Positions 1-33,242 of a stretch of DNA of 33,242 nt are shown here, piece after piece. The stretch spans positions 1 through 33,242 of the forward strand of contig JAILDI010000190.1 of assembly GCA_024689525.1 (NCBI GenBank). Reading direction: 5' to 3'. Below the pieces are notes generated by a model. That model worked only from the letters and a program-made list of their open reading frames with translations. It ran no database searches and was not told the DNA's origin. Made by a program: the position numbers and the translations under genes. How positions within the stretch are numbered: position 1 is the first letter of the stretch; every line of letters begins with the position of its first letter. The DNA comes from Bacteroidales bacterium. GTDB lineage: Bacteria; Bacteroidota; Bacteroidia; Bacteroidales; UBA932.

Positions 1-343
1 TGTTGCCAGCAAGCTATGGGGCGGTTCCTGGCGCATCCCCACGAATGAGGAGTGGACAGCACTTCGCGAGCAATGCACTTGGAATTGGACAACGCAGAAT
101 GGAGTGAATGGCCGCTTGGTAACGGCTGCCAACGGCAACAGTATCTTCCTTCCCGCCGCTGGCAAACGGACTGGCTATGCTCTCGAAGATGTGGGGATGT
201 TCGGCTACTACTGGTCATCTTCCTTGACTACGACTGGCGGCACGGACGTGGCGTGTGAAGTCTACTTCTATTCAGGCAATGTCGACGGGTACTTCGAAGC
301 CCGTAATTACGGGCTCTCCGTCCGCCCCGTCTTCGCCTACTGA
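1..343 (+). CDS. C-terminal fragment of a FISUMP-like (Fibrobacter paralogous domain) surface protein, 5' truncated
   Basis: The reading frame is open from base 2 and ends at TGA 341-343, so this is the last ~113 residues of a protein starting outside the window. It reads WRIPTNEEWTALRE, then CTWNWTTQNGVNG, NSIFLPAAG, GYYWSSS and LSVRPVFAY. This is the pattern of the C-terminal domain often annotated as 'Fibrobacter succinogenes major paralogous domain' or DUF1566-like, a lectin-fold-like module on secreted Bacteroidota proteins. It closely parallels the C-terminus of the protein encoded at 10960-13587 (CTWTWKTQNGVNG, KSIFLPAGG, SVRPV), so the two are paralogues. The missing N-terminus probably carried a signal peptide and Ig-like repeats, which is inference. 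Its ligand or function is unknown. There is no terminator-like hairpin before the next gene at 372. Confidence 0.8.
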   Translation, partial: VASKLWGGSWRIPTNEEWTALREQCTWNWTTQNGVNGRLVTAANGNSIFLPAAGKRTGYALEDVGMFGYYWSSSLTTTGGTDVACEVYFYSGNVDGYFEARNYGLSVRPVFAY

Positions 344-371
344 CCTTTAGCATTCATCAGACTCAGACGAT

Positions 372-2258
372 ATGAGAAAGTTTTACATATATGCTCTGGC
401 CGCGGCGCTCATGGTGCTGGCTGGCTGTGCCGGAGGGAACGGCGAATGGGCCCCGGCGGGGGACAGGATAAGGACTTCCTGGGCCGATGAGGTGTCGCCT
501 TCAAACGCACACCGGGAGTATCCGCGCCCGCAGATGATCCGTAAGGATTGGAAGTGCCTGAACGGCCTTTGGGATTATGCGATTACCCCGGTGGATGCCC
601 CGCAGCCGGAAACCCCGGACGGGAAGATCCTGGTGCCGTTCTGCGTGGAGAGCTCGCTCTCAGGCGTAGGCCGCAGAGTGGGCGTGGACAGCACGCTGTG
701 GTATAAGTGTGAGTTCAAGGTACCATCGGCCTGGAAGGAAAAGGTGCTGTTGCATTTCGACGCGGTGGACTGGAAAACCGAGGTTTGGCTGAACGGAAAG
801 CTGATTGGAGAGCACACCGGAGGCTATACGGCATTTGCCTTCGATATAAGCGATTATATCGTAAGGGGTAAGCAGGAACTTGTGGTAAAGGTGTGGGACG
901 GTACGGACAATGACCACCAGCCCCGCGGAAAGCAGGTTTCGAACCCCGGCGGCATCTGGTACACTCCTGTTACCGGTATCTGGCAGAGTGTTTGGCTTGA
1001 GCCGGTGGCCGACACCTATGTTAAGGACTACAACTGCGTATGGGCCGATAGCACCGGCATCCTCTCCGTCCGCGCCTGCGTGGAGGGCGATGCCGATCAG
1101 GTGCGCGTGACGCTGCGTGAAGGCGGCGAAGGCTGGGATGCGGAGAAGGGGAGGCCCGGCGCCGCGGTGGCATCGACAATGGCTGCGCCCGGGGAGATTC
1201 TCTCGCTGGAGGTGCTGGAGCCCAAGCTCTGGAGCCCGGAGACCCCGTACCTGTACGCGCTGGAAATATCGGCAGTGAAAGAAGGAAAGGTCGTGGATAT
1301 GGTCAAGGGCTATACAGCTCTTCGTACTTCCACCACGGTGGTCGATGCTGCCGGATTCAAGAGGCTGGGGCTGAACGGAAAACCCGTTTTCCAGTACGGC
1401 CCGCTGGACCAGGGCTGGTGGCCGGACGGCCTGTACACCGCCCCAACGGATGAGGCGCTGGCCTTCGACATCGTCAAGACCAAGGAGTTCGGATACAACT
1501 TCATCCGCAAGCATATCAAGGTGGAGCCCGCACGCTGGTACTATAACTGCGACCGCCTTGGAATGATGGTGTGGCAGGATATGCCTTCAATGGCCGGCAA
1601 CGTGAACGTGTTCCAGGACGATGGCCTTTACGACCCCCAGTGGGGCCGGAACGCATTCGACACGGGCTGGGACTATCCGCTTGACGATGAGGCCAAGGCT
1701 ACCTATTATAAAGAGTGGGGAGAGATTATGTGGCAGCTGAAGAAGTTCCCCTGCATTGTAGTATGGGTGCCTTTCAACGAGGGCTGGAGCCAGTTCGACA
1801 CGGAAGCCGTGGTTGCGTTCACCCGCGAACAGGATCCTTCCCGCCTGATCAACTCTGCATCCGGCGGCAACCACCGCCACTGCGGCGACATTCTGGACAG
1901 CCACAACTATCCCATTCCCAAGATGCTCCTCCGCAGCGACGGCGAGCAGATCGACCTTGTGGGAGAGTACGGCGGAATTGGCTGTGCCATCGAAGGGCAT
2001 ACCTGGAAGCCGGACGGCAACTGGGGCTACAAGGGCCTCTGTGAGAACGGGGAAGAGGTTCTGGAGAAGTACCGGGACTATGCCCTGAATTATCTCCTTC
2101 CTCTCATTGCCGATGGTATCTCCGGCGCCGTCTATACCCAGACCACCGACGTTGAGGTTGAGGTGAACGGCCTTATGACCTACGACCGCAAAGTGATAAA
2201 AATAGACGCGGAGAAACTCCGCGCCATCAATCTCGAAGTCCGCGAAAGCCTGAAGTAG
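372..2258 (+). CDS. Glycoside hydrolase family 2 lipoprotein (beta-galactosidase/beta-glucuronidase-like)
   Basis: This 628-residue protein begins with a lipoprotein signal, MRKFYIYALAAALMVLAGC, with the lipobox cysteine at residue 19, so it is expected to be membrane-anchored outside the cytoplasm. Family GH2 architecture is visible: an N-terminal jelly-roll sugar-binding domain (about 40-210, with LNGLWDY, LLHFDAVDWKTEVWLNG and HTGGYTAFAFDIS), an Ig-like domain (about 215-320) and a TIM barrel (about 330-620). VPFNEGW places the likely acid/base glutamate at E470, and LVGEYGG the likely nucleophile at E532. At 628 residues it is a short GH2 without the extra C-terminal domains of LacZ, and the substrate cannot be deduced. 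No TAnnTTTG promoter is seen in the 28-bp gap upstream. Its stop codon abuts that of the convergent def gene. Confidence 0.92.
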   Translation: MRKFYIYALAAALMVLAGCAGGNGEWAPAGDRIRTSWADEVSPSNAHREYPRPQMIRKDWKCLNGLWDYAITPVDAPQPETPDGKILVPFCVESSLSGVGRRVGVDSTLWYKCEFKVPSAWKEKVLLHFDAVDWKTEVWLNGKLIGEHTGGYTAFAFDISDYIVRGKQELVVKVWDGTDNDHQPRGKQVSNPGGIWYTPVTGIWQSVWLEPVADTYVKDYNCVWADSTGILSVRACVEGDADQVRVTLREGGEGWDAEKGRPGAAVASTMAAPGEILSLEVLEPKLWSPETPYLYALEISAVKEGKVVDMVKGYTALRTSTTVVDAAGFKRLGLNGKPVFQYGPLDQGWWPDGLYTAPTDEALAFDIVKTKEFGYNFIRKHIKVEPARWYYNCDRLGMMVWQDMPSMAGNVNVFQDDGLYDPQWGRNAFDTGWDYPLDDEAKATYYKEWGEIMWQLKKFPCIVVWVPFNEGWSQFDTEAVVAFTREQDPSRLINSASGGNHRHCGDILDSHNYPIPKMLLRSDGEQIDLVGEYGGIGCAIEGHTWKPDGNWGYKGLCENGEEVLEKYRDYALNYLLPLIADGISGAVYTQTTDVEVEVNGLMTYDRKVIKIDAEKLRAINLEVRESLK

Positions 2259-2267
2259 CTACTTCAG
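2250..2267. repeat. Perfect 18-bp palindrome across two abutting convergent stop codons
   Basis: CTGAAGTAG followed directly by CTACTTCAG is a perfect palindrome centred exactly between the TAG of the GH2 gene (2256-2258) and the TAG of def on the other strand (2261-2259). Both proteins therefore end in Leu-Lys-stop. There is no loop and no following T-tract, so a classical intrinsic terminator is doubtful. It could still limit read-through between the convergent transcripts. Confidence 0.6.
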
Positions 2268-2813
2268 CTTGCTGTTGTAGTGGGGGTGAACTTTGCCCTT
2301 GACTATGTTCTGTAGCTTGCTGGAGAGCATCTTGCGGCGGATTGGAGCGGCGTGGTCGGTGAACAGGTCGCCGTCCAGATGTGAAAGCTCGTGCTGGATC
2401 ATCCGGGCGGCGAAGTTGTCGAAAACTTCGCTCTGGGGCTTGAGTTCCTCGTCAAAATACTCCACCTTGATGGTTTTGGGGCGGGTGACGTCGCAGTAGA
2501 TGCCGGGAATGGAGAGGCAGCCCTCCGAGTAGGTTGTCTGCTCCTTGCTTTCCTCCACTATCACCGGGTTGATGAGGGTGCGGCGGAAGCCCTTCAGATA
2601 GTCGTACGTGTCGGCCACAACATCGCCGTCCACGATCACTACCCTCTGGCTCACGCCAATCTGGGGTGCGGCAAGGCCGCAGCCATCGGCCCGGGCAAGG
2701 GTGTCCTTGAGGTCCTGGACCAGGGCTTTGATTTCTTCCGGCTTGCTTAAATCGGCCTCCAGGGCTTTCTCCCTGAGCACAGGGGCGCCATACAAATAAA
2801 TAGGTTTTATCAT
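2259..2813 (-). CDS. def: Peptide deformylase
   Basis: This 184-residue enzyme removes the formyl group from the initiator methionine of nascent proteins in the cytoplasm. All three signature motifs are present: GCGLAAPQIG (residues 44-53), EGCLS (97-101) and HELSH (141-145). The metal ligands are therefore C99, H141 and H145, with E142 catalytic. Its length is typical of the family. The ATG start lies in an ATGA overlap with the stop codon of ruvX (2810-2813), so the two are translationally coupled and probably transcribed from the ruvX promoter. It converges tail to tail on the GH2 gene with zero spacing. Confidence 0.97.
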   Translation of the reverse strand: MIKPIYLYGAPVLREKALEADLSKPEEIKALVQDLKDTLARADGCGLAAPQIGVSQRVVIVDGDVVADTYDYLKGFRRTLINPVIVEESKEQTTYSEGCLSIPGIYCDVTRPKTIKVEYFDEELKPQSEVFDNFAARMIQHELSHLDGDLFTDHAAPIRRKMLSSKLQNIVKGKVHPHYNSKLK

Positions 2814-3247
2814 TGCTGTGTCCTTTTTTTCTCGTTACTCTCCCTGTCCAGATATCCCTGGAGGATGATTGCCGCACTTATCTTATCCACCGATGCCTTA
2901 TTCCTTCTGTCTTTTGCCTTCATTCCGCCATCTATCATGGCCCTGTGGGCAAGGACGGATGTGAAGCGTTCGTCCTCAAGACTCACAGGAATTCCGGGAA
3001 ATGCCTTTTCAAGCCTTTTTACAAAGCCGCGCACGTGGGGGAGCGTTTCCGACGGAGAGCCGTCGGTATTCAGGGGATAACCCACCACGAAACGGGCAAT
3101 TATTTCTTTTTCGGCGTATTTTTGAAGATAATCTATTATCTTTGTAGAGTCAACGGTGTCCAGTGCGGTGGCAAAGATACGGAGAGGGTCGCTCACGGCC
3201 AGGCCTGTGCGCTTAATCCCGTAATCTATGCCGATGTATCTGTCCAT
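2810..3247 (-). CDS. ruvX: Putative Holliday junction resolvase / pre-16S rRNA nuclease YqgF
   Basis: This RNase H-fold nuclease of the YqgF/RuvX family is implicated in 16S rRNA 5' maturation, with an older proposed role as a Holliday junction resolvase. I chose the ATG at 3247, giving 145 residues starting MDRYIGIDYG, because the family begins there. A longer in-frame extension to 3328 would overlap the divergent gene and lie upstream of the -7 box. Acidic active-site residues are visible: D8 (GIDYG), E91/E93 (EDERFTS) and D121 (DKISAAIILQ). The VVGYPLNTDG motif is also present. A TATCTTTG box lies 9 nt upstream of this start. It is the first gene of a two-gene operon with def. Confidence 0.93.
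   Translation of the reverse strand: MDRYIGIDYGIKRTGLAVSDPLRIFATALDTVDSTKIIDYLQKYAEKEIIARFVVGYPLNTDGSPSETLPHVRGFVKRLEKAFPGIPVSLEDERFTSVLAHRAMIDGGMKAKDRRNKASVDKISAAIILQGYLDRESNEKKRTQQ
3137..3144 (+). promoter_or_regulatory. Candidate -7 box TATCTTTG for the dxr-rseP cluster
   Basis: TATCTTTG on the plus strand, inside the antisense ruvX gene, lies about 130 nt upstream of the cluster at 3273. A second match, TATTTTTG, is at 3117-3124. Neither has a TTTG at -33 spacing, and such matches can occur by chance. I list it because the 25-bp divergent gap holds no better plus-strand box. Confidence 0.25.
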
Positions 3248-3256
3248 TTGAGACTG

Positions 3257-3264
3257 CAAAGATA
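3257..3264 (-). promoter_or_regulatory. Bacteroidota -7 box TATCTTTG for ruvX-def
   Basis: On the minus strand TATCTTTG matches the Bacteroidota -7 consensus TAnnTTTG and ends 9 nt before the ruvX ATG. No well-placed TTTG -33 element is evident. It supports the short ruvX start and implies a very short or absent leader. Confidence 0.65.
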
Positions 3265-3272
3265 ACATTTTT

Positions 3273-3728
3273 ATGGCAAACGAAGATAAGAAAGGGCTCA
3301 GCAAGCGGATTTTCCTGTTTACAATCACCGACGCCGTGTCGCACGAGACGGTGTGGGCGCGCCCTTTCCGTCTGCGTCAGGCGATAATCGTGGGCGTATC
3401 GGCCCTGGTGCTGGTTGCGGCCCTCGTGTTCGCCATCGTCGCATATACTCCGGTGCGCACCTTCATTCCCGGATATCCTACCGCGGCCACCAAGCGCCAG
3501 GCCGTTCAGAATGCGGTTAGGATTGACTCCCTGGAGAGGGAAATCCTCCAGTGGCAGCTGTACACGGAGAATCTCCGCCGCGTGGTGGCAGGGGAGGAGC
3601 CCCTCAAGCTGGACAGCCTTATCCGGCAGAGGAGGCTCCCGCTCAAGGAGGAAATAACCATCGACCCTCAACTGGATTCGATGCTTAAGGCGCGTTTGCA
3701 CGCATTAGACTTTGACGACGAGGAATAA
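3273..3728 (+). CDS. Single-pass membrane protein resembling the N-terminal part of Bacteroidales M23 peptidases
   Basis: This 151-residue protein has a cytoplasmic N-terminus (1-35), one transmembrane helix (about 36-59, VGVSALVLVAALVFAIVAY), then a periplasmic region with IPGYPT and a probable coiled coil (about 75-108, RIDSLEREI, ENLRRVV). From memory, the TM helix followed by IPGY and a 'RIDSLE...ENLRRVVxGE' coil is how the N-terminus of Bacteroidales membrane-bound M23-family (LytM-like) proteins reads. The metallopeptidase domain is absent and the chain ends acidic (DFDDEE). It could be a natural short form, perhaps a scaffold in cell-wall assembly, or a truncated relative. Its TAA overlaps the dxr start by one base (TAATG), so it is coupled to isoprenoid and RseP genes. 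Confidence 0.7.
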   Translation: MANEDKKGLSKRIFLFTITDAVSHETVWARPFRLRQAIIVGVSALVLVAALVFAIVAYTPVRTFIPGYPTAATKRQAVQNAVRIDSLEREILQWQLYTENLRRVVAGEEPLKLDSLIRQRRLPLKEEITIDPQLDSMLKARLHALDFDDEE

Positions 3729-4867
3729 TGAAAAAGATAGCGATTCTTGGCTCCACCGGGTCGATATGCACCCAGACTCTGGACGTCGTGCGCCAGCATC
3801 CGGACCTGTTCAAGGTGCAGATGATATCGGCCAACAGCAGCACCGCCCTCCTCGCGGAGCAGAGTATGGAATTCGACGTTCCGGAGATTGTGGTATGCCG
3901 CGAGGACCTGTATCCTTCGCTCCGGGACGCCCTTCCCGGAAAGAATGTCCATTGCGGAATAGACGCCGCCTGCGCCCTGGTCCAGAGTGCCGATGTGGAC
4001 ATCGTGGTTGCTGCTATGGTGGGCTTCAGCGGGCTGAAACCCACTCTTGCAGCCCTCGAGGCCGGGAAACGTGTGGCCCTTGCCAATAAGGAAACCCTCG
4101 TCGCGGCCGGGCCGATAGTAATGGCCACGGCCCAGAAGCATAAGGCCGATATCCTCCCCGTGGATTCGGAGCATTCCGCCATCTTCCAGTGCCTCCAGGC
4201 CGCCGGCGGGAACGAAGTCGCAAAGATCCATCTCACAGCTTCCGGCGGCCCTTTCCGCACGCTCCCGCGCGAGACCATCGCCGGCCTCGGCAAGGACGCG
4301 GCGCTGAAGCATCCCAACTGGGATATGGGCGCGAAAATCACCATCGACTCGGCCACTATGATGAACAAGGGCTTCGAGGTGATTGAGGCAAAATGGCTGT
4401 TCAATGTCGATGTCTCCCGCATCCACGTGGTTGTCCATCCGGAATCGGTTATTCACTCGATGATAGAATTTGCCGATGGCGCCGTTCTGGCGCAACTTGG
4501 CTGCCCCGATATGAGGGAGCCCATCCAGTACGCGATGTCGTATCCGGAAAGGCTTTCGCTGAACAACAAGAAACTGGACTTCGCCGCGCTTTCCGGCCTG
4601 AGTTTCTTCGAGCCGGACCTGGAAAAGTTCCCCTGCCTGGGGCTGGCATTCGAGGCAATCGAAAGGGGAGGGAACGCTCCCTGCGCCCTCAATGCGGCAA
4701 ACGAGGCGGCGGTTGCGGCCTACCTTCACGACAAAATCGGTTTCTACGACATATCATCCATTGTTGAAAAAGTGGTGTCAGGCGTGAATTTTGCAGCGAA
4801 TCCGTCGCTCTCCGACATCTTCGAAACCCACGAAGAGTCGTACCGGCGCGCCTGTGAAATGATATGA
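3728..4867 (+). CDS. dxr: 1-deoxy-D-xylulose 5-phosphate reductoisomerase
   Basis: This 379-residue enzyme converts DXP to 2-C-methyl-D-erythritol 4-phosphate using NADPH and a divalent metal, the committed step of the non-mevalonate isoprenoid pathway. An N-terminal Rossmann motif, ILGSTGSI, starts near residue 5. ALANKETLVAAG and PVDSEHSAIFQ follow, the latter with metal ligands D146 and E148. LTASGGPFR and HPNWDMGAKITIDSATMMNKG form the catalytic loop and substrate region. Its length is typical. The start overlaps the upstream stop by one base, and its TGA overlaps the rseP ATG (ATGA, 4864-4867). The order dxr-rseP is common in Bacteroidales. Confidence 0.98.
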   Translation: MKKIAILGSTGSICTQTLDVVRQHPDLFKVQMISANSSTALLAEQSMEFDVPEIVVCREDLYPSLRDALPGKNVHCGIDAACALVQSADVDIVVAAMVGFSGLKPTLAALEAGKRVALANKETLVAAGPIVMATAQKHKADILPVDSEHSAIFQCLQAAGGNEVAKIHLTASGGPFRTLPRETIAGLGKDAALKHPNWDMGAKITIDSATMMNKGFEVIEAKWLFNVDVSRIHVVVHPESVIHSMIEFADGAVLAQLGCPDMREPIQYAMSYPERLSLNNKKLDFAALSGLSFFEPDLEKFPCLGLAFEAIERGGNAPCALNAANEAAVAAYLHDKIGFYDISSIVEKVVSGVNFAANPSLSDIFETHEESYRRACEMI

Positions 4868-6198
4868 CTGTTCTGATAAAAGCCCTGCAGGTAATAATCG
4901 CCCTTTCCGTCCTCATCCTCATACACGAGGCTGGGCACTTCTTTTGGGCCAAACTGTTCAGGATCAGAGTTGAAAAGTTCTTCCTTTTCTTCGACGCAGG
5001 CGGCTTCAAACTGTTTTCCACTAAGCAGAAATGGTTTGTTAAACTGTTTCCCAAGGCCGCTTCCTGGGAAACGGAGTACGGCATAGGCTGGCTGCCCCTC
5101 GGCGGCTACTGCAAGATAGCGGGAATGATAGACGAATCCCTGGACACGGAGCAGATGAAAGGCGAGGTGCAGTCCTGGGAATTCCGTTCCAAACCCGCCT
5201 GGAAGCGCCTCATCGTAATGGCCGGCGGCGTTCTGAACAACTTCATCTTCGCCATCCTGCTCTTTATTCTGATGCTGGACATCTGGGGCAGCGCATACAT
5301 CAGGAACGACAACACTCCCATCTATGTGAACGAGCTTGCGCGCGAGATGGGCTTCCGCACGGGCGACGTAATCCTCCGCTTCGACGACTATGCCCCGGAA
5401 GACTTCTCGATGCTCCAGGTCGATCTTGCCCGCCGTGACGTCCGCAAGGCCGTAGTCCTGAGAGGGGCCGATACAGTGTCGATCTACATCGACCAGTCCA
5501 GGATAGGGGAGGTGCTCCAGAATCCCGGAATGTTCGACATCGCCCTTCCCTTCGTTGTGGAAACCATATCGGAGGATTCTCCCAACAAGGATCTGCTCCG
5601 GAAGGGGGACAGGATTACCGCCATCGACTCAATATATGTCGATTATCTCCAGGACGCAAAACCCATCCTTGCCGGTTATGCCGGCGGCGAGGTGGTTTGC
5701 CAGGTGGAGAGGGAAGGGGAGACACTGGAAATGCCCCTCCAGGTCGATTCTCTGGGGCGTGTGGGCGTGATTGTGGAATATCCGGGCTACGAATACCGCG
5801 AATACACTTTCGCCCAGGCCATCCCGGCCGGTTGCCAGGAGGCCTGGAGCACCGTGGACGGATATGTCAGGGATTTGAGGCTCGTGTTCACTCCCAGGAC
5901 GGAGGCCTACAAGTCGGTGGGCAGTTTCATCGCCATCGGCCAGGTATTCCCGGCATACTGGAACTGGTACCAGTTCCTCTACATTATGGCCCTCCTGTCG
6001 ATAATGCTGGGCGTGATGAACCTTATCCCCATCCCGGCCCTGGACGGCGGCCATATGGTATTCTGCCTGTACGAGATAATTACCAGGCGCAAGCCGTCGG
6101 ACCGTTTCGTGCTGGTTGCCCAGATGATAGGTATGATCCTTCTTGTGGGCCTTATGCTACTGGCATTCGGAAATGATATAACAAGATTACTGCGATAA
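4864..6198 (+). CDS. rseP: RIP metalloprotease RseP (site-2 protease, M50)
   Basis: This 444-residue polytopic membrane protease performs intramembrane cleavage of anti-sigma factors and leftover signal peptides. The zinc site HEAGH is at residues 21-25 in the first helix. The third ligand is D394 in the C-terminal NLIPIPALDGGH motif. Between them lie a membrane segment near 115-140 (LIVMAGGVLNNFIFAILLFIL) and two tandem PDZ domains (about 150-225 with GFRTGDVILRF, and about 230-305 with LLRKGDRITAIDS), as in E. coli RseP. The C-terminus holds two more helices. It overlaps dxr by 4 nt and precedes the DUF4837 gene by a single base, so all are likely co-transcribed. Confidence 0.97.
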   Translation: MTVLIKALQVIIALSVLILIHEAGHFFWAKLFRIRVEKFFLFFDAGGFKLFSTKQKWFVKLFPKAASWETEYGIGWLPLGGYCKIAGMIDESLDTEQMKGEVQSWEFRSKPAWKRLIVMAGGVLNNFIFAILLFILMLDIWGSAYIRNDNTPIYVNELAREMGFRTGDVILRFDDYAPEDFSMLQVDLARRDVRKAVVLRGADTVSIYIDQSRIGEVLQNPGMFDIALPFVVETISEDSPNKDLLRKGDRITAIDSIYVDYLQDAKPILAGYAGGEVVCQVEREGETLEMPLQVDSLGRVGVIVEYPGYEYREYTFAQAIPAGCQEAWSTVDGYVRDLRLVFTPRTEAYKSVGSFIAIGQVFPAYWNWYQFLYIMALLSIMLGVMNLIPIPALDGGHMVFCLYEIITRRKPSDRFVLVAQMIGMILLVGLMLLAFGNDITRLLR

Positions 6199-6199
6199 T

Positions 6200-7204
6200 A
6201 TGAGACGTTCAATTACCGTTCTGGCCTGCATCCTGGCCATCGTTTTTGCCGCAAGTTCCTGCAAGAACACGCCCCGCGGCAAACTGCTCCCCAACGTCAG
6301 CGGAAAGGCAGGGGAGATAATCCTGGTCATCGACAGGGACAACTGGGAGGGCAACATCGGCTCCGCCTTCAGGGAAATCCTTTGCGAAGACACCCCGTAT
6401 CTGGCACAGAGGGAGCCTTTGTTCTCCCTGGCCAACGTGCCTCCGGGAAACTTCAACAATATGTTCAAGATGCACAGGAACATCATTATCCTGAACATCA
6501 ATCCGCAGAACCAGAAGACGGGAATAGTATACCGCAAGGATGAATGGGCCAAGCCCCAGTCGGTGGCACAGCTGGACGCGTGGGACGAGGCCGGCGCACT
6601 TGAAATCCTCGCGAATGAGGGCTCCGTGCTGGCGGAGTTCTTCGAGCAGGCGGAACGCGACAGGATCATCGCCAACTGCGTGCTGTACGAGGAAGTTCCC
6701 CTGCGCGAACCGGTGAAAAAGATTACCGGCGGATTCCTCCATTTCCCCTCCGGATACAAGCTGCGCAAGGTTACCGACACCTTTGCCTGGATTGCCGATG
6801 AGAAGCAGTACACCAACCAGACCGTGCTGGTTTACCGCTATCCCGTGGACGGCGACGACGTGTTCGACCTTAACAGGATGATTTCGATGCGCAACGAGGT
6901 GATGAAGGCCAACGTTCCCGGGATGTTCGACGGCACTTATATGACAACCTCCACGGCTATCACTCCCACCACCCGTCCTCTCCGTTACCGCGGCCGCGAC
7001 TTTATGGAGACGCGCGGCTTCTGGGAAGTGGAGGGCGATTTTATGGGAGGCCCCTTCGTGAGCCACTCCTTCTATTCGCCAGATGGTAAGGACATTATCG
7101 TGCTTGAGGCCTTTGTATATGCCCCTAAGTACGACAAGCGCCAGTATCTCCGCCAGGTGGAATCCATACTCTATTCCTTCGAGTGGGAAAATAATTCAAA
7201 ATAA
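6200..7204 (+). CDS. DUF4837 family lipoprotein
   Basis: This 334-residue protein has a lipoprotein signal MRRSITVLACILAIVFAASSC with the lipobox cysteine at 21. It is recognisable as the Bacteroidota DUF4837 family by GEIILVIDRDNWEG, LFSLANVPPGNFNNMF, NIIILNI and the late YMTTSTAITPTTRPL region. The biochemical function is unknown. It follows rseP by one base, and I recall this rseP-DUF4837 order from other Bacteroidales, suggesting an envelope role, although that is inference. The sequence has no obvious catalytic motif. The next feature downstream is the promoter of the tRNA-Glu operon, which begins three bases after the stop. Confidence 0.85.
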   Translation: MRRSITVLACILAIVFAASSCKNTPRGKLLPNVSGKAGEIILVIDRDNWEGNIGSAFREILCEDTPYLAQREPLFSLANVPPGNFNNMFKMHRNIIILNINPQNQKTGIVYRKDEWAKPQSVAQLDAWDEAGALEILANEGSVLAEFFEQAERDRIIANCVLYEEVPLREPVKKITGGFLHFPSGYKLRKVTDTFAWIADEKQYTNQTVLVYRYPVDGDDVFDLNRMISMRNEVMKANVPGMFDGTYMTTSTAITPTTRPLRYRGRDFMETRGFWEVEGDFMGGPFVSHSFYSPDGKDIIVLEAFVYAPKYDKRQYLRQVESILYSFEWENNSK

Positions 7205-7206
7205 AT

Positions 7207-7237
7207 TTTGCAGGGATAAAAAAAAATTGTACCTTTG
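7207..7237 (+). promoter_or_regulatory. Promoter of the tRNA-Glu/rpsT/tRNA-Pro operon
   Basis: TTTG at 7207-7210 and TACCTTTG at 7230-7237 are separated by 19 bp, a full match to the Bacteroidota -33/-7 consensus. The tRNA begins 40 nt downstream. The -33 element starts only three bases after the DUF4837 stop. Confidence 0.85.
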
Positions 7238-7277
7238 CAGTCCCAATTAGGCGAACTGCCTTTTTGAGGCCACAGAT

Positions 7278-7352
7278 GGTGGGTTCGTATAACGGTTAGT
7301 ACTCGGGATTTTCATTCCCGCAATAGGAGTTCGATTCTCCTACCCACTACCA
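7278..7352 (+). tRNA. tRNA-Glu (anticodon UUC)
   Basis: The acceptor stem GGTGGGT pairs with ACCCACT (7342-7348), with a G1-U72 pair. The anticodon stem CGGGA/TCCCG encloses the loop TTTTCAT, giving anticodon TTC. The T-arm is AGGAG-TTCGATT-CTCCT. The 3' CCA (7350-7352) is encoded. It is followed by an A-rich linker into rpsT with no terminator, so it is co-transcribed with it. Confidence 0.95.
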
Positions 7353-7376
7353 AAAAAAAATAAAAAAAATAAAATA

Positions 7377-7631
7377 ATGGCAAACACTAAATCTGCTCAG
7401 AAGGCCGCTCGGCAGAACGAGAGGCACAGACTGCATAACAAGTATTATGCAAAGACCACGAGGAACGCTATCCGCGACCTCCGCAACACTACCGATAAGA
7501 AAGCTGCACAGGACAATGCTCCCAAAGTGTACGCTATGATTGACAAACTGGCCAAGATCGGCGTCATTCACAAGAACAAAGCCGCCAACTTGAAGTCAGG
7601 TCTCGCAGTCTACATCAACAAACTCGCTTAA
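7377..7631 (+). CDS. rpsT: 30S ribosomal protein S20
   Basis: This 84-residue basic protein is clearly bS20: [18 protein letters not shown] at the N-terminus, then the long helix region with AIRDLR and the C-terminal [13 protein letters not shown]. It binds 16S rRNA in the small-subunit body. The 24-nt leader after tRNA-Glu is almost pure A/T (A-rich runs), with no Shine-Dalgarno sequence, as is usual for Bacteroidota initiation. It sits between two tRNA genes in one apparent transcription unit. Confidence 0.98.
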
Positions 7632-7667
7632 GAGTTACTTATAGCCGGCCCGGCGTTTCAAGGGCAT

Positions 7668-7741
7668 CGGGATGTAGCGCAGTTGGCTAGCGCACTACGT
7701 TCGGGACGTAGGGGTCGTCTGTTCGAGTCAGATCATCCCGA
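7668..7741 (+). tRNA. tRNA-Pro (anticodon CGG)
   Basis: The acceptor CGGGATG (7668-7674) pairs with CATCCCG (7734-7740), with discriminator A7741. The anticodon stem CTACG/CGTAG encloses TTCGGGA, giving CGG. The T-arm is GTCTG-TTCGAGT-CAGAT. CCA is not encoded, unlike the tRNA-Glu in the same unit. No promoter box is seen in the 36 bp after rpsT, so it is probably processed from the operon transcript. Confidence 0.95.
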
Positions 7742-7753
7742 CTAGTTAAGAAG

Positions 7754-7779
7754 AAGACGGAAGCAATTCCGTCTTTTTT
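7754..7779 (+). terminator. Intrinsic terminator with a GCAA tetraloop
   Basis: AAGACGGAA (7754-7762) pairs with TTCCGTCTT (7767-7775) around a GCAA loop, followed by a T-run to 7779. It ends the tRNA-Glu/rpsT/tRNA-Pro unit. The T-run is also part of the -33 element of the next promoter. Confidence 0.9.
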
Positions 7780-7807
7780 GTTTATCGAGATAAAATGATT
7801 AACTTTG
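7777..7807 (+). promoter_or_regulatory. Promoter of the L,D-transpeptidase/prfB cluster
   Basis: TTTG 7777-7780, lying in the terminator T-run, and TAACTTTG 7800-7807 are spaced 19 bp apart. The first ATG (7812) follows after only 4 nt, so the mRNA may be leaderless or nearly so. Confidence 0.8.
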
Positions 7808-7811
7808 AAAG

Positions 7812-8327
7812 ATGATGAAAAGATGGATCCTCATATTGGCTTTGGCAGTGGCGGCGGTGTGGCCGGTTCGGGCGCAGGAGTGGCTGTTCATTGACAAGGA
7901 GGCGTTTGAGATAACGCTTTTCTCGGTGGATGATGTGCCGTTGATGGTGTTCCCGATTTGTACGGGAACCTATGCGGGGAATAAGCGTGTGGCCGGGGAC
8001 AACAAGACCCCTGAGGGTTGGTTCACGGTTCAGAGTATCGAGGACAAGAGCCGGGTAACGTTCGATTATCACGACGGTCTGGGGCCGGTGTTTGCCTATG
8101 GGCCGTGGTTTTTCCGTCTGAGGACGGGGTTCCAGGGCATCGGCATTCACGGAACCTGCCCGGAAAGGGATCATCTGATAGGCACAAGGGACAGCCACGG
8201 GTGCATAAGGCTGCACAATGAGGATTTGCTCAAGCTGAAGCCCCACGTGTTCGTTGGTATGAAGGTGTTCATAGTGCCCGGGGTTGAAGACCTGAGGGTA
8301 GACGGCAGACTTATAGAGCAGGAATGA
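7812..8327 (+). CDS. L,D-transpeptidase (YkuD domain), secreted
   Basis: This 171-residue protein has a cleavable signal peptide (MMKRWILILALAVAAVWPVRAQ). The YkuD domain carries the hallmark IHGTCPE (H113) and SHGCIRL with catalytic C131 (S128-H129-G130-C131). Such enzymes form 3-3 peptidoglycan crosslinks or attach proteins to peptidoglycan in the periplasm via a thioester intermediate. The domain occupies nearly the whole mature chain, so there is no LysM or other targeting domain. Either ATG 7812 or ATG 7815 could start translation, and both lie within 8 nt of the -7 box. The stop overlaps the prfB ATG (ATGA, 8324-8327). L,D-crosslinking, lipoprotein anchoring or a carboxypeptidase role cannot be told apart from sequence. 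Confidence 0.92.
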   Translation: MMKRWILILALAVAAVWPVRAQEWLFIDKEAFEITLFSVDDVPLMVFPICTGTYAGNKRVAGDNKTPEGWFTVQSIEDKSRVTFDYHDGLGPVFAYGPWFFRLRTGFQGIGIHGTCPERDHLIGTRDSHGCIRLHNEDLLKLKPHVFVGMKVFIVPGVEDLRVDGRLIEQE

Positions 8328-9472
8328 TTACACAGGATAAAATAGCCCAGCTGCACGAAAGGCTGGATACCTTGGAGAGTTGCCTGGACATTGCAGGCAA
8401 GCGCAAGGAGGTGGAGCGCAAGACCCAGGAAAGCCTTGCGCCGGACTTCTGGAACGACCCCAAGGCGGCGGAACTGTTCCTCAAGAAGCTCTCGGGCCTC
8501 AAGGCCTGGGTGCAGGACTTCGACAAGGCCAAGGCCCTGACGGAGGATCTGGACGTTCTGTACGAGTTCGCCCGTGAAAGTATGGAAGGCAAGGACGATG
8601 AAGCCCTGGAAACCCCCGAAAGCAAGGAGGCCGATGCCCAGTATGCCCAGGCCGTAGAGGCCGTGGAGGCGCTGGAGCTGAAGAACATGCTTGGAGGGGA
8701 GGGCGACAATCTTGGCGCTGTTCTCACAATCAACTCGGGTGCCGGCGGAACCGAATCCAACGACTGGAGTGCCATGCTCATGCGCATGTACCTCCGCTGG
8801 GGCGAGCGCAACGGCTACAAGATGACAGTCACATCCCTTCTGGAAGGGGAAGAAGCCGGCATCAAATCGGCCACTATCGAGGTGGAGGGCGATTATGCAT
8901 ACGGGTATCTTAAAGCTGAAAACGGAGTGCACCGCCTGGTTCGAATTTCTCCCTTCAACGCCCAGGGAAAGCGCCAGACCACATTCTCGTCCGTTTTCGT
9001 TTATCCTCTGGTGGATGACAGCATCCATATCGACATAAATCCCGGAGACCTGGAATGGGACACATTCCGCAGCGGCGGTCACGGCGGCCAGAACGTGAAC
9101 AAGGTGGAAACCGGCGTGCGCGTGCGGCACATCCCTTCCGGCATTATGGTGGAGAACACGGAAACCCGTTCCCAGCAGGACAACAGGCAAAGGGCCCTGC
9201 TAATCCTGAAGTCCCGCCTGTACGACATCGAGCTGAAGAAACGCCAGGAGAAGCAGGCGGAGCTGGAGGGCCAGAAAAAGCGCATCGAGTGGGGCTCCCA
9301 GATCCGCAACTATGTCCTGCACCCGTACAAACTGGTGAAAGACCTTCGCACCGGCTATTCCACGGCCGACACCCAGGCCGTTCTGGACGGCGACATCAAC
9401 GAATTCATGAAGTCTTACCTCATGGGTAACGGTGCCTCCGCAGTTCCCCAGGATGAAGACCTGGATATATAA
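8324..9472 (+). CDS. prfB: Peptide chain release factor 2
   Basis: This 382-residue factor releases peptides at UGA and UAA codons. Recognition as RF2 rather than RF1 rests on the SPF stop-codon recognition tripeptide (S209-P210-F211 in VRISPFNAQGKRQT) and on GGQ at 254-256 in the loop SGGHGGQNVNKVETG, which triggers hydrolysis. The reading frame is continuous from ATG 8324. Where many bacteria carry a CTT-TGA-C +1 frameshift near codon 25, this gene reads TGC-CTG-GAC (S-C-L-D-I), so autoregulation by frameshifting is absent. It overlaps the upstream stop by 4 nt and lies 6 nt before the regulator at 9479. Confidence 0.97.
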   Translation: MITQDKIAQLHERLDTLESCLDIAGKRKEVERKTQESLAPDFWNDPKAAELFLKKLSGLKAWVQDFDKAKALTEDLDVLYEFARESMEGKDDEALETPESKEADAQYAQAVEAVEALELKNMLGGEGDNLGAVLTINSGAGGTESNDWSAMLMRMYLRWGERNGYKMTVTSLLEGEEAGIKSATIEVEGDYAYGYLKAENGVHRLVRISPFNAQGKRQTTFSSVFVYPLVDDSIHIDINPGDLEWDTFRSGGHGGQNVNKVETGVRVRHIPSGIMVENTETRSQQDNRQRALLILKSRLYDIELKKRQEKQAELEGQKKRIEWGSQIRNYVLHPYKLVKDLRTGYSTADTQAVLDGDINEFMKSYLMGNGASAVPQDEDLDI

Positions 9473-9478
9473 AGGATT

Positions 9479-10885
9479 ATGCGCTTCAGATATTTACTGC
9501 TACTTGCCACGGGGGCGCTTATTCTGGTCTCCTCTTGCCGCACCGGTGCCTGTGAAGAGGATTCCTGGCGTGAACTGCTGGCCGAGAGCGACCGCCTTGC
9601 CACATTGCAGGAATGGGAGCCTGCTACGGAGTATGCCATCAAGGCGTTATCGGCCAGGGACTTGACTGGGGCGGGTAAATCTCTTGCACTAAGCCGTCTG
9701 GCTTCCCTTGATATAATGACGTGGCGTGATGCCCAGGGGTGGGAGCACGCTGCCGAAGCGGAGCGCCTTGCCCGTGCCGAAGGAACCGACAGTCTTATTG
9801 CCATAGCCCTTCTCCAGAAAGGCCGCCTGCAGCTCTGCGGTGCCATAACCGAGGGAGAAGCCCAGGATGCCGAAGCTCTTGAAACCCTTCAGGAAGCACT
9901 TGAGCGTGCATCTGACAGCCCTAATCTTCAGGCCGATATCCTCCTTCAGATAAGTCAGGCATACATAGGGCTTAACCGTTTCAGCGACCCTATCGACCCT
10001 GATTTGTATGCGAAGGCCGGCAGCGCAATCGACCAGGCTGTCGCGGTCTCTACCAATCCTGCCTTCCCTTCCAAGGCCCTGCCGTATTGGATGCGCTGGT
10101 ATCGCCAGGGCGGCAACTGGAGTGAGGGCATAGCCTGCTGTAACAGGGTACTTGGTAGCCTTGTCAAGGATGATTATCTTATGCAGAGCCAGTGCTGGAA
10201 CAATCTGGTGATGCTGTATGCCCAGGCCGGGGACGTGCAGAATGCGGCTTCGGCCCATCAGCAGTATGTCTATGCAATGGAATATTATATGCAGCAAAAG
10301 GCCGATGCACGCCTGCAGGAGATGGAAACCCGCTACGAAACCGCCCTCAAGGTGGCGCAACTGTCCAGGATGCAGGTGTGGATAATCCTGCTGGTTATCC
10401 TTGCCGCCGCCCTTGTTATCATAATCGCAATATCTCAGGTATATATCCGTAGAATCGTTGCTTCAGACCGAGGAAAGGAGCAGCTACTACGCCTGATTTC
10501 AAAAGATTTCACAAGCCCCCAGTTCAACCGCAAGGTTTCGCAGTCTTTAAGTGAGATATCGTCCATTCTGGACAAGGAGGCCATCCGCGCCCGTTGCAAG
10601 GAACTCCTCGCCGAGGAAGATGGCTTTGTGGCGGAAGACATTGCCTCCTATATAACCACCCTGGCCGAGGAACGTGCCCGCGAGGTGCAGAAACTGAGCC
10701 TCACCGCCCGGGAACTGGAAGTGATTCACCTCAGCAGTGAAGGCCTTTCCGCATCAGGAATTGCAGAAAGGCTTCACGTGAGCGTGTACACCGTCAAGAA
10801 CCACAAGCAGAACATCTACCTCAAGATGGACGTGCGCAGCAATGCCGAGATGCTCACCAAGGCCCATCAGCTGGGAATAATCTAA
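9479..10885 (+). CDS. Membrane-anchored TPR / LuxR-type transcriptional regulator
   Basis: The 468 residues begin with an export signal ending in a lipobox-like LVSSC (C20). Residues about 30-290 are helical TPR-like repeats (AESDRLATLQEWEPATEYAIKA, QNAASAHQQYVYAMEYYMQQ), expected in the periplasm. A single transmembrane helix spans about 299-322 (WIILLVILAAALVIIIAI). A cytoplasmic linker leads to a LuxR/GerE helix-turn-helix at 408-468 (LTARELEVIHL, GIAERLHVSVYTVKNHKQNIYLK). It is a one-component regulator in which a periplasmic domain is tied directly to DNA binding, a layout known in Bacteroidota. Ligand and targets are unknown. It may be the distal gene of the ldt-prfB unit and directly precedes a surface lipoprotein with a dyad in its promoter. 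Confidence 0.88.
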   Translation: MRFRYLLLLATGALILVSSCRTGACEEDSWRELLAESDRLATLQEWEPATEYAIKALSARDLTGAGKSLALSRLASLDIMTWRDAQGWEHAAEAERLARAEGTDSLIAIALLQKGRLQLCGAITEGEAQDAEALETLQEALERASDSPNLQADILLQISQAYIGLNRFSDPIDPDLYAKAGSAIDQAVAVSTNPAFPSKALPYWMRWYRQGGNWSEGIACCNRVLGSLVKDDYLMQSQCWNNLVMLYAQAGDVQNAASAHQQYVYAMEYYMQQKADARLQEMETRYETALKVAQLSRMQVWIILLVILAAALVIIIAISQVYIRRIVASDRGKEQLLRLISKDFTSPQFNRKVSQSLSEISSILDKEAIRARCKELLAEEDGFVAEDIASYITTLAEERAREVQKLSLTARELEVIHLSSEGLSASGIAERLHVSVYTVKNHKQNIYLKMDVRSNAEMLTKAHQLGII

Positions 10886-10907
10886 AAATAGTTCTTTCGT
10901 ACTATTT
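10886..10907. promoter_or_regulatory. 7-bp inverted repeat overlapping a -33 element (possible operator)
   Basis: AAATAGT (10886-10892) and ACTATTT (10901-10907) are perfect inverted repeats separated by 8 bp. The dyad starts right after the LuxR-type gene stop and overlaps the TTTG -33 element of the following promoter. It could instead be a weak hairpin terminator, but no T-tract follows. Confidence 0.5.
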
Positions 10908-10934
10908 GGCGAAGATGGGTTTTGCCTATCTTTG
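10905..10934 (+). promoter_or_regulatory. Promoter of the BACON/Big_2 lipoprotein gene
   Basis: TTTG 10905-10908 and TATCTTTG 10927-10934 are separated by 18 bp, with ATG 25 nt after the -7 box. The -33 element overlaps the inverted repeat at 10886-10907. Confidence 0.8.
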
Positions 10935-10959
10935 CTTTTGTTGTATATCTAAGTAACCA

Positions 10960-13587
10960 ATGAATATGAAACGTTTTTTATCGGTCATTGCGATTCTCGC
11001 TGCAGCGTTCACAGCGTTCACTGCCTGTGAGGAAGAAGGTTCTGGTGAAATAACCATTTCGGATGAGGCGAGCAAGGAACTGTTCGACAACGGTATCAGT
11101 TTCGCCTCCACTCCCGATGGGGGCAATCTCAGCGCCAGTCTGTCTTTCGATGCCCCCAGCCCCTGGAGCGCGACAGTAGTGGATGCCGCAGAAACCAAGG
11201 CGGACTCCTGGCTCAACGTGGATCCAGCTTCCGGTCCTGCCGGTCAGGCAACAATTACCGTCACGGCCCAGGAAAACACTGGCGATGAAGACAGGAGCGC
11301 GGTTGTTACGATAACCAGCGGCGATCTTTCCCTGTCGTTCAACGTATCACAGCAGGCAAATCTGCAGCAGAAGCCTTCAGTGACCGTTGAGCTTGACAAG
11401 CAGTCTGCCCAGATGTCCCTAGGCGAAACGCTGGAACTTCTCGCAACCGTATTACCCGATCAGGAAGCTGTCTGGTTCAGTTCCAATGAAAATGTCGCCA
11501 CTGTCGCCGGCGAACATAGAGCGGATGTGGTTGGAACGTATATCAATGTGGGCACGGTGACAGCCGTAGGTGAAGGCGAGGCCGTCATCACCGCCAAGGC
11601 CGGTGATGCATCGGCGAGTTGCAAGGTGACGGTTGTGGGCGGTAGTGTCGTCGTAACCGTTACTGAAATCAAACTGGACAAGGAGGAAATTCACATGTCT
11701 CCCGGGCAGACGGTGCAGATTACCGCAAGCGTACAGCCGGAGGAAGCCGCCGGAAGCGTCAGCTGGAGCAGCAGCCAGGCGGGCGTGGCCAGTGTCGATC
11801 AGGAAGGAAAGGTGACGGCAAAAGCTTTGGGCGAGACCGTTATTACCGCATCGGCAGGTAACAAGTCTGCCTCATGTCTTGTGAAGGTTGAGAGTGAGGT
11901 GGCAATCGAGGGTATTTCTCTGAATCAAACATCCCTGACGCTTAAAGAAGGTGAGACATTCCAGCTGGTAGCAACGCTGCTTCCCGAAACGGCCACTCCC
12001 AAGCCGATTGAATGGACATCTTCGATTCCCGCAGTGGCAACTGTCGATGAGAACGGCCTTGTGACAGCCGTAAGAAAAGGCGGCCCGGCAATGATTTGGG
12101 CTATAGTTGGGAAAGGCACTTACAACGAGCACGCAGTCAAGTGTGAAGTGACGGTTACCAGCGATGCCCCTGCCGTGGAAAGCATAGTCATCCAACCATC
12201 TCCGGTTTCGCTGAAGGTGGGTGAAGAAACCATCCTTACGGCCAGGGTGAGCCCGGACGGAACAGGTGCGGCCATTGAATGGAAGAGTAACGATCCCAAT
12301 ATCGCCCAGATAGCAAAGATCTCCGATACGCAGGCCAAGGTCATGGGTATGTCACCCGGCGTTGTTTCGGTTCTTGCAACAGCCGGAGGCAAGTATGCCT
12401 ACTGTGAAGTGACCGTGGAGAAGAACTCCTCCTCCGGCGGGGACGTGTCTGTTACACTGAACCAGACCGAGCTTCAGCTGGGGTTCTACGAAACTGCCCA
12501 GCTAATCGCCACGGTAAGGCCCGAAGGTGCCGCAGAAGAACTCACTGTCACCTGGACCAGTTCCAACGAGGAAGTAGTCCTTGTTTCCAATGGCAACACC
12601 CCTGGCGCAGATGGTAGCATCAAACCTGCCGGAACGGTCATAGCCAAGAACAAGGAAGGCCAGGCAGTCGTTACAGCTACGGCAGGAGGTGCTTCCGCCT
12701 CTTGCACCGTTACTGTCAGTTCTGGCAATGTTGTCCCTGTCGAGTCCATATCGCTCAATAAGACAGAACTGACACTGCAGGTGGGTGAGAGTTTCCAGCT
12801 TATTGCTACAATCCTGCCCGAAAACGCAACAAACAAGACCGTGTCATGGAGTATGACGGGAGCACGTTCCTATCAATTATCCCTTGACACAAACGGTTTG
12901 ATTTGCGGCCTGCAGGCCTGCGAGGGCACGATTTGGGTTAGAAGCGCGTATGATCCCGCCAATTTATATGCAACTTGCAAAGTTACAGTTACTGGCGGCG
13001 GTTCGTCGGGAACGGATGAAGAGGTTGTGGATCTTGGCCTTCCCAGTGGATTGAAGTGGCGTTCCATGAACGTGGGCGCTTCAAAACCCGAGGATTACGG
13101 TAATTATTACGCCTGGGCGGAAACTTCGCCTAAATCGAGCTACACTTCGTCCAATTACAAGTATCCGGCAACTTCATACAGCGACGGAATCACGATTTAT
13201 AAAAAGTACGATACCACCCCTGGCGGTGATGGCAAGACTGTGCTGGAGGCCGAAGACGACGCCGCAACCACAAATCTTGGCAATGGCTGGCGTATGCCCA
13301 CGTTCAAAGAGTTCAAAGAGTTGCGTGAGAACTGCACTTGGACGTGGAAAACCCAGAACGGGGTCAATGGAATGCTGGTGACAGGACCAAACGGAAAGAG
13401 CATTTTCCTTCCTGCAGGAGGGTGGTATGACAAGAACGGTCTGAACAAGAGGGGGTCTTACGGAAGCTACTGGACTGCTACCGGAGACGGGGGAACGGCA
13501 AACGCTGTTGACATCATTAACAACGACAAGGACAAGGCCCTCGTTCCTCGTTGCGAAGGCAGGTCTGTCCGTCCTGTCAAAGAATAA
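10960..13587 (+). CDS. Large surface lipoprotein: BACON + six Big_2 domains + FISUMP-like C-terminus
   Basis: The 875-residue protein begins MNMKRFLSVIAILAAAFTAFTAC (C23 lipobox); the second ATG at 10966 is an equally plausible start. A BACON-like domain (about 45-135, WLNVDPASGPAG, ITVTAQENTGDEDRSA) is followed by six Ig-like group 2 repeats starting near residues 138, 232, 315, 404, 496 and 591. Each has the LxxGExxQLxATxxP, WxSS and VTAxxxG motifs. From about 688 to 875 comes a DUF1566/FISUMP-like domain (VDLGLPSGLKWRSMNVGA, WRMPTFKEF, IFLPAGG, SVRPVKE), paralogous to the fragment at 1-343. It is probably anchored in the outer membrane and displayed as a stalk with a terminal binding module. 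Adhesion or glycan binding is inferred. A membrane LuxR regulator lies immediately upstream. Confidence 0.88.
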   Translation: MNMKRFLSVIAILAAAFTAFTACEEEGSGEITISDEASKELFDNGISFASTPDGGNLSASLSFDAPSPWSATVVDAAETKADSWLNVDPASGPAGQATITVTAQENTGDEDRSAVVTITSGDLSLSFNVSQQANLQQKPSVTVELDKQSAQMSLGETLELLATVLPDQEAVWFSSNENVATVAGEHRADVVGTYINVGTVTAVGEGEAVITAKAGDASASCKVTVVGGSVVVTVTEIKLDKEEIHMSPGQTVQITASVQPEEAAGSVSWSSSQAGVASVDQEGKVTAKALGETVITASAGNKSASCLVKVESEVAIEGISLNQTSLTLKEGETFQLVATLLPETATPKPIEWTSSIPAVATVDENGLVTAVRKGGPAMIWAIVGKGTYNEHAVKCEVTVTSDAPAVESIVIQPSPVSLKVGEETILTARVSPDGTGAAIEWKSNDPNIAQIAKISDTQAKVMGMSPGVVSVLATAGGKYAYCEVTVEKNSSSGGDVSVTLNQTELQLGFYETAQLIATVRPEGAAEELTVTWTSSNEEVVLVSNGNTPGADGSIKPAGTVIAKNKEGQAVVTATAGGASASCTVTVSSGNVVPVESISLNKTELTLQVGESFQLIATILPENATNKTVSWSMTGARSYQLSLDTNGLICGLQACEGTIWVRSAYDPANLYATCKVTVTGGGSSGTDEEVVDLGLPSGLKWRSMNVGASKPEDYGNYYAWAETSPKSSYTSSNYKYPATSYSDGITIYKKYDTTPGGDGKTVLEAEDDAATTNLGNGWRMPTFKEFKELRENCTWTWKTQNGVNGMLVTGPNGKSIFLPAGGWYDKNGLNKRGSYGSYWTATGDGGTANAVDIINNDKDKALVPRCEGRSVRPVKE

Positions 13588-13613
13588 TAGGACGGCCAGA
13601 ACTATTGATTTTA

Positions 13614-13638
13614 CGGCCGCAGGCCGACGACTTTTTTT
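13614..13638 (+). terminator. Possible intrinsic terminator after the Big_2 gene
   Basis: CGGCC (13614-13618) can pair with GGCCG (13622-13626) around a 3-nt loop, and a run of seven T follows at 13632-13638 after a 5-nt gap. The stem is short and the gap reduces confidence. Confidence 0.5.
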
Positions 13639-13658
13639 AACCATTTCCTCTTGAAGAC

Positions 13659-13689
13659 TTGCAGAGGTCGGAGGGAATGGTTAACTTTG
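13659..13689 (+). promoter_or_regulatory. Promoter of the fumarase gene
   Basis: TTG at 13659-13661 and TAACTTTG at 13682-13689 are separated by 20 bp. The ATG at 13719 follows an A/T-rich 29-nt leader without a Shine-Dalgarno sequence. The box excludes the upstream in-frame start at 13659 as the real one. Confidence 0.75.
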
Positions 13690-13718
13690 TAAGAATTGAA
13701 ACAATAACAATCTCTATA

Positions 13719-15347
13719 ATGGCAGAATTCAAATACGCGCCCATGTTCCAGTTGGGCAAGGATACTACAGAGTACTACAAGATTCCCGGCTCGGAGAAAC
13801 TGGTATCATCCTCTCAGTTTGAGGGTCACTCCATAGTTAAAGTCAAGCCGGAGGCTCTCACGCTCGTGGCACAGCAGAGCTTCCACGACTGCGAATTCAT
13901 GCTCCGCCGTGCCCATAACGAGCAGGTGGCCGCAATCCTTCGCGATCCGGAGGCCAGCGACAACGACAAATACGTGGCTCTCCAGTTCCTGCGCAACGCA
14001 GAAACCGCCGTCAAGGGCGTGCTCCCGTTCTGCCAGGATACCGGTACCGCCATTATCCACGGCGAGAAGGGCCAGGCCGTATGGACCGGCTTTGAAGACG
14101 AAGAGGCGTTGAGCCTGGGCGTATTCAACACCTTCACACAGGAGAACCTGCGCTACAGCCAGAACGCCCCTCTGGATATGTACAATGAGGTGAATACACG
14201 GTGCAACCTTCCGGCCCAGATCGACATTGAGGCTACCCAGGGAGACGAGTATCGCTTTATCATGGTGGCAAAGGGCGGAGGAAGCGCCAACAAGACATAC
14301 TTCTACCCCATGACCAAGGCCACCATCCAGAACGAGGGCACCCTCATTCCCTTCCTTGTTGAGAAGATGCGCTCGCTGGGCACGGCAGCCTGCCCGCCCT
14401 ACCATATTGCATTCGTGATTGGCGGCACATCGGCCGAGAAGAATCTTCTTACCGTGAAGCTGGCCAGCATCAAGTTCTATGACGCTCTGCCCACCACCGG
14501 CGACGAAACCGGCCGCGCCTTCCGCGACATCGACCTGGAGGAAAAACTCCTGAAGGAGGCTCAGAAGATTGGCCTTGGCGCACAGTTCGGCGGCAAATAC
14601 ATGGCCCATGATATCCGTGTGGTTCGCCTTCCCCGCCATGGAGCAAGTTGCCCTATAGGCATGGGAGTGAGCTGCAGTGCCGACCGCAATATCAAGTCGA
14701 AAATCAACGCGGACGGAGTCTGGATCGAGAAGATGGATACCAACCCGTCGGAACTCATTCCGGAGGAATTCCGCCGTCCCGGCGAAGGCCCCGGCGGTAT
14801 AGAGATCGACCTTGACAAGGGTATTGACTTCGTTCGCGCAGAGCTCACCAAATACGCCGTAGGCACGCGCGTAAACCTGAAGGGAACTATAATCGTAGCC
14901 AGGGATATCGCCCACGCGAAACTCAAGGCCCGCCTGGATGCAGGAGAGCCGATGCCGTCCTATTTCAAGGACCATCCCATCCTCTACGCCGGCCCTGCAA
15001 AAACCCCGGAAGGATATCCCTGCGGGTCGATGGGCCCCACCACGGCCAACCGCATGGACCCGTATGTGGATGAATTCCAGGATCACGGCGCCTCTCTGGT
15101 GATGATAGCCAAGGGCAACCGTTCCAAGGTTGTCACCGATGCCTGCCTCAAGCATGGCGGCTTTTACCTTGGTACGATTGGCGGCGTGGCTGCCGTTCTT
15201 TCATCGGACAGCATCAAGAGCATCGAATGTGTGGAGTATCCGGAGCTTGGAATGGAGGCCGTGTGGAAGATAACCGTGCAAAACTTCCCCGCTTTCATCC
15301 TTGTGGACAATAAAGGAAACGACTTTTTCAAAACCATAGGTCTGTAG
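13719..15347 (+). CDS. Class I (iron-sulfur) fumarate hydratase
   Basis: This 542-residue single-chain class I fumarase interconverts fumarate and malate in the TCA and succinate-producing branches. The 4Fe-4S ligands line up with the E. coli enzyme: C105 (LPFCQDTGT), C225 (TAACPPYHI) and C319 (GVSCSADRN). Other family landmarks are [20 protein letters not shown] and [17 protein letters not shown] in the C-terminal half, which is the fused beta part. I chose ATG 13719 ([10 protein letters not shown]) because the -7 box lies downstream of the longer frame's start. A closely spaced secreted-protein gene follows after one base, so the two are probably co-transcribed. Names in use are fumA or fumB; I cannot choose between them. 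Confidence 0.95.
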
Positions 15348-15348
15348 A

Positions 15349-16461
15349 ATGAGACGCCTGCTGTGCCTGGCCGTCCTGCTGATGCTCCCGGCCATAATCC
15401 TTAACGCCCAGAAGACCGGCAACAAATACTGGTCTTCCGGCAAGCTCACCTGGGAGGACTATACCAAGAGTTCCTTACTGGCCGATGACGGAAACGCATC
15501 GTCCAACTCCTTCGGCTGGGAGACCAAAGACACCACGGAGAATTTCGGCAACCTGACGGTCCATCGCGTCACTTCGAGGGTGTACCTGAACAAGGCCCAG
15601 TCCTGGGTGAATATGGATTTCGCCACGCCGCAGCAGCTTCTCTACAACCAGCTGTTCTTCGACCTGAACGAACTTGAATGCCGCAAGATGCTGCGCGCCA
15701 TCTACGACCCGGAAACGAGTTTCGAAGTGGGTTTCGTGCAGGATTATTATATTGGTGTCACGGCCGCCAAGATGTCCGAGATAAACATAACCTCGGACCA
15801 CGGAAACGACTCGGCAACCCTGGCCTACTACGACGCGATAATCCAGAGCCAGCTTGCCGCGCTGCCCCGCGGACGTTTCAATCCTTCGGGCCTGAAGAAA
15901 GGCAAGCACGGATTCGGCGCCTGGGGCGGTATGGGATTGGAGTTCTTCCTGGGCGATCCGGGTAAGTACCTGGGTACGAAGTATTCGATTGATTTCGGGC
16001 TTCGCTACTATTATTCCAGATTCTTCGTGGACGCCAGTTTTGGTATTGGCGGCTCGCGCTCCCTGCAGACGTTCAATGTGGGCAACGTGACCGTAGCCGG
16101 CAAAACGGCCCTTGCAGGGCTGCAGGTAGGCGCTTTGGCGGGGCTCAATCTGTACGACGGCCCCTGGGGGAGGATAGCCCCTATGGCTGGCATCGGCCAT
16201 AACTCCCTGGGTTTCCTGGAGGACGAAGACGATGATTCCGTCAACTTCCTCAAGGGTATGCGCATTATGGCCGGTCTTGACTTCGACCTGAAAGTGGACC
16301 GCACCGCCTATCTCTATCCCAACGACCGCAGCATCTCCGAGAACTGCCTCAACATTCGCGTCTATGCGGCAAAGACCGGCTTCAACGCCGGCCTGGACGG
16401 CATCAGCATCAACGTTGGCATCGCATACGCCTGCCAGATGTGGGGCCTAAAGAGCTGGTAA
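15349..16461 (+). CDS. Secreted protein: DUF922-like N-terminal domain and beta-rich (barrel-like) C-terminus
   Basis: This 370-residue protein starts with a signal peptide (MRRLLCLAVLLMLPAIILNAQ). Residues about 32-125 recall Bacteroidota DUF922-type putative zinc proteases: LTWEDYT, then AQSWVN, then LLYNQLFFDLNELECRKM. In those families the last motif normally reads like L-x-HEQ-x-HFDI. Here the HE and H positions are replaced (Y-N-Q-L-F-F), so protease activity is unlikely. Residues about 185-370 have the alternating, glycine- and aromatic-rich pattern of an outer-membrane beta-barrel (GAWGGMGLEFFLG, IDFGLRYYYSRFFVDASFGIGG, GISINVGIAYACQMW). Both domain calls are from pattern only. It follows fumarase by one base and precedes murI by six. 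Confidence 0.6.
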   Translation: MRRLLCLAVLLMLPAIILNAQKTGNKYWSSGKLTWEDYTKSSLLADDGNASSNSFGWETKDTTENFGNLTVHRVTSRVYLNKAQSWVNMDFATPQQLLYNQLFFDLNELECRKMLRAIYDPETSFEVGFVQDYYIGVTAAKMSEINITSDHGNDSATLAYYDAIIQSQLAALPRGRFNPSGLKKGKHGFGAWGGMGLEFFLGDPGKYLGTKYSIDFGLRYYYSRFFVDASFGIGGSRSLQTFNVGNVTVAGKTALAGLQVGALAGLNLYDGPWGRIAPMAGIGHNSLGFLEDEDDDSVNFLKGMRIMAGLDFDLKVDRTAYLYPNDRSISENCLNIRVYAAKTGFNAGLDGISINVGIAYACQMWGLKSW

Positions 16462-16467
16462 GACAGT

Positions 16468-17244
16468 ATGGCTACGATCGGCATATTTGATTCTGGTTCG
16501 GGCGGCCTCTCCGTTTACAGGGAGCTGGCCAAGATGCTGCCGAAAGAGCGTTTTGTCTATTTCTCGGACAACGCTCACTGCCCTTATGGCGAAAAGAGCC
16601 CCGAATACATACGCGAGCGTGCCTCCGCCATCACCGACATCCTTCTGGGAATGGGTGCCGATATCATAGTCGTGGCCTGCAACACCGCCACAGGCGCGGC
16701 CATCTCCTTCCTGCGTGAATCCTATCCGGACGTGCCCTTTGTGGGTATGGAGCCCGCCGTGAAGCCCGCAGCCCTTGGCACAAAGACTGGCGTGATAGGC
16801 GTTCTGGCCACCGCCGGCACCCTGCGCGGCTCCAAGTATCTTGACACCAAAGGCAAATGGGGCGGCAACGTGCGCATCGTGGAGCAGGTGGGTAAGGGCT
16901 TCGTGGAACTTGTGGAGGAAGGCCGGCTTGACGGGCCCGAGGTGGAGGAAGTCGTGCGCAGGGCCGTTTCTCCGCTCAAGGAGGCCGGAGCCGACATAAT
17001 CGTCCTGGGCTGCACCCATTATCCCTTCCTGCGCCCCGTTATCCAGCGCATCGCAGGGGAGGATGTGCGCATCATCGACCCCGCTCCCGCCGTCGCAAAA
17101 CGGACTGCCGATATTCTCCTGGAGCGAGGCCTCATCGAAAAAGAAAATGTCCGGAACCTCGAGTCGGTCCCGGACACTGTCAATTCTGATTTCTATTCAT
17201 CCGGTCTCCCGGATTCGATGGGAAGAATTCTCAATTACCTGTAG
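16468..17244 (+). CDS. murI: Glutamate racemase
   Basis: This 258-residue enzyme converts L- to D-glutamate for peptidoglycan stem peptides, without a cofactor. Signatures are IGIFDSGSGGLSV (D8, S9), SDNAHCPYG (34-41), ACNTATG with catalytic C71, and GCTHYPFL with catalytic C182 and H184. Length and motif spacing are typical. It begins six bases after the upstream secreted protein. Its 3' end overlaps the convergent DUF6515 gene by 10 bp (17235-17244), with no room for a separate terminator. Confidence 0.97.
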   Translation: MATIGIFDSGSGGLSVYRELAKMLPKERFVYFSDNAHCPYGEKSPEYIRERASAITDILLGMGADIIVVACNTATGAAISFLRESYPDVPFVGMEPAVKPAALGTKTGVIGVLATAGTLRGSKYLDTKGKWGGNVRIVEQVGKGFVELVEEGRLDGPEVEEVVRRAVSPLKEAGADIIVLGCTHYPFLRPVIQRIAGEDVRIIDPAPAVAKRTADILLERGLIEKENVRNLESVPDTVNSDFYSSGLPDSMGRILNYL

Positions 17245-18689
17245 TAAGGGCTGTACTGGTTGTACATGGAACCGTACATCTGACCGAGGACCTCGAGGAA
17301 CGGCTGGCCGTTGAAGAGGGTGGTGCGGTATACGGTGTTGTCCACCATGTAGTACTCGACGCCATTCATTACGATGATCTCATAGTCGTCCGGCAGGGAG
17401 GTTACCAGGGCACCTGCAGGAGGTACGATGGTGGTGAACTGTCCGGAAGAGGTTACGATGAAGAATACACCGTCCTGATAGTAGTACTGGGAATTTGCGT
17501 AAGCGTAGCTCTGCACGAGACCCAGACGGTTGGCGATTTCGTATGCCGACAGCGCTCTGGAGTTGTTCAGGGCAAGAGCCGAGTTCTGAGCGATGATTCT
17601 GGCGTTGTTCTGGGCGATGATGAGGTTCTGCTGTGCAATAACGTTGTAGTTGTCGAAAACCGTATTGTAGGTGCGATAGACGCTATTGTAGTAGGCGAAG
17701 TTCACGGCCCTTAAGATGGAGCTCTGGATTGCTACCTCGAGCGGGGTTCCGTAAGGAGGACGGCTGACTACCCAGACATTGCCGTAAGTACGGTAGTAGA
17801 TGCCATTGTGATAGTAGTAGTCGATGCCCCAGTGGCTGATCCTGCGATAACCGGTAGGGAGAGTACGGACTCTGTAACCGTAGTAGTGAGGATCTGCACC
17901 CCAGAAGTGGGTAGGACGGTCCAGGTGCAGGAAGTCGCGCTCACGAGGAGGTATGCGGCTGAGATCCCTGTTGTCGTCCATTCTCATATCGTCTTCGTAA
18001 CGGTAGTTGCCGCCATCGTCGCGGTAGTTGCCGCTGTTGCCAGATGCACTGGAAGCGCTGGCGCCGCTGCTGAGACCGCTTCTGGTCACGTTGCCGGAAC
18101 GGGTTCCGGTGGTGGCGTTGCTGGTGGTGACGGTTCCGCTGGAAGTAGAAGTTCCGCTGCTCTGGCGGACGGTGCCTCCGGTGGTACCGGTGGTGCTGGT
18201 GGTACCGGTTACGCGACCGCTGCTGCTGCCGGAAGAAGTGGAAGTGGTGCCGCCCTGACGGACAGTGCTGCCGCTCTGGCGGGTAGTGGAGGTTCCGCCG
18301 CTCTGGCGGGTAGTGGAGGTTCCGCCGCTCTGGCGAGAGGTGCTGCCGCTGGTGGTCGTGGAAGTGCCGCCACTCTGACGGGTAGTTCCGCCTATCTGGT
18401 AGGTGGAGCCGCTCTGACGGGTGGTGGATCCGCTGGTGGTAGTTGTTCCGCCGCTCTGACGGGTGGTGGAACCGCTGGTGGTAGTAGTAGAAGTTCCGCT
18501 GCTCTGGCGGGTAGTAGTTCCGCTTGTGGAAGTGGATGTGCCGCTGCTGCGGGAAGTGCTGCCACTTGTAGTAGAAGTGCTACCGCTCTGGCGGGTTGTG
18601 CCGCCGCTCCGAACCTGTGCGGAGAGCGGGCTGGCCGACATGATGACTGCCATCACGAATGCGGCTGTTGTGTATACAATGCGTTTCAT
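17235..18689 (-). CDS. DUF6515-like secreted protein with long Ser/Thr/Gly repeat region
   Basis: I start the 484-residue protein at ATG 18689 (MKRIVYTTAAFVMAVIMSASPLSAQ), a good signal peptide; a longer frame would need a TTG. Residues about 26-205 are low complexity, made of TTRQSGG, STTSG and GTSTT units. A Tyr-rich domain follows (about 240-320: RPTHFWGADPHYYGYRVRTL, WGIDYYYHNGIYYR) that looks like the Bacteroidota DUF6515 family. A helical N/A-rich stretch comes next (IAQNNARIIAQNSALALNN), then two more Tyr-rich segments (YYYQDGVFFIV, GVEYYMVDNTVYRTTLFNG). It has no recognised enzyme motif and is probably an envelope or surface protein. It lies 27 bp downstream of namZ and is likely expressed with it. 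The underlying DNA is internally repetitive. Confidence 0.75.
   Translation of the reverse strand: MKRIVYTTAAFVMAVIMSASPLSAQVRSGGTTRQSGSTSTTSGSTSRSSGTSTSTSGTTTRQSSGTSTTTTSGSTTRQSGGTTTTSGSTTRQSGSTYQIGGTTRQSGGTSTTTSGSTSRQSGGTSTTRQSGGTSTTRQSGSTVRQGGTTSTSSGSSSGRVTGTTSTTGTTGGTVRQSSGTSTSSGTVTTSNATTGTRSGNVTRSGLSSGASASSASGNSGNYRDDGGNYRYEDDMRMDDNRDLSRIPPRERDFLHLDRPTHFWGADPHYYGYRVRTLPTGYRRISHWGIDYYYHNGIYYRTYGNVWVVSRPPYGTPLEVAIQSSILRAVNFAYYNSVYRTYNTVFDNYNVIAQQNLIIAQNNARIIAQNSALALNNSRALSAYEIANRLGLVQSYAYANSQYYYQDGVFFIVTSSGQFTTIVPPAGALVTSLPDDYEIIVMNGVEYYMVDNTVYRTTLFNGQPFLEVLGQMYGSMYNQYSPYYR
18130..18610. repeat. Degenerate tandem repeats encoding Ser/Thr/Gly/Arg-Gln units
   Basis: Variants of a GCTCTGGCGGGTAGT core recur through this stretch inside the DUF6515 gene. 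The clearest unit is a perfect 27-bp tandem duplication, 18274-18300 and 18301-18327, encoding nine residues each (GGTSTTRQS register). Units are multiples of three, so copy-number change keeps the frame. Confidence 0.85.
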
Positions 18690-18716
18690 GGCTCTTTGCT
18701 TTTTAAGGTTCAACGT

Positions 18717-19961
18717 TTAATAAATGTAGTACTTTCTGGAAAGTGACAGAAAATGTTCGACATCCTTGTTCCAGTATTCAACAATGTCTTCCACCTTCAT
18801 TCGTTTTCCGAAATACAGTCTTACATAATCCGTACCACAAACGATATCCAGCATCCTCGTTTTCTCCAGAGGGAAGGGATTATGCTCCGGGTAAAGCTCG
18901 TTAACTGCCTGCATTACATAGAATTGCGTGAGCGTGAGCGATGCGGCCTGATAATCTGTAAAAAAGTACTGCACTCCGTGCAGGAGTTTCTTTTCCAGCG
19001 ACCCGAACTTGGGCATATAGTGGATGGTCCTGAACGCGATTCCGGGGAGGTTGTAGCTGTCCAGACGCTCCTTCAGCAGGTCGGCGTCGATCCATTCTGC
19101 GCCGAATACCTGGAAGGGGAGGAGATAGCCTATTCCGTGATTTACGAAGTTGGGGAACTCGCCGATGATGCCGGCCGAGGGATAGCCGATGGCCGACTGG
19201 GGGTCGGGGATATTGGGCGAGGGGAGGATCCAGGGGAGGCCGGTATCGACATACAGCATATCCCTGGTCCAGCCTTCCATGGGGATGACGGTGAGTTTGC
19301 ACTTGAGGGGTGCCTGGTCGCCTTTTTCCCCGCGGTTGAGACCTTCCTCGTTGATGAGTTGCGCAAGTTCGCCCACCGTGAGGCCGTAGACATACGGAAT
19401 CTTGAATTCACTTACGAAAGAATGGAAGCCAGGCTCCACATAGCAGCCTTCCACTTTGAGGCCGCCCAGGGGGTTGGGCCTGTCCAGCACCATCACTTCG
19501 ATGCCCTCGGTGGCACAGGCACGCATTACGAGGCCAAGGGTGCTGATGAAGGTGTAGGAGCGCGTGCCCACGTCCTGGATGTCGTAGACCATAACGTCGA
19601 TGTCCTTGAGCATTTCCGGGGTGGGCATACGGGTGCGGCCGAACAGGGAGTGGACGGGAAGCCCGGTTGTGGGGTCGATCTCGCTGGGAATGGAACCGCC
19701 GGCCCAGACATTTCCGCGGACGCCGTGCTCCGGGCCGAACAGTGCCACCAGGTTCACCTCGGGGGCCTGGAACAGCACGTCGATGGTGGAGCGGATGTGG
19801 GTGTCGATGCCGCTGGGATTGGTCACGAGCCCTACGCGTTTGCCCTGGAGCCCTTCGAAATTGCGTTTTTCAAGGACGTCGATTCCGGGCAGGACCTTCT
19901 GCGCCTGCAATTGGAAGGCGCAAAGCATAAGGCTTGCAAGAAGGAGTGCTTTTCTTATCAT
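18717..19961 (-). CDS. namZ: Exo-beta-N-acetylmuramidase NamZ (DUF1343)
   Basis: The 414-residue protein starts at ATG 19961 (MIRKALLLASLMLCAFQLQAQ, a cleavable signal peptide). A longer frame to 20015 runs through the -7 box and into the upstream gene. The DUF1343 signatures are GIDVLEKRNFEGLQGKRVGL, VTNPSGID, LFGPEHGVRG, VYDIQDVGTRSYTF, VLDRPNPLGG and YGLTVGELAQLIN. Characterised members release terminal MurNAc from peptidoglycan glycans in the periplasm or outside (NamZ, GH171). The neighbouring AmpG-like permease and DUF4922-SpoIID gene support a role in muropeptide salvage. A TATATTTG box sits 5 nt before the ATG, so it may have its own near-leaderless transcript besides operon read-through. 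Confidence 0.9.
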   Translation of the reverse strand: MIRKALLLASLMLCAFQLQAQKVLPGIDVLEKRNFEGLQGKRVGLVTNPSGIDTHIRSTIDVLFQAPEVNLVALFGPEHGVRGNVWAGGSIPSEIDPTTGLPVHSLFGRTRMPTPEMLKDIDVMVYDIQDVGTRSYTFISTLGLVMRACATEGIEVMVLDRPNPLGGLKVEGCYVEPGFHSFVSEFKIPYVYGLTVGELAQLINEEGLNRGEKGDQAPLKCKLTVIPMEGWTRDMLYVDTGLPWILPSPNIPDPQSAIGYPSAGIIGEFPNFVNHGIGYLLPFQVFGAEWIDADLLKERLDSYNLPGIAFRTIHYMPKFGSLEKKLLHGVQYFFTDYQAASLTLTQFYVMQAVNELYPEHNPFPLEKTRMLDIVCGTDYVRLYFGKRMKVEDIVEYWNKDVEHFLSLSRKYYIY

Positions 19962-19966
19962 AAGAA

Positions 19967-19974
19967 CAAATATA
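19967..19974 (-). promoter_or_regulatory. -7 box TATATTTG for namZ
   Basis: On the minus strand TATATTTG follows the ampG-like stop codon (19975-19977) directly and ends 5 nt before the namZ ATG. No clear TTTG at -33 is present, so strength is uncertain. Confidence 0.55.
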
Positions 19975-21261
19975 CTATTTCTTTCCGAATTCCGCCGGGA
20001 TCTTCCTGTACACAATAATGATGGCAGCTACGGTTGCAAGGCAGGTGAACATCACCAGGCCGAAGTACTGGGGATAGCCCATACTCTCCTGAAGCATGCC
20101 GGCGAACATGCCGGGAAGCATCATCGAGGCGGCCATAAAGGCGGTACACAGGGAATAGTGCGAGGTTTTGAATTCACCGTCGGACAGATACATCATATAT
20201 AACATATAGGCGGTGAAGCCGAATCCGTAGCCGAACTGTTCGATGAGTACGCAGGTGCCGATGAGCCACAGGGGGACGCTGGGGTTAATTGCCATATACA
20301 GGTATACGGCGCAGGGAAGGGCAAGGGCGAGGCCCATTGGCCACAGGGATTTGCGGAGGCCCTTCCTGGCGATGAAGATGCCGCCAAGGATGCCGCCGGT
20401 GACTATGCCCACGACGCCAAGGGTGTTGTTCACCAGGCCGTATTGAGCGGTGGACAGTTCAAGGCCGCCGGCTTCGGCGCCATCGACCATAAAGGCGGGG
20501 ACTATCTTGAGGGCGAAGGCCTCGGGGAGGCGGTAGAGGAGCATAAAGGCTATGCCGATCCAGACCAGGGGCTTCTTGAAGAATGTGGCGAAACTGTTGC
20601 CGAAGTCCCTGAAGATGTCGGCGGCGGTACGCATATTCTTGCTGATGTCGGTCTGTGGTGCCGGGAGGATAAGCAGGTGGTAGAAGCTTATCAGGGCCCA
20701 GATGATGGAGATGGCCAGGAGGGTGAGGCGCCAGGACTGGGGGATGGAGCCGGTGCGGTTCTCGAAGTAGCCCGCCAGCATTACCAGGCCGCCCTGGACG
20801 AAGAGGTTGGACAGCCTGTAGAACGTGCTTCTGATGCCCACGAACAGGGATTGTTCCCTGCCGCTGAGGCCCAGCATATAGAAGCCGTCGATGGATATGT
20901 CGTGGGTGGCCGATGCAAAGGCCGTTATCCAGAACAGAAGCAGTGTGGTGCGGAAAAGCGACAGTTCCTCACCCGTGCGGGTGGGAAGGGTGATGGTGAG
21001 AAGGGCGAAGAGGGCCAGCATGGCCAGTTCGGTGACCACTATCCACCAGCGCTTGGATTTGATGATATCGACAAAGGGACTCCAGAAGGGCTTGATGAGC
21101 CAGGGGAGGTAGAGGAGGCTCGTGTGCAGGGCCATATCGGCATTGGACATTCCCATCTTCTTGAACATGATCACGGAGATGTTGTTCACGATGAAGTAGG
21201 GGATGCCTTCCGCGAAGTAGGTGGTGGTTACCCAGAGCCATGGATTACGTCTTGATTTCAT
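19975..21261 (-). CDS. AmpG-like muropeptide permease (MFS)
   Basis: This 428-residue polytopic protein has about 12 predicted transmembrane helices and no signal peptide. YFAEGIPYFIVNNISVIMFKK near the N-terminus, LPWLIKPFWSPFVD and SATHDISIDGFYM match the AmpG/PAT branch of the major facilitator family, which imports anhydro-muropeptides or GlcNAc-MurNAc from the periplasm. Context strengthens this: the DUF4922-SpoIID gene overlaps its start (ATGA, 21258-21261) and namZ follows 13 bp after its stop. Fold and family are confident, but the exact substrate (anhydro-muropeptide, MurNAc or disaccharide) is inferred. Confidence 0.82.
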   Translation of the reverse strand: MKSRRNPWLWVTTTYFAEGIPYFIVNNISVIMFKKMGMSNADMALHTSLLYLPWLIKPFWSPFVDIIKSKRWWIVVTELAMLALFALLTITLPTRTGEELSLFRTTLLLFWITAFASATHDISIDGFYMLGLSGREQSLFVGIRSTFYRLSNLFVQGGLVMLAGYFENRTGSIPQSWRLTLLAISIIWALISFYHLLILPAPQTDISKNMRTAADIFRDFGNSFATFFKKPLVWIGIAFMLLYRLPEAFALKIVPAFMVDGAEAGGLELSTAQYGLVNNTLGVVGIVTGGILGGIFIARKGLRKSLWPMGLALALPCAVYLYMAINPSVPLWLIGTCVLIEQFGYGFGFTAYMLYMMYLSDGEFKTSHYSLCTAFMAASMMLPGMFAGMLQESMGYPQYFGLVMFTCLATVAAIIIVYRKIPAEFGKK

Positions 21262-23468
21262 AGTTCGGTGCCGGGGTAGTAGAATTGGAGGATTTCACGG
21301 TAGCCGTGGCCCTTGGAGGCCATTACGGCTGCGCCTATCTGGCACAGGCCCACGCCGTGACCCCAGCCGTGGCCGTGCAGGACTACTTCGCTGCCGGTGA
21401 ATTCGGCATCGAACCAGGAACTGTACAGGTGGCTGGTGGAGAGATATTTCCTTATTATGAGCTCTTTGCCCAGGATGAGGGTCTTTTTGGTGCCGGTGAC
21501 CTTGAGGCGGGTGATGCGGCCGGAACCGCCCCTTTCAAGGGGCTCCAGGCCGGTGAGAGTGCCAATATCGACCCCGGAACGTTCGGAGATGAGTTTTGAA
21601 AGCTCGTCGATGCCGTAGCGCACTTCCCAGTCGTGGAAGCCGGTGGTTTCCAGGTCGTAGCCGTTGAGGACTTTTTCCAGCACAGCGCGGTCCTTGGTGT
21701 CGCACCAGGGGTCTTCCTTTACGGGGAGATAGGGGTAATCCCTGTCTTCCCAGGCCGATGAGAAGCGCTCCGTGCGGCCGCCGCAGCATTTGTGGAAGCG
21801 GGCGTCGGCGAGTTCTCCGTTGTGGCGGAGCACCTGGCCCCAGGTCTGGTCGATGGCTTCGCGGACGTCGTTCCCTACGGCCATCGTGAGGCCCTGGTAG
21901 CGCTGGCAGTGGTCGTCGGCGCAGACGTCGAAGATCTTGTGGTCCTGGTGGTCGAACCATTTACGTATTTCTATTGTATCGGCGTCGTTGCCGTCGCTTT
22001 GCTCCGGCATACGCCCTTCCAGCCAGGTGACAAGGCCGGGGGTGCCGGTGAGGGCGGGTCCGGTGGCCTTGTGGGCATTGCGGCGCTTTTCGATCATCGA
22101 CATAACCCAGGAACGGGAGATGACGGCGTGGGCCTTGAGCAGCTCCAGGGACGACCGGGCGCTCATTTCCGAGGAGATGACGCTGAGGAGGTAGTCCTCT
22201 ACACCTATTATATTAACTGCTCTTACGTTGGTGCCTTCCACGATGAATTTCAGGGTGCCGGCGAATTTCTGCTCCTGCTGCCTTTCCCAGTGGAAGCCGA
22301 CGCCTATCGTCACTCCTTGGAGGATGAACGACGGCTCGGCGAAGAGGGTCGATATTGTGGGGGCTTCGAATACAAGTGAGTCGTACAGCACTCCGCCGTA
22401 GTCGATCTTGCCTTCCCGGTAGGATACTTTCTGGGGGCCGGCGCCGTCGGAGATTATCTCGAAGGTGATTACCGGGGCCGCCATAATGCCGACTTCGATC
22501 TTGGGCTGGGTGCGCACAAGGCGCCACAGGAGATGCTTTTCTTCGTCTTCCGAGATGGAGACCTCGGAGTAGATTGCCGACAGGATTTCCGGGGTGATAC
22601 GGTCGAAGTCCTTTTCCTGCGGGACAACCATGAAGCCGCCCATATCGGCCGCGCCGGGGCTTATGGCGAAGTTTTCTTCGCCTTCCGCAAAGTAGTGGTG
22701 GGGCTTTTCCTGGCGTCGGATGGTTACGAAGGCGCGGTATTCTCCTTCGCCTATCCAGGTGAAGGCGTTGAAGCGCGGCTCGGTTTCTTCCGCCACAAGG
22801 GTTTCGCAGTCGAGGAGGCGGTAGAACATCTTGGCCATCGACTTGGAAGTCCTGGCCCTGAGCATAAAGACGCCGCGGGTGAAGTGCTTGTAGTGGTACA
22901 GCTGGGCGTCCTTCACGGAGTCCAGGAATTCAAGATCCGATTTCAGCTCTTCCGGAAGGTTGCCTCCGTTGGCGGAGATGGCCCTCAGAAGCCTGTCGGC
23001 CGTTCTTTCCAGGGGCATATAGCCCTTGGGGCAGGCCTGGAAATGGGCGTGCTGGGGAACCGTGGTGCCGCTGTTGGGGCTGTTGTAGAACACCATATAG
23101 TCCTGGAATGCGCAGGAGAGGTCCAGCATATCCGGGAAGCGGTGCCATATTGTCTGGGGGACGTGGGTGTCCCGCGTGATTACCAGATGGTTGGGAAAGA
23201 TGGGGGCGCGGTTTACAAGGATGTTGTATTTGCGGCCCTTGCGTCCCTCGAAAGGAAGGGTGTGCTGATGCTCAAGGTAGTTTTCCTCGCACAGCGGGCA
23301 GCCGTGGTCGAAGACGGGAACCCTCCCTGGATTGCACTGCAGGGTGACAAGCATTCCGTCCATTTTGAGCGTGCGGGTGCGGGCGCTTTTGAGAGCGCGG
23401 TACTTCGCCGCAACCGCTGGCCATACGGACAGCTGGTCGTGGACGAATTTGTCGATGTCGGTTGCCAT
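21258..23468 (-). CDS. DUF4922 (GalT/HIT-like) fused to SpoIID/LytB domain
   Basis: This is a 736-residue two-domain protein without a signal peptide or membrane helix. The N-terminal half (about 1-310) is DUF4922-like with histidine-triad/GalT features: C57-x-x-C60, VNRAPIFPNHLVI near 85-97, and the catalytic-type HAHFQ at 140-144. The C-terminal half (about 330-736) is a SpoIID/LytB domain: VEDYLLSVISSEMS with the likely catalytic E434, LLKAHAVISRSWVM, the CCGGRTE segment and HGHGWGHGVGLCQIGA near the end. SpoIID enzymes cleave peptidoglycan glycan strands, normally outside the cytoplasm. This chain appears cytoplasmic and sits beside an AmpG-like importer, suggesting it acts on imported fragments. 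I believe this fusion recurs in Bacteroidota, but its reaction is unknown to me. Confidence 0.82.
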   Translation of the reverse strand: MATDIDKFVHDQLSVWPAVAAKYRALKSARTRTLKMDGMLVTLQCNPGRVPVFDHGCPLCEENYLEHQHTLPFEGRKGRKYNILVNRAPIFPNHLVITRDTHVPQTIWHRFPDMLDLSCAFQDYMVFYNSPNSGTTVPQHAHFQACPKGYMPLERTADRLLRAISANGGNLPEELKSDLEFLDSVKDAQLYHYKHFTRGVFMLRARTSKSMAKMFYRLLDCETLVAEETEPRFNAFTWIGEGEYRAFVTIRRQEKPHHYFAEGEENFAISPGAADMGGFMVVPQEKDFDRITPEILSAIYSEVSISEDEEKHLLWRLVRTQPKIEVGIMAAPVITFEIISDGAGPQKVSYREGKIDYGGVLYDSLVFEAPTISTLFAEPSFILQGVTIGVGFHWERQQEQKFAGTLKFIVEGTNVRAVNIIGVEDYLLSVISSEMSARSSLELLKAHAVISRSWVMSMIEKRRNAHKATGPALTGTPGLVTWLEGRMPEQSDGNDADTIEIRKWFDHQDHKIFDVCADDHCQRYQGLTMAVGNDVREAIDQTWGQVLRHNGELADARFHKCCGGRTERFSSAWEDRDYPYLPVKEDPWCDTKDRAVLEKVLNGYDLETTGFHDWEVRYGIDELSKLISERSGVDIGTLTGLEPLERGGSGRITRLKVTGTKKTLILGKELIIRKYLSTSHLYSSWFDAEFTGSEVVLHGHGWGHGVGLCQIGAAVMASKGHGYREILQFYYPGTEL

Positions 23469-23469
23469 A

Positions 23470-24063
23470 TCAGAGGAGGGACAGGAGTTTGGGCTTTATC
23501 CTTGTGAATTCGAATTCGAAGAACGGGGTGAAGATGCCTTTGCCGATGGAGGCTTCGACATCGGCCATCGACCACCACTTTCCGTCGGAGACTTCTTCCT
23601 CCTGGGGGACGGGGTTGAAATTGCCGATGACGGCGAACACGGCGCTGATTTCCCTGAAGCCGTCGCCTTCGTAGAGGTAGCTGTCCAGATAGGTGGGGTT
23701 GATTTCCGTGAGGGCGAGTTCTTCTTCCGCTTCACGGAAAAGGGCCTCCTGCACCAGTTCCCCGTAGATTACGTGGCCGCCCACGGCAGTGTCCCAGTAA
23801 TTGGGGTAGAGATTCTTGCCGGGCGCACGTTTCTGGAGATAGATGTTGCCGTAGCGGTCCAGGATATGGAGGTGGACCACCGGATGAAGGAGCATCTGGG
23901 GAAGGGTATGGCAGCTTTCCCTGGAGGCCTGGCCTATTACCAGGCCGCTTTCTTCAACGACGGGCAGCATTTCGGAGGCCGGGGCCGGAGCCGGGGCTGC
24001 CGAAAGGGCGTTGCGACGGGGAAGGAGCGGCGCGGGTTCTGCGGGATATACCAGTTCAAACAT
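23470..24063 (-). CDS. NUDIX hydrolase
   Basis: This 197-residue protein has a clear Nudix box: GHVIYGELVQEALFREAEEE follows the Gx5Ex7REUxEE pattern, with the usual Gly after EE replaced by Ala (EELAL). The surrounding HPVVHLHILDRYGNIYLQKR and YWDTAVGGH resemble the IPP-isomerase-like/YfcD branch common in Bacteroidota, but the substrate is unknown. The first ~31 residues are Ala/Pro-rich (APAPAPASE), and the conserved part starts near MLPVVEESG (M32), so the true start might be that internal ATG. It sits 2 bp after the thioesterase and 1 bp before the DUF4922-SpoIID gene, so it belongs to the operon. Confidence 0.9.
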   Translation of the reverse strand: MFELVYPAEPAPLLPRRNALSAAPAPAPASEMLPVVEESGLVIGQASRESCHTLPQMLLHPVVHLHILDRYGNIYLQKRAPGKNLYPNYWDTAVGGHVIYGELVQEALFREAEEELALTEINPTYLDSYLYEGDGFREISAVFAVIGNFNPVPQEEEVSDGKWWSMADVEASIGKGIFTPFFEFEFTRIKPKLLSLL

Positions 24064-24065
24064 TT

Positions 24066-24809
24066 CTAAAACACGAGTTTAACGCAGAATACTGCTTTAT
24101 CGTCCACCCGGCCTTCAACGTACCAGCCTTCTTCAGTTTGGAGGCGATACAGTTCCACCTGCTGGCCGGGGGTGGTTTCCTTAATGAAACTAATGTAGAG
24201 GTCTTTGACCCTTGTGGTGCTTGTGAGAGCGTAGGGGAGTGCATCCATCGCCCAGACGACGTACCGGACGTTGTTAGTGTGGCCGATTATGTCGACGTCC
24301 GAGTAGCCCACCGTGTGCGAGCCTGTGTGTTCCGGCTCCGAGCCGCGGGGGAGTGCCGTCTTGGGGCAGGGCTCCGCGATGGCGCTGTCCACCGGACCGT
24401 CGACTTTGAGGAGATGCTCCAGCGTCTCCGGCCTTACCAGGCGGCGGGTGGTTTCGTCGATTATCACCCAGGAGGTGGTGCAGCTTACAAGGTGGGAGCC
24501 GTTTTTATCGTCCAGGAAAAAGTCCCTGAGAAAATACAGGCCGTCCAGGCCCTTGTGCCAGGTGGTGAGTCTTACGTTGTCCCTCCATTTGGGGTAGCCC
24601 TCGAAGTGGATGTGCATACGGGAAAGCACCCAGGCCGTGTGGTGCACGTGGAGCTGGTCGTAGCCGAAGCCCAGTTCGCTGGCGGCCCAGTACGCAATCT
24701 CCTGGGCGAAGTCCATGAATGCGGCGGGCTTGAGCTGGAACGAGGCATCCGTGCCGTAGCAGGGAACGCAAATATCTTGACGGAATTTATATCCTTCTCG
24801 TATAATCAT
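24066..24809 (-). CDS. Acyl-ACP thioesterase
   Basis: This 247-residue double hotdog-fold protein has the hallmarks of the acyl-[ACP] thioesterase family (PF01643 type): CYGTDASFQLKPAAFMDFAQ, AWVLSRMHIHFEGYPKW and SDVDIIGHTNNVRYVVWAMD, the last with the conserved Asn/His region. It hydrolyses acyl-ACP to free fatty acid in the cytoplasm. The frame can be extended to a GTG at 24830, but that codon overlaps the TATATTTG -7 box, so I use ATG 24809 (MIIREGYKF). It is the first gene of the minus-strand operon that includes NUDIX, DUF4922-SpoIID, AmpG-like and namZ, with 1-2 bp spacing or overlap at each of the first junctions. Confidence 0.9.
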   Translation of the reverse strand: MIIREGYKFRQDICVPCYGTDASFQLKPAAFMDFAQEIAYWAASELGFGYDQLHVHHTAWVLSRMHIHFEGYPKWRDNVRLTTWHKGLDGLYFLRDFFLDDKNGSHLVSCTTSWVIIDETTRRLVRPETLEHLLKVDGPVDSAIAEPCPKTALPRGSEPEHTGSHTVGYSDVDIIGHTNNVRYVVWAMDALPYALTSTTRVKDLYISFIKETTPGQQVELYRLQTEEGWYVEGRVDDKAVFCVKLVF

Positions 24810-24829
24810 TGGTTCAGGTTTTATGGACA

Positions 24830-24837
24830 CAAATATA
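24830..24837 (-). promoter_or_regulatory. -7 box TATATTTG for the thioesterase operon
   Basis: The minus-strand TATATTTG is 20 nt upstream of ATG 24809 and covers the alternative GTG start. It is back to back with the tRNA-Asn promoter (24858-24888). No TTTG at consensus -33 spacing is seen. Confidence 0.6.
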
Positions 24838-24857
24838 TGAAATTTTTCCGCAAAAAA

Positions 24858-24888
24858 TTTGCTATTTCCGAAAAAAGACTTACCTTTG
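24858..24888 (+). promoter_or_regulatory. Promoter of tRNA-Asn
   Basis: TTTG 24858-24861 and TACCTTTG 24881-24888 have exactly 19 bp between them. The tRNA starts 29 nt after the -7 box. The same TACCTTTG form drives the tRNA-Glu operon. Confidence 0.85.
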
Positions 24889-24917
24889 CAATCCCGTTTT
24901 CCAAGAGCGGTAAAAAT

Positions 24918-24991
24918 TCCTCAATAGCTCAGTTGGTTAGAGCATCTGACTGTTAATCAGAGGGTCGTAGGTTCAAGTCCTACTTGAGGAG
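24918..24991 (+). tRNA. tRNA-Asn (anticodon GUU)
   Basis: TCCTCAA (24918-24924) pairs with TTGAGGA (24984-24990), with discriminator G24991. The anticodon stem TCTGA/TCAGA encloses CTGTTAA, giving GTT. The D-loop AGTTGGTTAGAGC and T-loop TTCAAGT are canonical. CCA is not encoded. It stands alone, with a terminator directly after it. Confidence 0.96.
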
Positions 24992-24992
24992 C

Positions 24993-25031
24993 AAAAAACC
25001 GGACAAGTCGCAAGACCTGCCCGGTTTTTTT
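24993..25031 (+). terminator. Intrinsic terminator after tRNA-Asn
   Basis: AAAAAACCGG (24993-25002) pairs with CCGGTTTTTT (25021-25030). Inside, GTC/GAC closes another GCAA loop, with two A-C mismatches between the two stems. The flanking A- and T-runs could let it work in both directions. Confidence 0.85.
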
Positions 25032-25060
25032 GCACTTGCCCCTAAAAAAGCCTATATTTA
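25029..25060 (+). promoter_or_regulatory. Candidate promoter of the YpfJ-type metallopeptidase gene
   Basis: TTTG 25029-25032, at the end of the terminator T-run, lies 20 bp before TATATTTA (25053-25060), which matches the -7 consensus except for the last base. The ATG follows 26 nt later. Confidence 0.45.
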
Positions 25061-25086
25061 CAAACTAAAACCAATCGACTTATTCT

Positions 25087-25953
25087 ATGAAACTGGACGG
25101 AAGACGTATGAGCAGCAACGTGGAGGACCGCAGGGGTCTCACCACGGGCGGCAAGGCCGGGCTTGGCATCGGCGGTGTAATCCTGGTGGCAATCATCACC
25201 TTCGTTATGGGCGGCGACCTTGGCGACGTGATAAGCAATGTTCAGAGTACCGGGGGAATCGGCATCGAGCAGACATCGACCCAGACCGGGAGTGCGGAAT
25301 ACGAGGAGCTGGCAAAATTCTCGAAGCAGATCCTCGCATCCACGGAGGATGTTTGGAGCGCATATTTCAGCCGCAACGGGCTTGGAACCTACCGCAACCC
25401 TACACTCGTGCTTTATTCCGACGCCACTGCAACGGCTTGCGGCACCGGCCAAGCGGCAATGGGCCCGTTCTATTGCTCAGGGGACCAGAAACTGTACATC
25501 GACCTGAGTTTCTTCGCCACCATGCGCCAGCAGCTGGGGGCCGAGGGCGACTTCGCATACGCATATGTGATTGCTCACGAGGTGGGTCACCACGTCCAGA
25601 ACCTTCTGGGCACGCTGGGCCAGGCGCACAGCCAGATGAACCGTATGTCAAAGACGGATGCAAACCGTATGAGCGTGAGGCTGGAGCTCCAGGCGGATTT
25701 CTATGCGGGCGTGTGGGCCCATTATGAGAATACGATGTTCGATTCCATCGAGGACGGCGACCTGGAAGAAGCCATCCGCTGCGCTTCGGTAATCGGCGAC
25801 GACTATCTCCAGAAGAAAGCCCAGGGCTATGCCGTGGAGGAATCCTTCACCCACGGAACGGCGGCCCAGAGAATGCGCTGGCTCAAGAAAGGTATGAACA
25901 CCGGCGACATCAGGCAGGGCGATACCTTCAGTTTGCGCGATTCGGAGCTGTAA
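25087..25953 (+). CDS. Neutral zinc metallopeptidase, YpfJ family
   Basis: This 288-residue protein has an N-terminal cytoplasmic stretch with the family's typical 'SSNVEDRRG' (10-18), a transmembrane helix at about 27-45 (GIGGVILVAIITFVMGG) and an extracytoplasmic metallopeptidase domain. The zinc motif is HEVGH at 164-168 (AYVIAHEVGHHVQNLLG), with a further conserved region RLELQADFYAGVWAHY supplying the likely third ligand. The C-terminal FTHGTAAQRMRWLKKGM is also family-typical. Physiological substrates of YpfJ-type peptidases are not established. The aroE start follows 4 bp after the stop. Confidence 0.93.
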   Translation: MKLDGRRMSSNVEDRRGLTTGGKAGLGIGGVILVAIITFVMGGDLGDVISNVQSTGGIGIEQTSTQTGSAEYEELAKFSKQILASTEDVWSAYFSRNGLGTYRNPTLVLYSDATATACGTGQAAMGPFYCSGDQKLYIDLSFFATMRQQLGAEGDFAYAYVIAHEVGHHVQNLLGTLGQAHSQMNRMSKTDANRMSVRLELQADFYAGVWAHYENTMFDSIEDGDLEEAIRCASVIGDDYLQKKAQGYAVEESFTHGTAAQRMRWLKKGMNTGDIRQGDTFSLRDSEL

Positions 25954-25957
25954 TCCA

Positions 25958-26662
25958 TTGAAAAGATTCGCTTTAATAGGACATCCTGTGGCGGGCTCGT
26001 TGAGTCCCGTCCTGTTCGATGCTGCTTATGGAGGCCGTTATGCCTATGATTTGATTGATGAGGCCGATTTCTCACGGGCGTGGGAGAGGGGATTGGAGTA
26101 TGACGGGTTCAACGTGACGGCTCCGTTCAAGAGGGATGCGGCAAGGATGTGTGAGGGATGCGGATTGGACGCGGTGAATCTGGTGATTCCTTCGGCCGAA
26201 GGATGTAGGGGATGCAATACCGATATCGACGGAGTAGTTGGTGCTTTAGGTGAGGTTTCGCCTGGGGCGCTTGCGCTTATTGTGGGAACGGGTGGCGCTG
26301 CAAGTGCGGCTTATGCGGCCCTGAAGCGTCTGGGATGCAGGATTATCATTGCCGGGCGCTTACTGGAGAAGGCGCGGGCCGTGGGGGAGGGAGAGTATTC
26401 GGATTTGTCCGGGCTTCATCGTTTTTGTGCCGATATTATCGTGTATACGCTTCCGGGCAGCGCTCCTGTGCCGGCGGGACTGCGCACGGAAAATGCTGTT
26501 GTGCTGGAGGCGGAATACAAGGCGCCGCGCCTGGAAGGCATAGACTGTTTGCGATATGTTTCCGGGAAACAGTGGCTCCTGCATCAGGGAATTGCCGCAT
26601 ACCGTATCTTTACGGGCGAGGAGCCGGATGTGGAGGCTATGAATGAAGTAATGAAGGGGTGA
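25958..26662 (+). CDS. aroE: Shikimate dehydrogenase (short form, TTG start)
   Basis: This 234-residue enzyme reduces 3-dehydroshikimate to shikimate with NADPH in aromatic amino acid biosynthesis. Substrate-site SLSP (S14, S16), NVTAPFK with catalytic K58, and CNTDIDG with catalytic D89 are intact. A shortened Rossmann domain carries GTGGAASAA (about 106-114). It is shorter than E. coli AroE (272 residues), as I expect for Bacteroidales forms. The start codon is TTG at 25958 (TTGAAAAGATTC, MKRFALIGHP); no ATG exists near the conserved N-terminus. The stop overlaps the following GTG start by 3 bases, part of a GTGA. Confidence 0.93.
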   Translation: MKRFALIGHPVAGSLSPVLFDAAYGGRYAYDLIDEADFSRAWERGLEYDGFNVTAPFKRDAARMCEGCGLDAVNLVIPSAEGCRGCNTDIDGVVGALGEVSPGALALIVGTGGAASAAYAALKRLGCRIIIAGRLLEKARAVGEGEYSDLSGLHRFCADIIVYTLPGSAPVPAGLRTENAVVLEAEYKAPRLEGIDCLRYVSGKQWLLHQGIAAYRIFTGEEPDVEAMNEVMKG

Positions 26663-27045
26663 AATTCAGGGCGTTCATACTGTTTCTCCTGCTTTTGGGA
26701 ATAATGCCGGACCTGCTGATATGTCTGTCGTATTTCCCTCAGCTGCCCCTTCTTTGGAAATGCGTGATATGCCTGCCCACGCTGGCACTTACGGTTCTGT
26801 CCGTGAACATCGGAACTGGCTGGCATTATACTCAGTCGGTCACGCTCTTTTCCTATATTATATTTATAGTAGCCCTGCCCAAGACTTTGTTCGTGGCGGT
26901 GAAGCCTGCGGGATTCTGGGTGGCGCTGGGGCTTGCGCTGGCGGTATCGGCCTTTTTCTGTACGCTCATTTTCTACAGCTCGCGTCATCTCAAGGTGAAC
27001 CGGGTGGAACTGGGCTTCGCGCATCTGCCGAAGGCCTTCTCCTGA
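26659..27045 (+). pseudogene. Truncated metallophosphoesterase: N-terminal membrane region only
   Basis: From GTG 26659, overlapping the aroE stop, 128 residues can be read. Four hydrophobic segments (FILFLLLLGIMPDLLICLSY, CVICLPTLALTVLS, VTLFSYIIFIVALP, VALGLALAVSAFFCTLIFY) are followed by RHLKVNRVELGFAHLPKAFS and a TGA. In intact Bacteroidota calcineurin-like phosphoesterases this last motif ('L-x-V-x-x-V-E-L-x-F-x-x-L-P-x-x-F') leads straight into the first metal motif (G-Y-R-I-V-Q-I-S-D-I-H-L-G). Here that domain is gone and unrelated sequence follows. I therefore read it as the 5' remnant of a metallophosphoesterase gene in the aroE operon. It may still be translated as a small membrane protein. 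Confidence 0.65.
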
Positions 27046-27419
27046 AGATTTATCGTCCGGACAGGGATAACGCCGTCAAGGCTAATTGCTATTGGGGCGA
27101 TGGCGACCTGCTCAAGTGGTCACGTTTACCGGATTCTGGTGAGGAATGGAAAATCCAGACCTTCCTGGCTGATGAGAATGTTGGTGGCATTTTCCCCGAC
27201 GCTACCGACAAGACCGATGTTCCCCGTTGGGTATTCGAGCTTGGTTGGTGTGGCAAGCCTTCAATGCACCTGCTGGACCAGGCCGTTTGGCAAGGCTCCG
27301 AGGCTATAGCAGTTCACACCTATGAGAAGGATGAAGACGGCTTCGTGACCAAAGTGAACAAGGTTTACGACGGCGGCGATCCCGAAATCTACGAGTATTC
27401 CTGGGAAGTGATCAAATAA
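27045..27419 (+). pseudogene. C-terminal remnant of an unrelated protein
   Basis: In a different frame from the metallophosphoesterase remnant, about 124 codons read well: KIYRPDRDNAVKANCYWGDG, EEWKIQTFLADENVGG, DVPRWVFELGWCGKPSMHLL, then EAIAVHTYEKDEDGFVTKV and YEYSWEVIK, ending at TAA 27417-27419. There is no sensible start: extending the frame upstream runs over the membrane-region sequence and gives non-protein-like residues. I do not recognise the family; the last 40 residues recall the repeats of Bacteroidota lipoproteins of the 'YEYDxDGxVTK' kind. It is probably a 3' fragment brought in by deletion or recombination. An assembly join is also possible. Confidence 0.5.
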
Positions 27420-27420
27420 T

Positions 27421-27451
27421 TTTGGAGGTTCCGAAAAAAGCAGTATCTTTG
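27421..27451 (+). promoter_or_regulatory. Promoter of rpsU
   Basis: TTTG 27421-27424 and TATCTTTG 27444-27451 have exactly 19 bp between them, a full consensus match. The ATG lies 30 nt after the -7 box. The -33 element starts two bases after the stop of the upstream fragment. Confidence 0.85.
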
Positions 27452-27465
27452 CGGTCCCTAACGAA

Positions 27466-27474
27466 AAGGAGGTG
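27466..27474 (+). promoter_or_regulatory. Strong Shine-Dalgarno sequence of rpsU
   Basis: AAGGAGGTG, extended to AAAGGAGGTG at 27465-27474, is complementary to the 16S rRNA 3' tail, with the GGAGG ending 9 nt before ATG 27482. Other genes here use A/T-rich leaders without such a sequence. It also fixes the rpsU start against an upstream in-frame ATG at 27422. Confidence 0.9.
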
Positions 27475-27481
27475 TAAAAGC

Positions 27482-27676
27482 ATGATTATCGTTCCCGTAA
27501 AGGAAGGCGAAAATATCGAAAGAGCGCTTAAGAAATTCAAGCGTAAGTTCGAAAAGACAGGTACCGTACGCGAAATGCGCGCCCGGAAGAACTTCGAGAA
27601 GCCGTCCGTAATCAAGAGGATCGCCCATCAGAAGGCTGTCTACGTGCAGCATCTCCGCCTCCAGGAAGAGCAGTAA
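27482..27676 (+). CDS. rpsU: 30S ribosomal protein S21
   Basis: This 64-residue bS21 (MIIVPVKEGENIERALKKFKRKFEKTGT, then EMRARKNFEKPSVIKR) is a small-subunit protein that sits near the 3' end of 16S rRNA. Start chosen at ATG 27482 because of the Shine-Dalgarno sequence and family length. In Flavobacterium, bS21 is reported to contribute to occlusion of the anti-Shine-Dalgarno sequence, and its own mRNA carries a strong Shine-Dalgarno sequence allowing autoregulation. The same arrangement is visible here. It is monocistronic, with its own promoter and a strong terminator. Confidence 0.97.
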   Translation: MIIVPVKEGENIERALKKFKRKFEKTGTVREMRARKNFEKPSVIKRIAHQKAVYVQHLRLQEEQ

Positions 27677-27687
27677 ACTCAATAAAG

Positions 27688-27718
27688 AATCCGGAATCTC
27701 AAAGGTTCCGGATTTTTT
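27688..27718 (+). terminator. Intrinsic terminator of rpsU
   Basis: AATCCGGAA (27688-27696) pairs perfectly with TTCCGGATT (27706-27714) around a 9-nt loop, followed by a T-run to 27718. The next promoter box begins three bases later. Confidence 0.92.
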
Positions 27719-27720
27719 AT

Positions 27721-27728
27721 TATATTTG
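27721..27728 (+). promoter_or_regulatory. -7 box TATATTTG for the AsmA-like gene
   Basis: TATATTTG ends 5 nt before ATG 27734 and overlaps a possible GTG start at 27728. No TTTG -33 element is seen because the upstream positions are the rpsU terminator stem. Confidence 0.55.
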
Positions 27729-27733
27729 TGTCG

Positions 27734-30700
27734 ATGAAGGCAAAGAAGATAATAAGGAACGTCCTGCTGGGGATTCTGGGCTTTTTCCTGCTGCTGCTCA
27801 TTACAGTGCAGATTATCCTCAGCCCCAGATTCCTCACCCGCCTGGTTAACAAATATGCGGCGGATTATGTGGACGGCACCGTGCACGTGGACAAAGTGCG
27901 TGCTTCCGTTTTCCGCAGTTTCCCTTACCTTAATCTTCTTGCCGACGGCCTGTCCGTCACCTACCCGCACGACAAATTTGCCCAGTACGATGCCCTTTGC
28001 ACGGAAACCGGCCGCTTCGCACTTGTGAACCGCGGCCGCGGGGATGTGGAAGACACTCTGGCATCCATCCGCAAACTGGACGTGTCCGTCAACGCGCTTG
28101 CCCTTTTGGACAAGAAAGTGGATATCCGCAGAGCGCTGGTATATTCCCCGCGCGTTTTCGCCCACTATTACGATTCAACCGCGGCCAACTGGGATATAAT
28201 CAAGCTCCCCAGTAGCCAGAAGGACACCACTTCGAAGGAGTCAATGCCTATCATCGTGCGCAAGGCTGGGTTGCTGGAGCGCCCGTACGTGGTGTATACC
28301 AACCCCAAGGATACGCTCCACGCCCTCATTGCTATGAAGGACATAGTGTTCAAGGGCAACCTTAACACTGCCGATATCCTCCACACCCGCTGGGGCCTGG
28401 ACGTGGACAGCCTGTTCGTTTCCGGACGCCTTCCCGCAGACACCCTGGCGCTGGGCCTGGACCATCTGGGCCTGCACGGCGGCAGCGAATCCCTTGTGCT
28501 GGACGCCCAGTCCAAGGCCCACATCGCATCGGCAACCTATGGCAGGATGGCACTTCCCATCGGCCTTCTGGCTCAGGGTTCACTCCCGGACAGGGAGGAT
28601 GGCGCGGTTGAGGTGAAGGTCGATACGGCCGCGCTCAATGCCGCATCGCTGGTGCTGCAGGCGCAGGGCGACGTCATCCTTCGCGGGGACCGTACTACGG
28701 TAAATGCCAGCGCTAAGATCGATGACTGTCCGCTTACTGCCATTGCCAATGATTACGGAGCCTTGATACCTGAGCTCCGCAAGATACACACGAATGCCGT
28801 CCTGTCGCTCCAGGCAAACTGTGATGGCGACTTTGTGCCGACGGAAAACCGCATCCCGGACATCACGGCCAGGCTTCGCGTGCCGCGCACGGACATCGCC
28901 TACGAGGACATCCCTTACCGCGGCTACACGGAAATCGACCTGGCCGCCGCCACCGACGAATATTACAAACTGAATGTCGATGTTCAGAAGTTTATGCTGG
29001 ATGTCTTCGGCGTCTCCCTCAATCTCAAGGGCGGTGTGGACGACACTCTGGGCGGAGACCCGTTCATCGACCTTCACGGAGGAATTAATGCCGATCTGGC
29101 TGCTATTCTGGAGACCTTTACGGCCGAGGATGGCATCACCGGTACGGGCACGCTTAGCGGCACTATCGGCGCCAGCACTTATGTGTCGCGCCTCAGCGCT
29201 CCCGGAGGCATAAGCAATATCGACCTTAACTGCCGCGCAAAGGCAAGATACCTGCGCGTTTACGACCAGCCGGATTCTATCACCGCGTTTATTCCCAGCG
29301 GCACCCTTACATTCCGTACAGTGGGTAAAAACCGGAAGACGCTTGGCATCAATGCTTTTCTGGATACGCTGTCATTGCGTTCCGGAAAGAATATGAGCGT
29401 GCGCGGGCACGGGGTTTCCATCAATACGAATAATCTCGTGAAACTGGCGCAGGGCGGGCCGCAGGCAATAAGCGCCAGCCTAAAGGCGCATCGCCTGGCA
29501 GTGCGCGACAAGGCGAGCATATCGGCCCTTTTGGGTGATCTGAGCCTGAGCCTTGCCGCAAGGCCGCATGTCTCAGTGGCCAGGGCGAATTCCCGCAGGC
29601 AGCATTATCTGGATTCCCTGCAGAGGGTTTATCCCGGAGTGCCAAGGGATTCGATCATCGCGGTCTTACGCCGTTCGCGCAGGCTGCCGGTGTGGATGCA
29701 GGAGGCGGAATTCCGTCAGCACGACATCGACATAAAGGTGGGCGAAGGCCTCGCGCATTATGTGCGGGATTGGGATTTCAGCGGCAGCATCGGCCTTGAC
29801 AGGGGCAGGTTCAGGATTCCGGATTTCCCTCTTGCGAACCGCATTTCCTCGATGGGAGGCTCGTTCAGCAACGACCAGGTGGTCATCGACAGTCTTACTC
29901 TGAGGTCGGGAGAGTCCGATATCAGCGCTAATGTCAATATTTCAGGGCTAAGGCGTGCACTTCTGCGCCGGGGGCTTATCAGGGTCGATGCCAACGTCAC
30001 ATCGGACTATATCGACGCTAATGAAATTATGAGGGCCTATGCCTGGTCGCAGACGGAGGGGATGGATAAGGCCGTCGGGGATGAGATCAAGGACGCGGAG
30101 ATCCCGGACAGCGTGAAATATGCCCTGGTGGTGGTTCCGGGCAACCTCATCGCCAATATCGGCCTGGAGGCCAACCGGATCAAATACGATAGCCTGATGG
30201 TCACCTGGGCGGCGTCGGACATTGCAATCAAGCAGCGCACGATGCAGATTACCAACACGGTGGCAACCTCCAATATGGGCGATATCTACTTCGAGGGCTT
30301 CTATTCCACCCTGGCCAAGGACGATATCAAGGCGGGATTCGACCTGAATCTGGTCGATGTCACGGCGGAGAAGGTTATCAACCTGTTCCCGGCCCTGGAC
30401 ACCATTACGCCTATGCTCAAGAGCTTCGGCGGATACCTGGACTGCGAGGTTGCGGCCACGTCGGAGCTGGACACCAATATGAACTTCATCACGTCCAGCA
30501 TCGACGGTATAATGAAGATTTCCGGAAAGGATCTGTCGATACGCAACAGCAAGGAGTTCAGGCGCATAGCTTCACTGCTGCTGTTCCGCAACCGCAGGGA
30601 AGCGGTTATCGACAATATGTCCGTCACCGGAATGATCAGGGACAATACCCTGGAGGTGTTCCCGTTTGTGCTGTCGGTGGACAGGTATATGCTGGCCGCC

Positions 30701-31189
30701 AGCGGAATACAGAATATGGACGAATCGTTCCGGTATCATTTCTCCGTGTTGAAGTCGCCGGTTCTGGTGAAGTTCGGCGTCAATATGTGGGGACAGGACT
30801 TCAACCATATAAAATGGGGACTGGGATGGCCGAAGTACAGGAGCGCGAATGTGCCAGTGTTCACGTCGCAGATCCACGACGTGCAGTACAACCTTGTTGG
30901 CTCCATCCATAATATCTTCGACATCGGCGTGGAAAAGGCGATGGAGGAGAACCGCAACCAGAATCTGATTGCCGATGAGATGGCGCGGTTGAACTATACT
31001 TCAGAGATTGATACCACTGAGAATACGCATTTCAGGGATTCGGTGATGATGATTCTGGGAGCGCACGAGGATCCGGAGGAAAGCATCGAAGAGCGGCTTG
31101 AGCGGCTGCGTGGCGAGGTTCTCACCGAGGAGGAGAATGCATCCCGGAAGGGCGAAATGAAAAAGGACGACGACGATGTTCAGCAGTGA
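27734..31189 (+). CDS. AsmA-like inner-membrane/periplasmic protein
   Basis: This very large 1151-residue protein has one N-terminal transmembrane helix (about 9-28, VLLGILGFFLLLLITVQIIL) and a long periplasmic beta-rich body. FLTRLVNKYAADYVDGTVHVDKVRASVFRSFPYLNL near 34-70 is the typical AsmA N-terminal motif. The C-terminal part (about 840-1010, GDIYFEGFYSTLAKDDIKAGFDLNLVDV, LFPALDTITPMLKSFGGYLDCEV, ISGKDLSIRN) matches the AsmA C-terminal domain. Such proteins are thought to form bridge-like grooves carrying phospholipid between the membranes. The last ~60 residues are charged. I start it at ATG 27734 because an earlier GTG lies inside the -7 box. The 3' end overlaps prmA by 14 bp. Confidence 0.87.
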   Translation: MKAKKIIRNVLLGILGFFLLLLITVQIILSPRFLTRLVNKYAADYVDGTVHVDKVRASVFRSFPYLNLLADGLSVTYPHDKFAQYDALCTETGRFALVNRGRGDVEDTLASIRKLDVSVNALALLDKKVDIRRALVYSPRVFAHYYDSTAANWDIIKLPSSQKDTTSKESMPIIVRKAGLLERPYVVYTNPKDTLHALIAMKDIVFKGNLNTADILHTRWGLDVDSLFVSGRLPADTLALGLDHLGLHGGSESLVLDAQSKAHIASATYGRMALPIGLLAQGSLPDREDGAVEVKVDTAALNAASLVLQAQGDVILRGDRTTVNASAKIDDCPLTAIANDYGALIPELRKIHTNAVLSLQANCDGDFVPTENRIPDITARLRVPRTDIAYEDIPYRGYTEIDLAAATDEYYKLNVDVQKFMLDVFGVSLNLKGGVDDTLGGDPFIDLHGGINADLAAILETFTAEDGITGTGTLSGTIGASTYVSRLSAPGGISNIDLNCRAKARYLRVYDQPDSITAFIPSGTLTFRTVGKNRKTLGINAFLDTLSLRSGKNMSVRGHGVSINTNNLVKLAQGGPQAISASLKAHRLAVRDKASISALLGDLSLSLAARPHVSVARANSRRQHYLDSLQRVYPGVPRDSIIAVLRRSRRLPVWMQEAEFRQHDIDIKVGEGLAHYVRDWDFSGSIGLDRGRFRIPDFPLANRISSMGGSFSNDQVVIDSLTLRSGESDISANVNISGLRRALLRRGLIRVDANVTSDYIDANEIMRAYAWSQTEGMDKAVGDEIKDAEIPDSVKYALVVVPGNLIANIGLEANRIKYDSLMVTWAASDIAIKQRTMQITNTVATSNMGDIYFEGFYSTLAKDDIKAGFDLNLVDVTAEKVINLFPALDTITPMLKSFGGYLDCEVAATSELDTNMNFITSSIDGIMKISGKDLSIRNSKEFRRIASLLLFRNRREAVIDNMSVTGMIRDNTLEVFPFVLSVDRYMLAASGIQNMDESFRYHFSVLKSPVLVKFGVNMWGQDFNHIKWGLGWPKYRSANVPVFTSQIHDVQYNLVGSIHNIFDIGVEKAMEENRNQNLIADEMARLNYTSEIDTTENTHFRDSVMMILGAHEDPEESIEERLERLRGEVLTEEENASRKGEMKKDDDDVQQ

Positions 31190-32018
31190 CGACTATCTTG
31201 AGGTGAGCCTCCGCCTGGAGCCGTTCAGCGAGGAAATGGCGGAAATCCTGTGCGCGGAACTCTCCGAGCTTCCGTATGATTCCTTTTTGACGGAAGAACC
31301 GTTCCTTAAGGCATATATTCCGCGTGAGTCTTATAATGCGCAGGCCTTGAAGGCCGTTTTGAGCGGGTATGACTGCGTGGCCGGCTTTGATGTTGCGTTG
31401 ATGCCTTCCCGCAACTGGAACCGGAGTTGGGAGGAAGGGTTTAAGCCGATAGTGGTCGATGGAGTAGTGACCATCAAGGCGCCGCTCAATGGTGACGTCC
31501 CCCGCACGCGATATAATATATGGATAGACCCGCAGATGGCGTTCGGAACGGGTTCGCATCATACTACATATATGATGATACAGCGGATGCTGGGGCTTGG
31601 CCTTAAGGGCTTGTCGGTGCTGGATATGGGCTGCGGAACGGCCATCCTGGCCATCCTGGCAGCCAAGATGGGTGCGCGCAAGGTGTTCGCCGTGGACATC
31701 GACGCAGTGGCCGCCCGCTCCGCCTGGGGCAACGCCCGCTGGAACCGCGTGGGCACCCGCGTGGAAACCGCCTGCGGCGACGCCTCCCTTCTTCAGATGG
31801 GGGCATACGACGTAATACTTGCGAACATCCATCGCAACATCCTCCTGGACGATATGCCCACCTATGTGCGCTCCCTCCGTCGGGGTGGTCATCTCCTTAT
31901 GAGCGGCTTCTACGAGGCCGATGAGCCTGCACTGATGGAGCGCGCCCTCTCCCTGGGCCTGTCTTTTGTGGGCACTTCCCGCCGCGAAGGATGGTCGTGT
32001 ATGGAATTCGCAAAATAA
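31176..32018 (+). CDS. prmA: Ribosomal protein L11 methyltransferase
   Basis: This 280-residue SAM-dependent enzyme trimethylates ribosomal protein uL11. Diagnostic segments are NWNRSWEEGFKPI (around 80-92), DPQMAFGTGSHHTTYMM (around 117-133), the SAM-binding VLDMGCGTAILAILAA (around 148-163) and ANIHRNIL, the family form of the NPPY-like motif. Length is typical. Translation begins inside the AsmA-like gene, in another frame, with 14 bp of overlap, so expression is coupled. A tRNA-Leu with its own -7 box follows just after the stop. Confidence 0.95.
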   Translation: MFSSDDYLEVSLRLEPFSEEMAEILCAELSELPYDSFLTEEPFLKAYIPRESYNAQALKAVLSGYDCVAGFDVALMPSRNWNRSWEEGFKPIVVDGVVTIKAPLNGDVPRTRYNIWIDPQMAFGTGSHHTTYMMIQRMLGLGLKGLSVLDMGCGTAILAILAAKMGARKVFAVDIDAVAARSAWGNARWNRVGTRVETACGDASLLQMGAYDVILANIHRNILLDDMPTYVRSLRRGGHLLMSGFYEADEPALMERALSLGLSFVGTSRREGWSCMEFAK

Positions 32019-32022
32019 TTCT

Positions 32023-32030
32023 TATCTTTG
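32023..32030 (+). promoter_or_regulatory. -7 box TATCTTTG for tRNA-Leu
   Basis: TATCTTTG starts five bases after the prmA stop and ends 11 nt before the tRNA. No TTTG at consensus -33 spacing is present. The short 5' leader is compatible with RNase P processing. Confidence 0.6.
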
Positions 32031-32041
32031 CAACCCAATTC

Positions 32042-32123
32042 GCGGGTGTGTTGGAATTGGTAGACAACCCAGACTTAGGATCTGGTGCCTCACGGCGTAT
32101 GGGTTCGAGTCCCTTCACCCGCA
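32042..32123 (+). tRNA. tRNA-Leu (anticodon UAG)
   Basis: GCGGGTG (32042-32048) pairs with CACCCGC (32116-32122), with discriminator A32123. The anticodon stem CCAGA/TCTGG encloses CTTAGGA, giving TAG. A long variable arm (TGCCTCACGGCGT region) marks a class II tRNA. CCA is not encoded. Confidence 0.95.
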
Positions 32124-32127
32124 CAAG

Positions 32128-32153
32128 CCGGCCTCTTCGAGGGCCGGTTTTTT
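32128..32153 (+). terminator. Intrinsic terminator after tRNA-Leu
   Basis: CCGGCC (32128-32133) pairs with GGCCGG (32142-32147), with a T-G pair and a 6-nt loop, then six T (32148-32153). Its T-run merges into the first TTTGACAG half-site upstream of the Fic gene. Confidence 0.88.
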
Positions 32154-32217
32154 GACAGAAATTTTGCAATCTGTCAAATTTTTGCTATTTTTGACAATTG
32201 AAAAGAAAACTGTCAAA
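32151..32217 (+). promoter_or_regulatory. Fic promoter with four alternating TTTGACA half-sites
   Basis: The core promoter is TTTG 32163-32166, 19 bp, then TATTTTTG 32186-32193. Woven into it are half-sites TTTGACAG (32151-32158), its inverse CTGTCAAA (32171-32178), TTTGACA (32190-32196) and CTGTCAAA (32210-32217). Their starts are 20, 19 and 20 bp apart, about two helical turns. One overlaps the -7 box, and the last touches the ATG. A repressor operator is the natural reading. Confidence 0.7.
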
Positions 32218-33242
32218 ATGGAAGCATACGAAAGACATACTCCTTACAACCAATTTCCGCCCCTTCCTCCTGAAACGTCATTATATCTGGATGAGGAAGT
32301 CGGGGCCAAACTGGTGCAAGCAAGCAGACGGCTGGCCGAGTTAAAAGGCTTGGCGGCCACGCTCCCCAACCAGACCATCTTCGTCAATACCATTGCCTTG
32401 CGGGAAGCAAAGGCCAGTAGTGCCATTGAGAATATATTTACCACAGACGATGAGCTCTATCGTAGACTATCCTACCAGGAAGATGACTACTTGGAGGGGC
32501 CGGCCAAGGAGATTCTACACTATAGGGAGGCTCTCTGGAAAGGTTTCCAGGACATCAAAAAAGAGAAAAACCTAAGCGTCGAAACAGTCGTTGACATCTT
32601 CCATCAAGTCAAACAGACGCACGAAGGAATTCGTCCATATCAGGCAGAAATTGTAATCAAAAAGAGAGGTTGGGGGTCCTTAATTGCGGAAACCGTCTAT
32701 ACTCCCCCTAGAGGAAAAGGAGTCGTGGAAAAAAAGATGGCCGAGTGGATTGACTTCCTGAACGACGATTCTGCCTTCCCCATTGACCCGCTCCTCAAAA
32801 TGGCAATGGCTCACTATCAGTTTGAAGCCATCCATCCATTCCGGGACGGCAACGGCAGGACAGGCCGAATCCTATGCATTATCTATTTGATTCAAAAGGG
32901 GCTCCTGGATCTGCCCATCCTCTATCTGAGCGCCTATATTCTTCAGAACAAGGATGCATACTATTATGCACTTAATAGCGTGACTGGCCTCAGGAACTGG
33001 AAGGCATGGATTCTTTATATGCTTGAAGCCGTTTCCCAGACATCGGAATACACCATTGAAAAGATAAACCGTATCCGCTCTTTGATGGAAAAGACGGAAA
33101 GACTCATCCGGGAGAACAAACTTCCACTGGCCAGACTCAACCTTTCCAAGCTGTTTGAACAGCCCTATATCCGTCCTAAGAACCTTATGTCAGATACAAT
33201 TAAGAGTGTCAATACGGCCAAAAAGTACCTTAATCAGTTGGA
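32218..33242 (+). CDS. Fic family protein (AMP-transferase type), 3' end cut by the window
   Basis: The frame is open from ATG 32218 to the window edge (341 codons seen). The Fic active-site motif HPFRDGNGRTGR is complete (H206-R217), predicting transfer of AMP, or another phosphate-containing group, to a hydroxyl of a target protein. An N-terminal helix carries the inhibitory pattern S-x-x-x-E-N (S67-E71-N72 in KASSAIENIF), so the enzyme would be auto-inhibited (class II). Residues from about 305 (LNLSKLFEQPYIRPKNLMS, VNTAKKYLNQL) look like a winged helix, so it may bind DNA and repress its own gene. No antitoxin gene is seen upstream. It lies just after a tRNA-Leu and is more A-rich in appearance than its neighbours. 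Confidence 0.92.
   Translation, partial: MEAYERHTPYNQFPPLPPETSLYLDEEVGAKLVQASRRLAELKGLAATLPNQTIFVNTIALREAKASSAIENIFTTDDELYRRLSYQEDDYLEGPAKEILHYREALWKGFQDIKKEKNLSVETVVDIFHQVKQTHEGIRPYQAEIVIKKRGWGSLIAETVYTPPRGKGVVEKKMAEWIDFLNDDSAFPIDPLLKMAMAHYQFEAIHPFRDGNGRTGRILCIIYLIQKGLLDLPILYLSAYILQNKDAYYYALNSVTGLRNWKAWILYMLEAVSQTSEYTIEKINRIRSLMEKTERLIRENKLPLARLNLSKLFEQPYIRPKNLMSDTIKSVNTAKKYLNQL

Follow-up and report, generated by a model that had tools for sequence, protein, structure and literature searches.

DNA-binding Fic proteins and the SoFic gene of the window

Autoregulation by a Fic enzyme has a precedent in CccR of Yersinia pseudotuberculosis, a distant relative of SoFic and a proven autorepressor whose operator was footprinted and mutated (PMC9755527; papers cited by PMC number are represented here by excerpts of their text). 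Like the SoFic protein described below, CccR is a Fic enzyme with a C-terminal HTH and has inverted repeats over its own promoter, near -35 and -10; it is a T6SS effector and shares 29% identity over 45% with SO_4266 (PMC9755527). CbFic2 resembles SoFic in its DUF4172, Fic and wHTH domains and in forming a dimer via the same N-terminal helix, and it binds DNA; its specific binding sequence was left as future work, its reported activity is on histone H3, and DNA binding by SoFic was undemonstrated as of 2023 according to the same excerpt (PMC10628234). AbiEi-type antitoxins likewise act at a promoter that carries a single inverted-repeat set or two of them, and their autoregulation of the toxin locus is cooperative (positive or negative), although their DNA-binding domain is on the antitoxin and not on the toxin enzyme (PMC7319586).

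The SoFic family itself is represented by Shewanella SO_4266 (PDB 3eqx/3zcn) and E. coli Sofic. The latter is a toxic dimer which was not clonable under a single lac operator and which has a downstream antitoxin gene, AS1; in published SoFic structures, the C-terminal domain of the apo form shows an outward twist relative to that of the ATP-bound form, and toxicity depends on the contact between this domain and the catalytic one (PMC12249575). The restraint of SoFic before infection and its triggering during infection are called open in that excerpt. No operator is described for SoFic in the excerpts of PMC3667792 and PMC12249575, SoFic is not mentioned in that of PMC12894286, and no published SoFic operator was found in our literature search, which covered a PMC library.

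The window, the whole stretch of 33,242 nucleotides of a Bacteroidales bacterium that was analysed, ends within a Fic gene (Table 1). The window translation contains both HPFRDGNGRTGR and SSAIEN, corresponding to the FIC and N-terminal inhibitory motifs as defined in PMC9755527. The full-length relative P0001 (370 aa, 99% identical to the window protein) has, in this order, the domains Fic_N, Fic and SoFic-like_C (85.5, 59.3 and 47.7 bits, all above the cut-offs) and matches the PADLOC SoFic profile over residues 11-368 (E 7.8e-105), while the cut-off window protein alone reaches 23.9 of 27 bits for SoFic-like_C. Structure models built with 17 close relatives were poor (mean pLDDT 50) and became good (88) when distant relatives were added; the predicted fold matches SoFic, C-terminal winged helix included. 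The winged helix suspected in the first-pass annotation was thereby confirmed in the full-length relative by both domain profile and structure model. Judged by its sequence, the window gene is a SoFic gene, a member of a known anti-phage toxin family, which shares domains, FIC motif, inhibitory motif and fold with SO_4266 and E. coli Sofic.

A small ORF at 27422-27676, upstream of a long AsmA-like ORF, presumably encodes a protein resembling ribosomal protein bS21, and the SoFic neighbourhood in the window, which ends in what we take to be a PrmA-like ORF and the tRNA-Leu gene, seems to be a housekeeping one. The hairpin and T-run between the tRNA-Leu gene and the first half-site are probably the tRNA-Leu terminator; this hairpin was not reported by the consensus terminator scan.

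Table 1 Features at the end of the window, in order of position
Feature	Position	Strand	Support
tRNA-Leu gene, upstream	32042..32124	+	ARAGORN
GC-rich hairpin then T-run leading into HS1 (probable terminator)	32125..32150	+	inverted repeat
HS1 TTTGACAG	32151..32158	+	1.61 bits per base, 34 nonredundant loci
-33 promoter element TTTG, within the HS1-HS2 interval	32163..32166	+	exact TTTG at N18-20 in 42/54 loci
HS2 (CTGTCAAA on +)	32171..32178	-	1.81 bits per base, 34 nonredundant loci
-7 promoter element TATTTTTG (TAnnTTTG)	32186..32193	+	TAnnTTTG in 54/54 loci
HS3 TTTGACAA, 7/8 bases, overlaps -7 box	32190..32197	+	1.84 bits per base
HS4 (CTGTCAAA on +), abuts start codon	32210..32217	-	1.65 bits per base
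SoFic gene (by sequence), first 341 codons, cut by window end	32218..33242	+	Pfam, PADLOC, PDB matches
N-terminal inhibitory helix motif SSAIEN ((S/T)xxxE(G/N))	32416..32433	+	translation
FIC motif HPFRDGNGR	32833..32859	+	translation
Start of C-terminal winged-helix domain (SoFic-like_C; residues 289-363 in P0001)	33082..33240	+	

The half-site array and its conservation in Bacteroidales

The four half-sites in front of the gene alternate in orientation with start-to-start spacings of 20, 19 and 20 bp and are threaded through a promoter of the form TTTG-N19-TATTTTTG. HS1 and HS2 flank the -33 element, HS3 has four bases in common with the -7 box, and the last base of HS4 directly precedes the ATG (32218). 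The elements of the Bacteroidota sigma-ABfr criterion, TTTG at -33 and TAnnTTTG at -7, are both present and correspond to the Bacteroidota promoter consensus (PMC7366714). These positions, orientations and spacings, as well as the interwoven consensus promoter, the -7 overlap and the contact with the ATG, had been proposed in the first-pass annotation, and all of them hold on re-checking of the sequence.

Single half-sites occur at chance level (the 8-mer with one mismatch is found 21 times in the window, 21.75 being expected), and a generic repeat count restricted to the window upstream found 4 copies, which is not significant (p 0.069). The case rests on order, spacing and conservation, and it was on these, and not on repeat frequency, that a chance origin of the array was rejected. 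As an ordered alternating four-site array, the window scores 23 of 24, with a maximum of 19 among 1000 first-order resamples. With the generic repeat test, p 0.05 was reached by 25/53 upstreams from Bacteroidales, the window among them, by 27/59 upstreams of other SoFic genes and by 19/200 controls; L042 was excluded from this test and from the any-8-mer array test because of insufficient upstream sequence.

Scanning one genome per species yielded 159 relatives. The best 80 entered the analysis, and 57 of these, whose best segments are about 68-99% identical, are from Bacteroidales. Together with the window and without four loci, the 57 form a set of 54. Three of the excluded loci (L002, L008 and L024) have too short an upstream, HS2-HS4 being visible in L002 and L024. 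The fourth, L054, lacks both HS4 and the N-terminus, and its array continues after HS3 straight into SoFic coding sequence (L054:160-240). The array is present in 54/54 of these Bacteroidales loci with complete upstream and intact start, and its scores of 27-32 of 32 compare with a maximum of 24 in 500 resamples of the window upstream. The spacing is 20/19/20 in 45 loci, 21/19/20 in five and 20/19/21 in four, so that the HS2-HS3 distance (19 in 54/54) is the sole invariant one; the gap from HS4 to the ATG is 0-4 nt in 53 loci and 27 in one. Conservation across 34 nonredundant arrays amounts to 1.6-1.8 bits per base in the half-sites, 0.9 in the linkers and 0.10 in the 60 bases upstream of HS1, and every one of these arrays has the TA of its -7 box. 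Conservation of half-sites and spacing before orthologous genes was a check set by the first-pass annotation, and it came out in favour of that annotation.

The gene neighbourhoods of the Bacteroidales loci are diverse by blastn (43/49 distinct upstream and 43/49 downstream, with no widely shared downstream neighbourhood at the nucleotide level), which indicates that the array belongs to the gene's own module.

Since TTTG is within the -7 box and HS3 contains it, the sites might be mere Bacteroidota promoter sequence in which repeats arise by chance. This is extremely improbable, because HS1, HS2 and HS4 are conserved though they lie outside the promoter elements and such arrays are rare before other ORFs of the same loci. 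A role of the repeats at the RNA level, where they would form a hairpin close to the start codon, is also most unlikely. HS3 and HS4 are indeed inverted and just before the ATG, but the position of the -7 box would, for this promoter type, put the transcription start at or after HS3, so that HS4 alone would fall in the leader. RNA folding of 32198-32260 is unremarkable (z 0.38), and HS1 and HS2, upstream of that start, are about equally conserved.

Layout and half-site type across the SoFic family

The same operator was sought and rejected in the distant clade L058-L080 (46-51% identity), where TTTGACAG arrays are absent (17-22 of 32 vs up to 24 for the resampled window). Most of these loci bear TTTAAKGTC/GACMTTAAA-type sites, L078-L080 few. 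In the relatives from Pedobacter, Mucilaginibacter and Hymenobacter, the TTTGACAG array is gone and there are mostly several GACMTTAAA or TTTAAKGTC sites, the order of which is not strictly alternating in Pedobacter-type genomes.

The layout was therefore scored irrespective of its letters, by looking for four sites of any 8-mer that alternate in orientation at intervals of 18-22 bp, with a threshold of 18 of 24. This threshold was passed by 30/58 SoFic upstreams from outside the Bacteroidales cluster, or 13/24 protein clusters at 65% identity, compared with 19/396 upstreams of other ORFs in the same loci and 2.6% of resampled sequences. Three of the 13 passing clusters score exactly 18, and 10/24 pass at >=19. 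At >=20, the counts are 12/58 for SoFic, 6/396 for control upstreams and 0.06% for resampled sequences. As 28/58 upstreams and 11/24 clusters fail, the layout is common without being universal, unless the bluntness of the test is to blame. With other spacings, or with all sites in one direction, 0-11 of the 58 pass; the count of 11 belongs to alternating arrays at 13-17 bp, and a shift of the word may let the same sites yield these. In these sets, L102 and L104 (of L085-L127) were omitted as partial, L087 (39 aa to the first stop) was removed from the clusters, and the script found no ATG for L105, L109, L110, L120 and L088, the last of which was re-added later with its annotated start; start codons of L058-L080 were placed five codons before the match in the generic-repeat and array tests.

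Individual loci illustrate the range. In L124, seven CTTTACAA-type sites alternate at intervals of 20-22 bp. The Marinobacter plasmid L085 carries at 620-800 a ATCGACAT array and a near copy of the TATAGAA-type array; both precede the SoFic gene, with the array that belongs to it, by about 700-870 bp, and they resemble leftovers of earlier SoFic promoters. Viral contigs yielded no SoFic relatives when scanned with P0001 and seven (L091-L097) when scanned with an alignment. Relatives are present in 278/5426 complete E. coli genomes at the search sensitivity used. ATCGACA sites upstream of the KRQTA-type genes of L095 and L121 led to the expectation of the same sites before E. coli SoFic, and E. 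coli Ec-2977 (L129) has them, as ATGTCGAT alternating at 19/21/19 bp with a score of 20. L128 scores 19 and L130 17, and 7 of the 14 newly fetched loci (L128-L141) reach 18. Single scores in this comparison are unreliable, since other geometries sometimes score as high or higher: L086 reaches 18 as direct and 19 as alternating repeats at both 13-17 and 23-27 bp vs 18 for the 18-22 layout, L131 reaches 20 at 13-17 bp vs 17, and L130 18 in another geometry vs 17. In E. coli S10 (L128:1441-3741), SoFic is annotated as frameshifted and is followed by a second Fic family gene.

The first-pass annotation had called such a regular array unusual for a single-gene promoter. This overlooks the recurrence of the layout before roughly one in two of the other SoFic genes analysed: the alternating array is common in the SoFic family, and it is the letters of the half-site that diverge.

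These letters were compared with the protein by grouping the upstreams according to the residues with which the recognition helix begins and counting word copies per upstream (Table 2). The half-site type tracks these residues in different phyla and also in E. coli, a match that is partly due to shared ancestry; 12 upstreams were left unclassed by the script and several small helix classes are without any listed word.

Table 2 Half-site words by class of recognition helix
Start of helix	Word	Copies per upstream	Occurrence
S[IVL]NTA	TTTGACA	3.2-3.5	
AENTA	CATTAAA and CCTTAAA	2.5 and 1.8	
KRQTA and KRQAA	ATCGACA	2.8 and 3.25	Bacteroidota, alpha- and gammaproteobacteria
SRITA	TTTACAT or TATACAT	1.6 and 0.9	
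PKTV	TTACTCT or TTACCCT		

Within whole genomes, the pair TTTGACA-N14-TGTCAAA (<=1 mismatch) was found in 16 of the 17 related genomes searched, and all of its sites but four are at SoFic, which gives little sign of a regulon; the reversed control pattern gave one match in G010 and one in G013. A separate host regulator that controls SoFic together with other genes through this array is very unlikely. TTTGACA-type inverted repeats are generic enough to serve a resident repressor, and SoFic lies among apparent housekeeping genes in the window. Against such a regulator, however, the pair is almost absent elsewhere in the 17 genomes, the half-site varies in step with the recognition helix of SoFic itself, and several phyla as well as plasmids show the layout.

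One of the four sites away from SoFic, in L081 (~2611-2706, minus strand), resembles a SoFic remnant, that is, an apparent deletion scar. Three TTTGACAG half-sites in the order F-R-F are followed within ~20 bases by the last dozen SoFic codons (tblastn 83% over 12 residues, E 0.047), and the genome also has a separate full-length SoFic (L017). The other three (L082, L083 and L084) have one mismatch, with no significant SoFic match in the 4 kb analysed for each. Such apparent scars of the array with gene remnants, the location of the gene behind a tRNA and the variable neighbourhoods would also suit repeats that mark the end of a mobile or recombining element and serve to move the gene; the sites are nevertheless locked to the -7 box and the ATG, and we regard this origin of the repeats as very improbable.

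Probable self-repression by SoFic

The four half-sites are very probably the operator of the gene's own product, with SoFic repressing its promoter via the winged helix. Dimeric SoFic, an AMP-transferring anti-phage toxin, would grip the half-sites by its C-terminal winged helix and block the polymerase, with the -33 element enclosed by one inverted pair and the other pair lying over the -7 box and the 5' leader as far as the ATG. The array would be filled by two dimers, perhaps with one on each inverted pair, and the toxic protein would be held very low and restored after dilution or use. The toxicity of Sofic and the failure to clone it under a single lac operator fit a need for tight repression. 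The autorepression put forward in the first-pass annotation is thus well supported by the conserved half-sites and spacing, the winged helix of the full-length relative and the CccR precedent. The cooperativity and the coupling to AMPylation state that the annotation also suggested are conjectural. Direct results of the analysis are the sites and how well they are conserved, the near-exclusive occurrence of these sites at SoFic in related genomes, the helix match and the fold, and from them we infer SoFic binding, repression, dimer stoichiometry and a possible cooperativity at the array.

Agreement of flanking bases exceeded that of shuffled pairs for HS1/HS2 at position 8 (p 0.0095) and for HS3/HS4 at position 9 (p 0.02) among 18 comparisons made. 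Within HS2/HS3 there was no agreement above shuffled, and at position 10 HS1/HS2 agreed less than shuffled (11/46 vs 22.2).

Several observations speak against self-repression through this array. The CccR footprint consists of two 10-bp boxes with a 26-bp spacer and the half-site AGATAATCAT, in contrast to the four 8-bp sites at 20/19/20 in the window, so that the four-site array is a different arrangement, and the CccR dimer differs from the 3eqx dimer (PMC9755527). The outside loci and clusters without an alternating array at the threshold (28/58 and 11/24), the non-alternating order in Pedobacter-type genomes, the equal or better scores of other geometries in L086 and L131, and the part of shared ancestry in the match of helix and half-site point in the same direction.

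It is conceivable, though rather doubtful, that the array also serves as a readout of the enzyme state, the strict spacing letting one dimer state alone grip neighbouring half-sites. Activation at the time of infection would then loosen SoFic from the DNA and free the promoter, and the silent gene would give a burst of toxin. The twist between the apo and ATP-bound forms of the Sofic C-terminal domain makes a link of enzyme state to DNA binding imaginable. If this were true, the recurring layout with drifting letters would reflect selection on dimer geometry, and helix and half-site would co-evolve so that SoFic copies in one cell avoid cross-regulation. SoFic-like_C (PF21248) is above the cut-off in 58/198 sampled genomes of the class, several of them with two or three matches, and SoFic copies with different half-sites may therefore coexist.

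The array appears, by inference, to be a strongly conserved self-operator of a known defence family; for autoregulation itself, CccR is the precedent. Within the PMC literature searched, we take as new the alternating array, its recurrence in the family with drifting sequence and the helix match. The winged helix of SoFic gains predicted target sequences in several phyla, and the conserved array, together with the first table relating helix to half-site, makes self-repression and its release directly testable. The layout of the array suggests how a dangerous self-poisoning enzyme may be kept quiet.
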